Below are positions 1-64,000 of a stretch of 64,000 nucleotides of DNA, one piece after another. Position 1 is the first letter of the stretch, and each line of letters starts with the position of its first letter. The notes under the pieces are model-generated. The model was not told the DNA's origin, searched no databases, and saw only the letters and a list, made by a program, of their open reading frames with translations. A program made the translations under genes and the position numbers. The stretch lies in contig NZ_JAAALB010000004.1 in NCBI RefSeq assembly GCF_009905545.1, forward strand, positions 62,001-126,000. The letters are read 5' to 3'. Origin of the DNA: Cellulophaga sp. BC115SP. GTDB lineage: Bacteria; Bacteroidota; Bacteroidia; Cytophagales; Spirosomataceae.

Positions 1-128
1 GATTATTAGGCACAATGTTAAGATGAGCATTCCTATTACATTGTGACCAATCAAAGGCATTGAGGTGAGTGATTTATTTCATAACTAATATTTTCTAGAA
101 TCTTAAAACAAGAATATTGGTTGGTCTT

Positions 129-136
129 TATATTTG
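129..136 (+). promoter_or_regulatory. possible -7 promoter element of the MscS gene
   Basis: TATATTTG fits the Bacteroidota -7 consensus TAnnTTTG and lies 76 bases before the MscS-family start codon. No convincing TTTG -33 element is seen 19-21 bases upstream, so only the -7 half is supported. Confidence 0.3.
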
Positions 137-211
137 CTCCTGCTTTGGAAAAGCAGGAAAGTACTTATGCTAGCCAAATGACCAAAAACATCTTTATCAA
201 ACAAACTTTTT

Positions 212-1294
212 ATGAATTTCTTATCTCAATCCATACTCGAAAATACTGTAATAGACTTAATCTGGTTTACAGGAATTTGCCTTTTGGGAGTATTGATTAA
301 AAGGTATTTCTCTATTGTCTTGAGTAAAGTCCTTTATCGAGTTTTGCGCCACGACAAAGTGCCTATCTACACCTGTATCGAATTACTTCGGAAGCCGCTT
401 GAAGTGTTTTTTATTCTTAATGCTATATGGCTTGCTTCTTATCATATCAAAGTCCCTAGAGCTTGGCATTTAGCACCAGTTGAACAATTTGGTATCCTGA
501 TGTTTGTTTGGAAAACCTTTCAGCTTACGCTTATTATGTCGTTTTCGTGGATACTTATTCGTATCACAAAATTTCTGGCAATTGTTTTTCAAGAAAAAGC
601 TGCGCTTACAGAAAGTAAACTCGATGACCAGTTTGTACCATTCACCAAAGATTTAGTGATTGTTGCCTTGGTCTTAATGACGTTTTTCTCGATGCTAGGA
701 ATAGTTTTCAAAATTGACGTAATAGCACTGATTACGGGTTTGGGGATTGGGGGTTTGGCTATCGCCTTGGCTGCTCGTGAGACTTTAGAAAACTTATTTG
801 CTTCGTTTACGATTTTCTTAGACTTACCTTTTTTGGTGGGCGATACCATTTTGCTCGATAAAGTAACTGGTGATGTGGAAAAAATTGGTTTTCGTAGTAC
901 CCGCATTCGTACAGGTGATGGTAGCTTGGTAACAGTACCTAATCGCCTCATTACAGCACAAGCCTTAGAAAACCTCAGTCAAAGAAATTACCGCCGTGCT
1001 CGTTATGCCCTTCGTTTACGTTTGGACACACCTACTGAGGCAGTCAAAGCAATTGTGAATGATATTCAAACTTTGGTAGAATCACACGATAAAATATATC
1101 ATAGCGACCCTGGCAAAACTCGTTTTGACGCTATTGGCGATAACTCACTTGATATTTTAGTTTCTTACCATGTAGCTACCAACAGCATTGTTGTTTTGAA
1201 TGAGGTAAAAGAAGAAATCAATTACCAGATTTTATCTATTGTCCAAAAACATCAAGCGCAATTAGCCTATCCTACTTTCCGAATTATCAACTAA
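212..1294 (+). CDS. MscS-family mechanosensitive ion channel
   Basis: Small-conductance mechanosensitive channel-like protein of the inner membrane, expected to release solutes on hypo-osmotic shock. The 360-residue product has about four hydrophobic helices in the first 200 residues. A Gly/Ala-rich pore helix follows (GLGIGGLAIALAARETLENL, roughly residues 176-195), which is the MscS TM3 signature. Next come the beta domain (F-x-D-x-PF-x-VGD and GDVEKIG, the usual MscS core) and an alpha/beta C-terminus. It starts at ATG 212 and stands alone, with the DUF2752 gene 97 bases downstream. The family is clear. Ion preference and the role of the long N-terminal extension cannot be read from sequence. 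Confidence 0.9.
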   Translation: MNFLSQSILENTVIDLIWFTGICLLGVLIKRYFSIVLSKVLYRVLRHDKVPIYTCIELLRKPLEVFFILNAIWLASYHIKVPRAWHLAPVEQFGILMFVWKTFQLTLIMSFSWILIRITKFLAIVFQEKAALTESKLDDQFVPFTKDLVIVALVLMTFFSMLGIVFKIDVIALITGLGIGGLAIALAARETLENLFASFTIFLDLPFLVGDTILLDKVTGDVEKIGFRSTRIRTGDGSLVTVPNRLITAQALENLSQRNYRRARYALRLRLDTPTEAVKAIVNDIQTLVESHDKIYHSDPGKTRFDAIGDNSLDILVSYHVATNSIVVLNEVKEEINYQILSIVQKHQAQLAYPTFRIIN

Positions 1295-1391
1295 TTTATT
1301 TGCCATCCTTAAAAACATCCATTTACCCTGATTTCGTGTGTCTGGTGTAGAAAATGCTCGTGGATTAAAAAGAAACACACAACTTTAATCC

Positions 1392-1721
1392 ATGAACAAG
1401 CGCAAGATACCAATAGAGCTAATCATCTGGGTAAGTGGACTTTTATGGCTGGCATTCTCCCGTCCCGAAAGCACTCACTTTACAATTTGTCCCTTAGCTT
1501 TAGCAGGTTTTGAACATTGTCCAGGTTGCGGATTAGGTCATTCTATTTCTTATTTGTTGAGAGGTGAATGGCAATTATCTTGGCAAAGTCACCCTCTAGG
1601 TGCTTTTGCATTGCTAATACTACTTAAACGCATTTTTGAACTTGGTAAAACAGCATTTTGCTCAAACGTTTGCTCAAACAAAACTGAAGACTTTTATCCA
1701 TCTAAACTTTTAAGAAAATGA
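1392..1721 (+). CDS. DUF2752 family small membrane protein
   Basis: A 109-residue protein of the DUF2752 family, function unknown. The diagnostic feature is a conserved C-P-G-C-G-L-G-H motif (about residues 44-51) after CPLAL, between two hydrophobic stretches (residues about 10-22 and 69-82), consistent with a small two-helix membrane protein. The Cys-Pro-Gly-Cys motif suggests metal binding or redox chemistry, but that is inference. Its stop codon overlaps the start of the TM2-domain gene (ATGA, 1718-1721), so the two are very likely co-translated; this pairing is common in Bacteroidota. Confidence 0.85.
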   Translation: MNKRKIPIELIIWVSGLLWLAFSRPESTHFTICPLALAGFEHCPGCGLGHSISYLLRGEWQLSWQSHPLGAFALLILLKRIFELGKTAFCSNVCSNKTEDFYPSKLLRK

Positions 1722-2080
1722 ATCCCAACTTCGTAATTATGATGGCCAACTTAGAACCTGAGGAAGCTATTTTTATCCAAAATTTAGTCAGAGATTTGGA
1801 TGAAACACAACAACAACAGTTTTTGGCAATGTACCAAAACAAACGTCGTGATACAACCTTGATACTTATTACAACAATCATGGGATTCTTCGGTTTCGCT
1901 GGTATTCAACGCTTTTTGACAGATAGAATTGGTATGGGTATCCTTTACTTCTTTACAGGTGGACTTTGTATGATTGGTACAATCGTCGATTTGGTTAACC
2001 ACAAAAGCATGACAATGGAATATAACCGTCAAGTAGCAGCCGAAATATTAGCCTCGATTAAGCTTTGGCAAAATCGATAA
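1718..2080 (+). CDS. TM2 domain-containing protein
   Basis: A 120-residue membrane protein with a soluble N-terminal half (about residues 1-48) and a TM2 domain: two transmembrane helices joined by a short loop carrying the G-x-Q/H-R-F pattern (GIQRFLTDRIGMGI, residues about 61-74) and ending in GTIVDL. The role of TM2 proteins in bacteria is not established. It begins in the ATGA overlap with the DUF2752 gene. A second in-frame ATG pair at residues 8-9 could also serve as start. The spacing indicates a two-gene operon. Confidence 0.88.
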   Translation: MNPNFVIMMANLEPEEAIFIQNLVRDLDETQQQQFLAMYQNKRRDTTLILITTIMGFFGFAGIQRFLTDRIGMGILYFFTGGLCMIGTIVDLVNHKSMTMEYNRQVAAEILASIKLWQNR

Positions 2081-2267
2081 TGGCTGTCAAGTAAAAATCT
2101 ATTAGGTAGCTTATTTCTCTTTTCAACCTATAGATGACGAATCGAGGTGTTCGGCAACAAGGTATCATTTATCAAAAAGATATTGTAAATTTCATAGGAA
2201 AACATGGAATGAGTATATTATCCATATATTCGTATTTATCCCATGTAACATTTTCATTATCGTACTT

Positions 2268-3167
2268 ATGGAAAACCCAATATCTCGTCGTTCGGTATTA
2301 CAAAAAACCCTAGCGGCGACTACTGCTACCATGCTGACATCCTCCCTCAACAACCGCATCGAAGCTGCCGACAACCATATTGGTTCGGCTCTCAAAGGAC
2401 GCATCAATCACTCGGCTTGCCGTTGGTGTTATGAGTCAGTTCCTTTTGAGGATTTGTGTAAATCTGCTAAAGAAATCGGCATGAAGTCGATTGAATTGAC
2501 AGGCCCTGAAGAATGGTCTATTATGAAAAAATATGATCTTACAGCAGGTATGGGTTGGGGAAGCTGGCCAAAAGGTACAGGGTTGACAAATTTCTTTAAT
2601 GATCCCCAAAATCATGACCTGTTGGCAAACTACTATATCGACTATCTGATTCCAGAAGCAGCAAAAGCAGGTATCAAAAACTTGATTTGTTTTTCAGGAA
2701 ACCGTAATGGTATCAGCGAAACACAAGGTTTGTTGAACTGCAAAAAGGTAATTCAAAGAATTATCAAAACTGCCGAAAAACACGATGTGACACTTTCGAT
2801 GGAATTGTTGAACTCAAAAGTAAACCACAGAGATTATCAGTGTGATCATACCGAATGGGGCGTGGAACTTTGTGAAATGGTTGGTTCTGAAAAATTCAAA
2901 TTGTTGTATGACATCTACCACATGCAAATCATGGAAGGGGACGTAATTGCAACAATCAAAAAATATAATGAGTATATCTCTCACTACCACACAGGTGGTG
3001 TACCAGGGCGTCATGAAATCAACGACTCTCAAGAGTTGAACTATCCTGCTATCATGAAAGCTATTGTTGATACTGGCTACAAAGGCTTTATTGGGCAAGA
3101 ATTTATCCCAACTCGTACCGACAAAATCGCTTCATTGCGTGAAGGTATCTTGATTTGTGACATCTAG
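2268..3167 (+). CDS. Tat-exported TIM-barrel sugar isomerase/epimerase-like protein (hydroxypyruvate isomerase family)
   Basis: A 299-residue xylose-isomerase-like TIM barrel related to hydroxypyruvate isomerase. The N-terminus has a twin-arginine signal (SRRSVLQ at residues 6-12, then a hydrophobic Ala/Thr stretch), so the folded protein is probably exported to the periplasm. Acidic/His metal-site patterns are present in barrel order: SMELLNS (strand 5 region), LLYDIYHMQ, HYHTGG and GQEF near the end, with the two Glu expected for this family. It converges on the cupin and GMC genes, which suggests a role in periplasmic sugar oxidation or 3-keto-sugar metabolism. Hydroxypyruvate itself need not be the substrate. 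A repeat-borne hairpin downstream (3261-3306) probably terminates it. Confidence 0.82.
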   Translation: MENPISRRSVLQKTLAATTATMLTSSLNNRIEAADNHIGSALKGRINHSACRWCYESVPFEDLCKSAKEIGMKSIELTGPEEWSIMKKYDLTAGMGWGSWPKGTGLTNFFNDPQNHDLLANYYIDYLIPEAAKAGIKNLICFSGNRNGISETQGLLNCKKVIQRIIKTAEKHDVTLSMELLNSKVNHRDYQCDHTEWGVELCEMVGSEKFKLLYDIYHMQIMEGDVIATIKKYNEYISHYHTGGVPGRHEINDSQELNYPAIMKAIVDTGYKGFIGQEFIPTRTDKIASLREGILICDI

Positions 3168-3214
3168 ATATTGAGTGAATTAGTGGTTGAGTGATTTAGT
3201 GATTGTATTAAAAC

Positions 3215-3306
3215 ATGAGTTATCTCGAATTTCAACATTAGGCTTATTCTCCAATTATTCATCAAAAAAGGCGTTCGAAATGATTTTTTCGAACGCCTTT
3301 TTTGAT
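3215..3306. repeat. partial copy of the ATGAGTCAT MITE-like element (family 1)
   Basis: The segment begins with ATGAGTTATCTCGAATTT (3215-3232), a diverged form of the terminal repeat seen at 37.1 and 41.6 kb. It continues with sequence matching the reverse complement of the 37.3 kb copy and ends in the shared long hairpin. The other terminal repeat is not recognisable, so this looks like a truncated or rearranged copy in inverted orientation. Confidence 0.65.
3261..3306. terminator. long hairpin, likely bidirectional terminator (core of family 1 element)
   Basis: A perfect 20-bp stem (3261-3280 with 3287-3306) with a 6-base loop; the arms start with A-rich and end with T-rich runs in both directions. 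It lies between the convergent TIM-barrel (+) and cupin (-) genes and can terminate both transcripts. Confidence 0.75.
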
Positions 3307-3399
3307 ACTATCTTTCTGAACCATGTTTGTATTGAAAACTCCTATCTAAGGTTATGTACTCACACTTCCGAAATCGACAATCACAAACCCAAAATCGAA

Positions 3400-3759
3400 T
3401 TATTCTTCTCTGTTTACGGTATCAATTGAAAAGGCAGGAAGGCATACACTCCAGTATTCACAAGCCTCGTCGAAAGGATTACTATATCTGACTCTACTTC
3501 CCTTTGTGATCAAGATACTTTGCCCTGCCGAAATCTCGATTACTTCGCCATCAACTTCGATCAGTTTTTTACCTTTACTGACTAAAGTCCACTCGTCAAA
3601 AGCGGGATTTTGGTGTGGCTCACTCCAACCAGAAGGAGCAATCATACGAGCAATACTAATATTTTCTTGTTGTGTGGCTACTCTTCCGAAATGTTCTTCG
3701 ATAAGTTTTCCGTCTGTAGTAGGTACGACGAAAGGTTTGGTTTGATGAATGTAACTCAT
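3400..3759 (-). CDS. small cupin-domain protein
   Basis: A single-domain cupin of about 119 residues when started at ATG 3759. The longer reading from 3792 adds a hydrophobic stub not typical of the family. The cupin core is visible: W-S-E-P-H-Q-N-P-A-F-D-E-W at the metal-binding first motif, followed by a beta-rich KKLIEVDGEVIEISAGQS segment and a second motif around VRYSNPFDEACEYWSVC. The substrate is unknown. It is downstream of, and on the same strand as, the GMC gene but separated from it by a strong terminator (3838-3863), so it is probably a separate unit. Its place beside sugar-oxidising genes hints at a sugar-related role. Confidence 0.75.
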   Translation of the reverse strand: MSYIHQTKPFVVPTTDGKLIEEHFGRVATQQENISIARMIAPSGWSEPHQNPAFDEWTLVSKGKKLIEVDGEVIEISAGQSILITKGSRVRYSNPFDEACEYWSVCLPAFSIDTVNREE

Positions 3760-3837
3760 TTTGTTATTTTTTAGTAATAAAATTAATGCCATAAACCTTG
3801 GATATATGCTTCAAAGTTTTGGCAATCTTGTTAAAAC

Positions 3838-3863
3838 AAAAACGCCTCTTTCGAGGCGTTTTT
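3838..3863 (-). terminator. rho-independent terminator of the first GMC gene
   Basis: AAAAACGCCTC (3838-3848) pairs perfectly with GAGGCGTTTTT (3853-3863) around a 4-base loop. On the minus strand the stem is followed by a T-rich run, 30 bases after the GMC stop codon. Confidence 0.85.
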
Positions 3864-3892
3864 GCAAGAGTATGAATAGAAACTTGTAAGTC

Positions 3893-5608
3893 TTACAAGT
3901 TTTTCTTTTTCAATTCACTTACAGCGAAATCTGCTGCACGAGCTGTCAATGCCATATAAGTTAATGATGGGTTTACGCAAGAAGCCGAAACCATTGCAGC
4001 ACCATCTGTAACAAATACGTTTTTCACAGCGTGAACTTGATTGTGTTTGTTCAAGATCGACGTTTTAGGATCACGACCCATACGAGCAGTACCCATTTCG
4101 TGAATACCCAAACCAATGTGAGTTGATTGGCTATTGTAAGTACTGATATTTTTGAAACCAGCTGCTTCCAACATTTCAGCAGCGTCGTTCATCATATCTT
4201 CACGCATTTTTAATTCGTTTTGTCCAAATTCAGATTCGAAAGAAAGCACTGGTAAGCCCCACTTATCTTTTTGGTCGCTCAAAGTAAAGCGGTTGCTTTC
4301 GTTTGGAAGGATTTCACCGAAACCACCAAATCCAATTGACCATGAACCTGGGTGAGTTAAATCTTCTTTGAATGAAGCACCGAAACCATCCATACCAACA
4401 CCACGACCCCAACCTGCACGGCTAGCACCACCTTGGTAGCCAAATCCACGAAGATAATCACGCTTGTCTTTACCCCAGTTACGGAAACGTGGAATATACA
4501 ACCCGTTTGGACGGTTACCGAAGAAGTAATCTTCATTGAAACCTTCTACCGATGCACTAGCACCAACTCCCAAGTGGTGATCCATGATGTTACGACCTAA
4601 TTGATCGCTTTCATTACCCATACCAGTAGGGAAACGGTTTGATTTTGAGTTCATCAAAATTGAAGCAGAAGGAATAGCTCCAGCATTCAAGAAGATGATT
4701 TTTGCATAGTATTCAGTAACAGCCATTGTATTTTGGTCAATTACACGAACACCTTTTGCTTTTTGTGTTTTATCGTCAAAAATTACTTCAGATACAATGG
4801 CATTATGAACCATTACCAAGCGTTTTGTACGAGCTGCTGCTGGCAAAGTAGCCGATAATGAGCTAAAGTAACCACCATAAGGACAACCACGCATACACTT
4901 GTTACGGTATTGACAAGAACCACGACCAACAGCAGTGTGTTGTGGACCTGGCTTAGTCAAGTGAGCTACACGACCAACTGTTACAGGACGTCCCAATTTG
5001 CTTTTTACTGCATTTGTGAAGTGAGTTTCAGGAGCCGTCATTTGCATAGCTGGCAAGAAGTGGCTATCTGGTAATACATCCAAACCTTCTGCTTGACCAG
5101 AAATACCTGCAAACTTCTCTACATACGTGTACCACGGAGCTAGGTCTTCATAACGAATTGGCCAGTCAACCCCAACGCCTTCTTTTAAGTTAGCTTCAAA
5201 ATCTGCTTTGTTCCAACGGTAAGACTGACGTCCCCACAACAAAGATTTACCACCTGTGTGATAGGCACGAATCCAGTCGAAACCACCTTTTTTCTCGATA
5301 TAAGGATTTTGCTTATCGTTTTCGAACAAATAACGGTGCTCTTCGTTGGCTGTATAACCAGTACGCATACCAGCCCAGTACTCTTCAGCAGCCATGTTTG
5401 TAGGACGACCACGGTGTGCAAAATCCCAAGGATCTTTCATTGCCGTTTCGTAACCTTCAATATGTTTGATTTCACGACCACGCTCAAGTACTGCTACTCT
5501 CAAACCTTTTTCTGTTAACTCTTTGGCAGCCCAACCGCCCGAAATACCAGAACCAACAACGATTGCGTCGAAGGTTTGGTTTTTTACTGCATCTATATTA
5601 AGATTCAT
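3893..5608 (-). CDS. GMC-family FAD oxidoreductase, probable periplasmic sugar/glucoside dehydrogenase large subunit (copy 1)
   Basis: A 571-residue GMC flavoprotein. The N-terminal FAD-binding motif is DAIVVGSGISGGWAAKELTE (residues 14-33). The C-terminal active-site pair is visible as His503 (GIHEMGTARMG) and Asn546 (CVNPSL). A Cys-rich motif, C232-x5-C238-x3-C242, has the spacing of the iron-sulfur ligands in FAD-dependent glucose dehydrogenase alpha subunits, so a [3Fe-4S] centre is likely (inference). There is no signal peptide of its own. The preceding gene encodes a Tat-signal subunit-3-like protein, and export by hitch-hiking is expected. LacA-type glucoside 3-dehydrogenases have this arrangement. 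Substrate is not determined; no cytochrome c subunit is adjacent. Confidence 0.87.
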   Translation of the reverse strand: MNLNIDAVKNQTFDAIVVGSGISGGWAAKELTEKGLRVAVLERGREIKHIEGYETAMKDPWDFAHRGRPTNMAAEEYWAGMRTGYTANEEHRYLFENDKQNPYIEKKGGFDWIRAYHTGGKSLLWGRQSYRWNKADFEANLKEGVGVDWPIRYEDLAPWYTYVEKFAGISGQAEGLDVLPDSHFLPAMQMTAPETHFTNAVKSKLGRPVTVGRVAHLTKPGPQHTAVGRGSCQYRNKCMRGCPYGGYFSSLSATLPAAARTKRLVMVHNAIVSEVIFDDKTQKAKGVRVIDQNTMAVTEYYAKIIFLNAGAIPSASILMNSKSNRFPTGMGNESDQLGRNIMDHHLGVGASASVEGFNEDYFFGNRPNGLYIPRFRNWGKDKRDYLRGFGYQGGASRAGWGRGVGMDGFGASFKEDLTHPGSWSIGFGGFGEILPNESNRFTLSDQKDKWGLPVLSFESEFGQNELKMREDMMNDAAEMLEAAGFKNISTYNSQSTHIGLGIHEMGTARMGRDPKTSILNKHNQVHAVKNVFVTDGAAMVSASCVNPSLTYMALTARAADFAVSELKKKNL

Positions 5609-5647
5609 TTTATATCTTCTATAAGTATTGAAAGAAATTAAATAAGT

Positions 5648-5765
5648 GGGTAAAATGAAATCTATTTTACCCGCATTAGGCTGTATGCTTTAAGCTGTAA
5701 ACGTAAATATTACTCCATTTTTTTAATACTTACGACTTCTTTCCTAAAGCCTAATAATGCCATCT
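5648..5765. repeat. intergenic repeat, family 3 (GGGTAAAAT hairpin plus TAGGC words)
   Basis: GGGTAAAAT (5648-5656) pairs with ATTTTACCC (5664-5672), followed directly by GCATTAGGCTGTATGC and later CCTAAAGCCTAATAATGCC. The same two modules occur in reverse orientation at 56.76-56.87 kb. It fills most of the 167-base gap between the GMC gene and its upstream partner, and the hairpin may act as a terminator or RNA stabiliser. Confidence 0.55.
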
Positions 5766-5775
5766 TGCGTTGTTC

Positions 5776-6381
5776 TTAGTAAGCAAAAGCTTTTTGTCCT
5801 GGCTTCAACTTGGTATTTTCAAATTTGCCTGGGATTGGCTCATATACGAATGAAGCTTTCAAACCTTGCTCAGAAGTATAATAACCTGTTAAAGTAAGCT
5901 CTTTCATCAAACGCCAGAAAGGAACACCCATAGCGGCATCCATACTTTCTTTGTCAACGTTATCTCCAACTTTTACTTGCTTCACATTGTATTGTTTCAT
6001 CAACTCTTTGGTATCTGATTCAAGTTGCTTCAATGTTGCAATTTGTTGGTCTTTTGATTGAGCTAAGAAGTTTTTCTTTTCTAAATCAGATACACCCGCC
6101 AAGAAGCTTTTGTGCTCTGGTGCTTTGTAACAATCATTCAACATCATTTCAATGAATGCTGGTACTCCTGCATCTTTTGCACCAGGAGTGGTAGTTCTTG
6201 GAATGATATGCTCGGCTACTTCTGCTACTATCTTACGCTGAGTATCATTGAGGCTAAACGACTCAAGCGCTATAGAAGTGTTTTTTGCTTCACCTGCTCT
6301 GCTCATTGCCAAAAGGGTTGGTGCCGAAAGCGTCCCTCCAATTAATAAGGCAACTTTTGAGAGTGCGTCTCTTCTGTTCAT
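5776..6381 (-). CDS. gluconate 2-dehydrogenase subunit 3 family protein, Tat signal (copy 1)
   Basis: A 201-residue small subunit related to gluconate 2-dehydrogenase subunit 3 / LacC. It starts MNRRDALSKVALLIGG, a twin-arginine signal followed by a hydrophobic stretch, and the mature part contains the family hallmarks: IIPRTTTPGAKDAGVPAF (about residues 59-76), VPFWRLMKELTLTGYYTSE and a Pro/Gly-rich C-terminus ending GQKAFAY. In known dehydrogenases this subunit is required for maturation and export of the GMC flavoprotein, which is the next gene downstream (167 bases). A paralogue with the same partner lies at 8563-9093. Confidence 0.87.
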   Translation of the reverse strand: MNRRDALSKVALLIGGTLSAPTLLAMSRAGEAKNTSIALESFSLNDTQRKIVAEVAEHIIPRTTTPGAKDAGVPAFIEMMLNDCYKAPEHKSFLAGVSDLEKKNFLAQSKDQQIATLKQLESDTKELMKQYNVKQVKVGDNVDKESMDAAMGVPFWRLMKELTLTGYYTSEQGLKASFVYEPIPGKFENTKLKPGQKAFAY

Positions 6382-6797
6382 TTTAGATCGGGATTTTGAT
6401 ATAGTATTTATAAATTAGTTTTTGTTCTTCCAACATACCAATGAATTATATTGTTTTAAAACTCATTGTATCTCTTTGAGAAAATAAAGATATTATATTT
6501 CCCATTCAACGCCAAAGACAAAACTTTATTTGAAAAGTTTTATTTTTTGCGAGTTTAAAGATAACCAATATTCGGCAATACTTTGCAAGGAATTGCCATG
6601 GAAATATCATATTTCATCCCCTATGATGAGGTAAAATAGGGGTGTTTTATCTTTAAGAAAAGACTTTTTACAGTACAAAAAGGTATAATATAAAAAAAAG
6701 GCCAAATAAAAATCCCCAAGGCTTGTTACAGCATTGGGGATTTTATACAAAATATGGCTATTGAATATCAATAATCGACCATTTTTACCTGCTTATT
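6382..6797. other. 416-base intergenic region between the two dehydrogenase pairs
   Basis: AT-rich DNA upstream of the copy 1 subunit-3 gene. It holds the terminator of the copy 2 GMC gene (6709-6744) and presumably a promoter for copy 1, but no TAnnTTTG box was clear on the minus strand. No ORF or RNA gene was recognised. Confidence 0.6.
6709..6744 (-). terminator. terminator of the second GMC gene
   Basis: AAAATCCCCAA (6709-6719) and TTGGGGATTTT (6734-6744) form an 11-bp perfect stem 54 bases after the GMC stop codon on the minus strand, with a T-rich tail. It separates the two dehydrogenase pairs into distinct transcripts. Confidence 0.85.
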
Positions 6798-8519
6798 TTA
6801 CAAATTTTGCTTCTTCAATTCGTTTACAGCAAAATTAGCCGCACGAGCTGTCAAAGCCATATAAGTCAACGATGGGTTTACACATGACGCTGAAGTCATA
6901 CAAGCACCGTCTGTTACAAATACGTTCTTGATTGCATGCAATTGGTTGTTGCCATTAACTACCGAAGTTTTAGGATCACGTCCCATACGAGCTGTTCCCA
7001 TTTCGTGGATAGCCATACCTAAATATGAACCTCTATCATACGTTTTTACGTTTTTGACCCCAGCAGTTTCTAGCATTTCTTTGGCATCGTTCATCATATC
7101 GATACGCATCTTCTTCTCATTTTCTTTCAACTCTGCATCGAATACTACCACAGGAATGCCCCACTTATCTTTCGTGTTTTTGTCAAGATACATACGGTTT
7201 TCGTGATATGGAAGCGTTTCCCCAAAACCACTCAAGCCCATTGACCATGGTCCAATACCACTTGCTTGTTCTTTGAAATCTGTACCGAAGCTCAATTCTG
7301 ATACATTACTTGCCCATGCTCCACGACCACGACCGCCACCGCCTTGATAGCCAAAGCCACGTAAATAATCACGCTTGTCGCTACCAATATTGCGATAGCG
7401 AGGCACATAGATACCATTGGCACGACGACCGTAGTAATATGTGTCTTCGTCGCCTTCCCATGTACCCGATGCACCTACACGGAAGTGGTGATCCATCAAA
7501 TTATGCCCTAATTCTCCTGAATCGTTGCCCAAACCATTCTGAAAACGGTTAGATGTTGAATTCAACATCAAAGCAGTAGTGCCCAAAGCCGATGCGCACA
7601 AGAATACAACTTTGGCGAAGTATTCAGTTGTTTGCATAGTTACAGAGTCAATAACTCTTACGCCTGTAGCTTTCTTTTTATTTTCGTCATACAAAACCTC
7701 ACTTACAATAGAATCAGGGCGAAGTGTCAAACGACCTGTTTTCATACAAGCTGGTAGCGTAGATGATTGTGTACTAAAATAAGCTCCATAAGGACAGCCC
7801 AATGAACATTTGTTGCGATACTGACAACCCGTACGCCCAACACCCAACTGAGCCTGAGCAGCCTTAGATAAGTTGGCCACACGCCCGATGGTCATCACAC
7901 GTCCTGGGTAGTTTTTTTCAATACGTTTTCTTACCTCTTTCTCCACACAATACATATCCATTGGCGGTAAGAACTCGCTATCTGGCAATTGAGGCAAACC
8001 AAGTTTTTCGCCTGAGATGCCTACAAATTTTTCTACATAAGAATACCATGGTGCTACATCTTTGTAGCGAATAGGCCAGTCTACAGCAATACCATCTTTG
8101 AGGTTTGCCTCAAAGTCGAGGTCACTCAAACGATATGATTGGCGTCCCCACATGATAGATTTACCCCCTACGATATTAGGACGATACCAGTCAAAACGTT
8201 TTTCTTCTTTATACAATGAATCCGCATCGTTGAACCAGTATTTTTCGGTCATTTCGTTGTACGGATAATCACGCATCAATTTTGGGTGAGTTTCTTTTTG
8301 CTCTACCGTTAGGCGACCATTGTATTTGGATTCCCAAGGGTCTTTCATGGCATTTTCGTAACCCGTAACGTGCTCTAAGTTTTTACCTTTTTCGAGCATC
8401 AATACGCGCAAGCCTTTTTCAGTAAGTTCTTTGGCAGCCCAGCCACCTGTAATACCCGAACCCACTACAATAGCATCGTAGGTATTGCCTTTTACAGCAT
8501 CTATATTTAAGTAAGACAT
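6798..8519 (-). CDS. GMC-family FAD oxidoreductase, probable periplasmic sugar/glucoside dehydrogenase large subunit (copy 2)
   Basis: A 573-residue paralogue of the 3893-5608 product. It keeps the FAD motif (DAIVVGSGITGGWAAKELTE, residues 15-34), the Cys motif at C232, C238 and C242 with identical spacing, the HEMGTARMG active-site His and the CVNPSLTYMALTARAA C-terminus. The main difference is in the segment after residue 65 and around residues 385-415, near the substrate pocket side, so the two enzymes may differ in substrate. The gene lies 43 bases after its Tat-signal subunit-3 partner. Local duplication of a two-gene unit is the simplest origin. Confidence 0.87.
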   Translation of the reverse strand: MSYLNIDAVKGNTYDAIVVGSGITGGWAAKELTEKGLRVLMLEKGKNLEHVTGYENAMKDPWESKYNGRLTVEQKETHPKLMRDYPYNEMTEKYWFNDADSLYKEEKRFDWYRPNIVGGKSIMWGRQSYRLSDLDFEANLKDGIAVDWPIRYKDVAPWYSYVEKFVGISGEKLGLPQLPDSEFLPPMDMYCVEKEVRKRIEKNYPGRVMTIGRVANLSKAAQAQLGVGRTGCQYRNKCSLGCPYGAYFSTQSSTLPACMKTGRLTLRPDSIVSEVLYDENKKKATGVRVIDSVTMQTTEYFAKVVFLCASALGTTALMLNSTSNRFQNGLGNDSGELGHNLMDHHFRVGASGTWEGDEDTYYYGRRANGIYVPRYRNIGSDKRDYLRGFGYQGGGGRGRGAWASNVSELSFGTDFKEQASGIGPWSMGLSGFGETLPYHENRMYLDKNTKDKWGIPVVVFDAELKENEKKMRIDMMNDAKEMLETAGVKNVKTYDRGSYLGMAIHEMGTARMGRDPKTSVVNGNNQLHAIKNVFVTDGACMTSASCVNPSLTYMALTARAANFAVNELKKQNL

Positions 8520-8562
8520 TGTTCTGATTAAGTTAAAATAGGGAATGATAAACCGTAATTTT

Positions 8563-9093
8563 TTACAAAGCCCAAGCTTTTTGTCCAGGTTTTAGAGGTA
8601 CACAACCCTCAAAACGTCCAGGAATAGGCAAGTATTCTAAAGCTTTAGTAGCGCCAATTTCTGAAGTAAAGTAACCTGTTACAGTTAATTCTTTCATTTT
8701 CAAGAAAAATGGTTTGTTGTCTACCGTTGTTTGCTTTACCATTTCATTCTTTTGAGTTACATCCAAATCAACAAAGCCTTTTCCAAATTTGGTTTTGCTA
8801 TCAGCATCCAGTTTGGATAATCCTTCATAAAATGCCTTTTGTTCCTCCTTGGTATAGCAATCTCTTACTACACGCACAATGAATTTCTCCACGCCAGCAG
8901 CTTTTGCGCCTGGGGTATTAGTGGTAGGAATAATAATGTCTGCTACCTCAGCCAAAAGGGATTCTTGGTCCAAAGTCACTTTGAGGCTTTCGCCAGTGTA
9001 GGTTTTTTCGCCCATAACACCAGCCATCACTGGAGCAGATATAACACCTCCTAAGAGGATTGCTACATGCTGGAGTGCATCTCTACGGTTCAT
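8563..9093 (-). CDS. gluconate 2-dehydrogenase subunit 3 family protein, Tat signal (copy 2)
   Basis: A 176-residue paralogue of the 5776-6381 product, about 25 residues shorter. It starts MNRRDALQHVAILLGGV, a twin-arginine signal, and carries IIIPTTNTPGAKAAGVEKF, FFLKMKELTVTGYFTSE and a C-terminal LKPGQKAWAL. It is immediately upstream of the copy 2 GMC gene and should be its export/maturation partner. A possible -7 box lies at 9276-9283. Confidence 0.86.
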   Translation of the reverse strand: MNRRDALQHVAILLGGVISAPVMAGVMGEKTYTGESLKVTLDQESLLAEVADIIIPTTNTPGAKAAGVEKFIVRVVRDCYTKEEQKAFYEGLSKLDADSKTKFGKGFVDLDVTQKNEMVKQTTVDNKPFFLKMKELTVTGYFTSEIGATKALEYLPIPGRFEGCVPLKPGQKAWAL

Positions 9094-9455
9094 AGTTTTA
9101 CAGAATTAATGAATTGAATAGTTGAGTTTGATTTGTATATGCGAGCAATTCTCGCTCGAACTGCTCTTGGTCTTTGGTAAGTGCGTTGTTGGATAGTTTT
9201 GAGCCTAAACATGAGCACAAAAACTCTTGAAATACATCTATTTTTTCTCTAAAACAGACAATTTAATCGAATAGTCAAAGTTATTGAATTTCTTCTAGAA
9301 AAAGCTCCTTTCTTATAGGTTCAAAGTATCATTTCGATACTTTTTACTACTAATCCTGTCAAAAATTCGACATAATGACTGAAATATTAGCCCAATTAAA
9401 GAGTAGCTCGTAAATTTAATATACTCTTTCAACGCAATTTAATTGATAATCAAGC
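9094..9455. other. 362-base divergent intergenic region
   Basis: Separates the minus-strand dehydrogenase unit from the plus-strand serine hydrolase and must contain both promoters. The only fair match is TAACTTTG on the minus strand at 9276-9283. No ORF, RNA gene or strong repeat was recognised. Confidence 0.6.
9276..9283 (-). promoter_or_regulatory. possible -7 element of the copy 2 dehydrogenase unit
   Basis: On the minus strand this reads TAACTTTG, matching TAnnTTTG, 183 bases before the subunit-3 start codon. No clear -33 partner was found, so support is weak. Confidence 0.3.
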
Positions 9456-10979
9456 ATGAAAAGAACTTTTATCCTCACACTTACAAGCTTATCATTGTTA
9501 CTTTTAGGGCATAATACCCATGCTCAAAAGGTAACCAAACTCAGCGAAACCGATTTGATGCTTGCCAAAATGCAAGGAAAGATATATGGTTGGATGACCG
9601 AATGGCAAGTGCCAGGTTGCGCCATCAGTATCGTCAAAGATGGGCAAGTATTGTGGACAGCGGGTTTGGGACAAAAAAATACGACAACCAAACAGTTTGT
9701 TACTCCTCAAACCTTATTTCCGATCGCTTCTTGTAGCAAATCTTTTACCGCCGCAGCTATGGCAATCTTGGTAGATGAAGGGAAAGTAGATTGGAACAAA
9801 CCCGTCAAATATTATTTACCTGACTTTGAGCTAAGCGACGTAGATGCAGAGCATACAGTAATGGTAAAAGACTTACTTTCACATCGCACGGGTTTGCCGC
9901 GCCATGATTTTGTTTGGCTGTACAGTTCGCTCGACCGTCAGACGATTTACAAGAGTCTCAAATATCTCAAACTTAGCAAAAAACCTTACGAACAATATCA
10001 ATACAACAATTTGATGTATATGGTAGCTGGCGTTTTGATTGAAAGAGTAAGTGGGATGACTTGGGAAAAATTTGTGGAGGAGCGCCTTCTAAAGCCTCTC
10101 AAAATGAATCAAACGGTATTGACATATCCCGAATTATTCAAATCAATGGATTATTCGAAATCATATCGTAAACTAAATGACCAGCTTGCTGAAGCAGGTT
10201 TTGGGAGTAATGTGGATGCCATCGGACCAGCAGGAGCTGTAAAGTCTAATGCCGAGGATATGAGTCATTGGCTATTGATGCAGTTACAACAAGGTAAATA
10301 TGAGAACCAACAGATTGTTTCTAGTAAAAATTTAAAAGAAAATCATACTCCTTTAACGGTTGTGTATCCTGCCGAAGCCAAATACCCTGAATTAGGATTT
10401 AGTACTTATGGCATGGGCTGGAATCAAAATGTTTACAGAGGAGCTCAACGCCTTCAGCACAATGGCTCAATAGAAGGATATCGCTCTCAAATGACACTTT
10501 TTCCTAATAATAATATTGGCATATTTATTACAACCAATAGCAGTGCCGCCGACTACTACTTTGTTAATGTGGTCACAAACAGTCTTACAGATATGCTTTT
10601 TAATCTTCCTGAGATAGATTGGCATAGTCGTATGAAGCAAGAAAAAGCAGACGCTACCTTTGCTGAGGAAAAACGTGCGAAAGAACAAAATGCCAATCGA
10701 GTACTCTTTGCTTCGATGTCACATAACCTCGATAATTACGCAGGTATTTATGAACATCCAGCTTATGGAATCTTGCAAATTTACAAATCTGACAAAGGGC
10801 TTATGGCCAAATATCATAACCAAACTATAGAATTAGTACACTTTCATTATGATTATTTTTTAGGAAAAGATATGCTCGACAATATGCCAATTCAGTTTCT
10901 GACAAACTTCAAAGGAGCAATTGATCAAGTACAAATTGATTTCCCTAATGCAGGAATTATCCAGTTTTTGAAAAAGTAA
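9456..10979 (+). CDS. secreted serine hydrolase, beta-lactamase/class C family with C-terminal DUF3471-like domain
   Basis: A 507-residue protein with a cleavable Sec signal (hydrophobic residues 4-18, then HAQK). The beta-lactamase/esterase fold is recognised from the S-x-x-K nucleophile motif Ser92-C-S-Lys95, the Y-x-N motif Tyr183-N-Asn185 and the H-N-G-S-x-E-G-Y pattern in the C-terminal third of that domain, equivalent to the KTG/HxG box. About 110 further residues form a beta-rich tail of the DUF3471 type. Members of this family include esterases, DD-peptidases and D-amino-acid amidases; a drug-resistance role should not be assumed. It is monocistronic, flanked by long intergenic regions. 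Confidence 0.88.
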   Translation: MKRTFILTLTSLSLLLLGHNTHAQKVTKLSETDLMLAKMQGKIYGWMTEWQVPGCAISIVKDGQVLWTAGLGQKNTTTKQFVTPQTLFPIASCSKSFTAAAMAILVDEGKVDWNKPVKYYLPDFELSDVDAEHTVMVKDLLSHRTGLPRHDFVWLYSSLDRQTIYKSLKYLKLSKKPYEQYQYNNLMYMVAGVLIERVSGMTWEKFVEERLLKPLKMNQTVLTYPELFKSMDYSKSYRKLNDQLAEAGFGSNVDAIGPAGAVKSNAEDMSHWLLMQLQQGKYENQQIVSSKNLKENHTPLTVVYPAEAKYPELGFSTYGMGWNQNVYRGAQRLQHNGSIEGYRSQMTLFPNNNIGIFITTNSSAADYYFVNVVTNSLTDMLFNLPEIDWHSRMKQEKADATFAEEKRAKEQNANRVLFASMSHNLDNYAGIYEHPAYGILQIYKSDKGLMAKYHNQTIELVHFHYDYFLGKDMLDNMPIQFLTNFKGAIDQVQIDFPNAGIIQFLKK

Positions 10980-10997
10980 CATACAACTAAAAAACAA

Positions 10998-11013
10998 TAG
11001 CGAAATTTCGCTA
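10998..11013. promoter_or_regulatory. 16-bp perfect palindrome, upstream member of a pair
   Basis: TAGCGAAATTTCGCTA is perfectly self-complementary and sits 19 bases after the serine hydrolase stop codon. Its inner 14 bases recur exactly at 11241-11254, just before the ilv leader peptide. Two identical palindromes about 240 bases apart around a promoter suggest an operator pair, though no regulator is known from the sequence. Confidence 0.5.
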
Positions 11014-11187
11014 AATGTATTTTATGTAAATTTTTCAATAAAAATATTATTTCAAAAGAGAGAACCGAAACAGAATTTTATACTTTAAATTGAAAAAAAA
11101 CTGTTTTAATTCACTAAAAATGAATCAAAATTCCCAAAATTAAAATTGGCATAAGTATTTATTACTAAAATTTTATTTGGTATTTTC

Positions 11188-11219
11188 TTGCATTTAAAAA
11201 ATATACCTCTGTATATTTG
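11188..11219 (+). promoter_or_regulatory. promoter of the ilv leader/operon
   Basis: TTG at 11188-11190 is followed after 21 bases by TATATTTG (11212-11219), a good match to the Bacteroidota -33/-7 arrangement. A start near 11226 would give a transcript whose first reading frame is the leader peptide at 11263. The palindrome at 11241-11254 would lie in the early transcribed region. Confidence 0.7.
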
Positions 11220-11240
11220 TAAAGTACTAACAAAAACATC

Positions 11241-11254
11241 AGCGAAATTTCGCT
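11241..11254. promoter_or_regulatory. 14-bp perfect palindrome before the ilv leader peptide
   Basis: AGCGAAATTTCGCT, identical to the core of the palindrome at 10998-11013. It lies between the predicted transcription start and the leader peptide start codon, where a bound protein or a small RNA hairpin could affect transcription or leader translation. Confidence 0.5.
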
Positions 11255-11262
11255 AATTTTTT

Positions 11263-11325
11263 ATGAAAGTTTCTGGATTTGTAAATATCATTCTCGTTCT
11301 CGTGATTCTCTGCTGTGAAGTGTGA
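11263..11325 (+). CDS. ilv leader peptide (20 codons)
   Basis: ATG at 11263 opens a 20-codon frame reading MKVSGFVNIILVLVILCCEV and ending in TGA at 11323-11325. Eleven of the 20 residues are Val, Ile or Leu, including eight in a row (residues 9-16). The frame lies 44 bases after the promoter -7 box, ends inside the antiterminator 5' arm and is followed by a strong terminator before ilvD. Such composition and position are the hallmark of a branched-chain amino acid attenuator peptide. It is too short for usual gene callers. Confidence 0.85.
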   Translation: MKVSGFVNIILVLVILCCEV

Positions 11326-11350
11326 GACGGGCTTTTATGTATATAATTGA

Positions 11351-11383
11351 AAAGACCTTTCTCACACACTGAGAAAGGTCTTT
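11351..11383 (+). terminator. attenuator terminator upstream of ilvD
   Basis: A perfect 13-bp stem with a 7-base loop ends in four T residues, 26 bases after the leader peptide stop and 114 bases before ilvD. Its 5' arm is shared with the antiterminator. Confidence 0.85.
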
Positions 11384-11496
11384 TGCTGTCCAGAAATATC
11401 GAACTTAAAATAAGTCAAAAAATAGAAGAATAATACAAACCCTCTGACTCGTGTTTTCTATCCTGTCGGGCAGAGTCTAAAGCATCTTTTCAAGTT

Positions 11497-13173
11497 ATGG
11501 AACTGAACAAATTCTCAAAAACACTGACTCAAGAAGTAACCAACCCTGCAGCCAAAGCCATGCTTTATGGAATTGGTCTTACTAGCGAAGATATGCAAAA
11601 AGCACAAATCGGTATTGCTAGTACAGGTTATGAAGGAAACACATGTAATATGCACCTCAATGGTCTTTCGGTACATGTGAAAAAAGGTGTTCAAGAGAAT
11701 GGCATGGTAGGCTTGATTTTCCATACGATTGGTGTATCAGATGGTATGACCAACGGTAACAACGGGATGTCATACTCATTGCCATCACGTGATTTGATTG
11801 CTGATTCGATCGAAAACGTAGTAGGTGCTCAATGGTATGATGGCGTGATTGCGGTAGTTGGTTGTGACAAAAACATGCCAGGGGCTATGATGGCATTGGC
11901 TCGTTTGAACCGCCCGGGTATGTTGGTGTATGGTGGTACAATTCGTACTGGTGAGTATAAAGGACAAAAATTAGATATTGTCTCGGCATTCGAGGCATTG
12001 GGTAAAAAATTCGCAGGAAATATATCTGACGAAGATTATGAAGGAGTTATCCGTAACGCTATTCCGGGTGCAGGTGCTTGTGGTGGTATGTACACTGCTA
12101 ACACTATGGCATCGTCGATGGAAGCGATGGGCTTAACATTACCAAACTCGTCTTCATATCCAGCTACTCACGAAGGTAAAAAAGCTGAGTGTTTGGCTAT
12201 TGGAGCAGCAATGAAAAACTTGTTGGAGCAAAATATTTGCCCAAGAGACATCATGACTCGTAAGGCTTTCGAAAACGCCCTTACTATGGTAATGGCTATG
12301 GGTGGTTCGACAAACGCTGTATTGCACTATTTGGCAATTGCTCGCGCTGCTGAAGTTGAATTTACGTTAAAAGATATTCAAGCTATTTCTGACCGTACTC
12401 CATTAATTGCTGATTTGAAGCCTTCTGGTAAATATTACATGGAAGATATGCTTTCAATCGGCGGGGTACCAGCATTGATGAAATACTTGTTGAAAGAAGG
12501 ATATTTACATGGTGATTGTATGACTGTAACAGGCAAGACAATTGCTGAAAACTTGGCTGATGTTCCTGAATTGGATTTCGATTCACAAAAAATCATTTTG
12601 CCATTAACGAGCCCAATCAAACCAACAGGTCACTTACAAGTATTGTATGGTAACTTAGCAACAGGCGGTGCTGTAGCAAAAATCACAGGTAAAGAAGGGG
12701 AACGTTTTGAGGGTATTGCAAAGGTTTGTGAGCGTGAAGAAGAGGTAATTGAATACTTATCAAAAGGCGAAATCAAAGAAGGACAAGTAGTAGTAATCCG
12801 TAACGAAGGTCCTAAAGGTGGTCCGGGTATGCCAGAAATGTTGAAACCAACATCGGCTATTATGGGTGCTGGCTTAGGTAACAAAGTAGCCATGATTACA
12901 GACGGTCGTTTCTCAGGTGGTACACACGGATTCGTGGTAGGCCACGTAACACCAGAAGCACAGGTAGGTGGCAATATCGCTTTGGTAAAAGATGGCGATT
13001 TGATTACGATCGATGCAGTTAATAATGTTCTTCACTTACACGTATCTGACGAAGAATTGGCAGAACGCCGTAAAGACTGGGCTCCATCTGAATCACCATT
13101 CAAACAAGGTGTTTTACGCAAATATGTGAAAAACGTAGCCTCAGCAAGTGAGGGTTGTGTAACGGATTTGTAA
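11497..13173 (+). CDS. ilvD: dihydroxy-acid dehydratase
   Basis: Converts 2,3-dihydroxy-3-methylbutanoate and 2,3-dihydroxy-3-methylpentanoate to the keto acids of valine and isoleucine (third common step). The 558-residue length is normal. Three iron-sulfur ligand cysteines are in their expected contexts: Cys50 (EGNTCNMH), Cys123 (VGCDKNMPG) and Cys195 ([12 protein letters not shown]). The C-terminal Ser/Gly motif GRFSGGTHG is also present. It is the first structural gene after the attenuator and starts at ATG 11497. In this cluster a membrane protein gene lies between it and ilvB, which is unusual. Confidence 0.97.
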
Positions 13174-13588
13174 ATAGTATTTATTCAAAAATAATCTCCA
13201 TAAGACTGATTGTCATTTCTATCGGTAATCAGTCTTATCTTACAAATACTTATAATACACGCTAAATAATTATTATCAAGTTTATATTACACACTCTATA
13301 AATTCTAAATACACACCAACCAATTAATATTGGTTCGCAAGCTTATTTTTATTCTTGAAAACTATAAGTTTTAACATATAAACACCAACATAGATTATTT
13401 ATTTTTAATACTAGTTCGTGACCCTAAAGTATGTGTAACACCAAAATCATTCTATACACTACTTTAATATTTAAATGTAATCTTATAAAGTATAGTGATA
13501 AACATAGTTCGATAAATAATTAGATCAAACTACACTCAAGAATAAGATGAGATTGAACTAATATTATTTGTATTAACTCATCAAACTA
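13174..13588. other. 415-base AT-rich gap between ilvD and the membrane protein gene
   Basis: Very AT-rich with no ORF or RNA gene recognised. It contains the hairpin at 13200-13238 near its left edge. The composition resembles the following gene more than the ilv genes, as expected if a foreign segment was inserted here. Confidence 0.5.
13200..13238 (+). terminator. hairpin after ilvD, possible terminator
   Basis: ATAAGACTGATT (13200-13211) pairs perfectly with AATCAGTCTTAT (13227-13238) around a 15-base loop, 27 bases after the ilvD stop. No long T run follows, so termination may be partial. If it is efficient, ilvBNC need another promoter. Confidence 0.5.
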
Positions 13589-14899
13589 ATGCTTTTAAAT
13601 TCTGTTTTAAAAAATTACACTTACATAGCCTTAATTAGTTTTATAGGTCTCTTACTTTATGTTTTTGCGAATGTTCCAAATATACCTACTGCTGACGAAT
13701 GGGATTTATCTTATTTTGTTGAAAGGTTTTATGAGAATAAATTGACGATGTCCGATTTAATGATACCTCATAACGAGTGTAGAATGCCTTATCCACATAT
13801 CATCAATTTAATTATTTTATTTATTACTAGGTGGCATTCGTTTACATTGATTTCGTTCAATTTGGTTTTATTGTTTGTTTTCTATTTTACATTAAGAGAA
13901 TATACTTATGAATCTTTGAAGCCTAAAAATATAAACTCATTCGGAGCAGGCTTTTTATTCATATTGTTGGTGATATTTTCATTTAAGCAATATGAAAATA
14001 TTGTATTAAGTTTTGACTTAAACTACTATCTATCAGTGATTGCAGGTTTATTCTCATTTATTAGTTTAAAGAAAATTTCGTGGAAAAGTGTAATCATAAG
14101 TATTGTGTGGGCACACATATCGATGTATTCATATGCTTCAGGGTTCGCTATATGGCCATTTTTAATACTTTTAGTTTGGCTTATTAGTGATGAAAATTAT
14201 AAGGCTAAAATGTATTACTCTACAATGATAATGCTGTTCTTTATGTTGAATATAGGACTTTATTTTTATGAATATCACCCTCTTTCGAGTAAGACCATTG
14301 AAAAGTCCGTCAATCCTATGGAGTTAGTTCCTTACGCCTTTGCTTTTTTGTCAAATAATTTTACAACAAGTAGTAATACAGCTATTCTGCTTTCTATTCT
14401 TCAATTAGTGTCAATTGGAATATCCATTGGACTCTTATTAAAAAATAATAAAGCAAAACTGTTAAATATGGCTCCAATTTTTCTATATGGCTTTTGGGCT
14501 ATGGCTGTTGGATTTATGGTAGCACATGGAAGAGCTTCACTAGGAATAACCCAAGCTTTATCTCCTAGATATTGTACATTGAGCTTTCCTTTTACCATAG
14601 TTTCTATATTGTCATTGGTGATTAATATTGACAATATAGGTTATTTAACGAGCAATAAGATTATTCAGAAATATATTTCAGTACCATTGTATATGTTTTT
14701 AGTTCTTTTCGGAATGTATCAAGTAAAATTTATTAGTCTAGCGAATCAAAGGAATTCTAAATTAGAAGATGCATTAGCATGTATTAAAGCCTCAAATTTT
14801 GAATCTCCAGTAGTAAAAGAAATGCTTTACCCCAATTCTGAATTGCTTAGACAAAAAGTAGAGTTGATGAAGAAATATCATTTGAGTATGTATCGATAA
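13589..14899 (+). CDS. polytopic membrane protein, GT-C-like, unknown function
   Basis: A 436-residue integral membrane protein with roughly ten hydrophobic helices. The first helix is followed by an extracytoplasmic loop with ADEWD (residues 35-39) and, after an acidic stretch, IPHNECR (59-65). The acidic DEWD-type motif after TM1 plus a downstream N-E-x-R motif is the layout of GT-C glycosyltransferase-like proteins, but I cannot place it in a named family. The DNA is clearly more AT-rich than the ilv genes around it and uses many A/T-ending codons, suggesting acquisition. It is in the same direction as ilvD and ilvB, with gaps of 415 and 106 bases. A role in branched-chain amino acid synthesis is unlikely. 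Confidence 0.72.
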   Translation: MLLNSVLKNYTYIALISFIGLLLYVFANVPNIPTADEWDLSYFVERFYENKLTMSDLMIPHNECRMPYPHIINLIILFITRWHSFTLISFNLVLLFVFYFTLREYTYESLKPKNINSFGAGFLFILLVIFSFKQYENIVLSFDLNYYLSVIAGLFSFISLKKISWKSVIISIVWAHISMYSYASGFAIWPFLILLVWLISDENYKAKMYYSTMIMLFFMLNIGLYFYEYHPLSSKTIEKSVNPMELVPYAFAFLSNNFTTSSNTAILLSILQLVSIGISIGLLLKNNKAKLLNMAPIFLYGFWAMAVGFMVAHGRASLGITQALSPRYCTLSFPFTIVSILSLVINIDNIGYLTSNKIIQKYISVPLYMFLVLFGMYQVKFISLANQRNSKLEDALACIKASNFESPVVKEMLYPNSELLRQKVELMKKYHLSMYR

Positions 14900-15005
14900 G
14901 CTTAGCGAAAGTAAGTCAATTACTCATAAAAACATTAAACAAAACCACAAAACATAGAATTAGCATTCAACTCTTCGGAGTTCAACATTTTAATTAAAAA
15001 ATCGC

Positions 15006-16751
15006 ATGGCAGCACAGACACAAACCATGACCGCAGAGCCCAAAGCAAAAGAAACAGAACAGTTTCTTACGGGCGCACAGGCCATAATGCAATCTTTAGT
15101 CGAGCAAGGTGTTGATACAATCTTCGGCTATCCGGGTGGCGCCATCATGCCTACTTATGATGCGCTTTATGATTATCAAGATAGACTCAAGCACATTCTG
15201 GTGCGCCATGAGCAAGGAGCAGGTCATGCAGCACAAGGTTACGCTCGTATGACAAACCGTGCAGGAGTAGCAATGGTGACTTCTGGGCCTGGAGCTACCA
15301 ACCTCATGACTCCTATTGCCGATGCCATGCTAGACTCTACCCCGATGGTTTGTATTGTGGGGCAAGTAAAAGGTAATTTGCTAGGTACTGATGCTTTCCA
15401 AGAATGTGATATCATCGGAATTTCAATGCCTATTACTAAATGGAATTATCAAGTAGTAGATGCTGATGAAATTCCTGAAATTATTGCAAAAGCATTTCAT
15501 ATTGCAGAAGCTGGTCGTCCAGGTCCTGTATTGATTGATATTACTCGTACAGCACAAACTGATAAAATGACGAAACCTTTCCACTACCCTAAAGAAGTGG
15601 ATATTATTAGTTATCGTCCTCGTACTGTGCCCAAACAAGAGCATGTTGAAGCCGCTGCTAAATTAATCAACGCTGCTAAGAAGCCATATATCTTGGCGGG
15701 TCACGGTGTGTTGTTGGCTGATGCGCAAAATGAACTAAAAGAATTTATTGAAAAAACTGGTATCCCTGTAGCAACAACGTTGTTGGGTATGTCGGCAGTT
15801 GATGCTGATCACCCTTTATATGTAGGCTGGCCAGGTATGCACGGTAACTACGGTGCAAACGTATTAACTAATGAATGTGATGTGCTTATCGCTATTGGTA
15901 TGCGTTTCGACGACCGTATTACAGGTGATTTGAGTACTTATGCTAAACAAGCTAAAGTAATTCATATCGAAATTGACCCTGCTGAAATCAATAAAAACGT
16001 ATTTGCTGACGCACCAGTTGTTGGTGATGCTAAAGAAGCATTAAAGGCGTTGATTCCTTTAGTAAAACAAAACTCATTCCCAGAATGGCGCGCAGAGTTT
16101 GCTAAATACGATGCTATCGAATACGAAAAAATCACAAAGAAAGATATTTTCCACGACGGCGACCAAATCAAAATGGGCGAAGCTGTTGTAATGCTTTCTG
16201 AGAAAACAAAAGGTGAGGCCGTGACGGTTACCGACGTTGGTCAGCACCAAATGATTTCGAATCGTTATTATCGTTTCAAAAAGCCATTCTCAAGTGTAAC
16301 TTCAGGTGGTGCAGGAACAATGGGCTTTGCACTTCCAGCGGCCTTTGGTGCTAAAGTTGGTGCTCCTGATCGTGAAGTAGTGGCAATCATTGGTGATGGC
16401 GGTTTCCAAATGACTCTCCAAGAATTAGGAACAATTGCTCAGAGTGGCTTGCCTGTAAAAATCATCATTCTTAATAATAACTTCCTTGGGATGGTACGCC
16501 AGTGGCAACAGTTATTCTTCGACAGACGCTATTCATTCGTAGAATTACAAAACCCTGACTTCATCACGATTGCAAAAGGATTTGGTATTGCAGGACACAC
16601 GGTTTCTGATCGTGCGCTACTTTCAGAGTCACTAGATACTTTGCTTAATTCTGACAAGCCTTATTTGTTGGAAATTATCTGTGAAAAAGAAGAAAACGTG
16701 TTCCCAATGGTACCAGCAGGTACATGTGTTACTAACGTGATTTTAGAATAG
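15006..16751 (+). CDS. ilvB: acetolactate synthase large (catalytic) subunit
   Basis: Thiamin-diphosphate enzyme making acetolactate and acetohydroxybutyrate, the first common step of valine and isoleucine synthesis. At 581 residues it has normal length. The catalytic Glu69 is in VRHEQGAGHAAQGYAR. The C-terminal TPP/metal motif begins GDGGFQ around residue 462 and ends in NNN about 30 residues later. FAD-domain sequences such as VGWPGMHG are also present. The ATG at 15006 follows a small UUCG-loop hairpin (AACTC-TTCG-GAGTT, 14968-14981). The regulatory subunit gene follows after 179 bases, a rather long gap for this pair. Confidence 0.97.
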   Translation: MAAQTQTMTAEPKAKETEQFLTGAQAIMQSLVEQGVDTIFGYPGGAIMPTYDALYDYQDRLKHILVRHEQGAGHAAQGYARMTNRAGVAMVTSGPGATNLMTPIADAMLDSTPMVCIVGQVKGNLLGTDAFQECDIIGISMPITKWNYQVVDADEIPEIIAKAFHIAEAGRPGPVLIDITRTAQTDKMTKPFHYPKEVDIISYRPRTVPKQEHVEAAAKLINAAKKPYILAGHGVLLADAQNELKEFIEKTGIPVATTLLGMSAVDADHPLYVGWPGMHGNYGANVLTNECDVLIAIGMRFDDRITGDLSTYAKQAKVIHIEIDPAEINKNVFADAPVVGDAKEALKALIPLVKQNSFPEWRAEFAKYDAIEYEKITKKDIFHDGDQIKMGEAVVMLSEKTKGEAVTVTDVGQHQMISNRYYRFKKPFSSVTSGGAGTMGFALPAAFGAKVGAPDREVVAIIGDGGFQMTLQELGTIAQSGLPVKIIILNNNFLGMVRQWQQLFFDRRYSFVELQNPDFITIAKGFGIAGHTVSDRALLSESLDTLLNSDKPYLLEIICEKEENVFPMVPAGTCVTNVILE

Positions 16752-16930
16752 TTTAAAAAGATAAAATAAGTTCAAAGCTAGGTTATGACATCAATGTAAC
16801 TATCAGTGTTTAGAACATTTTTGGTATCACTCAGTATTTTAGTACTTTAACCTTCTTTATTAAAGGGGAAACGTTGAGGAAATCTAAAATGCGTTGATGC
16901 ACAACCAATACATTTGACTAGCAATAACTC

Positions 16931-17464
16931 ATGAAAACAACATACACGTTATCCATATTTACTTCCAATACCATCGGTTTACTCAATCGTATTACGATTA
17001 TTTTTACTCGTAGACGTTTGAACATCGAATCGTTGACCGTATGTGAAACCGAGCGCGTAGGTGTATCTCGTTTTACTATCGTTATCCGTCACGATTCTCG
17101 CGAAGCTGTTGAAAAACTCGTTCGTCAAATCCGTAAGGTAGTCGATGTATTAGCGGTATTTGGATACCTTGATCACGAAATCGTTTTTAACGAAATCGCC
17201 CTTTTCAAAATTGCAACACCACTTGGAGGAACACCTTTGAATATCAAAGAAATCAACCTCGACTGGAATGCAAAAGTGGTGCATTGGGGACTTGATTATG
17301 TAGTAATCGAGAAAAATGGTACCGAACAGGAAATCTCAGAATTTTATGAGTATATCAAAAACTGGGAAATTCTTGAGTACTTAAAATCAGGCCGCGTAGC
17401 TGTTGGTAAAACAGAAAAAGGCTTGGTAGAATACCTTCCTGAAGGCAACTGGGAAGTCGTATAA
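16931..17464 (+). CDS. ilvN: acetolactate synthase small (regulatory) subunit
   Basis: ACT-domain regulatory subunit that activates IlvB and confers valine feedback inhibition. The 177-residue protein opens with the conserved ACT start TYTLSIFTSNTIGLLNRI and the RRRLNIESLTVCETE strand (residues about 27-41), followed by a C-terminal domain ending EYLPEGNWEVV. Length fits the IlvN/IlvH family, whose members range from about 80 to 180 residues. It lies between ilvB and ilvC on the same strand. Promoters or regulatory features in the 116-base gap to ilvC are not evident. Confidence 0.95.
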   Translation: MKTTYTLSIFTSNTIGLLNRITIIFTRRRLNIESLTVCETERVGVSRFTIVIRHDSREAVEKLVRQIRKVVDVLAVFGYLDHEIVFNEIALFKIATPLGGTPLNIKEINLDWNAKVVHWGLDYVVIEKNGTEQEISEFYEYIKNWEILEYLKSGRVAVGKTEKGLVEYLPEGNWEVV

Positions 17465-17580
17465 GTGAGGAGTGTTGAGTTGTGAATATCATATCTTCTA
17501 ACTTCAATCATCCAATGCTTAAAGTTTATAATTCGTAAATAATTTTCAGTAAAACATAATTCCAAAAAACAAATCAAATC

Positions 17581-18624
17581 ATGGCACAAATTAATTTTGG
17601 CGGAGTGGTAGAGGATATCGTGACTCGTGAGGAGTTCCCATTAGAAAAAGCAAGAGAAGTATTGGCTAATGAAACTATCGCTGTAATTGGATACGGTGTA
17701 CAAGGTCCTGGTCAAGCTTTGAACATGAAAGATAACGGCTTGAACGTAATCGTTGGTCAACGTAAAGGTAAAACTTATGACAAAGCTGTAGCTGACGGTT
17801 GGGTTCCAGGCGAAACTTTGTTCGAAATCGAAGAAGCTTTAGAAAAAGGTACTATCATTTGCTACTTGCTTTCAGATGCTGCTCAAATCGAATTGTGGCC
17901 AACTGTTAAGAAATATTTGACTGCTGGAAAATCATTGTATTTCTCTCACGGATTCGGTATCACTTACAAAGAGAAAACTGGTATCGTTCCTCCTGCAGAT
18001 GTTGACGTATTCTTGGCAGCTCCTAAAGGTTCAGGTACTTCTCTTCGTCGTTTGTTCGTAGAAGGTAAAGGTTTGAACTCTTCTTTCGCTGTTTACCAAG
18101 ACGCTACTGGTAAAGCTCGTGAGAAATGTATCGCTATGGCTATCGGTGTAGGTTCTGGTTATTTGTTCGAAACAGACTTCTACAAAGAAGTAACTTCTGA
18201 CTTAACTGGTGAACGTGGTACTTTGATGGGTGCTATCCAAGGTATTTTCGCTGCTCAATACGAAGTATTGCGTGAAAACGGTCACTCTCCATCTGAAGCA
18301 TTCAACGAAACAGTTGAAGAATTAACTCAATCGTTGATGCCATTAGTAGCTGAAAACGGTATGGACTGGATGTACGCTAACTGCTCTACAACAGCGCAAC
18401 GTGGTGCTTTGGACTGGTGGAGACCATTCAAAGAAGCTACTAAGCCTGTATTCGCTCAATTGTACAACTCTGTGAAAACTCAAGCTGAAGCTGAGCGTTC
18501 TATCACTTTGAACTCTCAACCTGACTACCGCGTGAAGTTGGAAGCTGAATTAGAAGAGCTTCGTGACTCAGAAATGTGGAAAGCTGGTGCTGCTGTACGT
18601 AGCCTTCGTCCAGAAAGAAGCTAG
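17581..18624 (+). CDS. ilvC: ketol-acid reductoisomerase (NADP+)
   Basis: Catalyses the Mg2+-dependent alkyl migration and NADPH reduction of acetohydroxy acids, second common step. The 347-residue size indicates a class I (short) enzyme. The Rossmann motif is IAVIGYGVQGPGQALNMKD (residues about 34-52), with QRKG supplying the cofactor-phosphate-binding loop. Metal-ligand regions such as DLTGERGTLMGAIQG and NETVEELTQ are present. Codons are strongly biased to a preferred set (GGT, GCT, GAA), in line with high expression. A hairpin after the gene (18716-18755) probably ends the transcript. Confidence 0.96.
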   Translation: MAQINFGGVVEDIVTREEFPLEKAREVLANETIAVIGYGVQGPGQALNMKDNGLNVIVGQRKGKTYDKAVADGWVPGETLFEIEEALEKGTIICYLLSDAAQIELWPTVKKYLTAGKSLYFSHGFGITYKEKTGIVPPADVDVFLAAPKGSGTSLRRLFVEGKGLNSSFAVYQDATGKAREKCIAMAIGVGSGYLFETDFYKEVTSDLTGERGTLMGAIQGIFAAQYEVLRENGHSPSEAFNETVEELTQSLMPLVAENGMDWMYANCSTTAQRGALDWWRPFKEATKPVFAQLYNSVKTQAEAERSITLNSQPDYRVKLEAELEELRDSEMWKAGAAVRSLRPERS

Positions 18625-18715
18625 TTTTTTAATTTGAAAATAGGAGAATTTTGAAGATTAGAAAATGCGACTTCGCTCTTAATCATCAAATCATCTCACC
18701 TCAAATTGACAATAA

Positions 18716-18755
18716 AATGAGTGAGTAATGGATTTATATCTATTATTCACTCATT
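18716..18755 (+). terminator. probable terminator after ilvC
   Basis: AATGAGTGAGTAAT pairs with ATTATTCACTCATT (one G-U pair) about 92 bases after the ilvC stop, followed by TTGTGTTTT. It suggests ilvA is transcribed separately. Confidence 0.6.
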
Positions 18756-18834
18756 TGTGTTTTAGTAAAGCTAGAAAGTTATTGAAATACAATCAGAAAG
18801 TACACCATAGATATACTGTTCAGTCACTTAATTA

Positions 18835-18961
18835 TGAGTTGTGAAGAAGGTGTGTACGAAGGTTTGCAAACCGTTTCAGATTTGGGATTTCTGATTTTGG
18901 AAATAAAGAAAAATATAGAAACTTACACTTCCGAAATCCAACATCCGATATTCGAAATAGG
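18835..18961. repeat. family 2 dispersed repeat copy
   Basis: This stretch is homologous to the reverse complement of 42706-42860: both share TACGAAGG, CAGATTTGGGATTT or a close form, GGAAATAAAG, ACTTACACTTCCGAAATCC and ACATCCGATA in the same order. The terminal repeats are less well preserved here than in the 42.7 kb copy. Confidence 0.65.
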
Positions 18962-19133
18962 TGCTTCGTTCTCTGCTAATTCATGATTTACCATTCATCA
19001 CTCAGAATTGTTTTCTCATTATCACCAACATTTAATCTATCGAGTAAAAGAATTTATTAAATTGATTCTGTTGACCAATACTAATTACGGATATACTGTT
19101 AACCGATAACATCTTTTACCATCAACAATTTTT

Positions 19134-20396
19134 ATGAATACACAAACAGCACAATTTCCTTCGCTCGAAAGCATCTATGATGCGGCAGAATGCCTCCGTG
19201 GAGTGGCATATCATACGCCTTTGATGGAAAACCTTATTTTGTCAGAACGTTATGAGGCTAATATTTTCCTAAAGCGTGAAGACCTTCAGATTGTGCGTTC
19301 TTACAAAATTCGTGGAGCTTACAACAAAATGTCTAAACTCTCAAAAGAGGCACTCGACAAAGGCGTTGTATGTGCAAGTGCGGGTAATCATGCTCAAGGT
19401 ATGGCTTATGCTTGCCATAAAATGAAGGTGAAGGGTACGGTTTTTATGCCTACAACAACACCAAATCAAAAGATTAAATCCGTAAAAATGTTTGGTCGTG
19501 AGCATATCGATATTCAGTTGGTTGGCGACACCTATGACGATGCTTCAAATGCAGCCAAAATATATTGTGAAGAACAAAATGCGACTTATGTGCATCCATT
19601 CGATGATATGGACGTAATTGCAGGACAAGGGACTGTTGGTTTGGAGATTTTTAAGGATGCCGATGTCAAAATAGATTATATCCTTTTGGCTATTGGTGGA
19701 GGTGGTGTTGCGGCTGGCACATCTACGGTATTTAAACAACTTTCTCCACATACCAAAATCATTGGGATTGAGCCACAAGGGGCACCATCTATGAAAGCAA
19801 GTATCAATGCTGGGCATGTGGTAGAATTGGAAACGATCGACAAATTTGTGGATGGAGCTGCTGTAAAACGTGTAGGTGACAAAACCTTCGAAATCTGTAA
19901 GCAAACCCTTGATGATATTATTGAGGTTCCTGAAGGAAAGGTGTGTACCACTATTTTAGAGTTATATAACGAATCTGCGATTGTGGCCGAGCCTGCTGGT
20001 GCATTAACGATTGCTGCTTTGGATTTTTTAAAAGAAGAAATAAAAGGTAAAAATGTAGTATGCTTGGTGTCGGGAGGCAACAATGATATTACTCGTACCG
20101 AAGAAATAAAAGAGCGTTCTTTACTTTACGAAGGATTGAAGCATTACTTTATCATTCGTTTTCCGCAACGTGCTGGAGCTTTGAAAAATTTCCTCAATAA
20201 TGTATTAGGCGAAAACGATGATATTACCCATTTTGAATACCAAAAGAAAACCAACCGTGAGTTGGGACCAGTATTGCTAGGTATCGAACTAAAATACAGA
20301 GAGGATTTTGAACCTCTTCTAACTCGTATGGAAGAAAATAAAATCCAGTATCAACTGCTCAATGAAAAACCTGATTTGTTTACATTTTTAATTTAA
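19134..20396 (+). CDS. ilvA: threonine ammonia-lyase (threonine deaminase), biosynthetic
   Basis: PLP enzyme converting threonine to 2-oxobutanoate, the committed step to isoleucine. The PLP lysine is Lys58 in SYKIRGAYNK. The glycine-rich phosphate-binding loop GGGGVAAG and the Ser motif VSGGNNDI are present. The 420-residue length and the C-terminal ACT-like segment (RFPQRAGALKNFLNN onward) indicate the allosteric biosynthetic form with one regulatory domain. Its position after ilvC completes the isoleucine/valine set; leuABCD are not in this window. Confidence 0.95.
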   Translation: MNTQTAQFPSLESIYDAAECLRGVAYHTPLMENLILSERYEANIFLKREDLQIVRSYKIRGAYNKMSKLSKEALDKGVVCASAGNHAQGMAYACHKMKVKGTVFMPTTTPNQKIKSVKMFGREHIDIQLVGDTYDDASNAAKIYCEEQNATYVHPFDDMDVIAGQGTVGLEIFKDADVKIDYILLAIGGGGVAAGTSTVFKQLSPHTKIIGIEPQGAPSMKASINAGHVVELETIDKFVDGAAVKRVGDKTFEICKQTLDDIIEVPEGKVCTTILELYNESAIVAEPAGALTIAALDFLKEEIKGKNVVCLVSGGNNDITRTEEIKERSLLYEGLKHYFIIRFPQRAGALKNFLNNVLGENDDITHFEYQKKTNRELGPVLLGIELKYREDFEPLLTRMEENKIQYQLLNEKPDLFTFLI

Positions 20397-20445
20397 TCAT
20401 ATCTGGAACCTTTTCATATCATAAAATCATAACTTGTTCAACCTT

Positions 20446-21108
20446 ATGACTCAACGCCCAACACCCGAAGAATTACAAAATAACATTGAGTTTGAATTGA
20501 TAGATGCTTTTCATATTGATGAAATGGGTACGTTTTTGGCAAGAGAAATGAGTACAGGAACAGATGAAAACACGAATAAACCTCTTTCAAAATATCTTCC
20601 TTTAATCTTATTGATGTTTTTGGGAGCTTTAGTTGGTTATGGCTTAGTAAGTATAATTCCAGCGGCATTTCGAGGTGAATGGCATGGATTAAGTTCACTG
20701 TTTGGCGGAGTTTTGCTATTTTTTATATTATTGTTGCCCGTACATGAGCTTATTCATGGAGCAGTATTTAAAATATTAGGCGCACCAAAGATAGGTTTTG
20801 GTTGGAGTTGGAAAGGAATGATGGCGTATGCGTATGCTCAGAAATTTGCGATAAATCTCAGAGAGCTCATCTGGTTAGCCATTATGCCTTTTGCCATTAT
20901 TACTCCTTTACTTATCATGGCTATTTTTCTTTTTCCTGCTTGGCAATTCACAACTATCTTATTGTTGGCGCTTCACACGATGGGCTGCATAGGTGATTTT
21001 ATGCTGGTAAAATACGCTCTTCGCAACAAACATCGTGAAATATACACCTATGATGATATTGAGGGAAAAGGCGAATCATATTTTTATGAAAAAGTATCGA
21101 TAAAATAG
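20446..21108 (+). CDS. DUF3267 family membrane protein with HELIH motif
   Basis: A 220-residue membrane protein, started at the ATG of MTQRPTPEEL rather than at a TTG four codons upstream. A soluble N-terminal part of about 48 residues is followed by four or five hydrophobic helices. His100-E-L-I-His104 is an HExxH zinc-metalloprotease-type motif, at the end of the second helix, as in DUF3267 proteins distantly related to site-2-protease-like membrane peptidases. Enzymatic activity is not established. It lies about 50 bases after ilvA on the same strand and could be co-transcribed, but function is probably unrelated. Confidence 0.8.
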   Translation: MTQRPTPEELQNNIEFELIDAFHIDEMGTFLAREMSTGTDENTNKPLSKYLPLILLMFLGALVGYGLVSIIPAAFRGEWHGLSSLFGGVLLFFILLLPVHELIHGAVFKILGAPKIGFGWSWKGMMAYAYAQKFAINLRELIWLAIMPFAIITPLLIMAIFLFPAWQFTTILLLALHTMGCIGDFMLVKYALRNKHREIYTYDDIEGKGESYFYEKVSIK

Positions 21109-21197
21109 AAATGTTAGCATTGGGCTATCGGCTTTAAGCATGGGGCTTAATAGATATCTTTCCTAACTATTAGTCCTAACTCAGCATTAATACACCT

Positions 21198-21370
21198 TAG
21201 GCTATAATCCGTAGGCATAAAGTAAAAAAGCTTCTTTGAGTTCATGGAAGATTTTTTACCGAAAGCCCATTGCTGAAAGTCGAAAGCCCAATAGCTATAT
21301 GCCATAAGCAAAAAGTATTTCTCAATATCATGCATATAATTTTTGCCTAATGCCTACGGCTTATAGCCTA
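21198..21370. repeat. TAGGC-word repeat with 20-bp inverted termini (family 3 relative)
   Basis: TAGGCTATAATCCGTAGGCA (21198-21217) and TGCCTACGGCTTATAGCCTA (21351-21370) are inverted copies with one mismatch. The interior contains further GAAAGCCCA/GGGCTAT words. It occupies the gap between convergent DUF3267 (+) and J-domain-like (-) genes. Confidence 0.6.
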
Positions 21371-21377
21371 GAGCGTA

Positions 21378-22313
21378 TTAATAATTACTCAAAAACTGAA
21401 CGACATATTCTTTGGACTTGAGTACTTGTTTATGAAACTCCAATTGCTTTGTAGCCTTTTTAATAGAATTCATTTCGGTAATAATACTGATATCCATTGT
21501 TTTATAATTTCCTCTACCGAATTGCCAATAAGCTCCCGACTGAATATCTTTTAGTTCTTTCTCCAGAAACAAAATCTGCTTAATCAAAATCTTATTGTAG
21601 CGCTTAAGCTGTGGTTCTACAAACGTCTGAGGCTTTTCTTGCTCAGTAATCAGCGTCATTCTAAGCTTTAATAACTCATAAAGGTCATTTTTTGAATATG
21701 CCTCTGTAATTAAGTGCATCAATTTGGTTTTGCGAAGCTTTTCCTCTTCATCAGATTCCAAATCTGGATGAAACTCCTTTACCAATTCCATATAAATCGA
21801 ACGAGCGGTTTTGTTGGTAATAGGTGGTAAAGTTTCTTCTACCTGCTCAAAAATACGACTATCTTGTTCACTCCATTCTTCGGGAATATCTTCATCATCG
21901 TCGTCCTCTTCAGTTGGCATGTCTACTTCTTGAGAATTGGACATGAGGTAGTCTTGGTATTTTTCGTATAAAGGCTGTAAATGCTGCAAACCCGAAGCCA
22001 ATAGCTGACTAACCATTGTGGCAATATAAAAGCCTAATTTGTGGTTTTCCTCTTCCGATAACCGTCCGTAATGGGTATCTAAAATCAGGAGCATATCTCC
22101 CAGACGTTGATTATATTTGCGGTGCAGAGGAGCAATATCTTTGGCGACCTGAACTTCTACAGCACGCTCAAAGGCTTTTGCTTCGGCAACTTCTACTTTT
22201 AGCGCCTCCAGACGTTTGAGGTTTTGGACAAATTGCTTTTGTAGCTTACTGGTAACTTTATCAAAGGTTTGAGAAGCAATCAAACCTTCATAACGGGTAA
22301 TGTGATTGGACAT
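21378..22313 (-). CDS. J-domain-like protein, unknown function
   Basis: A 311-residue soluble protein, started at ATG 22313 (a TTG five codons upstream is less likely). Residues 1-130 are largely helical. An acidic linker (TEEDDDDEDIPEE, 134-146) precedes a segment resembling a J-domain: YMELVKEFHPDLESDEE with His182-Pro-Asp, then an amphipathic helix ending EAYSKNDLYELLKLR. HPD is the Hsp70-stimulating tripeptide, so a co-chaperone role is plausible, but the domain is degenerate and the rest of the protein is unrecognised. It is 50 bases downstream of the ABC exporter on the same strand. Confidence 0.65.
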   Translation of the reverse strand: MSNHITRYEGLIASQTFDKVTSKLQKQFVQNLKRLEALKVEVAEAKAFERAVEVQVAKDIAPLHRKYNQRLGDMLLILDTHYGRLSEEENHKLGFYIATMVSQLLASGLQHLQPLYEKYQDYLMSNSQEVDMPTEEDDDDEDIPEEWSEQDSRIFEQVEETLPPITNKTARSIYMELVKEFHPDLESDEEEKLRKTKLMHLITEAYSKNDLYELLKLRMTLITEQEKPQTFVEPQLKRYNKILIKQILFLEKELKDIQSGAYWQFGRGNYKTMDISIITEMNSIKKATKQLEFHKQVLKSKEYVVQFLSNY

Positions 22314-22363
22314 GAAGTTGGGGTACAATAAATTAGGGTGCCGATTTCGACACCCCCAAGGTT

Positions 22364-24127
22364 TTATTCAATTTCTATACTTTCTTTTTCGCCTACTTGC
22401 TGACGCCACATCGCATAGTAGAGTCCTTTTTTCTCTAATAGTATTTGATGCGAGCCGTATTCAACAATTTTTCCTTTTTCGAGTACAAAGATATTATCTG
22501 CGTGCATAATAGTGCTCAATCGGTGCGCAATCAAAATAGTGAGATGCTCGCCGTGAACAGATACCTGACGAATCGTTTCTGAAATTTCTTCTTCTGTTAA
22601 AGAGTCAAGCGCAGAAGTAGCTTCGTCAAAAATCAATAAATGTGGATTACGTAATAAAGCTCTGGCAATACTTAAACGTTGTTTTTCACCACCCGATACT
22701 TTTACTCCTCCCTCTCCAATGACTGTGTCGAGGCCTTTGTCGGCACGGGCTAAAAGTGGCTCGCAAGCTGCCTTTTTCAATACTGCCAAACATTCTTCAT
22801 CGGTGGCATTAGGATTTACAAAAAGTAAATTTTCACGAATTGTACCCGAAAATAATTGCGTATCCTGAGTCACAAAGCCTATTTTTTCTCTTAATTGATC
22901 AAAATCTATCGTGCGCCCATCATGACCATTATATAATATTTGACCATTTTGAGGTTTATACAGACCCACAAGCAATTTTACCAAAGTACTTTTTCCTGAG
23001 CCCGAAGGACCTACAAAAGCAATAGTCTGTCCTGCTGCTGTTTGAAAGCTTACTTCACGAAGTGCATTTTTAGATGCTGACTGATGTTTGAACGAAACGT
23101 TATCGAAAGCCAGTGATTTGATACTAGGAATAGGCTGCGGAGATGCTGGTTTTACTTCCACTGGAATATCGAATAAGGACTCATAGTTTTGTAACGAAAC
23201 TTGTGCCTCACGATAGGTATTAATCACGTTACCCATTTCCTGTAATGGACCAAAAATAAAGAATGAGTAAATATTTAAAGAGAAAAACTGACCAAGTGTA
23301 ATATCTCCACGATAAATCAAGTACATCATGATAAAGGTCAAAATTACGCGAAGCAAATTGACGCTTGTCCCCTGAATAAACATCATACTACGGACATAAC
23401 GAACCTTTTTGAGTTCAAGTCCTAAAATCTTTTGCGTCGTGCTATTGAGATGATTGATTTCTTGCTGTGCCAAGCCCAAAGATTTTACCAACTCGATATT
23501 GCGTAAAGACTCCGTTGTAGAACCTGCCAAAGCGGTAGATTCCTGAACAATAGATTTTTGAATTACTTTTACTTTTTTACTGAGCAATGAGCTAATCCAA
23601 CCAATCAGAGGTCCAATCGTTAAAAATAAAGGAACAATAGACCAGTGGACAGAAACAGCATAAATCGTTACAAATACTAAAGCTACTAAGCTCTGGAAAA
23701 AGATGTTGATACCCGACGAAATAAGCTTTTCTACATCGACTCTTACTTTTTGAAGTTTGCCAAGTGTTTCACCAGAGCGCTGGTCTTCAAAAGTCTCATA
23801 AGGTAATTCGAGCGAGTGGCGAATCCCATCGGCATACATTTCTGCCCCGATTTTTTGGGTAATAGTATTAATAAAATAGTCCTGAAAGTTTTTGGCAACC
23901 CTCGACACAAAGGCAACTCCAACCGAAGCGCCAAGCAATGGTAAAATAGCTCCTACGAAATCCTGAAAAGTATGATTCTTTTCGGTAAATTTAGTAGCTA
24001 CATTATCGATAATATGTCTGAAAATCAGCGGGTCTAAAAGGGAAAAAACTTGATTAATAATTGCTAGCAATAGCGCTAGCCACACCGTTGTTTGGTATCG
24101 TTTAAGATAGGGTAATAGTATTTTCAT
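22364..24127 (-). CDS. ABC transporter, fused permease and ATPase (exporter type)
   Basis: A 587-residue half-transporter when started at ATG 24127 (MKILLPYLKRYQ); an 18-residue upstream extension from 24181 looks spurious. Six transmembrane helices occupy about residues 15-310. The nucleotide-binding domain follows with Walker A GPSGSGKS, Q-loop region FVTQDTQLFSGT, signature VSGGEKQRLS and Walker B LLIFDEATSALD. MsbA/BmrA-like proteins of this design export lipids, drugs or peptides as homodimers. Substrate cannot be inferred, and no accessory subunits are adjacent. Confidence 0.9.
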   Translation of the reverse strand: MKILLPYLKRYQTTVWLALLLAIINQVFSLLDPLIFRHIIDNVATKFTEKNHTFQDFVGAILPLLGASVGVAFVSRVAKNFQDYFINTITQKIGAEMYADGIRHSLELPYETFEDQRSGETLGKLQKVRVDVEKLISSGINIFFQSLVALVFVTIYAVSVHWSIVPLFLTIGPLIGWISSLLSKKVKVIQKSIVQESTALAGSTTESLRNIELVKSLGLAQQEINHLNSTTQKILGLELKKVRYVRSMMFIQGTSVNLLRVILTFIMMYLIYRGDITLGQFFSLNIYSFFIFGPLQEMGNVINTYREAQVSLQNYESLFDIPVEVKPASPQPIPSIKSLAFDNVSFKHQSASKNALREVSFQTAAGQTIAFVGPSGSGKSTLVKLLVGLYKPQNGQILYNGHDGRTIDFDQLREKIGFVTQDTQLFSGTIRENLLFVNPNATDEECLAVLKKAACEPLLARADKGLDTVIGEGGVKVSGGEKQRLSIARALLRNPHLLIFDEATSALDSLTEEEISETIRQVSVHGEHLTILIAHRLSTIMHADNIFVLEKGKIVEYGSHQILLEKKGLYYAMWRQQVGEKESIEIE

Positions 24128-24365
24128 GGTTTGATATGAGCGATTGTAAATTGGAGAATAAAATAATAGAAAGGTGTACATTGGTCTAGGCCAATAGTAG
24201 ACTTTGACTAAGAGTTAACCATAAGGTTTTTAAAATAGTTCTGTAAAAATATCTAGACTTAAAAAATGATAGAGATGTAGTTTATATTAGTTAAATAAAG
24301 ACTGTTATTGCTTTTGATAAATATCAAAAATATTTTCTTGGGATAAATTTTAGTAAATTTGAAGG

Positions 24366-25283
24366 ATGACAACAATAGAGAAAGAAAAACATAAAATTAA
24401 GTTTAAAGAAGAGCTTGACCGATTTATTGAAAAATTAGGAGAATATGTTTCTACTGATAATGGTGAGTGGGCTGTGAAAGGCTTTATAGATGTATATAAA
24501 AACATATATACCATTTCATCAGATACAAAGATTGTTTCCAAAATTCTTGAAATACATATATTTCCTCTGCTTTTAAAGTTTGCAGAAGATGTAGGATATA
24601 AAATATTACTCACTGAACATCAAAATTACTATCCTGATTTAACTTTTATAGATAAAAGAGATGAAACGATAATGTTTGCGGTAGATTTAAAAACAACTTA
24701 TCGTAAGAAAAGTGGTATTTCAAGTTTTACACTAGGAAGCCATGGAGGATATTTTAAAGAACGAGACAAGAGAAAAAACATCCAATTCCCGTATAATCAA
24801 TATTTAGGACATTACTGTCTAGGGGTTATTTATACAAGAGCAAATGTGTCTGATGATATGTCAGACACGGAGATATTTCAAGTGCAAGAATTATATGAAG
24901 ACTATGAAACACCTCAAAAAAAGGTTGGGAAGAGAGACGTTACTACAATAGATAGTCTTAGGTCTATTACTTCTGTAATTAAAGATTTTGAATTTTTCGT
25001 GGCTGAAAAATGGAAAATAGCAAGCGATAAACAAGGGTCTGGGAACACCGCAAATATAGGTTCGACTCTTAGTATTGAAGATTTACGAAATGAGAATGGT
25101 GTTTTTAGTCAGTTAGGAGAATCATGGTTTGATGAATATTGGATTAATTTTGGAAATGCTACAATGGTCAAAGAAGGAAAAACTGTAAGAATTACCAACC
25201 TTAAGGATTTCTTAGAGTTTAAAGGGCGAACTGATTTATGGGACAAAATAATAACAAGAACATCAAAACAAATAAACTTATGA
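24366..25283 (+). CDS. EcoRV-like type II restriction endonuclease
   Basis: A 305-residue homologue of R.EcoRV (245 residues). The PD-(D/E)xK active site is intact: YPDLTF gives Asp91, and AVDLKTTY gives Asp107 and Lys109. Glu62 in SDTKIVSKILEI corresponds to the second-metal Glu of EcoRV. The segment GSGNTANIGS, around residue 225, matches the EcoRV recognition loop GSGNTTNIGS, so the target is probably GATATC cut blunt (inference from homology). The extra length is at the N-terminus and in the C-terminal subdomain. The gene overlaps the methyltransferase start by ATGA. Its base composition is lower in GC than neighbours, typical of mobile restriction systems. No control (C) gene is seen. 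Confidence 0.9.
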   Translation: MTTIEKEKHKIKFKEELDRFIEKLGEYVSTDNGEWAVKGFIDVYKNIYTISSDTKIVSKILEIHIFPLLLKFAEDVGYKILLTEHQNYYPDLTFIDKRDETIMFAVDLKTTYRKKSGISSFTLGSHGGYFKERDKRKNIQFPYNQYLGHYCLGVIYTRANVSDDMSDTEIFQVQELYEDYETPQKKVGKRDVTTIDSLRSITSVIKDFEFFVAEKWKIASDKQGSGNTANIGSTLSIEDLRNENGVFSQLGESWFDEYWINFGNATMVKEGKTVRITNLKDFLEFKGRTDLWDKIITRTSKQINL

Positions 25284-26209
25284 AAGTAATTATTCCACCT
25301 ATAAAGAGTCAAGGTATTAAAACCAAGCTTGTACCTTGGATCAAGGATTTAGTAGAAATAGCTAATCAAACAGGAACCTGGATAGAGCCGTTTTTAGGCA
25401 CAGGTGTTGTTGCATTTAACGCTGGATATAAAAAAGCTATTTTGAATGATACTAATCCTCATATAATTAATTTTTATAAAAACGTCCAAAGTAAATCTAT
25501 AACTGCAGCGTTGATGAAGCAGTACTTGGAAAAAGAAGGGCAAATTCTTTCTGAAGCTGAAAATAATGGATATGAACATTACTTAAAAATACGTTCTAGA
25601 TTTAATAGTGGAGAGTTTTCTCCTTATGACTTCATCTTTCTTTCCAGAGCTGGATTCAATGGCATGATGCGATTTGGTAGCAAAGGAAATTGGAATATCC
25701 CATTTTGTAAGAAACCAGAACGTTTTGCTCCAGCATATATAACAAAAATAATAAATCAGGTAACACATGTTTCACAGGTTATACAATCTGAACCTGACTG
25801 GACTTTTCATAATACATCTTTTGCAAATATTATTCCTTTAGCGACCGAAAATGACATAATTTACTGTGACCCTCCTTATTATGGTAGGCATGTAGATTAT
25901 TATAATGGATGGACAGAACAAGATGAAGAACTATTATTTCAACTATTGTCAGAGACCAAAGCAAAATTTATTCTTTCCACTTGGCACCATAATGATTGGC
26001 GAGAAAATGAAATGATTAAGAAGTATTGGAATAAATTTAATATAATAACTCAGGACCATTTTTATCATAATGGTGGAAATATAGAAAACCGACGAACGGT
26101 TGTAGAAGCGTTGGTTTGTAATTTTGACACAGGCACTATTAGTCAACATAATCACCGCAAAAAGGAAAAGCCTAAAACTGAACAGTTAACGCTTGATTGG
26201 ATGGGATAA
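25280..26209 (+). CDS. adenine-specific DNA methyltransferase, EcoRV-type (D12 class)
   Basis: Modification partner of the preceding endonuclease, expected to methylate adenine in the same site. The protein (309 residues from ATG 25280, MKVIIPPIKSQG) resembles M.EcoRV: PPIKSQGIKTKLVP near the start, the SAM motif EPFLGTGVVAFN, the catalytic DPPYYGRHVDYYN and STWHHNDWRENE. I prefer 25280 over 25238 because its ATG overlaps the endonuclease stop (ATGA) and the protein then aligns with M.EcoRV from its first residues. The earlier start would add 14 residues of low complexity. The pair forms a complete type II system. Confidence 0.92.
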   Translation: MKVIIPPIKSQGIKTKLVPWIKDLVEIANQTGTWIEPFLGTGVVAFNAGYKKAILNDTNPHIINFYKNVQSKSITAALMKQYLEKEGQILSEAENNGYEHYLKIRSRFNSGEFSPYDFIFLSRAGFNGMMRFGSKGNWNIPFCKKPERFAPAYITKIINQVTHVSQVIQSEPDWTFHNTSFANIIPLATENDIIYCDPPYYGRHVDYYNGWTEQDEELLFQLLSETKAKFILSTWHHNDWRENEMIKKYWNKFNIITQDHFYHNGGNIENRRTVVEALVCNFDTGTISQHNHRKKEKPKTEQLTLDWMG

Positions 26210-26255
26210 GAGATGCTAACTATCACATGTTTTAGTATGGTTATTTTAACTTTCA

Positions 26256-26948
26256 ATGAAAAAAATCCTTACACTCTTCTTTCTTCAAATGCTTACCATA
26301 AGTACTTTATTTAGCCAGAAAAGAAATCTTGTCCCATGTGATTATGAGCAAAAAATGGTAGAACAAGGCTTGGTCAATGTCAAGAGCCTTGACCCTAGTA
26401 TTGCGGTTTTACTCAAATATTCGACTACAGATAATTTTGTAAAAAAGGATGTTTATGGCTGCACGACGGCTTGTTACTTACAAAAAAAGCCAGCTCAAAT
26501 GCTGGCGAGAGCCAACGCCATTTTGAAAAAAAAACATCCAAACTATCGTTTATTGGTATATGACGGCGGACGACCTTTTGCAATTCAAAAAATTCTTTGG
26601 AATAGTCTTTCCCAATACCCGCCGCACCAGCGCGAAACCTACGTGGCAAGCCCAAGTCAAAAGTCAATTCATAATTATGGCTGTGCCGTTGATTTGACGA
26701 TTACTACCAGCAAAGGAGTTCCCTTAGATATGGGAACGCCTTTTGATTTTTTTGGCAAATTAGCCTATCCAAGTCACGAAGAATATTTTCTAAAAAATAA
26801 GCAACTTACAGCTCAACAGGTAGCCAATCGTCGTCTTTTGCGAAGCGTAATGCAACAAGCTGGATTTATGCCTATTAAGTACGAATGGTGGCATTTCAAT
26901 GCTCTTGCACGCAGCGATGCCAAACGTGTTTATCAGATAATTGAATAA
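26256..26948 (+). CDS. M15-family D-alanyl-D-alanine dipeptidase (VanX/DdpX-like)
   Basis: A 230-residue secreted zinc dipeptidase with a Sec signal (residues 1-20, ending FSQ). The M15D site is complete: Arg106 in DGGRP, His139 and Asp146 in SIHNYGCAVDL, catalytic Glu210 and His213 in YEWWHFN. The enzyme cleaves D-Ala-D-Ala and related dipeptides. In Gram-negative bacteria such enzymes usually serve cell-wall turnover or D-Ala scavenging rather than glycopeptide resistance, and no vanHA-like genes are nearby. It lies 46 bases after the restriction-modification pair but is probably part of the host backbone. Confidence 0.9.
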   Translation: MKKILTLFFLQMLTISTLFSQKRNLVPCDYEQKMVEQGLVNVKSLDPSIAVLLKYSTTDNFVKKDVYGCTTACYLQKKPAQMLARANAILKKKHPNYRLLVYDGGRPFAIQKILWNSLSQYPPHQRETYVASPSQKSIHNYGCAVDLTITTSKGVPLDMGTPFDFFGKLAYPSHEEYFLKNKQLTAQQVANRRLLRSVMQQAGFMPIKYEWWHFNALARSDAKRVYQIIE

Positions 26949-27108
26949 AAATAAGAGTAGGTCTATACGAAAACAAACCACTAATCCTTACCCACGAACC
27001 ACTTATCCAAAATCGCTTCATGACTTGATTTTTCATTCGTAGTATTGGTTATTCAAAAAACTCTAGGGACTATATCGAGAGCGAATACTCAAAACTATCA
27101 AACGAAAT

Positions 27109-28572
27109 ATGAAATCAGGCGTTTACAGACTTTTATTGGGAGCTGCACTTATCGCTGGGACACAGGCTCAGGCGCAAAACGCAGTAGAGGCTCCTAGTTC
27201 AAAAGGCCCAAAAATTACTCTACAACAGGCGGTTGATATTGCACTTCGCAATAATATCTCTGTAAAGCAGTCAGAAATACAGCTTCAGAACGCCGTGTTG
27301 AATTATCAACAAGCTAAAAATAACCAGCTTCCTGGTGCTAATGGTACCGTAAGTGAATTCTTCAACTTTGGTCGAAGCCTTGACCCATTTACCAACACTT
27401 ATGTAGCACGAAATATCAACTACAATAGTTTGGGCGTAAATGCTGGGGTGACGGTTTTTAATGGAAATCTCCTTAAGAATACAATTGCACAAAACGATTT
27501 GCTAGTAAAAGCCAATCAGTTGGATATGCAGGCGATGAAAGAGAATATCTCAATGCAGGTGGTATTGGCTTATCTGAATATTCTCAATGCTGAAGACCAA
27601 CTTATCATTGCTCAAAGTCAAACAGCTATCACTAAATTGCAAATTGAGCGTACAGAAAAATTAGTACGTGCAGGTTCTTTACCGCAGACCAATTTGCTTG
27701 ATTTAAAAGCTCAGGTTGCCAACGAAGAAACGACTGTTGTCAACAATCAAAGCACCTTAGATTTGGCAAAACTTAATTTAGTACAGCTACTTAATGATAA
27801 GGAGTTCTCAAACAATGTCAATCTAGACAGAATTTCGGTACCAACACCATCTACGACAGCTTACGAAGCTCCTGTGGATCAAATCTATCAAACTGCCGAA
27901 GGAACTCAACCAACGGTAAAGGCTTCGGATTTGAGAGTAAAAAGTGCTGATAAAGGTATCGAAATTGCCAGAGCTGGTTTTCTACCAACCATCAACCTTT
28001 CGGCTTCGACGGGTGCCAACCAGTCCAATGCACAAAAAATCTATAAAGTAGATGGTACCAATCAGCAAAATTTAGGAACGGTTAGTTTTAATGGACAAGA
28101 TATTCCGTTGGTCGTAAATACACCACGTACTGTTGAGGCAGGAACGGTTGGTTATTTCAAGCAACTAGAAAATACTTTTAACTATGCCTTCGGAGCGAGT
28201 GCCAATATTCCAATCTTTAGTCGTTTTGCTAACAAGACTCGTGTGAGTCAAGCCAAATTGCAAAAAGTAAATGCTGAATTGGAAGCTCAAAAAACACGCT
28301 TGACTTTGCGTCAGAATATCGAACAAGCTTATACAAATATGTCAAATTCGGCTAAAAGATATGAAGCTTTGACCGTACAGGTAACTGCTTTGGAAGAATC
28401 TTTCCGTGCTGCAGAAAGTCGTTTCAATGCAGGAGCAATTGATTTTGTAAGCTACAACTTACAAAAAACGAATTTGGACAAAGCAAAAGCAAATCAAATT
28501 CAAGCCAAATATGACTTTATTTTTAGAACCAAGATATTAGATTATTACCAAAATAAACCGCTCACATTTTAA
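27109..28572 (+). CDS. TolC-family outer-membrane efflux protein
   Basis: A 487-residue outer-membrane channel with a Sec signal ending AQAQ (about residue 23). Two TolC/OEP repeats are visible: the first starts LQQAVDIALRNNISVKQSE (about residues 38-56) and the second around ASDLRVKSADKGIEIARAGF, each with long coiled-coil helices and the typical FNFGRSLDPFTN segment of Bacteroidota members. It should form the outer-membrane exit duct for the periplasmic adaptor encoded 95 bases downstream. Confidence 0.92.
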   Translation: MKSGVYRLLLGAALIAGTQAQAQNAVEAPSSKGPKITLQQAVDIALRNNISVKQSEIQLQNAVLNYQQAKNNQLPGANGTVSEFFNFGRSLDPFTNTYVARNINYNSLGVNAGVTVFNGNLLKNTIAQNDLLVKANQLDMQAMKENISMQVVLAYLNILNAEDQLIIAQSQTAITKLQIERTEKLVRAGSLPQTNLLDLKAQVANEETTVVNNQSTLDLAKLNLVQLLNDKEFSNNVNLDRISVPTPSTTAYEAPVDQIYQTAEGTQPTVKASDLRVKSADKGIEIARAGFLPTINLSASTGANQSNAQKIYKVDGTNQQNLGTVSFNGQDIPLVVNTPRTVEAGTVGYFKQLENTFNYAFGASANIPIFSRFANKTRVSQAKLQKVNAELEAQKTRLTLRQNIEQAYTNMSNSAKRYEALTVQVTALEESFRAAESRFNAGAIDFVSYNLQKTNLDKAKANQIQAKYDFIFRTKILDYYQNKPLTF

Positions 28573-28666
28573 CCAAACACTCGATTGAATGTAAAACCTT
28601 GAAAAACTATTATGTTTCATCGTTTTTCAAAAACCTTAACATCAATCTTTCAAAACTTTATATACA

Positions 28667-30049
28667 ATGAAAAACAAATCCAATAAAATCTGGGTCATTT
28701 TAGCCGTTGTCGCAGTCGTAGTGGTAGGTGGGTTGATTTTAGCGAAAAAGAATGGTTGGATCGGAAAAGAAGAAGCTACAGAAGTAGAACTATCTAAAGC
28801 AAAACGTACAGACATTATCGAGCGTGTATCTGCTTCAGGTAAAGTACAACCCGAAATCGAGGTAAAACTCTCTCCAGATGTTTCTGGCGAAATTGTAGGT
28901 CTTTATGTAAGTGAAGGCGACTCAGTTGTAGCAGGTCAATTATTGTTAAAAATTCGCCCTGATAACTACGAATCGTTATTGGCTCGTGCCGAAGCACAAG
29001 TAAACTCTGCCAAAGCTTCATTAGAGCAATCAAAGGCTATCCAATCGCAATCAGAAGCTCGTTTATTAAAAGCAAAAACTGATTTTGATCGTAATAAAAA
29101 GTTACATGATGATAAAGTAATTTCTGATTCTGATTACGAACAATTTAGTTCACAATATTCTGTGGCAAAACAAGATTTGGAATCAGCAAAAGCAAACGTT
29201 CAAGCAGCAGCATTTAACGTAAGAAGCTCGGAAGCGGCCTTGAAAGAAGCTCGTACCAACTTGACTAAAACAACGATTTATGCACCACAAAGTGGTACTA
29301 TCTCAAAATTGAACGTAGAGCTTGGCGAAAGAGTTGTTGGTACTTCTCAAATGGCTGGTACAGAGTTACTTCGTATTGCCAACTTGAATAAAATGGAAGT
29401 TCGTGTAAATGTGAACGAAAACGATATTACCCGTGTTAGTCTTAATGATACTGTAATCATCGACGTGGATTCTTACAGTGCCTCAGGTCGTAAATTTAAA
29501 GGTATTGTTTACGAAGTGGCTAGCTCTGCTAATGGTTTGGCAACTTCTTCAGCAGCAGCTTCAGTATCTAACGACGCTGTTACTGAATTTGAAGTAAAAA
29601 TTAGAGTTCTTCGTAGTTCTTATGCTGACCTTATCAAAGGCAAACGCTCTTATCCATTAAAACCAGGGATGACGGCTTCGGTAGAGATTGTTACTGATCG
29701 CAAAAATGGTGTTTTGTCAGTACCTCTAGCAGCAGTTACAACGCGTGACCCTAAAGCAGCTAATCAGGAGAAAAAATCAGAAGAAGAAAGCAATAATTCA
29801 GAAGAACCAAAGGTTATTAAAAAAGAAAAGCTCAAAGAAGTAGTGTTTGTTTTGACCAAAGACAATCATGCTAAATTGAAAGAAGTTACCACTGGTATCT
29901 CCGATTTTGATAATATCGAAATTTTAAGTGGATTAACAGAAGGAGAACAAATCATTTCAGGTCCTTATGTGACAGTTTCTAAGAAATTGAAAGATGGAGA
30001 ATTAGTGAAGAAAAAAGAAGCTAATAAGGACAACAAAGAGAAGAAGTAA
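28667..30049 (+). CDS. periplasmic adaptor (membrane fusion) protein, HlyD/MacA-like
   Basis: A 460-residue adaptor with one N-terminal membrane anchor (residues about 8-27), a biotinyl-lipoyl half-motif (VSPDVSGEIVGLYVSEGDSV-like, about 68-85), a coiled-coil hairpin rich in Ala/Lys/Ser (about 100-195), the second lipoyl half (TIYAPQSGTISKL) and beta-barrel regions. The C-terminus is unusually Lys/Glu-rich. It partners with the TolC gene upstream. A MacB-type ABC permease usually follows in Bacteroidota, but a terminator follows here, so the energy-coupled component must be elsewhere. Confidence 0.9.
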   Translation: MKNKSNKIWVILAVVAVVVVGGLILAKKNGWIGKEEATEVELSKAKRTDIIERVSASGKVQPEIEVKLSPDVSGEIVGLYVSEGDSVVAGQLLLKIRPDNYESLLARAEAQVNSAKASLEQSKAIQSQSEARLLKAKTDFDRNKKLHDDKVISDSDYEQFSSQYSVAKQDLESAKANVQAAAFNVRSSEAALKEARTNLTKTTIYAPQSGTISKLNVELGERVVGTSQMAGTELLRIANLNKMEVRVNVNENDITRVSLNDTVIIDVDSYSASGRKFKGIVYEVASSANGLATSSAAASVSNDAVTEFEVKIRVLRSSYADLIKGKRSYPLKPGMTASVEIVTDRKNGVLSVPLAAVTTRDPKAANQEKKSEEESNNSEEPKVIKKEKLKEVVFVLTKDNHAKLKEVTTGISDFDNIEILSGLTEGEQIISGPYVTVSKKLKDGELVKKKEANKDNKEKK

Positions 30050-30135
30050 AAGATAGAGGCGTGAATCTCTAGAAATGATTAAAAAATGAACTAAGATTAT
30101 TATTAGATAAATTTAGTTTGGTTTAGGGTTTATGG

Positions 30136-30172
30136 AAAAGCCATCTCAGATTGTCGGAGATGGCTTTTTTTT
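30136..30172 (+). terminator. terminator after the TolC/adaptor operon
   Basis: AAAAGCCATCTC (30136-30147) and GAGATGGCTTTT (30157-30168) form a 12-bp stem followed by more T residues. It also abuts the minus-strand T9SS gene and can act in both directions. Confidence 0.88.
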
Positions 30173-30662
30173 ATGGCTTTATTACTTTAAAAATTGTTAT
30201 ACCTTGCGAAGTTTGAAGATGTAGCAAATACATTCCTGAAGCCCATTCTTTACTGTTTAACATTAATCGATATTCGCCTGCCTCTTTATATTCTTGTTGG
30301 ATAAGTTGAACAATTGGCTCGCCCGAAGCACTGCTCACAGTAAGTGATACAAGGGTAGATTGTGGGATTTTGAAATGAATAAAAGATTCATCTTGTACGG
30401 GATTGGGCGAAACAGCCAAAGACACACTTGTAATGGATTCTTTTAAAGGAAAATGCTGAATTTTGGCACTGAAGCTATTCTTTCCCTTTGCCTTAAATCC
30501 TGACTGCAAAACTACAGCCTTTGACGCTCGATAATGAGTCGGTACAGTGGTTGCTTTGCTCGACTTTATATAATCGGATTGTACTTCCTGAATAGAAGTA
30601 CTTTGAGGATATGCTTTTGTAATAACTCCTATAAAGAAAGCGATAAAGTAGTTTTTAGTCAT
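30171..30662 (-). CDS. small secreted protein with T9SS type A sorting domain
   Basis: A 163-residue protein with a Sec signal (residues 1-20) and a C-terminal type IX sorting domain starting AVSPNPVQDESFIHF (about residue 83) and ending in the characteristic GMYLLHLQTSQGITIFKVIKP-type beta strands. The sorting domain is half the protein, leaving only about 60 residues of mature cargo with no recognised fold. It is presumably exported across the outer membrane and attached to the cell surface or released. It is 47 bases downstream of the repeat-rich surface protein, on the same strand, and may be co-expressed with it. Confidence 0.82.
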   Translation of the reverse strand: MTKNYFIAFFIGVITKAYPQSTSIQEVQSDYIKSSKATTVPTHYRASKAVVLQSGFKAKGKNSFSAKIQHFPLKESITSVSLAVSPNPVQDESFIHFKIPQSTLVSLTVSSASGEPIVQLIQQEYKEAGEYRLMLNSKEWASGMYLLHLQTSQGITIFKVIKP

Positions 30663-30709
30663 GACATTAGGCTGATAAAAGGCAATAGCAAGAATATGAT
30701 AAAGAAATA

Positions 30710-32107
30710 TTAGCGTTTTTTCTTTTGAGAAAAACCTTCTTTTCGAGTTCTTTTCAAGGATTCTATTTCTTGCTTCATTTGTTGATTTTCCTTTTTCAAC
30801 TCAATCATATACAAGGTTAATTCTTCGATTTTTTCAAGAAGCTTGGTATCTGTTTGATGCAAATCATTTCCAGAAATAACCATTTCTGCTGCCGAAGGAA
30901 TATTGGGTAGGTGCTGATATTTTTTGATATAATCTTCTACTTTTTGTAACGGCATTAAACGATGTTTTTTTGAAAAAACATGGTCTGCCCAATCTTCTGT
31001 ATTTTTCAAGGCTACCTTTACTTGTTCCGTCAAAATACCCTCAGACACATACAAATTATAGCCTTCGGGCAAAGAATTAATACCATCTCCAATCACCACT
31101 CCTCTAGTACTGTTATTCTTTAAAAACCCCGATTCATTACTAGTCCAAAGAGTATTATTAATGCTATTAGTCATCGATTTGACCTCTGGGTAACTATTGG
31201 CAGTCGTTGTCATTTGAAATGTAACAAGGTTCCCTACTTCATCAGCAAAAAGCTGTCTTAATCCGTTGACAGTATTACGGGTCGGAATGTTCCTCAATTG
31301 TAGAACATTGGCGTTATTGCCAGCTCCTACAATAACCAATTTTGCTCCATTAGTAATGGGGTCATTCGTACCGATTCCAACGCTAGCATTGTTGCCCAAT
31401 ACAATCGAGTTCGATATAGCCAATTCAGTATTAGCACCAATAGCCGTGGCGTTGGTAATATTACTTGCACTCGAAGCCACACCTGTTAATGCACCAATAA
31501 AAGTGTTATAGTCGCCCGACATGAGTTTACTACCAGAGCTAAATCCCACAAAGGTATTCTGCGAGCCAGATACATTATCTTGCCCTGTCAAAGTACCTAG
31601 TCCTGTGTTATTATTCCCAGTAATGGTATTGATACCACTTGCTGTACCGATATAGGCATTACCATTTGCCAAAGAGCGTCGCCCAGCGTTGACACCAATA
31701 AAGGTATTGGAGTAGCCCACCGCATTAGACAGTCCTGCGGCAGTTCCCAAAAACATATTGTTATTGCCAGTCGTGTTTGAATACCCTGCCGATTCGCCAA
31801 TAAAAGTATTAGCAAAACCTGATGCATTCAGAAAACCAGCCGTTTTTCCAATGAAAATATTATTTGATCCTTGATTATTAAAGCCTGCGCCATCACCTAG
31901 CAAAACATTGGCAATACCTGCAATACTCAGGATAGGCTTTCCTCCGATTTTGTAGGCACTATCCGACATGATATTAATACTACCACCCGCAATATCGAGG
32001 GGGTTATTAATAGTCAGACTTTGACCATAAGGAGCGGTTATGGTCTGCGAAAATGTGCTGAAAGTGATACCAAGTATCACTAGTAATAGAGAGTAGTAGC
32101 GTATCAT
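30710..32107 (-). CDS. repeat-rich secreted protein, YadA-head-like with C-terminal tail-fibre-like domain
   Basis: A 465-residue protein with a Sec signal (residues 1-20, ending FSQ). Residues about 60-240 consist of tandem imperfect repeats of the type N-x-F-I-G-x-x-A-G, spaced about 22-24 residues, as in the trimeric left-handed beta-roll of YadA heads. The C-terminal 110 residues contain WADHVF, LPNIPSAAEM and a terminal coiled coil (KLLEKIEELTLYMIELKKEN), a module common on Bacteroidota tail-fibre-like surface proteins. No YadA membrane anchor or T9SS domain is present. A trimeric surface fibre is the best guess; binding target unknown. Confidence 0.78.
   Translation of the reverse strand: MIRYYSLLLVILGITFSTFSQTITAPYGQSLTINNPLDIAGGSINIMSDSAYKIGGKPILSIAGIANVLLGDGAGFNNQGSNNIFIGKTAGFLNASGFANTFIGESAGYSNTTGNNNMFLGTAAGLSNAVGYSNTFIGVNAGRRSLANGNAYIGTASGINTITGNNNTGLGTLTGQDNVSGSQNTFVGFSSGSKLMSGDYNTFIGALTGVASSASNITNATAIGANTELAISNSIVLGNNASVGIGTNDPITNGAKLVIVGAGNNANVLQLRNIPTRNTVNGLRQLFADEVGNLVTFQMTTTANSYPEVKSMTNSINNTLWTSNESGFLKNNSTRGVVIGDGINSLPEGYNLYVSEGILTEQVKVALKNTEDWADHVFSKKHRLMPLQKVEDYIKKYQHLPNIPSAAEMVISGNDLHQTDTKLLEKIEELTLYMIELKKENQQMKQEIESLKRTRKEGFSQKKKR
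31400..31930 (-). repeat. in-frame tandem repeats in the surface protein gene
   Basis: This part of the 30710-32107 gene encodes successive N-x-F-I-G-x-x-A-G units. The DNA period is about 66-72 bases, with repeated words such as AATAAAAGTATT/ACCAATAAAGG visible on the plus strand. Such arrays can expand or contract by recombination. Confidence 0.65.
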
Positions 32108-32412
32108 GTTTACTTAGGACAAATAAAAAGAGCACAGTCTTTATCAAAGACTATTCTCCAAGTTAAAACTGTTCAATAGACTATGCCAAACAAATCCTTT
32201 ACGAAAGAGTAATCGGGCATTAGACTCATCAAATTAAAGGGTGGTTAGTATAATGGAGTGTTTTAAGATACCAAATGAAGGTTAAAGAAATAACCCACCA
32301 AGCAAGTTATTAGCAGTTACTTAATATTTTCAACAATCTTCTTGCCAAAAATGTATCAAGTCGTTTGTAATGAATGAGTTACCGATTGAATACATTGAAA
32401 TTAGCATATTCT
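32108..32412. other. 305-base intergenic region between the surface protein and polysaccharide genes
   Basis: It is upstream of the surface protein and downstream of the GT4 gene, both minus strand. A small hairpin (AGTCTTT at 32136-32142 with AAAGACT at 32146-32152) is the only structure found. No ORF, RNA gene or clear promoter box was recognised. Confidence 0.5.
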
Positions 32413-33600
32413 TTAATGAAATTGAAATTTTGATGACTCACAAAAACTATTTTTATAAATAGCGATAGAGTCATTAATAAAGTTTTCTCTCGAATAGGTA
32501 CTTCTGCTTGCTAGAGCATGGGATTTTAAGGCTTGATAAAGTTGGGTATTCTTTTCTAATAACTCGATAGATTGAATAATACCTACTATTTCTTCCTCGT
32601 GATCTGGTGATGGAGGGATAAGAACACCATTATGCAAATGCTCGATCACTTCATTATTCCCTCGACTATCCGAAGCAATCACTGGTATGCCCATTGCCAA
32701 GGCTTCGAGTACACATACAGGAATACCTTCTTTTTTACTCGGAAAAACAAAATAGTCAGAAATAGACAAATATTCTTCCACCTTGGAAGTAAACCCTGTT
32801 ATCGTAATATCTGGATGTTGTTCGATATATGTCCACTGCGAGGTACTGAGCCCGCTCGAATGCACGGGATCAAGACCACCTATCAACAATAGCTTAAATT
32901 GTTGTGGATAACTTTGTGCCAGTTGTAGAAAAGTCTTTACGACAATATGAAAGCCCTTGAAGGCGACAAATCGTCCTGTAAAAGCAATGATTTTTTGTTG
33001 CTGAATCCCTAAAGCTTGACGTAAGTTTACTCGTATGTTTTCTGAAAAATTATGAGGATTAAATTTTTCTAAATTACATCCCAAACCAAGACTTTGATGC
33101 TTATATACTTTGTTTTTATAAACTGTTTGGACAATTTTTACATCGGGTTGGTTGAGCAAAATAATTTTATCAAGTTTTTGAAAACAATGATTTTCCAAAA
33201 AGTAAAAAAGCCCTTTTTTCCAGCCAGAGCTACTATTGAGCCCTAATCCGTGAAATGTACCCCAATAAGGAATACCCATTTTCCGAAAAAGAATCGTAGG
33301 GAATATACCCGTAGTAAAATGTGCATGCACCAAATCAGGCTTGATGTCTGCCACCAAGCGCCGAATCTGCCAAGCTACTTGTAATTCGTGCTTGATACGA
33401 AGACTTCGTGGAATACCTAAATAATGAAAATGGATATTGAGGTGATTGAAAGAATAGAGATTGGGTATATCTATGGTTTTTTCAGCCGAGCAAATAATAT
33501 GCAGCTCGATGTCTGGAAAATGTTCGAATATCGATAAGGATAATTCCGATAGAAAAATATTAAAACTCCCTACATCGGAAATAATAAACATAAATTTCAT
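32413..33600 (-). CDS. glycosyltransferase family 4
   Basis: A 395-residue GT-B fold, retaining glycosyltransferase. The N-terminal acceptor domain contains HAHFTTGIFPT (about residue 94). The C-terminal donor domain shows GRFVAFKGFHIVVKTF and the E-x7-E type motif KEGIPVCVLEALAMGIPVIA followed by SRGNNEVI, all typical of GT4. It is the last gene of the polysaccharide cluster and starts 32 bases after the GT2 stop. It probably adds a sugar to the surface polysaccharide repeat unit on the cytoplasmic face; donor and linkage are unknown. Confidence 0.9.
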   Translation of the reverse strand: MKFMFIISDVGSFNIFLSELSLSIFEHFPDIELHIICSAEKTIDIPNLYSFNHLNIHFHYLGIPRSLRIKHELQVAWQIRRLVADIKPDLVHAHFTTGIFPTILFRKMGIPYWGTFHGLGLNSSSGWKKGLFYFLENHCFQKLDKIILLNQPDVKIVQTVYKNKVYKHQSLGLGCNLEKFNPHNFSENIRVNLRQALGIQQQKIIAFTGRFVAFKGFHIVVKTFLQLAQSYPQQFKLLLIGGLDPVHSSGLSTSQWTYIEQHPDITITGFTSKVEEYLSISDYFVFPSKKEGIPVCVLEALAMGIPVIASDSRGNNEVIEHLHNGVLIPPSPDHEEEIVGIIQSIELLEKNTQLYQALKSHALASRSTYSRENFINDSIAIYKNSFCESSKFQFH

Positions 33601-33632
33601 AAACTATACTAGGCAAAATGATGGCTCAATAA

Positions 33633-34547
33633 CTAGGAAGATAACCTAGACTTACCCACTCTGTTGACGATACCATCGTACCAGCCATAAAGAATGTACT
33701 TGAGATATTTTCTTTTTTGTGGAACTAAGGCGATATAAACAACCACTCTAGATACGGTATAGAAGAGTTCTCGGACTTTATATTGCCAATGAATATGTGA
33801 TTGTTTAAGCATTAATATCGAATTGCGAGCCAAATAATATCTTCTTAAAGGACTATGCACTGAAATTTCTCTTCCTAAAACCTTCAGACGGTCGTCGCCT
33901 ACCTGATGCCACATAATAGCCGTAGGAATAGCAAACAGCTCGAATCCTTTATTGCAAGCCCGAAAGCTCCATTCTATATCAATATAATCAATAAAAAAAT
34001 CTTCATTCATGAAGCCTGTGGTCTCCAAAGTCTTACGATCAATTAAGCATCCAGAAGAAATCAGGAAAGAAGCAGAAATAGGCTGAGTATCCTTGTTTTG
34101 GGGATAATTATGAATAAGTCGAAATCCCTGAAAAACCGAAATGGGGTAATTGCGTAAGGTACGTGGGTCTCTATAAATAGGCCCAACTGCACCAAGATAA
34201 TGACCATTGATTGCCAACAATTTCCATGCCTCTAATAATTGTTGTACCATTTTCGCTTCAGGCAAACTATCGTGGTCGAATAAGATAACCCCACCTATTT
34301 CTGGTTTTTCTAAAGCAAATACTATTCCTTTATTTTGAGCAAAGCCTATTCCATGGTTATCTGCTAGCGAAATAAGGGTAGTTTGTGGGTAATTAATCAA
34401 TATTTTTTCAATTTCTTCGACATTATGACTTCCATTATCTACCATAACAATACTGTCTACCTGCGGACTAAGCCTTTCAAGTAACTGTTGGATATTAGCA
34501 ATCAATGGGTGATAAGTGACAATTACTGCCGCAATTTGACCAGTCAT
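33633..34547 (-). CDS. glycosyltransferase family 2 (rhamnosyltransferase-like)
   Basis: A 304-residue GT-A fold enzyme. The start AAVIVTYHP, the nucleotide-binding MVDNGS and the metal-binding FDHDSLP (DxD-like, about residues 92-98) are characteristic, as are the G-C-L-I-D and D-Y-I-D-I-E-W-S motifs of the acceptor side; this set resembles rhamnosyltransferases of the WbbL/RfbF type. One hydrophobic segment near residues 255-275 could anchor it to the membrane. It lies between Wzy and the GT4 gene, all in one direction. Confidence 0.88.
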   Translation of the reverse strand: MTGQIAAVIVTYHPLIANIQQLLERLSPQVDSIVMVDNGSHNVEEIEKILINYPQTTLISLADNHGIGFAQNKGIVFALEKPEIGGVILFDHDSLPEAKMVQQLLEAWKLLAINGHYLGAVGPIYRDPRTLRNYPISVFQGFRLIHNYPQNKDTQPISASFLISSGCLIDRKTLETTGFMNEDFFIDYIDIEWSFRACNKGFELFAIPTAIMWHQVGDDRLKVLGREISVHSPLRRYYLARNSILMLKQSHIHWQYKVRELFYTVSRVVVYIALVPQKRKYLKYILYGWYDGIVNRVGKSRLSS

Positions 34548-34617
34548 AAGTAGGAATACTGAATTGTGAATTGAATTTATTTAACCAGAGAAATTTATTG
34601 TTTTCTAAATCAAAAAA

Positions 34618-35790
34618 TCACTTGGTATCAAACCATTTTATCTCTACTTTTTTCAAAAAAAACATTACCAAAACAATGTAAAACCAATTGGTTAGCCATC
34701 TGAAATATTGCTCCTCGATGGGTTGCATTAATAAAGCATACATCAAAAAGCCCAAAAGATAGCAGGAAGTTATATGAAACCTTTTTGCTCGAAAATAAAG
34801 CAGATTATAGCCAAAACCCAGTAACAAAGGAATAACAAATACCCCTATCATACCAAAATCCATATAATAAGGTTTGAGATATGAATAAGTATTAGTGGGC
34901 AGTGGTGTACTAATCCATTCTGAGATAACTGGTGCTACAGGAATATTAAAGCCCAAACGCCCTATCCAAAGCCACACTACTCGAAAAGTATGATAGCCCC
35001 AATACGGTACAGGGTCGATGCTTGCCAAACTCAGAGCGGGCAGTGATGCCACCGAATAAGTCAACAACATAGGAATAATAGATTCCCCCGAAAAATCAGA
35101 CGCTCTACCTATCGTAATAAGCACAATCAAGCTTATAAGCATGAGACTTCCCAGGATGGCTTGTCCTACCGAAATTTTGTTTTTCCAAAGTAAATCATAA
35201 GCCAAAGGCACCACAAAAAAAATCAATTGTCCACGTGAGCCTAGCAAATAGGTATAAACTAAAAACGCTCCCAATAGGATGCCATTGCGCCAAGAAAAAG
35301 AGGTATGGGTCAGTAACAAAACCAAATAAACGGAACTCAAGGTTTGAATCAACCCGTAAAGTCCGAAACGTTTTCCATCATTTTCGACTAAGGTATTCCG
35401 TAATTCTTGAATATCACCCCATGAAAATTGCCCTACCTCTTTCAGCACCATCGGAAGAGTAAGCGCCAAAGAAAGTAAAACGATTGGGTAAAAGAGGGAA
35501 AGATTTTTGACTAAAAGAGTATCGTCATCAAGAGGTTCAGCAATAGTTATTTCGGGTATTACTTTTTGGTATAGCCCCCAACAGATCAAACCTCCCAGTG
35601 AAAACCCAAAACAACTTAGCCCTATAAAGGGGGCAATATCATCGAGATTAACAGAAAAATAAGCTTGATTATACCAAAAAATAAAATAATACATCAACCA
35701 TAACCCTGTTTGTATTACGATAGGATTCAGCAGGCTTCTGTAAAGTAGACTGTTTCCTATCAGTAATATCAAAAGTAAAGCTAATGTCAT
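34618..35790 (-). CDS. O-antigen/polysaccharide polymerase (Wzy-like)
   Basis: A 390-residue integral membrane protein with about 11 predicted helices and a large periplasmic loop between residues about 240 and 310. It resembles the oligosaccharide-repeat-unit polymerase (OAG polymerase) family in size and topology, with GSRGQLIFF and ISTPLPTNTYSY segments often seen there. Wzy proteins diverge strongly, so the call rests on topology and on being between Wzx and glycosyltransferase genes. Confidence 0.8.
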   Translation of the reverse strand: MTLALLLILLIGNSLLYRSLLNPIVIQTGLWLMYYFIFWYNQAYFSVNLDDIAPFIGLSCFGFSLGGLICWGLYQKVIPEITIAEPLDDDTLLVKNLSLFYPIVLLSLALTLPMVLKEVGQFSWGDIQELRNTLVENDGKRFGLYGLIQTLSSVYLVLLLTHTSFSWRNGILLGAFLVYTYLLGSRGQLIFFVVPLAYDLLWKNKISVGQAILGSLMLISLIVLITIGRASDFSGESIIPMLLTYSVASLPALSLASIDPVPYWGYHTFRVVWLWIGRLGFNIPVAPVISEWISTPLPTNTYSYLKPYYMDFGMIGVFVIPLLLGFGYNLLYFRAKRFHITSCYLLGFLMYALLMQPIEEQYFRWLTNWFYIVLVMFFLKKVEIKWFDTK

Positions 35791-35826
35791 AATTTATGAT
35801 TTTGGACAGTCGGATAGTAAGCTAAC

Positions 35827-37101
35827 TTACCCTCTAAAAAAGTATTTCTTTGCTTTCATAATCACTAAAATACTTATCATACTTTCGGTAACTAATAGCG
35901 CTAAAGCAGTACCAAGTACCGAGAAATAAGGAATTAGCAAAACATTTAACAAGATACATACCAAAGCTCCCCAAGATAAAATCTTTGTGCTACTTTTTCC
36001 ATGGTCTGAGATAAGTAATAGCTGATAAAAGGGGATATTGATACACACAATTACTGGTATAAAAGCCATATATCTCACCAATTGAATAAACAGACTTTTT
36101 TCTGAAATTTCTAATTTTACCAACGTACTAATCAGTGGTGCTCCCAACCAGCATACCAAACATCCAATTCCGACCAAAATACAGAAAGGAAAGAATAGTT
36201 TTCGCAAAAATGACTGCATCGCTTCATACCCTTGTGTGAGAATATGGCAAAGTTGTGTATAAATAGCTTGTGAAAACATGACCAATACTTGACGAAGTAA
36301 AAGCGCTATTTTTTCGGCTATGCTATAGACCCCAAGCATTTGCTCGTTGACAAACCACCCTAATAGGATAATACCAGAGTGCATATATAGACTTACCGAA
36401 AAATGGGATGTAAAATAGAAAAATCCTTCTTTTAGTTGTCTAGGAATACCCTTCAACCATCGTTTCTGGAATACCAACTGATATTTTTTTGACAAATAAA
36501 TATTGGCAATAACTCCAATCAAGATATTGCTTCCACCTAATATCATATTTACCCAAATGGCTTCAGATGCCCTATACACCCATAAATAAATCAAGCTAAC
36601 ACTAAGGATTTTTGAGCAAAAATTGGCATAAGTAGCCCAAGGCATTTTTTCAACTCCTTGAAAAAACCAAATAGGCAATAACGCCTGACCTACGACCATC
36701 AGATAACTACCAATAATTAGTTTAGTGTTATGCGCAAGGGTAGGATGCAAAGGTAAAATCATCAGTAAAATACCGAAACCTAAGATAAGAAGGATTATTT
36801 TGGATAAACTCACTTCATAAAAAAGTTGACCTAAATCTTCTTTTTGACGGTGCTTTTCACTCAAAGTTTTTAACGCAGAAAGGCTAAAGCCATAATCAAC
36901 CCAGACATAGAAATATAGCATGGTACTTTGTGCCAACGCCACAACTCCATATTGAGCCAAGCCAATACGTTGAAGTAAAAGGGGAATTAACAAAAGAGGA
37001 ATTAATAGGTTAGTCGCTTGCAAAAATGCCAACGCTACGAAGTTGCGAATAACACCTCGGTATTCATGAAAGGTATTTCGAATCGTAGCAAAAAACTTCA
37101 T
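35827..37101 (-). CDS. polysaccharide flippase (Wzx-like, MOP superfamily)
   Basis: A 424-residue membrane protein with about 12 hydrophobic helices, expected to flip lipid-linked repeat units across the inner membrane. The N-terminal stretch FVALAFLQATNLLIPLLLIP and the following LIPLLLQRIGLAQYGVVALA are typical of Wzx/RfbX proteins. It lies 36 bases upstream of Wzy on the same strand. Upstream is a MITE-like element, so this may be the first gene of the Wzx-Wzy-GT2-GT4 transcript. Confidence 0.88.
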   Translation of the reverse strand: MKFFATIRNTFHEYRGVIRNFVALAFLQATNLLIPLLLIPLLLQRIGLAQYGVVALAQSTMLYFYVWVDYGFSLSALKTLSEKHRQKEDLGQLFYEVSLSKIILLILGFGILLMILPLHPTLAHNTKLIIGSYLMVVGQALLPIWFFQGVEKMPWATYANFCSKILSVSLIYLWVYRASEAIWVNMILGGSNILIGVIANIYLSKKYQLVFQKRWLKGIPRQLKEGFFYFTSHFSVSLYMHSGIILLGWFVNEQMLGVYSIAEKIALLLRQVLVMFSQAIYTQLCHILTQGYEAMQSFLRKLFFPFCILVGIGCLVCWLGAPLISTLVKLEISEKSLFIQLVRYMAFIPVIVCINIPFYQLLLISDHGKSSTKILSWGALVCILLNVLLIPYFSVLGTALALLVTESMISILVIMKAKKYFFRG

Positions 37102-37137
37102 TGTTAGAGGATATGTATGAGAAGCCTAAAATAAAAC

Positions 37138-37346
37138 ATGAGTCATTCCAAATTTAGTGATTTGTGATTGAGTGTATGAGTGATTATTTTATTATTTGTA
37201 TGCTAGAAGTAGAAACGCAATGCCTTGTGTCTAAAGCGGTGTCATTTTGAAATATGTATCAAAAAAGCGGTCGAAATTGTTTTTCGACCGCTTTTTTGAT
37301 ACAATTTAGAGAATAATCCTAATTTGAAAAATTCGGAATGACTTAT
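37138..37346. repeat. MITE-like family 1 element, complete copy
   Basis: The 209-bp unit is bounded by ATGAGTCATTCCAAATTT (37138-37155) and AAATTCGGAATGACTTAT (37329-37346), inverted with two mismatches in 18. The interior carries a degenerate ACGCAATGC motif and a perfect 21-bp stem hairpin (37256-37276 with 37282-37302). A second complete copy is at 41645-41848 and a partial one at 3215-3306. Confidence 0.75.
37256..37302. terminator. long hairpin in family 1 element
   Basis: A perfect 21-bp stem with a 5-base loop; A-rich at the base on the left and T-rich on the right, so it can terminate transcription in both directions. Here it would end the minus-strand nucleotide-sugar dehydrogenase transcript. 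Confidence 0.75.
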
Positions 37347-37361
37347 GCTTATAGCTGTTGA

Positions 37362-37381
37362 AGACGCAAAATATTGCGTCT
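37362..37381. repeat. AGACGCAA...TTGCGTCT hairpin
   Basis: An 8-bp perfect inverted repeat with an AATA loop, just outside the family 1 element. A longer version (9-bp arms) lies inside the copy at 41.7 kb (41713-41731). It is a repeat word in its own right. Confidence 0.55.
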
Positions 37382-37424
37382 CTACTGATTTTTATCAAAA
37401 CAAATCACCAATTCACTCAATACC

Positions 37425-38687
37425 CTACAATCTCGCATCAGAGAATGATTTGTCCCAGAAAGATTTAATATCATAAATCACGGCGTCTTCACCTTTGAGT
37501 GCATCAATGTTTAAGCTTGCAAACTCGTTGTGCGATACACATAGCAAGATACCTTCGTAGTCAGTGCCCAATTGGTCGAGCAACTGAATGCCATATTCTT
37601 CCGAAACTTCGTGTTTGTCGGCCCAAGGGTCATATACATCCACATCAATTCCAAACTCTTTTAGTTCGTTATACACATCAATGACACGAGAGTTACGAAT
37701 ATCTGGGCAGTTTTCTTTAAAAGTAACTCCTAAAATCAAGACTTTACAACCATCGATTTTATGTCCTTTTTTAATCAATAACTTCACTAATTTGTTGGCA
37801 ACAAAAATCCCCATATTATCATTGACACGACGACCTGAAAGAATCACTTGAGGATAATACCCCAAACTTTCGGACTTGTGAAGTAAATAATAAGGGTCAA
37901 CCCCAATACAGTGACCACCAACCAAACCTGGTTTGAATTTGAGGAAGTTCCATTTTGTCCCTGCTGCCTCTAATACTTCGGTGGTATCGATTCCCATTTT
38001 ATCAAAAATCAAAGCCAATTCATTCACAAATGAGATATTGACATCACGCTGGGCATTTTCAATCGCCTTCGACGCCTCTGCTACTTTGATAGAAGTCGCC
38101 AAGTAAGTACCTGCTGTGATGATTGAACCATAAAGGCTATCCACAAATTGGGCGATTTCAGGAGTTGAACCAGAAGTGACCTTTTTGATTTTGGTCAAAG
38201 TATTTACCTTATCTCCTGGGTTGATACGTTCTGGAGAATAGCCACAGAAGAAGTCTTGGTTGAATACCAAACCACTTTCTTTTTCCAAAATCGGCACACA
38301 ATCTTCTTCCGTACAACCTGGATATACCGTTGATTCATAAATCACAACATCACCTTTGCGAAGGACTTTTCCTACAGTTTTGCTGGCAGCAATTAAAGGA
38401 ATCAAATCAGGTTTTTTGAAACGATCTATCGGCGTAGGTACGGTTACAATGAACACATTGCAGTCTACCAAATCATTGATATTGGCCGAAAAACTCAATA
38501 GAGTAGAAGACTGTAAATTGTCGGTCTCTACTTCCTGTGTGCGGTCATAACCTTTTGAGAGTTCATCGATACGACTTTGATTAATATCAAAACCTATCAC
38601 TGGAATTTTTTTCCCGAACTCAACAGCCAATGGAAGCCCTACATATCCAAGACCGATTATTGCTATTTTACTTGTACTTAAGTCCAA
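37425..38687 (-). CDS. nucleotide-sugar dehydrogenase (UDP-HexNAc 6-dehydrogenase, WecC/TviB-like)
   Basis: A 420-residue enzyme that oxidises a UDP-N-acetylhexosamine to the uronic acid with 2 NAD+. The N-terminal Rossmann motif is IAIIGLGYVGLPLAVEFG (residues 8-25), the catalytic cysteine is Cys260 in GLVGGHCIGVDPYYL, and the C-terminal ADP-binding domain contains VLILGVTFKENCPDIRNSR. The start is TTG at 38687: an in-frame stop lies six codons upstream with no ATG, and later starts would cut the NAD-binding motif. It should supply an acidic sugar to the surface polysaccharide made by the genes downstream. Confidence 0.93.
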   Translation of the reverse strand: MDLSTSKIAIIGLGYVGLPLAVEFGKKIPVIGFDINQSRIDELSKGYDRTQEVETDNLQSSTLLSFSANINDLVDCNVFIVTVPTPIDRFKKPDLIPLIAASKTVGKVLRKGDVVIYESTVYPGCTEEDCVPILEKESGLVFNQDFFCGYSPERINPGDKVNTLTKIKKVTSGSTPEIAQFVDSLYGSIITAGTYLATSIKVAEASKAIENAQRDVNISFVNELALIFDKMGIDTTEVLEAAGTKWNFLKFKPGLVGGHCIGVDPYYLLHKSESLGYYPQVILSGRRVNDNMGIFVANKLVKLLIKKGHKIDGCKVLILGVTFKENCPDIRNSRVIDVYNELKEFGIDVDVYDPWADKHEVSEEYGIQLLDQLGTDYEGILLCVSHNEFASLNIDALKGEDAVIYDIKSFWDKSFSDARL

Positions 38688-38817
38688 TATTTTGAGATAA
38701 TTTTATGGAAAATCAAAAACCAAAAAGTCAGTATAACTGAAAGCTTGTCTTTATACTTTAGTCAAAAACCGAATTGCAGCTACGACAATGAAAATCAAAG
38801 GTAATCAATTTATTTTT

Positions 38818-40053
38818 TTAGTGGAAAAACAAATAACTCACCAGAATCGCTGTGATGATTCCAGCTAAATCTGCGGTCAAACCAGCCCAAAGAGTGTAAC
38901 GTGTTTCTTTGATGTTGACAGAACCAAAATACAAGGCAATCACATAAAAAATCGTATCTGCCGAACCTTGGAACACACAAGCCAATCTGCCCGCAAACGA
39001 ATCTGCACCAAAGGTTTTCATCGTATCAATCATCATGGCTCTTGAGCCGCCACCACTCAATGGATGCATCAAAGCTGTCGGAAGGGCATCAGTAAAGTCT
39101 GTATTGATATTTGTTAGGGCTAAAAGGTATTTCATGCCATCAACAATCCAAGTCAAAGCTCCTGAGTTACGCAATGCCCCAATCGCTACCAACATGGCTA
39201 CTAAATAAGGAATAATACGAACAGAAGTCTCAAAACCACCTTTTGCACCTTCGATAAAAGCGTCAAAAATGTCAACTTTTTTACGCAATGCACCAAGCAA
39301 AAACGAAATGATAAGCCCAAACAAAATCATATTGCTCGATACCTTCGAAAAGATTTCGATTTGTTCTTTCGGAATGCTTGATAAATACCATAGCAATAGC
39401 CCAATAGCAGCTGTAATACCTCCTAACCACGTGATGATGACTCTATCTAACAGATTTATTTTTTGCTTGAAAGAGACAAATAGCAAGCCTGTAACCGTAG
39501 CAACATAGGTAGCAATCAAACATGGGATAAAAATGTCAGAAGCGTCTTTGGCACCATAAATCGCACGCTGTGCCATAATACTCAGTGGAATCAAAACGGG
39601 TCCTGCGCTGTGCAACACCATAAACATAATCTGAGCATTAGAGGCTACGGTTTTGCTTGGGTTCAACTCTTGCAAACTCTGCATTGCTTTTAGTCCAAAA
39701 GGTGTAGCAGCATTGTCGAGCCCTAACATATTGGCAGAGAAGTTCATAATCATTTGCCCACTTGCTGGGTGATTTTTAGGAACCTCAGGAAAAAGACGAT
39801 TAAAGAATGGTCCAACAATACGAGCCAAAAAGTTGATGGCTCCAGCTTTTTCGCCAATATTTAACAAACCCATAAAGAACGTCATTACCCCAGCTAATGG
39901 AAGTGCAATGTTCATGACCGAAGTTTCTGCTGAGTCAAACATACCATCGACAATCAGTTTGAAGATTTCGGTGTCGCCTAAGAAAATCAACTTAAGCAAA
40001 GCCACAATAAAGGCAATCAAAAAAAATGCAATCCAGAGGTAATTAAGAGCCAT
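38818..40053 (-). CDS. fused spore maturation protein A/B-like membrane protein (nucleoside-recognition domains)
   Basis: A 411-residue membrane protein started at ATG 40053 (MALNYLWIAFF); a TTG twelve codons upstream is less likely. It fuses two nucleoside-recognition (Gate) domains, equivalent to SpmA (first half, with NFSANMLGLDNAATPFGLKA) and SpmB (second half, with PTALMHPLSGGGSRAMMIDT). About ten hydrophobic helices are present. Non-sporulating Bacteroidota carry this fused form; the substrate is unknown. It is 45 bases downstream of the PAP2-like gene. Confidence 0.9.
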   Translation of the reverse strand: MALNYLWIAFFLIAFIVALLKLIFLGDTEIFKLIVDGMFDSAETSVMNIALPLAGVMTFFMGLLNIGEKAGAINFLARIVGPFFNRLFPEVPKNHPASGQMIMNFSANMLGLDNAATPFGLKAMQSLQELNPSKTVASNAQIMFMVLHSAGPVLIPLSIMAQRAIYGAKDASDIFIPCLIATYVATVTGLLFVSFKQKINLLDRVIITWLGGITAAIGLLLWYLSSIPKEQIEIFSKVSSNMILFGLIISFLLGALRKKVDIFDAFIEGAKGGFETSVRIIPYLVAMLVAIGALRNSGALTWIVDGMKYLLALTNINTDFTDALPTALMHPLSGGGSRAMMIDTMKTFGADSFAGRLACVFQGSADTIFYVIALYFGSVNIKETRYTLWAGLTADLAGIITAILVSYLFFH

Positions 40054-40098
40054 TCTATCAGGTTGGGATTTGTATATGTTTATTGACAAGTATCAGCC

Positions 40099-40875
40099 TT
40101 AAGGGTACATAATTGCTGCATGGCGGAATACTGCCAAAAGTAAGGCAAACAAGGTTAGCATTACCGCCGAAAATGGAATCCAATGCCACTGTTTGATTAC
40201 TTTAGCCAATTCATACGAAGCAACAGTAAAAGCAAATGCCGCAATCACATCGGCGGTATAATGTACATGTTGTAAAAGTAGGAAAAAAGCGATTAAAATG
40301 CAGGTGATACCAGCCAAGATTTTAGCAATATGCCCTTCTACAATAATCCAAATCAAGACCATTGTAGCAGTATGTCCCGAAAAGAATAAATCTTTGGTTA
40401 CAGGCGAAGCCGTACCATACACCGCTGCTTCAGCAAAAGGGTCTGCCAAATTAATTAATCCCACGGGCGCATCGAGTGGCACTAAAGTGATAGTTACCAT
40501 ACGAAAAATCGTCACGCAAACGTAAGTAATAGCATAAAGTAAAAACACTTCGGCCTTTTTTAGACTTTGTATTAATGAGAAAATCAAAATACTGTACAAT
40601 ACCGTAAATATGGGTACAGATACGTCTATTGAAGGCAAGGCGTTCAACACTAAATCCTCAAGAGCGGCTCCTGGTCGTTTTTGGATATGGTTCAAATAAC
40701 TCGGAAACTGCGTAGCACCAATAATTAAAATCCCTAGGGTTAGAATTATCTTTACGCTAAAATCGATGGTTTGAAAACCTTCTTTCCAACTCTTTGCAAA
40801 TGCCTGAAAGTAGGAAAGTTTTTTCATTTCTTGAGATGTTGTTTTGGGTTTTTGTGTTAACAAATCGTTATCCAT
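40099..40875 (-). CDS. sphingomyelin synthase-like / PAP2-family membrane protein
   Basis: A 258-residue integral membrane protein with about six helices. Motifs match the sphingomyelin synthase-related (PAP2_C) group: R125-M-V-T-I-T-L-V-P, then DLFFSGHTA with His168, and HYTADVIAAF with His205 and Asp209, which together form the expected His-His-Asp phosphotransfer triad. Such enzymes move a phospho-head group between lipids or hydrolyse lipid phosphates. Bacteroidota often make sphingolipids, so a role in head-group transfer to ceramide is possible but not shown. It precedes the SpmA/SpmB-like gene in one direction. Confidence 0.8.
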   Translation of the reverse strand: MDNDLLTQKPKTTSQEMKKLSYFQAFAKSWKEGFQTIDFSVKIILTLGILIIGATQFPSYLNHIQKRPGAALEDLVLNALPSIDVSVPIFTVLYSILIFSLIQSLKKAEVFLLYAITYVCVTIFRMVTITLVPLDAPVGLINLADPFAEAAVYGTASPVTKDLFFSGHTATMVLIWIIVEGHIAKILAGITCILIAFFLLLQHVHYTADVIAAFAFTVASYELAKVIKQWHWIPFSAVMLTLFALLLAVFRHAAIMYP

Positions 40876-40980
40876 AAATCATGAGAAGATTATCGAGTCG
40901 TTGTAGCGTTTTGTCGGAAAGATGACAAAACAACTATAAAAAGATTGCAAACTTACATCAAGTTTTAAATGTTATCAATT

Positions 40981-41643
40981 ATGAAAAGAAAAATTAGTGC
41001 CATTGTTCTTGGAATATTAACATTAGCAGTAAATATTTCATGTGCGCAAAAACCTGAAAATCAGAAAAATACTAAAATGGAGAACAAAGAAAAAGATAAA
41101 CCAAGTGGCAAAACAGAAATCGCAACTTTTGGTGCAGGATGCTTCTGGTGTGTAGAAGCAGTATTCCAAAACCTCGAAGGAGTCGAAAAAGTTGTGTCAG
41201 GCTATTCTGGAGGCTCGGTTCCTGATCCTACCTATCGTGCAGTTTGTACTGGTACTACTGGACACGCCGAAGTTTGTCAGGTAATTTATGACCCTCAAAA
41301 AATTACTTTTGAAGAGCTTCTAGAAGTTTTCTGGAAAACACACGACCCAACTACCTTGAACCGTCAAGGAGCTGATGAGGGAACGCAGTATCGTTCGGTA
41401 GTTTTTTACCATAATGCCGAACAAAAACAACTGGCAGAATATTGGAAAGAAAAACTTAATGCCGAGCACGTTTTTCCAAATCCTATCGTGACTGAAATCA
41501 GTGCATTTACGAAGTTTTATCCAGCCGAAAACTATCACCAAGATTACTTTAATCAAAATGGCTATGAACCCTATTGCCAAATTGTGATTAAGCCAAAGTT
41601 AGATAAGTTTAAAAAGGCCTTCAAAGATAAATTGAAGCATTAA
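40981..41643 (+). CDS. msrA: peptide-methionine (S)-S-oxide reductase
   Basis: Repairs oxidised methionine in proteins. The catalytic motif is G-C54-F-W-C57-V-E with Cys54 as nucleophile, followed by SGYSGG and the GTQYRSVVFYH and ENYHQDYF motifs of the family. Residues 1-21 form a secretion signal ending NISC, probably a lipoprotein signal with a weak lipobox, so the enzyme is likely periplasmic or outer-membrane attached. I start it at ATG 40981, where the signal begins MKRKIS. An ATG four codons earlier (40969) is also possible. Confidence 0.94.
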   Translation: MKRKISAIVLGILTLAVNISCAQKPENQKNTKMENKEKDKPSGKTEIATFGAGCFWCVEAVFQNLEGVEKVVSGYSGGSVPDPTYRAVCTGTTGHAEVCQVIYDPQKITFEELLEVFWKTHDPTTLNRQGADEGTQYRSVVFYHNAEQKQLAEYWKEKLNAEHVFPNPIVTEISAFTKFYPAENYHQDYFNQNGYEPYCQIVIKPKLDKFKKAFKDKLKH

Positions 41644-41712
41644 TATGAGTCATCCCGAATTTAGCGATTTAGCGAATGAGTGATTAATTTAAAATTTGTA
41701 TTCCATCAGTAG

Positions 41713-41731
41713 AGACGCAATGATTGCGTCT
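41713..41731. repeat. AGACGCAAT hairpin inside family 1 element
   Basis: Nine-base perfect inverted repeat around a single G. The related word at 37362-37381 shows this motif also occurs outside the element boundaries. Confidence 0.6.
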
Positions 41732-41754
41732 TAAGCCATTCATATCTAGCATAG

Positions 41755-41804
41755 TTTTATCAAAAAGGGATCGAAAAATACTTTTCGACCCCTTTTTTGA
41801 TAAA
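41755..41804. terminator. long hairpin in family 1 element, bidirectional terminator
   Basis: TTTTATCAAAAAGGGATCG pairs with CGACCCCTTTTTTGATAAAA with one mismatch; it lies between convergent msrA (+) and the Lon-N gene (-). Confidence 0.7.
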
Positions 41805-41868
41805 AACTTGGAGCATAATCTCAATCCTAAAAATTCGGGATGACTCATGCTTCATCCCGTGAATTTTC

Positions 41869-42501
41869 CTAAAAATTCAGTGGGTCTAAGTTCTTAAAAT
41901 GTCCATTCATGCGAATACGCTCCTTGGTTCTTTCCAGTTCTTGTAGAACTGGTAAAACCTTTTCTAAATGTTTGGAGATATAAGCCTGTCTTTCGGCTTC
42001 TGTTGGCATTTTGAGTAACTCATATTCTTTCTCTATAGATAAACCGATTTTATGGGCTATTTGGAAAGAATAAGGTTGAGGCTTTTGGACATTGAATTTG
42101 TTGTCTTCTCCAAGAAGCAAATAAAGATCATTAATCTGCTCTAATAATTTTGGAAAAACAGGTGGAGTAATTTCTGGATCTTTTAGGGCTTCGACCTCTC
42201 CTCCAGCATACAGCTTACCGTCTATTGGATTTTGGAAATCTAAAATTCTAAATACACGAACACCTTGTGTTTTGATATCCATTCTACCATCATCATATAC
42301 TTTGTAAACCGAAGTAATCTTCACCTCTGTCCCAAAACCTTGCATTTTACCTTCAATAAATGCTGGTATTCCAAAGGTTGAATCTTGTTGAATAGCATCT
42401 TTGATCAACTGGCGATAGCGAGGTTCAAAAATATGAAGATTGAGGTCTTCCAAAGGAAAAACCACTAAATTGAGCGGAAACAGTGGTAAAAACTTTTGCA
42501 T
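41869..42501 (-). CDS. Lon protease N-terminal (substrate-binding) domain protein
   Basis: A 210-residue stand-alone LON-substrate-binding domain. The opening LPLFPLNLVVFPLEDLNLHIFEPRYRQLI is the conserved N-terminal part (P-L-F-P-L ... FEPRYR, residues 4-30; positions given rather than the full string of the family). It is followed by GTEVKITSVYKVYDDGRMDI and a helical C-terminus. There is no ATPase or protease domain, so it is not a protease itself. Function of these proteins is unknown. The 388-base upstream region carries repeats. Confidence 0.88.
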   Translation of the reverse strand: MQKFLPLFPLNLVVFPLEDLNLHIFEPRYRQLIKDAIQQDSTFGIPAFIEGKMQGFGTEVKITSVYKVYDDGRMDIKTQGVRVFRILDFQNPIDGKLYAGGEVEALKDPEITPPVFPKLLEQINDLYLLLGEDNKFNVQKPQPYSFQIAHKIGLSIEKEYELLKMPTEAERQAYISKHLEKVLPVLQELERTKERIRMNGHFKNLDPLNF

Positions 42502-42889
42502 GTGATTAGTATCTACTTAAAACTAATGGGTATGTACTGTTGGCGGTTAGCAGTAGGTATTAGGCTAAATTCTCAGGAAACCTTAGAGACATTTTACCAA
42601 GTGCCATAGCCGACCACCGAAAGCCCAATAATGCAATTTTATTTTGCCTTATTACTTTAGTAATCGTACAAACTTAAATTAGATAATTGTGGATATGAAG
42701 TTAGTACTGTACGAAGGATTATAAAACCATCTATTTCGGATATCGGATGTTGGATTTCGGAAGTGTAAGCTTCTATATTTTGTAAAAAATAAAGGTATTT
42801 TACTTTATTTCCGAAATCAAAAATCCCAAATCAGCAATAGTTTGGAATCCTTCGTACAGTTCTGATTCACAACTCAAAATTCAGCATTA
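42502..42889. other. 388-base repeat-bearing intergenic region
   Basis: Contains TAGGC/GCCCA words resembling family 3 (42530-42650) and the best-preserved family 2 element (42706-42860). No ORF or RNA gene was recognised. Confidence 0.6.
42706..42860. repeat. MITE-like family 2 element with perfect 15-bp termini
   Basis: ACTGTACGAAGGATT (42706-42720) and AATCCTTCGTACAGT (42846-42860) are perfect inverted repeats bounding 155 bp. The interior is a ladder of GGATATCGG, GGATGTTGGATTTCGGAAG and CCGAAATC words. A homologous copy in the opposite orientation is at 18835-18961. Confidence 0.75.
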
Positions 42890-43384
42890 TTATTTAATGC
42901 CTGCTTTTTCAATGGTAAAACCTACGCTGACAATGTCAGCAAGGGGATTTTGACGCATATATTGTTTTACCTGAATTTTGTACTTTCCTTTTTTGGGAAA
43001 AGAAAAACTTTTAAAAGCTAAAATTTTATGGTCATACACATCGCCTAAGCCTTCGCCTAATTTTTTACCTGTACTTGGATCAAAAAGTACTAATTCATCC
43101 AATTTTTGATGAATTACTTTTCCTTTATCATCTGATAAATAATGCGTTAGATAAAGGTTATAGTACGGATAAGAACGATTGTTACGAACATTGTAAAACA
43201 CATTATAAGTCGTTGTTGTATCATCGACGTTGAATTCGAATTCGGGGGTATCTTTAATAAACCACTTGGCATCAGCAATGTTATAATTATCTTTCAAAAT
43301 AGTATTTGAATCACAAGCTGACATGGCCGTTGCCAATAAAATACTTCCAATAAAAATTTTCGATTTCAAACTTTTGAGGAACAT
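42890..43384 (-). CDS. gldH: gliding motility lipoprotein GldH
   Basis: A 164-residue lipoprotein needed for gliding in Flavobacterium, where Gld proteins work with type IX secretion. The signal peptide ends LLATAMSAC with the lipidated cysteine at about residue 23. The mature part shows the GldH pattern FEFNVDDTTTTYNVFYNVRN, YPYYNLYLTHYL and the C-terminal YMRQNPLADIVSVGFTIEK. It sits 123 bases downstream of the PSP1 gene on the same strand, a common neighbourhood in Bacteroidota. Confidence 0.93.
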   Translation of the reverse strand: MFLKSLKSKIFIGSILLATAMSACDSNTILKDNYNIADAKWFIKDTPEFEFNVDDTTTTYNVFYNVRNNRSYPYYNLYLTHYLSDDKGKVIHQKLDELVLFDPSTGKKLGEGLGDVYDHKILAFKSFSFPKKGKYKIQVKQYMRQNPLADIVSVGFTIEKAGIK

Positions 43385-43507
43385 AAGAGTACGATGGATT
43401 AAAAAAAGGAGTTGGATTTGAAATGTTTCATTTCTCGCCCAAACTCCTTTTTTATTTATATAATGAGTTCACCTTCTATTTTGTGAAAATGGGTATTACT
43501 CTTTCAA

Positions 43508-45070
43508 CTAGCTTTGAGAAGGTTTATTGTTATCATTCTTGCCATTTTTATGTTGATGTGGCGGACGATTATGATTTCCTTTCCCATTTTTATTAGCTCC
43601 TTGAGGATTGTTTTGCTGAGGCTTCTGAGCCTGTTTTGCTTGCTGTCCTCCTTGTTGTGGATTATTATGGTTATTCCCTTGATTTGGATTAACCTTTGGA
43701 GCGTTATTTGGCTGTTGTGGTTGTGTTTTTGCCTGAGGGTTTTTATTATGATTAGCTTGATGCTTATGATGGTTATTACCCTTTTGGCTATTGTTTTGAG
43801 GTTGTTGTTGCGGCTTTTTATCTACAACAACAGCTTTATCTTTTTTGTCAGAAACATCCGGACGAGTATCTTTTCTCTCATGCTTGTGTTCTCTGCGTTC
43901 AGATTTAACCTCTTGATGTTTATCGTTTTGTTTAGTTTTATTATGAGGCTTTTTCTTGTTGTTGCTGTATTTCTTGTCCATTTTGTCCAAGTCAGCATTC
44001 AAACCAGAAGTTGCCTTATCTAAATCTAAAGCTGCTGGAGTGCTTTCCATTACGTCTAAAGATTGAGGTTGGATACCTTTTTCATTTAGTTCAACCACCT
44101 CTCTAACTTTATCGACCGTCACTGGAATCCAGTTACTTTCTTCGCCACGATAACCAAACCACATGACACGTTTGAAGATGTCTGTTTTTTGTAAAAGTGC
44201 TTCGCCTTTCAACGTTTGCAGAGGCTTCTCGATAGTCGGAATATCTTTGAGGGCGTCCATATAAGTCTCAAGTTCATAGTTGAGACAACATTTCAGACGA
44301 CCACATTGTCCTGATAATTTCACAGGATTCAATGAAAGATTTTGATAACGAGCTGCCGAAGTAGTTACGTTTTTGAAATCCGTTAACCACGTCGAACAAC
44401 AAAGTTCGCGACCACAGACGCCAATCCCTCCCACACGAGCAGCTTCTTGACGCAAAGAGATTTGCTTCATTTCTACTCTAACTTTGAATTCGCTTGCCAA
44501 AATTTTGATAAGCTCACGAAAGTCTACACGGTCGTCGGACGAGTAATAGAATATCGCTTTGGTATTATCTGATTGAAACTCTACATCAGACAACTTCATG
44601 TCCAACTTAAGTTCTTTGATAATCTCGCGAGTACGATACATCGTTGGCAAGTCACGAGCGATAGCTTGCTCATGTTTTTCCAAGTCTTTATCATTGGCTT
44701 TGCGATAAACCACACGAACATTTTCATCATCTTTGATGCTTTTTTTCAGCATTTGGAGGCGAACTAATTCACCTTGAAGCGAAACAAAGCCAAGATGATG
44801 ACCGTTTGGCACATCTACGATTACAGGGTCGCCTGCATATAATTCGATTTGATTAACATTTCGAAAATATTCTTTACGACCACCCTTAAATTTTACCTCA
44901 ATGATATTAAACTTACTAAATGCGGGTACTTCCATATTTGACAGCCAGTCAAATACGTTCATTTTATTACACCCACCTGTACTACAAGCACCGTTATTTT
45001 TACAGCCACTTACAGCACCATTGTTATTACGAGTACCACAACTACCTGTGGAACATGATTTGCATCCCAT
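43508..45070 (-). CDS. PSP1-domain (RicT-like) protein with Cys-rich N-terminus and disordered tail
   Basis: A 520-residue protein. Residues 1-37 are Cys-rich (seven cysteines, starting MGCKSCSTGSCG). The PSP1 core occupies about residues 50-300 and includes VRVEMKQISLRQEAARVGGI, GVCGRELCCSTWL and GQCGRLKCCLNYE, typical of RicT, which in Bacillus forms an iron-sulfur complex affecting RNase Y. From about residue 366 to the end the sequence is a low-complexity Lys/Asn/Gln/His/Pro tail, probably disordered. RNA-related function is inferred. It is upstream of gldH on the same strand. Confidence 0.88.
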   Translation of the reverse strand: MGCKSCSTGSCGTRNNNGAVSGCKNNGACSTGGCNKMNVFDWLSNMEVPAFSKFNIIEVKFKGGRKEYFRNVNQIELYAGDPVIVDVPNGHHLGFVSLQGELVRLQMLKKSIKDDENVRVVYRKANDKDLEKHEQAIARDLPTMYRTREIIKELKLDMKLSDVEFQSDNTKAIFYYSSDDRVDFRELIKILASEFKVRVEMKQISLRQEAARVGGIGVCGRELCCSTWLTDFKNVTTSAARYQNLSLNPVKLSGQCGRLKCCLNYELETYMDALKDIPTIEKPLQTLKGEALLQKTDIFKRVMWFGYRGEESNWIPVTVDKVREVVELNEKGIQPQSLDVMESTPAALDLDKATSGLNADLDKMDKKYSNNKKKPHNKTKQNDKHQEVKSERREHKHERKDTRPDVSDKKDKAVVVDKKPQQQPQNNSQKGNNHHKHQANHNKNPQAKTQPQQPNNAPKVNPNQGNNHNNPQQGGQQAKQAQKPQQNNPQGANKNGKGNHNRPPHQHKNGKNDNNKPSQS

Positions 45071-45299
45071 ATATCTTCAAAAGTGAACGAGATAATGAGG
45101 ATAAGTAAGGTTTGACTTTGGAATATATTTCCTGAAATCTTTTTTACTATGGCTCAAAACTCAGTGAAACACTGACCTCTTAAAGTATAAAGATGGCGCA
45201 CAAGCTAACGTTTCTGTCTTTAAGTAAATTCAGAAACGACTGATACATGATAGCCTCTAGCATTGTGTAATTCTTTCCATTCTTTAAGAGACTCAGCGA

Positions 45300-46583
45300 C
45301 TAACTATACCTGAGCACGTCCAAACCAATATCGCGACGATAATACTTACCTTCAAATGAGATAGTACCTGCCGCTTTCTGTGATTTTTGGATAGCTCTTT
45401 CTAATGTATTAGACATTCCAGTCAGAGCCATTACTCTACCACCATTTGTCACGACAAGGTTTCCATCCAGTTTTGTACCAGCATGGAAAATTGAGGCATC
45501 TTCTACGTTTTCGTAACCTACAATTACATCACCTTTGTTATAGTCACCCGGATAACCACCTGCTACTACTACTGTAGTTACGGCGTGCTGTTTGCTTACA
45601 GAAAACTCTGCTTGCCCCAATTCGCCTTTAGCGGTTGCTATCATAAGAGTTAATAAATCTGACTCGATACGTGGTAGAACAACCTCTGTTTCTGGGTCGC
45701 CCATACGTGCGTTGTATTCAATCACGATAGGTTCTCCTTCGTGATTCATCAAACCGATGAAGATAAAGCCATTATACTTAATACCTTCTGCCTGTAAGCC
45801 AGTTAGTGTAGGTTTAACGATATTTTCTTCAACAGATTGCATAAATTTTTCGGTAGCAAAAGGCACTGGCGAAACAGCTCCCATACCACCTGTATTCAAA
45901 CCTGTATCTGCTTCGCCGATACGTTTGTAATCTTTTGCTTCAGGGAGAATTTTGTACGATTCTCCGTCAGTAAGAACAAACACCGAAAGTTCGATACCTG
46001 TCAAAAACTCTTCAATTACCACTTTGCTACTAGCATCACCAAATTTGGCATCTACAAGCATTTCAGAAAGTGATGTTTGAGCTTCTTCTAATGTTTGGGC
46101 AATAATAACTCCTTTACCTGCTGCTAGTCCATCAGCTTTTAATACGATAGGAAGTTTTTGGGTAGCCAAATATGCTAAACCATCCTCTAGCGTATCTTTC
46201 GTAAAAGTTTGTGATTTTGCAGTAGGAATACCATATTTTACCATAAAGTTTTTCGAAAAATCTTTCGAACCTTCTAGCATTGCACCTTTCGAGTCTGGAC
46301 CTACCATCAAAATATGTTGTAAATCTGGGCGACTTTGGAAATAGTCACGAACACCTCTTACAAGTGGTTCTTCAGGACCAACAATTACTAGTTCGATTTG
46401 ATTTTCTAAAACTTGCTCTGCGATTTTTTCAAAATCATTGAAGCCAACAGCCAAGTTTGTAGCAATAGCAGCTGTACCAGCATTACCTGGAGCTACGAAT
46501 AATTTTTCGCAAAGGGGGCTTTGAGCGATTTTCCAAGCAAATGCGTGTTCACGTCCGCCCGAGCCTAAAATTAGTATGTTCAT
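45300..46583 (-). CDS. purD: phosphoribosylamine-glycine ligase (GAR synthetase)
   Basis: ATP-grasp enzyme of purine synthesis, joining glycine to phosphoribosylamine. The 427-residue length is normal. MNILILGSGGREHAFAWKI at the start, VLKADGLAAGKGV in the ATP-grasp region and EYNARMGDPETEVVLPR (metal/phosphate site) are all conserved. It is monocistronic on the minus strand with a TAATTTTG -7-like element 77 bases upstream. Confidence 0.97.
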   Translation of the reverse strand: MNILILGSGGREHAFAWKIAQSPLCEKLFVAPGNAGTAAIATNLAVGFNDFEKIAEQVLENQIELVIVGPEEPLVRGVRDYFQSRPDLQHILMVGPDSKGAMLEGSKDFSKNFMVKYGIPTAKSQTFTKDTLEDGLAYLATQKLPIVLKADGLAAGKGVIIAQTLEEAQTSLSEMLVDAKFGDASSKVVIEEFLTGIELSVFVLTDGESYKILPEAKDYKRIGEADTGLNTGGMGAVSPVPFATEKFMQSVEENIVKPTLTGLQAEGIKYNGFIFIGLMNHEGEPIVIEYNARMGDPETEVVLPRIESDLLTLMIATAKGELGQAEFSVSKQHAVTTVVVAGGYPGDYNKGDVIVGYENVEDASIFHAGTKLDGNLVVTNGGRVMALTGMSNTLERAIQKSQKAAGTISFEGKYYRRDIGLDVLRYS

Positions 46584-46659
46584 TGAATTGGTTAATCTAA
46601 AATAAACAGCCTTTAAATAAGACTATTTGTTTGAAATTGAATTGAGTACAAAGGGATAG

Positions 46660-46667
46660 CAAAATTA
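46660..46667 (-). promoter_or_regulatory. possible -7 element of purD
   Basis: Reads TAATTTTG on the minus strand, matching TAnnTTTG, 77 bases before the purD start. No clear TTTG is seen 19-21 bases upstream. Confidence 0.4.
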
Positions 46668-46878
46668 ACGCACAAAGAGGCATTTATGAAATCCTAGCTC
46701 AGCATTTTTAACAAAACTATCAGAATCTTATTAATTGGAAGATTTTGAAGATGTGTTTGAAGTCATAAATTGCCAACAAATATTATCGACTTTTTATTCC
46801 TTAAACCTATAGTTTGTTTATTTAAAATGCTTGAACAAGGTTTTCTTAATACCTCTTCGTAATAGTTTTTTTGATAAT

Positions 46879-49233
46879 CTAGTTGGCAAGTTCGCTCAAG
46901 AATTTAATTCTCATTAAGCGTAATTCCTCCTCTGTAATATCATCAATTCCACATTTATCTAATGCTACTGCAATATTGTCGGTTTCGGCATGCAAGAAAT
47001 AATCATAGATTTCGTCTTGCTTGTCTGGCTCAACTACCTGATTGATATAATAATCCAAGTTGAGTTTTGTTCCCGAATAACAGATATGCTCGATTTCTTC
47101 GATTAGGTCTTCCATTGCCAATTCTTTTTGTTCGGCAATAATGTCCAAATCTACTTTACGGTCTACCTGTTGGATAATATGAATTTTGATTTTTGACTTA
47201 TTAACTGTCGATTTTACGACTACCTCAGTAGCAGTTTCAATTTCGTTGTCCTCTACATACTTTTTGATTAAGTCAATAAATGGACGACCAAATTTCACTA
47301 CTTTACCCATACCCACACCGTTGATTTGAGCCATATCCTCTTTTGTAGTAGGATATGTTGTGGCCATTTCTTCGAGTGAAGGATCTTGGAAAATTACGTA
47401 AGGAGGCAAGTTTTTGTCTTTCGCAATTTTCTTTCTAAGGTTTTTCAACAATTCGAACAATGCTGCATCGTACGAACCGCCGCCACCAGCCAATGATTCT
47501 TTTTCGTCTTCTTCCTCAATATGTTCGTTTTCGTAGTCGTGATCTTTCGAAAGCGTTAATGGGAAAGAATCCTTCAAGAAAGCATGACCTTTTTCAGATA
47601 CTTTTAAGATACCGTAGTTTTCAATATCTTTTTCTAAGTAGCCTAAAACAGTGATTTGACGAATAACCGATAACCATTGTTCTACAGGTTCTTGCTGTTG
47701 TGTTTTTTTCTTAGCTGTTTTTGGCGCTTTTTTGGCTTTAGGTTTCGGAATCGGATTTCCATCCTCATCTTCTTCATCTGAGTATTCTACTTCTTCGTCT
47801 TCTTCATCCTCCTCATCCTCATCATCGTCGGCTTGAAGTTTGAAGTAGCTTTTCCCTTTTCCAAAAATGTCTAATTTATGATGCTCGTAGCTCGTTACGT
47901 ACTGGTTTTTGTGACCAAGCAATACATCTGCCAAGTGTTGTGCGTCAAAACGCTCACCTGTCATGATGGCTGCTTGTAATGCCAAAACTACCTCTTGTTC
48001 TACTTTGAACTTTGGTGTTGGTTTTTTACAGTTATCACAATAGCCACAATCTTTTTCTACTTGCTCTCCAAAATAGTGGAGCAATTGACGACGACGGCAA
48101 ACTCCTAGAGTAGAGTAGGATACCATCTCGTTCAATAACATACGGGCATTGTCGCGCTCGTTGATAGTTTTGTCTTTGTTAAACTTATCCAGCTTGTTGA
48201 TGTCCTCTTTTGCATAGAACATGATACAAATACCCTCCAAACCATCGCGACCTGCACGACCTGTTTCTTGGTAGTATCCCTCTAATGATTTTGGCGCATC
48301 GTAGTGGATTACAAAACGAACATCTGGCTTATCGATACCCATTCCGAAGGCAATCGTTGCTACCATTACTTCAGCCTCCTCGTTCAAGAAAGCCTCTTGG
48401 TTGGCCATACGAATGTCACTATCCAAGCCTGCATGATAAGGAAGCGCTTTGATACCGTTTACATTCAATACCTCGGCTACTTCTTCAACTTTTTTGCGAC
48501 TCAGACAGTAGATAATCCCAGCCTTACCGTGATTCACTTTGATGAATTTGATAATTTGCTTATCAATATCATCACGCTTAGCACGGATTTCGTAATACAA
48601 ATTCTTGCGGTTGAAAGACGACTTAAACAAAGTAGCATCATCCATATTCAGGTTTTTCTGAATATCCTGTTGCACCTTTGGTGTGGCAGTTGCGGTGAGC
48701 GCAATAATTGGCAAAGTACTATCTAAGCTTTCGACAATACTGCGAATTCGGCGATATTCTGGGCGGAAATCGTGTCCCCATTCGGAGATACAGTGCGCTT
48801 CGTCGATGGCTACGAAAGAGATTTTGGCTTGCTTCAAGAAAGCAAGGTTATCTTCTTTGGTCAAAGACTCAGGAGCAATGTACAACAATTTCACTTGGCC
48901 ACTGATTACGTCATTTTTTACTTTCGTCATCTCGGCCTTATTGAGCGACGAATTCAAAAACTGCGCATTGATACCAAAAGCGTTCATCTGATCCACTTGG
49001 TTTTTCATCAATGCAATCAATGGCGAAATAACAATAGCAGTCCCTTCAGTGGCTATGGCTGGTAATTGATAACACAATGACTTGCCTGCCCCTGTCGGCA
49101 TAATTACGAAAGTATTTTTTCCTGCTAAAGTATTCTTAATGATATCTTCCTGCTCGCCACGAAACTGGCTGTAACCGAAGGTTTCTTTGAGTTTTTCCTT
49201 CAACAAGTCGGTGGTCTCTTGACTAACACTCAT
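46879..49233 (-). CDS. recQ: ATP-dependent DNA helicase RecQ
   Basis: A 784-residue 3'-5' helicase, started at ATG 49233 (MSVSQETTDLL) rather than a TTG three codons upstream. Visible are Walker A GAGKS (48-52), the DEAH box (144-147), motif VI QETGRAGRDG (322-331) and the zinc-binding cysteines C379, C396, C399 and C402. An RQC winged helix follows, then an HRDC domain (about 600-675) and an additional C-terminal region of about 110 residues. A strongly acidic-then-basic linker (about 468-516, DDDEDEEDEE... to KKAPKTAKKK) interrupts the RQC domain. Involved in recombination and fork repair. Confidence 0.95.
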   Translation of the reverse strand: MSVSQETTDLLKEKLKETFGYSQFRGEQEDIIKNTLAGKNTFVIMPTGAGKSLCYQLPAIATEGTAIVISPLIALMKNQVDQMNAFGINAQFLNSSLNKAEMTKVKNDVISGQVKLLYIAPESLTKEDNLAFLKQAKISFVAIDEAHCISEWGHDFRPEYRRIRSIVESLDSTLPIIALTATATPKVQQDIQKNLNMDDATLFKSSFNRKNLYYEIRAKRDDIDKQIIKFIKVNHGKAGIIYCLSRKKVEEVAEVLNVNGIKALPYHAGLDSDIRMANQEAFLNEEAEVMVATIAFGMGIDKPDVRFVIHYDAPKSLEGYYQETGRAGRDGLEGICIMFYAKEDINKLDKFNKDKTINERDNARMLLNEMVSYSTLGVCRRRQLLHYFGEQVEKDCGYCDNCKKPTPKFKVEQEVVLALQAAIMTGERFDAQHLADVLLGHKNQYVTSYEHHKLDIFGKGKSYFKLQADDDEDEEDEEDEEVEYSDEEDEDGNPIPKPKAKKAPKTAKKKTQQQEPVEQWLSVIRQITVLGYLEKDIENYGILKVSEKGHAFLKDSFPLTLSKDHDYENEHIEEEDEKESLAGGGGSYDAALFELLKNLRKKIAKDKNLPPYVIFQDPSLEEMATTYPTTKEDMAQINGVGMGKVVKFGRPFIDLIKKYVEDNEIETATEVVVKSTVNKSKIKIHIIQQVDRKVDLDIIAEQKELAMEDLIEEIEHICYSGTKLNLDYYINQVVEPDKQDEIYDYFLHAETDNIAVALDKCGIDDITEEELRLMRIKFLSELAN

Positions 49234-49307
49234 TGTCTTCAAACTTATTTGAGGTTATGAATAAAATTGATATTTGGTGGTTGTGAGACTGTACTTATAT
49301 AATAGTT

Positions 49308-49315
49308 TATCTTTG
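49308..49315 (+). promoter_or_regulatory. -7 promoter element of kdsD
   Basis: TATCTTTG matches TAnnTTTG and is followed by CAC, 46 bases before the kdsD start. The nearest TTG -33 candidate (49281-49283) has a long 24-base spacer. Confidence 0.5.
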
Positions 49316-49360
49316 CACTAAAATTAATACAAAACCAGTCATTAAAAACCGTTTCTAAAA

Positions 49361-50329
49361 TTGAAATTAGTAAAAAATATTCAATCAACAGCAAAAAAAG
49401 TTTTGCAGGAAGAAGCCGAAGCGATCCAAAAAATTATTGATAAAATTGATTCAGATTTTGAATCATGTGTAAATCACTTACTTAACAGTCGTGGTCGCTT
49501 TGTGATTACAGGTATTGGTAAATCTGCAATCATTGCTCAAAAAATCGTTGCAACGCTTAATTCGACAGGTACGCCAGCTTTGTTTATGCACGCTGCCGAC
49601 GCTATTCATGGCGACCTCGGAATGATTCAAGATGGAGATACCGTTATGTGTATTTCTAAATCTGGAGATACTCCTGAAATTAAGGTACTTGTACCCTTAA
49701 TTAAGCGTACAGGGGTGAAACTCATTGCGATGGTTTCAAACCCCCAATCGTATTTAGGGAAAAACGCTGATTTTATTTTACATGCTTTAGCCGAAAGAGA
49801 AGCTGACTTACTTAATCTGGCACCAACAACTAGTACAACTGTGGCACTTGCGCTAGGCGATGCATTGGCTGTATGTTTATTGGAATGCCGTGGTTTTAGT
49901 AGTACAGATTTTGCTAAATATCACCCTGGAGGTGCTTTAGGTAAAAAATTGTACTTGAAAGTAAGCGATATTTATCCAAATCATGAATTACCGATTGTTC
50001 AATACAATACCTCTATCAAAGATGCTATTGTCGAAATCAGTTCGAAACGTTTGGGTGCAACTGCCGTTGTGAATGCAGACGGCACTTTGGCTGGTATCAT
50101 TACCGATGGTGACGTTCGTAGAATGTTGAATAAGTATGAGGTTTTGACAGGTTTGGAAGCGAAAGATATTATGACCGCTAACCCGAAAACAATCGAACCT
50201 GACGCGTATGCAACAGAAGCCCTTCAAGTAATGCAAGAGAAAAACATCACTTCTTTGGTAGTACTAGAAAATCAAAAACCTATTGGTTTTGTGCACTTGC
50301 ATGATTTGTTGAAAGAAGGACTGGTTTGA
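49361..50329 (+). CDS. kdsD: D-arabinose-5-phosphate isomerase (SIS plus CBS domains)
   Basis: Makes D-arabinose 5-phosphate, precursor of Kdo in lipopolysaccharide. The 322-residue protein has an N-terminal SIS sugar isomerase domain (GIGKSAIIAQKI, about residues 52-63; CISKSGDTPEIK; ALGDALA) and two C-terminal CBS domains (about 205-322, ending GFVHLHDLLKEG). The start codon appears to be TTG at 49361: no in-frame ATG lies near and the family aligns from this point. It diverges from recQ. Confidence 0.93.
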   Translation: MKLVKNIQSTAKKVLQEEAEAIQKIIDKIDSDFESCVNHLLNSRGRFVITGIGKSAIIAQKIVATLNSTGTPALFMHAADAIHGDLGMIQDGDTVMCISKSGDTPEIKVLVPLIKRTGVKLIAMVSNPQSYLGKNADFILHALAEREADLLNLAPTTSTTVALALGDALAVCLLECRGFSSTDFAKYHPGGALGKKLYLKVSDIYPNHELPIVQYNTSIKDAIVEISSKRLGATAVVNADGTLAGIITDGDVRRMLNKYEVLTGLEAKDIMTANPKTIEPDAYATEALQVMQEKNITSLVVLENQKPIGFVHLHDLLKEGLV

Positions 50330-50389
50330 TTTTAGATTTCTGATTGCGGAAGTCGGATTTATTATTTATTGAGGTATTATTCAAGTATT

Positions 50390-50447
50390 AAACGTAAATC
50401 CTCGTTGAGAATATAGAATTTCTATATTCTCAACGAGGATTTACGTT
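50390..50447. repeat. perfect 58-bp palindrome
   Basis: Left arm 50390-50418 and right arm 50419-50447 are exact reverse complements, 29 bp each, without spacer; the centre reads ATAGAATTCTAT. It lies between convergent kdsD and the DUF4293 gene. Less perfect inverted flanks built from GATTT/AAATC words surround it (about 50331-50365 and 50455-50495). It could be a bidirectional terminator, although it lacks a clean T run, or a repeat element. Confidence 0.85.
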
Positions 50448-50498
50448 TGTTTTTGATTCGAAAATCTGAAATCAAATATCCAAAATCTACAATCGAAT

Positions 50499-50972
50499 CT
50501 ATCTCATTCTATCTGCTGAGCGCACTAGCATCTCATCGCGACGGATTAGACGGTTAGCAATCATATTTGCTAATAAGGCAAATACGCCTGCATAAAAGCC
50601 TAAAGCATAGTTTCCTTGATTTTCTGGTTCGAAAAGAGGAATGCCTTCTTTGAAAATATTGAAAAAACTAGCGCCTAATACACCCGCCAAAACTGCCGAG
50701 TTTAAGGCTCCTAAAGACATTTGCAATACTCTTTTCTTGTACTGAGAAATAGAAAATGCCGCAATTAGCGCTGCCAATCCAGCCAAAATTGCAATATAAA
50801 TCGTGCTTGAGCTCACAGTAGTAGCTCCTTGTGTATGTTCTAAAGCTTTGGCTGTCAATACGACTTTTTGATTGAGTGCAGCACTACTTTTTTCCCAAAC
50901 TGGGCTACTAATTACAACTCCCATGGCAATTACTATTAATGCCAATAAAAGACTTTGTGTACGTTGAATCAT
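50499..50972 (-). CDS. DUF4293 family membrane protein
   Basis: A 157-residue protein with four hydrophobic helices (about 7-24, 58-72, 83-104, 123-142) starting MIQRTQSLLLALIVIAMG, the characteristic opening of DUF4293, a family found in Bacteroidota. It ends with a short basic tail. Function is unknown. Monocistronic and convergent with kdsD across the 58-bp palindrome. Confidence 0.85.
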   Translation of the reverse strand: MIQRTQSLLLALIVIAMGVVISSPVWEKSSAALNQKVVLTAKALEHTQGATTVSSSTIYIAILAGLAALIAAFSISQYKKRVLQMSLGALNSAVLAGVLGASFFNIFKEGIPLFEPENQGNYALGFYAGVFALLANMIANRLIRRDEMLVRSADRMR

Positions 50973-51067
50973 TTTGTTATAGCTAAATCTTGTTTTTCAA
51001 AAACCCACAGGGTTTATTTTGATTTGGCAAAGTTCCGAAACTTTAATTAAGTAAACAAGTGGGTATT

Positions 51068-52540
51068 TCAAAGTTCCTTTGCCATGATTTTGGCCGAAGA
51101 CAAAGCCAATGGAATTCCTCCGCCAGGATGTACGCTTCCTCCCACAAAATATAAATCTTTGATGCTTTTTGAAAAATTCGCATGTCTCAAAAACGCCGCA
51201 TATTTGTTGTTAGAAGAGTTTCCATACAAAGCTCCTTGCGCCGAAGATGTTTTCAGCTCTATACTCCTTGGATCTAAAATAGCCTCAGTTTCTATCAAAG
51301 AAGCTAAGTCACAAGACAATATTCTCGAAACTTTTTGAATTACCTGTTGTCGAAGGTCTTGAATGAGCTTATCCCAATCTTGCCCCTCATTGGCTGGTGC
51401 ATTAATGAGTACAAACCAGTTTTCACAACCTTCTGGTGCATCGTCTGGCTTGTGTTTGGAGCTAATATTGATATATACGGTAGGGGCATTAAATATTTTT
51501 TTATCCTCAAACATCACTCGAAATTCTTCGCGATAATCATCACTAAACAGGATATTATGAAGTCCCAACTCAGGAAAAGACTTTTTAACTCCCCAATAAA
51601 AAATCACACCCGAACTTGATTTGGGTTGATTTAGTAGCTTATCTGGATGAGGCGATTGTGGTAATAACTTGCGATAGGTATGAGTAACGTCCATATTAGA
51701 AACTACCTTGTCGAAGAATAGTTCTTGCTCTTCTCTATGCTGAGATACAACACGAATGCCCTTTACTTGCTGATTTTGGGTAAGAATTTCTTTTACACGG
51801 TATTGAAAATGGAATTTTACTCCGATTGATTTTGCCAAATCGACAAGCACATTCGTAATATCAACCATTCCTTTTTTTGGAAAAAAAGCACCCACATTAT
51901 ATTCCAAATGTGGAATAATATTCAATGTTGCAGGAGTTTGATATGGGTCTGAACCATTATAAGTGGCGTATCTATTGAAAAGTTGTACCAGTTTAGGATG
52001 TCGGAAATACTTTTCATTGGCATGATTCATCGTTCCGAAAATGCCAAGTTTAGGAAGATTGAGGTAACCTCGTAAGGCCTTTTTTGAAGTCCATGTGGAT
52101 AACTTGTGTAAAGAATCTTGTAAGAATAAGCCATCTAACACTTCGTATTTAAAAGCACTATCTTTTAAGAATTGTTCTACTTTCAAAGCCGAAATACCCA
52201 GAATCTTTTCTACTTCTTGAGCAAATTTGGAAGGTTCTGCGTAGGCATTTAGTCTAGTTCCATCTTCCCAGAAATAATGACAAATGGTGGATAGTCGCTC
52301 ATATTCAAAAAAATCAGACGCTTTTTTCCCTACTAACTGGAATAGTTCTTCTACCAAATGTGGTAGGGTAAACAAGGATGGACCTGCATCAAATCGGTAT
52401 CCATCTTGCTCAAAACTACTGAGTTTTCCACCAGCATATTCATTAGCCTCAAAAACTTCTACTTCATAACCCTTATGCGCTAAGCGAATCGCCGACGCGA
52501 TTCCTGCAATACCTGCTCCTATGATTGCGACTCTTTTCAT
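51068..52540 (-). CDS. phytoene desaturase-family carotenoid oxidoreductase (CrtI/CrtD-like)
   Basis: A 490-residue FAD amine-oxidase-fold enzyme of carotenoid synthesis. The FAD motif VAIIGAGIAGIASAIRLA with FEANEYAGGKLSSFEQDGY (residues 4-53) and RFDAGPSLFTLP are typical, as is the C-terminal FVGGSVHPGGGIPLALSSAK. CrtI (phytoene desaturase) and CrtD (hydroxycarotenoid desaturase) share these motifs and size, so I cannot separate them. No crtB or other pigment gene is adjacent; it is a single gene on the minus strand, divergent from aspS. Confidence 0.85.
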   Translation of the reverse strand: MKRVAIIGAGIAGIASAIRLAHKGYEVEVFEANEYAGGKLSSFEQDGYRFDAGPSLFTLPHLVEELFQLVGKKASDFFEYERLSTICHYFWEDGTRLNAYAEPSKFAQEVEKILGISALKVEQFLKDSAFKYEVLDGLFLQDSLHKLSTWTSKKALRGYLNLPKLGIFGTMNHANEKYFRHPKLVQLFNRYATYNGSDPYQTPATLNIIPHLEYNVGAFFPKKGMVDITNVLVDLAKSIGVKFHFQYRVKEILTQNQQVKGIRVVSQHREEQELFFDKVVSNMDVTHTYRKLLPQSPHPDKLLNQPKSSSGVIFYWGVKKSFPELGLHNILFSDDYREEFRVMFEDKKIFNAPTVYINISSKHKPDDAPEGCENWFVLINAPANEGQDWDKLIQDLRQQVIQKVSRILSCDLASLIETEAILDPRSIELKTSSAQGALYGNSSNNKYAAFLRHANFSKSIKDLYFVGGSVHPGGGIPLALSSAKIMAKEL

Positions 52541-52786
52541 TCTTTTTGTGTTAGCATTCTTCCTTCAAATACCACTTTTCCTCCTTTTATGAAACTACTG
52601 ATTAGTAAGAATGTTTGAGGCTTATACGTTTGTTTTCTTCTCTTAAGATGTGATTTTTTCTGGTAAAAAGTAAAAAGGTGACCTCTCCAAGCCTACAAAT
52701 ACTTGTGAGGTGACTCTTCTATCTTGACATTTTTTTACTAATCCTAAAGAAAGTTACAGATTCTACTCAAATAGATTTTAAATTCT

Positions 52787-52819
52787 TTTGGGTGACACCC
52801 TACAAATTCTGTAATTTTG
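52787..52819 (+). promoter_or_regulatory. promoter of aspS
   Basis: TTTG at 52787-52790, a 21-base spacer and TAATTTTG at 52812-52819: the best match in the window to the Bacteroidota TTTG/TAnnTTTG promoter. The spacing equals that of the ilv promoter. Confidence 0.75.
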
Positions 52820-52834
52820 CGAATTATTTAGCTC

Positions 52835-52896
52835 GGACAGGTATGTCCATATTTTTTCATAAATAAGAGATTACATAGACGGACAATACCGTCCGT
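52835..52896 (+). promoter_or_regulatory. aspS 5' leader with paired GGAC...GTCC hairpins
   Basis: GGAC-AGGTAT-GTCC (52835-52848) and ACGGAC-AATACC-GTCCGT (52879-52896) are two small hairpins sharing the GGAC/GTCC stem, with 6-base loops, in the roughly 80-base leader before the aspS start at 52908. The second ends 11 bases before the start codon. Regulatory meaning is unknown. Confidence 0.4.
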
Positions 52897-52907
52897 ATCA
52901 AAAACTT

Positions 52908-54671
52908 ATGTTAAGAACTCACAACAACGGCGAACTTCGTATCGCTAACGTAAACGAAATCGTAACGCTTTGTGGATGGGTACAACGTACTCGTGACAAA
53001 GGTGGTATGATTTGGATTGACCTCCGTGACCGCTATGGTATTACCCAATTGATGTTAGAAGAGGGTAAAACTCCAAAAGAAGCCATCGAAACTGCTCGTT
53101 CACTTGGACGTGAATTTGTGATTTCGGTGACAGGAACTGTAGTTGAGCGTCTTTCGAAAAATGATAAATTACCTACTGGAGATATTGAAGTGAAGGTAAC
53201 GGAATTGAGCATTTTGAACCCTGCTAAACTTCCTCCATTCTTAATTGAAGATGAAACAGATGGTGGCGATGATATTCGTATGAAATATCGTTACCTTGAT
53301 TTACGTCGTAATCCTGTTCGCCAGAACTTGATTTTACGTCATAAAATGGCTCAAGAAGTACGCTCGTACCTCGACAAGCAAGGATTTATCGAAGTAGAAA
53401 CACCTGTTTTGATTAAATCTACGCCAGAAGGTGCCCGTGACTTTGTAGTTCCATCACGTATGAACCCAGGTGAGTTTTATGCTTTGCCTCAGTCTCCTCA
53501 AACATTTAAGCAGCTTTTGATGGTATCGGGCTTTGACCGTTACTTCCAAATCGTAAAATGCTTCCGTGACGAAGACTTACGTGCAGACCGCCAACCTGAG
53601 TTTACTCAAATCGACTGCGAAATGTCTTTCATCGAGCAAGAAGATATTCTTCAAATGTTCGAAGGTTTGATTCGTCAGTTATTCCAAAACTTGAAAGGTC
53701 TTGAAATCAATGAAATTTCTCGTATGACTTATGCTCATGCCATGAAATATTATGGTTCTGATAAACCAGATATTCGTTTTGGTATGGAGTTTTATGAGTT
53801 GAAAAGCGAAGAGGTTGATTTAACTTCTGGCAAAAACTTCCCAGTATTCGATGCCGCATCAGTAGTCGTAGGTATCAATGCGAAAGGTTGTGCTGAGTAC
53901 ACTCGTAAGCAAGCAGACGAGTTAACTGATTTTGTGAAACGTCCTCAAATTGGTGCGAAAGGCTTGATTTATGTGCGTTACAATGCTGACGGTTCAATCA
54001 AATCTTCGGTAGATAAATTCTACTCAGAAGAGGATTTGAAAAAATGGATTGAAGCAGCAAATGCACAACCAGGCGATTTATTGTTGATTTTGTGTGGTGA
54101 TGGCGACAAACCAAGAAAGCAATTAAACGAATTGCGTTTAGAAATGGGTAACCGTTTGGGCTTGCGTAATCCTAACGAATACTCAGTACACTGGGTTGTT
54201 GACTTCCCATTGTTGGAGCACAGCGAAGAAGAAAATCGTTGGTTTGCAATGCACCACCCATTCACGTCTCCTAAGCCAGAAGATATCGAATTCTTGAAAT
54301 CAGGTGATTTAGGTAAAATCCGTGCCAATGCTTATGATATGGTTATCAATGGTGTTGAAGTAGGTGGTGGTTCAATTCGTATTTTCCAAAAAGACCTTCA
54401 AGCTAAAATGTTTGAAACGCTTGGATTCTCTGACGAAGAGGCGAAGCACCAATTTGGCTTCTTGATGGATGCTTTCGAATACGGCGCTCCTCCTCACGGT
54501 GGTTTGGCATTTGGTTTTGACCGTCTTTGCTCATTGTTTGGTGGTTCAGACTCAATTCGTGACTTTATCGCCTTCCCGAAAAACAACTCAGGACGCGATG
54601 TAATGATTGACTCTCCATCTACAATTGATGCAAAACAATTGGATGAATTAAAAATCAAAACTATTGTATAG
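52908..54671 (+). CDS. aspS: aspartyl-tRNA synthetase
   Basis: Class II aminoacyl-tRNA synthetase charging tRNA-Asp. The 587-residue bacterial form has an N-terminal OB-fold anticodon domain ([20 protein letters not shown]), motif 2 region [18 protein letters not shown], the bacterial GAD insertion (about residues 310-420) and motif 3 GLAFGFDRL near the end. It starts at ATG 52908 and ends with a strong terminator. Confidence 0.98.
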
Positions 54672-54692
54672 TTTTGGTTTCTTGAAATAAAC

Positions 54693-54727
54693 AAAAACGG
54701 CAAAGATTAACTCTTTGCCGTTTTTTT
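54693..54727. terminator. bidirectional terminator between aspS and the DUF4932 gene
   Basis: AAAAACGGCAAAGA (54693-54706) and TCTTTGCCGTTTTT (54712-54725) form a 14-bp perfect stem with T-rich tail on the plus strand and A-rich arm serving the minus strand. Confidence 0.9.
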
Positions 54728-54753
54728 GTTGCTAAAACTTTAGATAGGTGACA

Positions 54754-56139
54754 TTATTTCAATTCTGCAATAATATCACTTACTTTTTGTTCATAAGTTT
54801 TGTCTAAAAATTCATTGTTATACCAAAATTCAAGTTTCTCTACAATTTGGGGAAGGTAGATGTATGATTTATTTTTGAGATTATCTTGATAAATCATATC
54901 TGCTTTGGTATTATCTCCAAGCAATCTAGCAATGATAACCTCATTAGCTCTATTGAAGTGCTCATAAAGGCATATCTTCCACTGGCTGTATCCTTGTTCT
55001 GACATCTTACCTCTGATAGGTTCAAATAAAGATTCTTTATCTTGTATCAAGCTTTCATCAACTTTATCGATGGCTGGGTTAACAAAAGAATGACCAAACT
55101 CGTGTACACAAATATCTCGTAACGAAACAGGATTGCCATATCCTAATTGAAGATTTGATATTTGGTTCACTTCTTTAGGCTTGTTAAAAGAGGCAAAAAT
55201 ATTACCAATTGTATTGACATTACCTGCAGCAAAACCTTGCCCAAAAGGAATCGTTAGGCTAGGATATAGTCGATAGTTTTGAACACTCTTTCCGTATATG
55301 TGCTCCATCTCTACAATGAAACTTTCTTGAGGAATATTGTGCTCCACTTCCTGAATCATTTTTTGATAGTACGGACTGTATCTTTTCAAGAAATCTTGAA
55401 AATTAATTTCAATAGCAAATGCATTGAAGGCATTAACTAGCTTTTCCGCTTCTGCTTTTGATGAGTAATGGCTTAAAAAGGGATTATCTTCGGTCAATGT
55501 TGCATTAGGGAAATTGTCGAGTTGTAATAAAAAATTAGAGTTATGGAGATAAAAGTCTTTATCAAAGAAGGTTTTGATGATTGCTAAGTTTTTTGAGGCT
55601 AAAAAAGGCTTAAACTCGTTGCCAATTTTGGTAGTGAGTGCATACAAATCTTTGATTTTCACTTTCTCTCCATTCATCTCAAAAGTTTGATCATCTGGAA
55701 TTTCATTAAAGTCGCTTAGGTTTAAAAGGGTATAGCATAAACCTAGCAATTCAATATTTTGATGATAGTTTACCTGAATTTTCTTTTCAATTAAAGTCGG
55801 ATATAGCAATGCAAAAGAACCTTGTGCTTTCTCCCCAGAAATTTTTAATACTTGAGATTGTGACAAACTAATTTTCTGATGATTGACTTTATGGGATGTT
55901 GACAGTATTGTATTGTTCGATGCAAGCACAACCTTACCTTTTGAAGTATTTATCGATGAGCTTAAATAAACTAAGGCGTTGGTTTGTTTAGGAAATTTTA
56001 GTTTTTCTGTCCCTGTAAATTCATCAAAACTGGCTTTAATAAAGTTGTCGCGAGGGTGCTCACTTTTCCAGTTTTTTGTTACTGAGCATGAACTAACAAT
56101 GATTGATGCAATAAGCAATAAGGATAATTTTTTAGTCAT
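54754..56139 (-). CDS. DUF4932 family lipoprotein with HExxH motif
   Basis: A 461-residue lipoprotein (signal peptide ending SIIVSSC, Cys18). The C-terminal half holds His346-E-F-G-His350, a zinc metallopeptidase motif, in VSLRDICVHEFGHSFVNPAID, followed by a helix with ANEVIIARLLG that could give the third ligand. The family is annotated as DUF4932 and peptidase activity is inferred. The N-terminal half is beta-rich with no recognised domain. Its DNA is AT-rich. It is probably a monocistronic gene; the adjacent cytochrome genes have their own terminator. Confidence 0.8.
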   Translation of the reverse strand: MTKKLSLLLIASIIVSSCSVTKNWKSEHPRDNFIKASFDEFTGTEKLKFPKQTNALVYLSSSINTSKGKVVLASNNTILSTSHKVNHQKISLSQSQVLKISGEKAQGSFALLYPTLIEKKIQVNYHQNIELLGLCYTLLNLSDFNEIPDDQTFEMNGEKVKIKDLYALTTKIGNEFKPFLASKNLAIIKTFFDKDFYLHNSNFLLQLDNFPNATLTEDNPFLSHYSSKAEAEKLVNAFNAFAIEINFQDFLKRYSPYYQKMIQEVEHNIPQESFIVEMEHIYGKSVQNYRLYPSLTIPFGQGFAAGNVNTIGNIFASFNKPKEVNQISNLQLGYGNPVSLRDICVHEFGHSFVNPAIDKVDESLIQDKESLFEPIRGKMSEQGYSQWKICLYEHFNRANEVIIARLLGDNTKADMIYQDNLKNKSYIYLPQIVEKLEFWYNNEFLDKTYEQKVSDIIAELK

Positions 56140-56276
56140 TTGAGAGAGTTGTTTTGGGCGTAATACGATTTTAGTTTACGATAATAGCTAAGTTTTAGAT
56201 GGAATTCGCTATTGATTTGATAGATGTACACAGAAATTGTTGAATGGGAAATTAAATGTATGGAATCATAAAAAAT

Positions 56277-56316
56277 AAAACCTCGGAAGTGTCAGCTAGG
56301 TTACTTCCGAGGTTTT
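56277..56316 (-). terminator. terminator after the SCO/cytochrome c group
   Basis: AAAACCTCGGAAGT (56277-56290) and ACTTCCGAGGTTTT (56303-56316) form a 14-bp perfect stem 20 bases after the cytochrome gene stop on the minus strand. Confidence 0.88.
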
Positions 56317-56336
56317 TATCGAATACCGAAATGCTA

Positions 56337-56747
56337 TTAGTTGCAGGTATCTAAGATTTTTTTGACAGCCTTGACATCTGTAATCGTCTTTTCGCCACCC
56401 CATTCGTTATAAATATAGGTGGTGATTTCGGCTACGTCTATGCCTTGTAATTGCTTGTTGGCTGGCATAGGCTGGTGATAGGTTTTACCGTTTACAACAA
56501 TGGTATCATTTAAGCCATTGCGGATACCACAAATAATACGATTTTTATTCTTTTTCAAGAAATCAGAACCATTAATAGGAGGGTATAGACCTGCTAATCC
56601 TTTACCGTCTACTTGATGACAGTTTTCACAATGTGTTTTGTACAAAGCTTGTCCGTCGATATAATATTGTTTGAGCTTGAGTTCTTCTTGACTTTGGCAG
56701 GCCATCATCAAGGTTGTAACAAACAAACCGAATAAGAATTTTTTCAT
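56337..56747 (-). CDS. c-type cytochrome lipoprotein
   Basis: A 136-residue monohaem cytochrome. The signal ends LMMAC (Cys17, lipidation site). The haem motif is Cys40-E-N-Cys43-His44 followed by GKGLAGLYPPINGSDFL, a class I cytochrome pattern; the distal Met is probably in YHQPMPANKQ. Likely anchored in the periplasm and used in respiratory electron transfer. It lies 138 bases downstream of the SCO gene on the same strand, with a repeat element between. Confidence 0.9.
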   Translation of the reverse strand: MKKFLFGLFVTTLMMACQSQEELKLKQYYIDGQALYKTHCENCHQVDGKGLAGLYPPINGSDFLKKNKNRIICGIRNGLNDTIVVNGKTYHQPMPANKQLQGIDVAEITTYIYNEWGGEKTITDVKAVKKILDTCN

Positions 56748-56756
56748 AAGAATATA

Positions 56757-56868
56757 CCTCTATTAATAAGCTTTAGGCAATATGCTGTAAGCATTAGGCA
56801 AGCATAACTTTTAGCTTACTGCATATTGCTTAATGCCTATTGCGGGTAAAATTAATCTAATTTTGCCC
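56757..56868. repeat. intergenic repeat, family 3 (reverse copy)
   Basis: TAGGCAATATGCTGTAAGC (56774-56792) and GCTTACTGCATATTGCTTA (56814-56832) form an imperfect inverted repeat (two mismatches in 19), followed by a GGGTAAAATTA/TAATTTTGCCC hairpin (56844-56868). Read on the minus strand, module order matches the 5.65 kb copy. Confidence 0.6.
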
Positions 56869-56885
56869 ATTAACTTATTTCAACG

Positions 56886-57545
56886 CTATTTTTGTGGATA
56901 TTGCTCAGCTAAAAGCACTTCAATATCCTTGATTAAATTATCGACTTTTTCAGGAACAGTTCCGTCATAGATACCTCTGATGTGGCGATCTTTATCTACC
57001 AAAATGAAGGCGCCACTGTGAACAATTCCTCCTGGTTGAGTAGGGTCGTCGGTAGCGGTAACCATATAGCTTTTTTGACCAAGTTCATAGATTTTCATCT
57101 TGTCGCCTGTCACCATTTGCCATTTTTTAGAATCAAGCCCCAAGTTTTGTCCAAATTCTTTCAAAACGCTCGGCGTGTCGTGACGAGGGTCGATGGTATG
57201 TGACAAAATCATGAAATGCGGATTGTCTTTATATTTTTCAAAAACTCTCAACATTTGAGTTTTCATTTTAGGACAAATCGTAGGGCAAGTCGTAAAGAAA
57301 AAGTCGGCGACATAAATTTTGCCTTCAACGTCTTTCTGCGTAAAAACTACAGAATCTTGATTGATAAAGCTAAAGTCAGGAATAGTATGATAAACCGAAT
57401 CGGTGATGCTTTTACCGTTTTCTACTCTGGTTTCTACGCTTTTTTGACCAAGATAGGGGAGTTTTTTTGAGCTATTAGAGCATGACCAAGCCAATAATGC
57501 TATACCTACCATTAAAGCTTGTTTTGTTAATGAATATAGTCGCAT
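56886..57545 (-). CDS. SCO1/SenC family protein (copper chaperone/thioredoxin fold)
   Basis: A 219-residue membrane-anchored or lipid-anchored protein (residues 1-22, ending WSC) with a thioredoxin-like fold. The copper/redox ligands Cys87-P-T-I-Cys91 and His176 are all present (FTTCPTICPKMK and GGIVHSGAF). SCO proteins help assemble the CuA site of cytochrome oxidase or act in thiol redox. Its ATG shares one base with the stop of the upstream lipoprotein gene (57545), so they are translationally coupled. Confidence 0.92.
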   Translation of the reverse strand: MRLYSLTKQALMVGIALLAWSCSNSSKKLPYLGQKSVETRVENGKSITDSVYHTIPDFSFINQDSVVFTQKDVEGKIYVADFFFTTCPTICPKMKTQMLRVFEKYKDNPHFMILSHTIDPRHDTPSVLKEFGQNLGLDSKKWQMVTGDKMKIYELGQKSYMVTATDDPTQPGGIVHSGAFILVDKDRHIRGIYDGTVPEKVDNLIKDIEVLLAEQYPQK

Positions 57546-57949
57546 TATTTGCTTAAAAATTGTTTGGCGTTAGTAATACTTGTATTGGTAATATCTTTTA
57601 CTTCATTGATTCTTTTCTTCTCGTTTTCGAGATATTTAATCACCTCTTCATTGCCTTTGCCTTTCACTGACTCTGGATTATATTCAGCCATCCAATTAGA
57701 CATTTTAATATCGGCAGAATCAAGCTGAATAAACAAATCACGTGCTTTTACTGAGTCTTTCGAAACTTTAGCTACACTGTCGAGTTGGCTTTTGAGGGTC
57801 ATGATTTCATCCATTTTAGGCATTACTTCATCATGTACCGCAATCACTTCATCGATGAGTTTTTTTTGTTGATCTTCTTGTTGCGCTTTCTGACAAGAAC
57901 TTGCTCCAAGCAGGAACAACACTGGAATAATAATCTTTTTCATAAGCAT
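57545..57949 (-). CDS. small helical lipoprotein, function unknown
   Basis: A 134-residue lipoprotein (signal ending LLGASSC, Cys19) whose mature part is almost wholly helical and highly charged, with a likely coiled coil (about residues 30-75). No domain recognised. Two ATGs (57949 and 57943) could start it; both give a full signal peptide. It overlaps the SCO gene by one base and is therefore probably part of the same electron-transport or copper-handling unit. Confidence 0.75.
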   Translation of the reverse strand: MLMKKIIIPVLFLLGASSCQKAQQEDQQKKLIDEVIAVHDEVMPKMDEIMTLKSQLDSVAKVSKDSVKARDLFIQLDSADIKMSNWMAEYNPESVKGKGNEEVIKYLENEKKRINEVKDITNTSITNAKQFLSK

Positions 57950-58054
57950 TTAAAATATATCGTTCTGTGAACTAGCAAAGGGTGTTTGGTGATTAGATAG
58001 AATCAAACAACAAAAAAAGGGGATGTTTGCTCCTTATAAAATGACGACGGTCAG

Positions 58055-59722
58055 TTATTGTTCTTGAAGGTGTTTTTCAAGAATTTCACGTGCATTGTCC
58101 AAAATAGCCGCAGATGGGTTTTGCCCACCAATCATTTGAGCTATTTCCATGATACGTTCGTCTTTAGATAACTCTTTAATTCTAGAAACGGTTCTTTCAG
58201 ATGAGTGGTCTTTGTACACAAAATAATGAACTGACCCTTGAGCTGCAATCTGATGTAAGTGGGTAATGGCAATAATTTGGTGGCTTTTACTCATCTCACG
58301 CATCATATTCCCTACTTTGATAGATACTTCTCCCGAAATACCTGTATCAATTTCATCGAAAACGATCGTTGGCAAAGCACGTTTATTAGCCAAAATATAT
58401 TTAATTGCTAGCATCAAACGGCTAAATTCACCACCAGAAGCTACATTTTTGAGAGGCTGTGGCTTAATCCCTTTGTTGGCAGAGAATAATAAATTTACCA
58501 CGTTGATTCCTGTAGGAGATGGCTTGATAAATTCATTCTCAACTTTTAGAGCAGCGTTTGGCATTCCTAAGTCTATCAAAAGACTTGTAATTTGAGCTTC
58601 AATCGTACTCAAGACATTTAGTCGAGACTTCGAAAGGGCTTCGGCACTTTTTTGTAAGGCTTTTTCTGCCTTTTCAACTTTAGCTTTTGCCTCTGCTAAA
58701 TGCTCATCAAGATTCAAAACCTTGCCAACTTTTACTTCTAAGTCTGCTTGAATCTTTAGTAAGTCGGTGTCCTTTTTAACCTGATGTTTTTGTAATAAAT
58801 GATAAATAGTATCTACTCTTACCTGAAGCGCTGCAATTTTCTCGTTATCTATTTCTACTTGTTCCGATTCTCCTTCTATTTCGTTAGAAATATCCTTGAT
58901 TTCGATCAAACAAGAATTCAGTCTTTCACGCAATTGTTTAAAATGCTCGCCATATTGACTAATAGCGTTGAGGTTGGCTAATGTGGTACCAAACAAAGAA
59001 ATGATAGATTGCTCAGAGCCACTCAGTATCTCGGCAGATTGTTGGAGTTTAGATTTGACATCTTCAGCATTTTCGAGCTTATTGAGCTCCGCTTCGAGAC
59101 TCTCCAACTCATTTCCTTTTAGTTTTGCTTTTTGAAGTTCATCGAGCAAAAAGGAATTATAGTCAAACTCTTTTTTACTGTTTTTTGCGTCGTTAACTAA
59201 TTCATCATAAGCCTTGTAAGCTTTTTGATAATTGCTAAAATCAAGTTTGTATTTTTCGAGAAGCGTATCATTTTGAGCAAAAGTATCAACGATTTGGAGT
59301 TGATATTCGGTTGCTCCCAACAACAAATTATCGTGTTGAGAATGCACATCCATCAATTGGGAAGCAATACGACGGAGTGTTTCAAGATTTACAGGAGTAT
59401 CATTGATAAAAGCACGAGTTTTGCCCTGAGGCGAAATTTCTCGGCGAATAATACAATGGTCTTCGTAATCAAGTTCCTCTTCTTCAAAAAGACTTTTGAT
59501 AATAAAACCAGAAAGGTTAAACTCTCCCTCAATCACACATTTATCTTCTGGATTGTAGAGGGTTTTGGTGTCGGCACGATTCCCTAACAACAAGCCAATA
59601 GCCCCCAACATAATAGACTTACCCGCACCTGTCTCACCCGTAATGATGTTTAAGGCGGGATTTGGAGTCAACTCCAGGCGCTCAATCAGCGCATAGTTTT
59701 TTATCTTTAAATGAGTAAGCAT
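58055..59722 (-). CDS. recN: DNA repair protein RecN
   Basis: A 555-residue SMC-like ATPase that tethers DNA ends in double-strand break repair. Walker A GETGAGKSIMLGAI begins at about residue 30, and the conserved LLGNRAD and VHSQHDNLLL (Q-loop side) follow. Two coiled-coil arms occupy about 165-365, and the C-terminal part has the ABC signature VASGGEFSRLMLAIK and Walker B TIVFDEIDTGISG. Typical length and order. Single gene on the minus strand. Confidence 0.96.
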   Translation of the reverse strand: MLTHLKIKNYALIERLELTPNPALNIITGETGAGKSIMLGAIGLLLGNRADTKTLYNPEDKCVIEGEFNLSGFIIKSLFEEEELDYEDHCIIRREISPQGKTRAFINDTPVNLETLRRIASQLMDVHSQHDNLLLGATEYQLQIVDTFAQNDTLLEKYKLDFSNYQKAYKAYDELVNDAKNSKKEFDYNSFLLDELQKAKLKGNELESLEAELNKLENAEDVKSKLQQSAEILSGSEQSIISLFGTTLANLNAISQYGEHFKQLRERLNSCLIEIKDISNEIEGESEQVEIDNEKIAALQVRVDTIYHLLQKHQVKKDTDLLKIQADLEVKVGKVLNLDEHLAEAKAKVEKAEKALQKSAEALSKSRLNVLSTIEAQITSLLIDLGMPNAALKVENEFIKPSPTGINVVNLLFSANKGIKPQPLKNVASGGEFSRLMLAIKYILANKRALPTIVFDEIDTGISGEVSIKVGNMMREMSKSHQIIAITHLHQIAAQGSVHYFVYKDHSSERTVSRIKELSKDERIMEIAQMIGGQNPSAAILDNAREILEKHLQEQ

Positions 59723-59898
59723 CGTATTATGAAGAATCCAGAAAGGTAAAACTACCCGTCCAAAGATGATGTACCTTGATTAAGTTTTATAAGTTTTGCT
59801 CAAAATCCTAAGCAAATCTCAAAGCTCTTGGCTAATAACCGTAAGCTACGACGACATTTTTACAAAAATACAATCTATAATATTATCAATCGGTAAAT

Positions 59899-60705
59899 TT
59901 AATCTTCAAATTTTGCGCTACGTTTTTGCGTTTGCGCCAAAAATGCCTCCTGCAAGTCATTGGACAATAGCATAGCAGCGTTCCAAGTGGCCATATATTC
60001 AAGGCTATCTTTGGTCGAATGTTCTAAACTGTAGTTCAAAATGTGTTTAGTACCTCTAATAGCTAGGGGCGATTTGGAGGCAATTTGTGTGGCAATCTCC
60101 CATACATATTTATCAAGTTCCTCTCTCGACTCGAATGCTTTATTAACGAGTCCTATTTGCTGTGCTTCTATGCCCGCAACCGCCCTGCCAGTAAAAGCTA
60201 GTTCTCTAGCTACACTTGGGTTGATGAGTTTGGGCAAACGTTGTAAAGTACCAAGGTCGGCTACCATTCCCATATCTATCTCTTTGATGGTAAAATACGT
60301 ATCATTGGTACAATAGCGCATATCTGCTGCGCAAATTAGGTCGACACCTGCACCTATGCACCCTCCATGAATAGCCACTAGAACGGGCTTTGTACAATTT
60401 TCTATGGCATTGATAGGTGATTGGAGCTCAATAATTTGCTTACGAAGTTTCTCTCTTCTTTTTCCTTCGCAAGATATGGTATTTTGAGTAACTGACATCA
60501 ATAGAGATAAATCAATTCCTGCACAAAAATGTTTGCTATCTCCTCCTGAAATAATTACTACTCGTACAGAATCGTCCTCATTAATTTGTTCAAATATTAA
60601 TTGTAGTTCTTCCCACGACTTGGCGTCAAGGGCATTGGCTTTATGAGGTCTGTTGATAATGACTTGAGCAATATGGTTTTGGATACTGAACAGAAGTGTT
60701 TCCAT
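59899..60705 (-). CDS. enoyl-CoA hydratase/isomerase (crotonase) family, dienoyl-CoA isomerase-like
   Basis: A 268-residue crotonase-fold enzyme. The oxyanion-hole segments are KHFCAGIDLSLL and HGGCIGAGVDLICAADMRY. KEIDMGMVADLGTLQRLPK closely resembles the motif of delta3,5-delta2,4-dienoyl-CoA isomerases (acidic catalytic residues in EIDMGMVADLG), so an isomerase role in unsaturated fatty acid oxidation is more likely than simple hydration. It ends in a basic helix. Monocistronic and divergent from sucD. Confidence 0.85.
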   Translation of the reverse strand: METLLFSIQNHIAQVIINRPHKANALDAKSWEELQLIFEQINEDDSVRVVIISGGDSKHFCAGIDLSLLMSVTQNTISCEGKRREKLRKQIIELQSPINAIENCTKPVLVAIHGGCIGAGVDLICAADMRYCTNDTYFTIKEIDMGMVADLGTLQRLPKLINPSVARELAFTGRAVAGIEAQQIGLVNKAFESREELDKYVWEIATQIASKSPLAIRGTKHILNYSLEHSTKDSLEYMATWNAAMLLSNDLQEAFLAQTQKRSAKFED

Positions 60706-60953
60706 GTTAAAAATAGTTTAGCCTATTATTGAAAGATTAAGATAACAATTCTTTTGTTACAGAATGAATCTATAAAAATTTAGCAGAATTTAATTAAATA
60801 TTAAAGTCTTGTATGTCAAATTGTTGTAATATTGCCCCCGAATAAAAATGAGCTAAATAATAATTACTTTTTGCTCTTTGGCATTCACCTTTTACCTTTA
60901 CGAAACTTTTCTTAATAATAGGAATTTTCAATAACAGATAACGACACGAAAAA

Positions 60954-61832
60954 ATGAGTGTACTTGTTAACAAAAACTCTAGAATAATTGTACAAGGCTT
61001 TACGGGCTCGGAAGGTACTTTCCATGCTCAGCAGATGATAGAATACGGCTCGAACGTCGTAGGTGGTGTTACTCCAGGAAAAGGTGGTACTACTCACCTT
61101 GACCGTCCGGTTTTCAATACTGTATTGGAGGCTGTTCAACAAGTAGGTGCTGACACTTCGATTATTTTTGTTCCGCCTGCATTTGCTGCAGATGCTATCA
61201 TGGAATCAGCTGACGCAGGTATCAAAGTGATTATTTGTATCACTGAAGGTATTCCTACTAAGGACATGATCTACGCTAAAGAATACATCAAAGGCAAAGA
61301 AACTCGTTTGATTGGCCCTAACTGTCCAGGCGTAATGACTGCTGGAGAATGTAAAGTAGGTATCATGCCTGCATTTATCTTCTCTAAAGGTAAAATTGGT
61401 ATCGTTTCAAAATCAGGTACTTTAACTTACGAAGCAGTAGACCAATTAACAAAAGCTGGCTTAGGTCAGACTACAGCTATCGGTATTGGTGGTGACCCAA
61501 TCATTGGTACTACTACTAAAGAAGCTGTTGAGTTGTTGATGAACGACCCTGAAACTGAAGGTATCGTAATGATCGGTGAAATCGGTGGAGGAATGGAAGC
61601 TGAAGCTGCTCGTTGGATCAAAGAAACTGGTAACAAAAAACCAGTTGTTGGTTTCATCGCAGGTCAAACTGCTCCAAAAGGTCGTCGTATGGGTCACGCT
61701 GGTGCTATCATCGGTGGCGCTGACGATACTGCTGCTGCTAAAATGGCTATCATGGAAGAGTGTGGTATCCATGTAGTTCACTCACCTGCTGACATTGGTG
61801 AAACAATGTTGAAAGCACTAGGTTTGAAATAA
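60954..61832 (+). CDS. sucD: succinate-CoA ligase alpha subunit
   Basis: Catalytic alpha subunit of succinyl-CoA synthetase (TCA cycle). The 292-residue protein has the CoA-binding Rossmann start [33 protein letters not shown] and the phosphohistidine His248 in [13 protein letters not shown]. The beta subunit gene (sucC) is not adjacent, a split seen often in Bacteroidota. A strong terminator follows at 61934-61965. Confidence 0.97.
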
Positions 61833-61933
61833 TTGTGAGTCGGCAGTTGGCTTTTGCTTATAGGTGATGTAATTTTGTAAAAATATTACACGGTATTGCA
61901 ACAAGTTAACGCTTCATATTATCAAAATACGGC

Positions 61934-61966
61934 AAAACCTGACAAATCGATATTTGTCAGGTTTTT
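61934..61966 (+). terminator. terminator after sucD, immediately before the DUF4271 gene
   Basis: AAAACCTGACAAAT (61934-61947) and ATTTGTCAGGTTTT (61952-61965) form a 14-bp perfect stem with a 4-base loop and T tail. It ends only 8 bases before the likely DUF4271 start codon. Confidence 0.9.
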
Positions 61967-61973
61967 GTGCTTC

Positions 61974-63137
61974 ATGCCGTTGCAAGGATTCTTTATCGGA
62001 ATGTTCTTGCTTTCTTCTATTTCATCTTCGTTGGCTGGCAATGTGGGTCCAAACAATGCCTATTATTTGGTATATGATTACCATGATGATTGGCAGGTAT
62101 TTGACGAACAATACAAAGCCTATGTTCCTTACATCCGTAATGAGCACAAAGACTATAATTCTTTTAGCTTATTTTTTGATTCTGAAAACTACAGAGGCTA
62201 TAAGCTGCTATATTTTTCGAGTAAAGAAAACTATCTTTTTATCAATGCTTCTTTGCAGCGTAAGCTACCTGTAGACCAATGGGTCGTTATGGATGTTGAT
62301 AGTTTGAAAGAGAAATATGGTAAGACTAAAGTATTTTTGACTTTCTATGGTAACAATACTAGCGTTGAAGCCATCTCTGTATTAGTAGGAAATAAGGTTT
62401 CGAAGGTGGAGAAAAGTATCCAAATCTCAGATTCTTTGTTGACTGTAATTCCTAGAGAGCTAACTCCTTTTCAGGATTATTTGATACTAAGTATTTTGTT
62501 TTTGGCAATATGCTACGCCTTTTTATATAACATACAACCAAAGGCATTTGACCGATATTTTAGTATTAAAGATTTACTTACGATTAACCTTCGGGAAGAT
62601 TCTTTAGTAATCAATAAGCCCTTCGATTTAGCCAATTTATTATTTGTACTCAACCTGAGTTTTACGCTATCGTTTATCATCATGTTGGTGCAAAACGAAG
62701 AAACCGATTTGTTTTCTGTCAGTACAATTTTGATAGAAAGTGAGAGTTTGATGGGCTTTTTTATCAACTTTCTAGAGTTAGGGATAGTTGTATTTTTTAT
62801 TTTGATTGGAAAATACATCGCATTGGCCATCTTGACAAACCTTTATCGACTAGAGAATATCACCAATATTCACTTTTTTAAAGTTATTCAGGCTTCAAGT
62901 ATATTTTTCTTATTGTTGGCGATAGGATTAAGTTTTTGCTCAGTATCTTACCCCGACGTACTTCGAAATGCTCAAGAAATCCTGTTTGTACCTATTTCAT
63001 TCTTTTTTATCGTAAGATTAATATTGATTTACTTTACGATAAATAAGCTGACACCGTTAAAAAATCTGTATTTATTTTCGTATCTTTGCATCGTTGAATT
63101 AATCCCCTTGATAGTAGGGATACGATTTGCCATATAA
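61974..63137 (+). CDS. DUF4271 family membrane protein
   Basis: A 387-residue protein with a Sec signal (MPLQGFFIGMFLLSSISSSL) and about seven hydrophobic helices in the C-terminal half, the layout of DUF4271. Function unknown; the family is usual in Bacteroidota next to hemD. I start it at ATG 61974: a TTG 26 codons upstream would run through the sucD terminator hairpin. The hemD gene follows after 46 bases, and a -7-like box for hemD lies inside this gene. Confidence 0.82.
   Translation: MPLQGFFIGMFLLSSISSSLAGNVGPNNAYYLVYDYHDDWQVFDEQYKAYVPYIRNEHKDYNSFSLFFDSENYRGYKLLYFSSKENYLFINASLQRKLPVDQWVVMDVDSLKEKYGKTKVFLTFYGNNTSVEAISVLVGNKVSKVEKSIQISDSLLTVIPRELTPFQDYLILSILFLAICYAFLYNIQPKAFDRYFSIKDLLTINLREDSLVINKPFDLANLLFVLNLSFTLSFIIMLVQNEETDLFSVSTILIESESLMGFFINFLELGIVVFFILIGKYIALAILTNLYRLENITNIHFFKVIQASSIFFLLLAIGLSFCSVSYPDVLRNAQEILFVPISFFFIVRLILIYFTINKLTPLKNLYLFSYLCIVELIPLIVGIRFAI
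63081..63088 (+). promoter_or_regulatory. possible -7 element of hemD inside the DUF4271 gene
   Basis: TATCTTTG followed by CATCG matches TAnnTTTG, about 96 bases before the hemD start. No clear -33 element; it may give an internal promoter. Confidence 0.35.
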
Positions 63138-63183
63138 TAGGCCTCAACATTTATCACCACATTAAAGTTTAACTGCATTGAGC

Positions 63184-63969
63184 ATGAGCGAAACAACAGT
63201 AAACGCACATCCAGACAGATTAACCAAAGTATCCAGCATTTTAGTGTCACAAGCACGGCCAACTGATGAAAAGTCACCTTATTTTGAGTTGGCAAAAAGA
63301 TACAATATTAAGGTAGATTTTCGTCCATTTATTGAGATACAAGGCGTTTCATTCAAAGATTTCCGTAAGCAAAAAATCAACATTCTAGACCATACGGCCA
63401 TTATTTTTACAAGCCGTAATGCTGTGGATCATTTTTTCCGTATCTGTAAAGAAGCACGTATTGAAGTTCCTGCAGATATGAAATATTTCTGCATTACAGA
63501 ACAAACTGCTATTTACCTTCAGAAATATATAGTTATTCGTAAGCGTAAAATTTTCTCAGGTCAAAAGACCGCAGCAGATTTGTTGGAGTTGATTAAAAAG
63601 CACAAAAGTGAGAAGTTTTTATTCCCTTGTTCAGATAAGCGTCGTAACGACATTCCTGAATTTATGGGAACAAACGATCTACATTTGACTGAGGCTGTAA
63701 TGTATGAAACAGTTTCAGCTGATTTGTCTGATTTGGAAGATGTATACTATGACATCTTAGCATTTTTTAGCCCATCTGGAATAAAATCTTTGTTTGATAA
63801 TTTTCCAGATTTTCAGCAAAATAAAACTCGTATTGCGGCATTTGGTCCTACGACAGCAAAAGCCGTTACTGATGCTGGATTGATTTTGGATATTCAAGCT
63901 CCACTTCCAAACGCTCCGTCTATGTCGGGTGCGTTGGAATTATACATTAAAAAAGTAAACGGATTGTAA
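63184..63969 (+). CDS. hemD: uroporphyrinogen-III synthase
   Basis: Cyclises hydroxymethylbilane to uroporphyrinogen III in haem synthesis. At 261 residues it is a little long for the family because of an N-terminal extension of about 20 residues. Recognisable family patterns are TAIIFTSRNAVDHFF, YFCITEQTAIYLQKY and YDILAFFSPSGIKSLFDNF with GPTTAKAVTDAGL near the end. The start is ATG 63184 (MSETTVNAHP); a TTG two codons upstream is disfavoured. It is probably co-transcribed with the DUF4271 gene. Confidence 0.88.
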   Translation: MSETTVNAHPDRLTKVSSILVSQARPTDEKSPYFELAKRYNIKVDFRPFIEIQGVSFKDFRKQKINILDHTAIIFTSRNAVDHFFRICKEARIEVPADMKYFCITEQTAIYLQKYIVIRKRKIFSGQKTAADLLELIKKHKSEKFLFPCSDKRRNDIPEFMGTNDLHLTEAVMYETVSADLSDLEDVYYDILAFFSPSGIKSLFDNFPDFQQNKTRIAAFGPTTAKAVTDAGLILDIQAPLPNAPSMSGALELYIKKVNGL

Positions 63970-64000
63970 AAAAGTTTACTACCAAACTAGAGAGGTCAGA

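Follow-up and report, generated by a model that had tools for sequence, protein, structure and literature searches.

Organization of the ilvD leader region

The window (the entire 64,000-nucleotide stretch of Cellulophaga sp. BC115SP DNA analyzed here) carries on its forward strand a cluster of branched-chain amino acid synthesis genes, opened by ilvD (dihydroxy-acid dehydratase, the first putatively regulated gene; 11497-13173; TIGR00110, above cut-off) and continued by ilvB (acetolactate synthase large subunit; 15006-16751), ilvH (acetolactate synthase small subunit; 16931-17464), ilvC (ketol-acid reductoisomerase; 17581-18624), and ilvA (threonine ammonia-lyase; 19134-20396), the latter four named by NCBIfam. 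A 436-amino-acid open reading frame (ORF) with 29% GC and no Pfam or NCBIfam match lies between ilvD and ilvB (13589-14899). Besides its own locus, it was matched in two of the ten loci compared, L003 (65% identity) and L009 (38%), and it was not found in L004, L005, L010, and L012, where ilvB starts within 1,500 nucleotides (nt) of ilvD; judged from these sequences, it looks like an insertion into the ilv cluster.

Upstream of ilvD, direct reading confirmed the 20-codon ORF of the original prediction, MKVSGFVNIILVLVILCCEV, on the forward strand at 11263-11325 (ATG at 11263, stop codon TGA at 11323-11325), in which 11 of 20 codons specify Ile, Leu, or Val and eight of these stand in an unbroken row, IILVLVIL (codons 9 to 16, 11287-11310). 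The sequence TTG-N21-TATATTTG, likewise present as predicted on the same strand at 11188-11219 (TTG at 11188-11190, TATATTTG at 11212-11219), ends 44 nt before the leader ATG; we take it to be a promoter of the Bacteroidota type, and its TTTG portion was found again 5' of the leaders displayed from relatives. When short ORFs of 8 to 45 codons were scanned throughout the window, with 900 and 853 stop positions on the two strands, the leader was the only one of the 1,753 stops with an Ile/Leu/Val run longer than six, and among the ORFs flagged for residue runs it alone was followed by a hairpin of at least 11 bp. Moreover, the RNA from 11227 to 11400 folded at -50.3 kcal/mol, compared with -31.2 kcal/mol (standard deviation, 3.8) for 200 shuffles (z = -5.0).

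Two mutually exclusive pairings downstream of the leader

The terminator hairpin is a perfect 15-bp stem on the forward strand, formed by region 3 (11350-11364) and region 4 (11370-11384) around a loop at 11365-11369, and its 3' end lies 112 nt 5' of ilvD. The hairpin had been predicted as 13 bp at 11351-11383; its existence stood, but its length had to be revised. The U-tract is short in the window, as region 4 ends in UCUUUU, located within the stem and followed by GCUG. Region 2 (11320-11336), assigned by duplex folding and covariation as the 5' arm of the antiterminator, holds the leader stop codon and pairs with 11350-11367, i.e., region 3 plus the start of the loop, at a duplex energy of -21.0 kcal/mol versus -19.6 kcal/mol for the terminator hairpin. 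The complementarity originally noticed between GTGTGAGA (11320-11327), with the stop codon inside it, and TCTCACAC (11360-11367) is located where it had been placed, and the pairing can be extended past those 8 bp.

The leader, antiterminator, and terminator of the Escherichia coli-type scheme held. Its "pause" hairpin between regions 1 and 2 was not evident in the window, where 111 of 200 shuffles were equally good; certain clades do show such a hairpin spanning the stop codon, which in 20 of 63 loci was equaled by no more than 10 of 200 shuffles. Rfam returned no match at gathering score in the entire window, and at a relaxed threshold eight matches between 11150 and 11500, all of them sub-threshold and of unrelated families.

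Conservation and covariation in Spirosomataceae

An ilvD match was obtained in 191 of 200 family genomes, and the regions upstream of 110 ilvD loci (30 + 80 loci) were examined, two of which were shortened by contig ends to 544 and 19 nt. A strict detector (ATG leader, Ile/Leu/Val run of at least five, stem of at least 11 bp, spacing of 10 to 40 nt) was positive in 38 of the 110 regions, compared with none of the 110 reverse strands and none of 2,200 dinucleotide shuffles. When other residue sets were used in the detector, six unrelated ones gave 0 positives, and four containing I and L gave 8, 9, 38, and 41. A loose detector was positive in 49 regions and gave no match in the other 61; three of the 49 (L037, L089, and L095) look spurious and were omitted from later counts, and alignment and folding further excluded L009, L025, and L065 (second hairpin, tandem module, TTG start), leaving 43 loci with 41 distinct rows. 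The leaders differ in sequence (e.g., MKVSGFVNIILVLVILCCEV, MFSNSVNIVVVLILLF, MFNIILVVVVVIISTQMV, and MKSIIVLIVPIILLLI), while their Ile/Leu/Val runs and position are retained.

Across the 41 distinct loci, the antiterminator duplex averaged -18.7 kcal/mol, versus -8.3 kcal/mol with region 2 shuffled; it was equaled by no more than 3 of 300 shuffles in 35 of the loci and by 4 to 43 of 300 in the other six. The terminator arm is clade specific (CCUUUCUCACAC, CCUCACUCACACC, and CCUUCUUCAC), and both of its pairing partners vary along with it: at position 4 from the first C of CCU, for example, regions 2, 3, and 4 mostly read A-U-A, U-A-U, and G-C-G in three clades, the duplex partner having been picked by energy, which biases the comparison toward pairing. 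When four clades were tabulated against each other, the own-clade region 3 was the best partner of region 2 in all four rows, clearly so in two and by just 1.0 and 0.1 kcal/mol in the other two. Double changes were found at 6 of the 12 consensus terminator pairs. Because the sequences are related, none of these locus counts represents independent events.

Leader-terminator modules occur in tandem 5' of ilvD in L013 and L025, i.e., in 2 of the 10 Runella-group loci examined (of 12). Tandem modules were also seen in another record, L151 (Runella sp.), the only locus in which the upstream module was scored; its antiterminator is weaker there, with 14 of 300 shuffles as good.

Ribosome position and control codons

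The front edge of the ribosome was taken to lie 15 nt past the first base of the P-site codon. With this value, the RNA left free, through region 3 and the loop, was folded for each stall position. In the window, stalls on codons 1 to 7 of the run gave -19.5 to -19.3 kcal/mol and on its last Leu -15.6 kcal/mol, so that most or all of the antiterminator arm is free at any control codon; stalls after the run gave -10.9 (Cys), -4.3 (Cys), -3.3 (Glu), and -0.2 kcal/mol (Val), and the stop codon in the A site also gave -0.2 kcal/mol. Over the 43 loci, the means were -16.9 kcal/mol on Ile/Leu/Val codons versus -2.3 kcal/mol at the stop. In every one of the 43, a ribosome at the stop weakened the antiterminator stage by 5 kcal/mol or more, a result that arises in part because the stop codon sits at region 2.

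Codon differences, counted among same-length pairs within clades, comprised 315 changes at Ile/Leu/Val codons, namely 105 synonymous, 137 within Ile/Leu/Val, and 73 to another residue. The corresponding fractions of 0.33, 0.43, and 0.23, versus 0.30, 0.23, and 0.47 when single bases are changed at random, may indicate selection on the residue class, a result that is only indicative because the pairs share history. The three signs of conservation to which the original prediction had pointed were found in the relatives: the Ile/Leu/Val composition of leaders before ilvD is kept according to the family detectors, the ribosome-edge folding shows the stop codon kept in place with respect to the antiterminator arm, and compensating changes are present in both competing stems.

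Occurrence at other genes and across Bacteroidota

A second attenuator of the same build was located 5' of leuA in the same genome (C141:55560-55674; leader MENNSTNKFFIIIKLLAD). It lies beyond the window, 17.7 kb farther upstream on this contig, and is common to three of four other congeners. A covariance model built from the 41 rows was searched over 291 genomes of the order. At E ≤ 0.01 it had matches in 116 of them, a figure that certainly includes false ones and overstates the true cases because some weaker matches show neither a leader nor a branched-chain gene. The best 30 loci all precede a branched-chain amino acid gene, most of these being named from the N terminus: four are ilvD loci of clades represented in the model, and the other 26 comprise 12 ilvD, 10 ilvE, and 4 leuA loci. 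Five of the best loci were compared with NCBIfam, which identified L117 and L120 as ilvE and L127 as leuA and returned nothing at E ≤ 1e-80 for L131 and L141. Of 20 weaker matches, 11 precede ilvD, ilvE, ilvB, or leuA (two of the 11 being ilvB), two (L263 and L267) have an Ile/Leu/Val leader but a different next ORF, and seven have neither an Ile/Leu/Val leader nor a branched-chain gene. Antisense matches of the model at the same hairpin were put down to hairpin symmetry.

Among 80 named ilvD loci sampled across Bacteroidota, a candidate leader was present in 22, in 21 of them within the distance limits, and 14 passed the leader, duplex, and geometry tests, compared with 0 of 80 on the reverse strand. 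The passing loci include records of Flavobacterium, Lutibacter, Meridianimaribacter, Aurantibacter, Segetibacter, Sediminibacterium, and Saprospiraceae; in two of the 14 (L190 and L207), strong structure persists even with the ribosome at the stop codon. The 66 loci that did not pass include other Flavobacterium records, and seven of the 21 candidates failed (L151, L161, L169, L172, L178, L208, and L230), four of which are Flavobacterium records. A passing ilv leader was seen in L218, a metagenome-assembled genome record entitled Ignavibacteriae bacterium, a title outside the usual Bacteroidota classes, which has two candidate leaders.

Paired palindromes and a candidate RamB-like regulator

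The ilvD promoter lies between two copies of a 14-bp palindrome, AGCGAAATTTCGCT: the proximal one (candidate operator 1, 11241-11254) lies between the promoter and the leader ATG, and the distal one (candidate operator 2, 10999-11012) is an exact copy, 242 bp apart in all five genus genomes compared. In all 13 loci with a long-range pair of this kind, which come from four genera, the spacing was 238 to 242 bp, and one pair keeps it through 12-nt gains and losses that offset each other in the alignment; in four further loci, the second site is 17 bp away. Such regular spacing in sequence suggests a looping operator pair.

With at most one mismatch, the palindrome was present in 81 of the 110 family ilvD regions, including lineages without a detected attenuator such as Spirosoma, where it mostly stands 37 to 58 nt before ilvD. 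A search of eight genomes for the exact pattern AGCGAAWWTTCGCT gave a single site, at ilvD, in four genomes (L271, L275, L276, and L277), five sites in two congeners, two sites in one genome, neither of them at ilvD, and none in the remaining genome. Elsewhere in the genus, copies of the palindrome occupy the interval separating a malate synthase (A) gene from a divergently oriented gene of the XRE family whose product has an IrrE-like domain; copies also lie close to a GAPDH-like gene, identified by reading, and 5' of an SCP2-domain gene. In the genome studied here, the XRE-family regulator gene with the palindrome in its promoter is on the reverse strand of contig C35 (L231, 2-1456); its product contains Pfam domains HTH_3 and Peptidase_M78, and of 10 families it matched RamB (NF038139) best, at 47 bits over residues 13 to 327, a score that does not reach the NCBIfam equivalog cut-off of 700 bits.

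The regulator gene was present in all 81 genomes with the ilvD site and absent from 24 of the 29 without it, one of these 29 site-less regions being only 19 nt long, and the joint absences fall in few genera (g12, g30, and g20). The site was found in the regulator's own promoter at 15 of the best-matching 30 regulator loci, compared with 0 of 30 control stretches. This co-occurrence is a lead on a candidate operator, not proof of binding. In addition, a GCGAAWWTTCGC palindrome was seen by eye upstream of the leuA attenuators L251 to L253 and L255, from Runella-group genomes and one g32 genome; therefore, the site may belong to a larger regulon of branched-chain genes.

Proposed mechanism and alternative explanations

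On the strength of these comparisons, the ilvD-led cluster is very probably preceded by a ribosome-mediated (classical) transcription attenuator, and the comparative tests on relatives back the classical reading of leader and terminator that was originally proposed. Sequence and its comparison among relatives show the leader ORF with its run of codons, the two pairings that exclude each other and evolve together, and the geometry, and the course of events may be pictured as follows. Transcription would begin near 11225, and the 20-codon leader would be translated. With charged Ile-, Leu-, and Val-tRNAs available, the ribosome would reach the TGA in region 2 (11320-11336) and mask that region, so that region 3 (11350-11364) would pair with region 4 (11370-11384) and RNA polymerase would halt before ilvD. 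When any of Ile, Leu, or Val is scarce, the ribosome would wait on IILVLVIL and leave region 2 free; region 2 would then pair with region 3 ahead of the synthesis of region 4, and RNA polymerase would continue into ilvD. We infer the start site, leader translation, termination at 11384, the amino acid response, and read-through as far as ilvA from this arrangement.

Simpler readings of the same segment fit the evidence poorly. The hairpin, which does stand between two same-strand genes, might simply terminate the upstream gene (9456-10979) at its 3' end, the short ORF being there by chance, but a promoter-like site and the leader intervene between the stop codon of that gene (10979) and the hairpin (11350-11384), leader and pairing recur in other genera, and none of the other short-ORF stops among the 1,753 in the window has such a leader, making this explanation highly improbable. 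A leader with a terminator before ilvD would suit a metabolite riboswitch or T-box that uses the terminator as its expression platform, with the ORF incidental, and weak riboswitch candidates have been proposed elsewhere, before ilvD (Veillonella) and ilvB (Leptospira) (PMC8632094). Against this, Rfam gave no match at gathering score in the window and only sub-threshold ones in the region, and what is conserved is Ile/Leu/Val coding together with two pairings; a riboswitch or T-box is accordingly hardly to be expected here. The conserved residue class, and the fact that short peptides rich in Ile, Leu, and Val could be membrane associated, would also be compatible with the peptide acting as a small protein in its own right and not as a dispensable leader. 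Yet the peptides differ widely in length, ends, and residue order (compare MFNIILVVVVVIISTQMV with MKSIIVLIVPIILLLI), and what is kept is the class of codon and its placement with respect to the RNA pairing, so a functional protein has very little probability. All three explanations were rejected on these grounds.

A weightier alternative places control chiefly at initiation, through the RamB-like XRE/IrrE-domain regulator acting on the AGCGAAWWTTCGCT palindromes, with the attenuator secondary. The site's presence in 81 of 110 regions, Spirosoma and other lineages without a detected attenuator included, the regulator gene in 81 of 81 site genomes and its lack in 24 of 29 others, the site before the regulator gene in 15 of the best 30 loci (controls, 0 of 30), and the 238- to 242-bp spacing in 13 of 13 long-range pairs all favor it. 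However, it leaves the leader, antiterminator, and terminator unexplained, the joint absences are clustered in g12, g30, and g20, and of the genomes searched for the exact pattern one is siteless and another has its two sites away from ilvD; judged from these sequence patterns, initiation as the chief level of control is possible but rather doubtful. The attenuator and the palindromes may also be parts of one system, and we tentatively consider, at slightly less than an even chance, that ilvD control in Spirosomataceae has two layers, a RamB-like regulator looping the DNA and a modular attenuator. The XRE/IrrE-domain regulator would bind the palindromes paired at 238 to 242 bp (about 23 helical turns) in several genera, and looping around the promoter would tie branched-chain synthesis to the state of the glyoxylate shunt (malate synthase). 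The modular attenuator would sense charged Ile, Leu, and Val tRNA; some genera have it, certain Runella-group genomes carry it in tandem, and none was detected in Spirosoma.

Implications and comparison with known systems

Translation initiation in Bacteroidota occurs mostly without Shine-Dalgarno sequences. If the attenuators function as proposed, they imply tight transcription-translation coupling in this phylum, and a phylum-wide classical attenuator would offer ready test sites for such coupling. The device also flags leader genes that fall under gene-caller limits. Lopatovskaya et al. reportedly treated attenuation by comparative genomics in 2010, and an earlier prediction there is possible; among the matches listed, mostly titles and abstracts, no ilvD leader in Bacteroidota was noticed, and little was found in print on the control of branched-chain amino acid synthesis in this phylum.

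Within Bacteroidota, the closest precedent in the records consulted is Flavobacterium psychrophilum, for which strong clues for leader-peptide attenuation before amino acid operons were reported in 2021 (PMC9723704). As in our case, attenuation was proposed there for 5' transcribed regions in the same phylum; unlike our case, the organism belongs to another Bacteroidota class, and the part of the report consulted names neither an ilv leader nor details of the mechanism (PMC9723704). Leader-like small ORFs have also been described in B. thetaiotaomicron, according to the portion of the record consulted (PMC7366714). Outside the phylum, an attenuator or a conserved upstream ORF has been described, in the parts of the reports consulted, for Corynebacterium ilvBNC (PMC10272879, PMC11857589). 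That system resembles the present one by description only, in having an upstream ORF or competing hairpins that control ilv genes, and differs in phylum and first gene. In Staphylococcus aureus and Listeria, ilvD-led branched-chain synthesis genes are subject to leader-peptide attenuation. The reports on ilv attenuation in these Firmicutes (PMC5794164, PMC5864092), as far as consulted, allow a likeness by description only, with the difference that the genes there are under CodY control.

The attenuators of the same pathway in E. coli precede ilvGMEDA and ilvBN. They differ from the ilvD leader described here in that ilvD comes first in our cluster, a palindrome stands before the leader ATG, the leader has no Rfam match, and the 1:2 hairpin is not evident in the window; they share with it an Ile/Leu/Val leader peptide, an antiterminator competing with a terminator, and a stop codon close to the arm of the antiterminator. 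Attenuators of this class are already known; the one at the ilvD locus has no Rfam family. As far as sequence comparison can carry it, this assignment to the classical class is well supported, ordinary in kind and with a reach wider than the original prediction could see.
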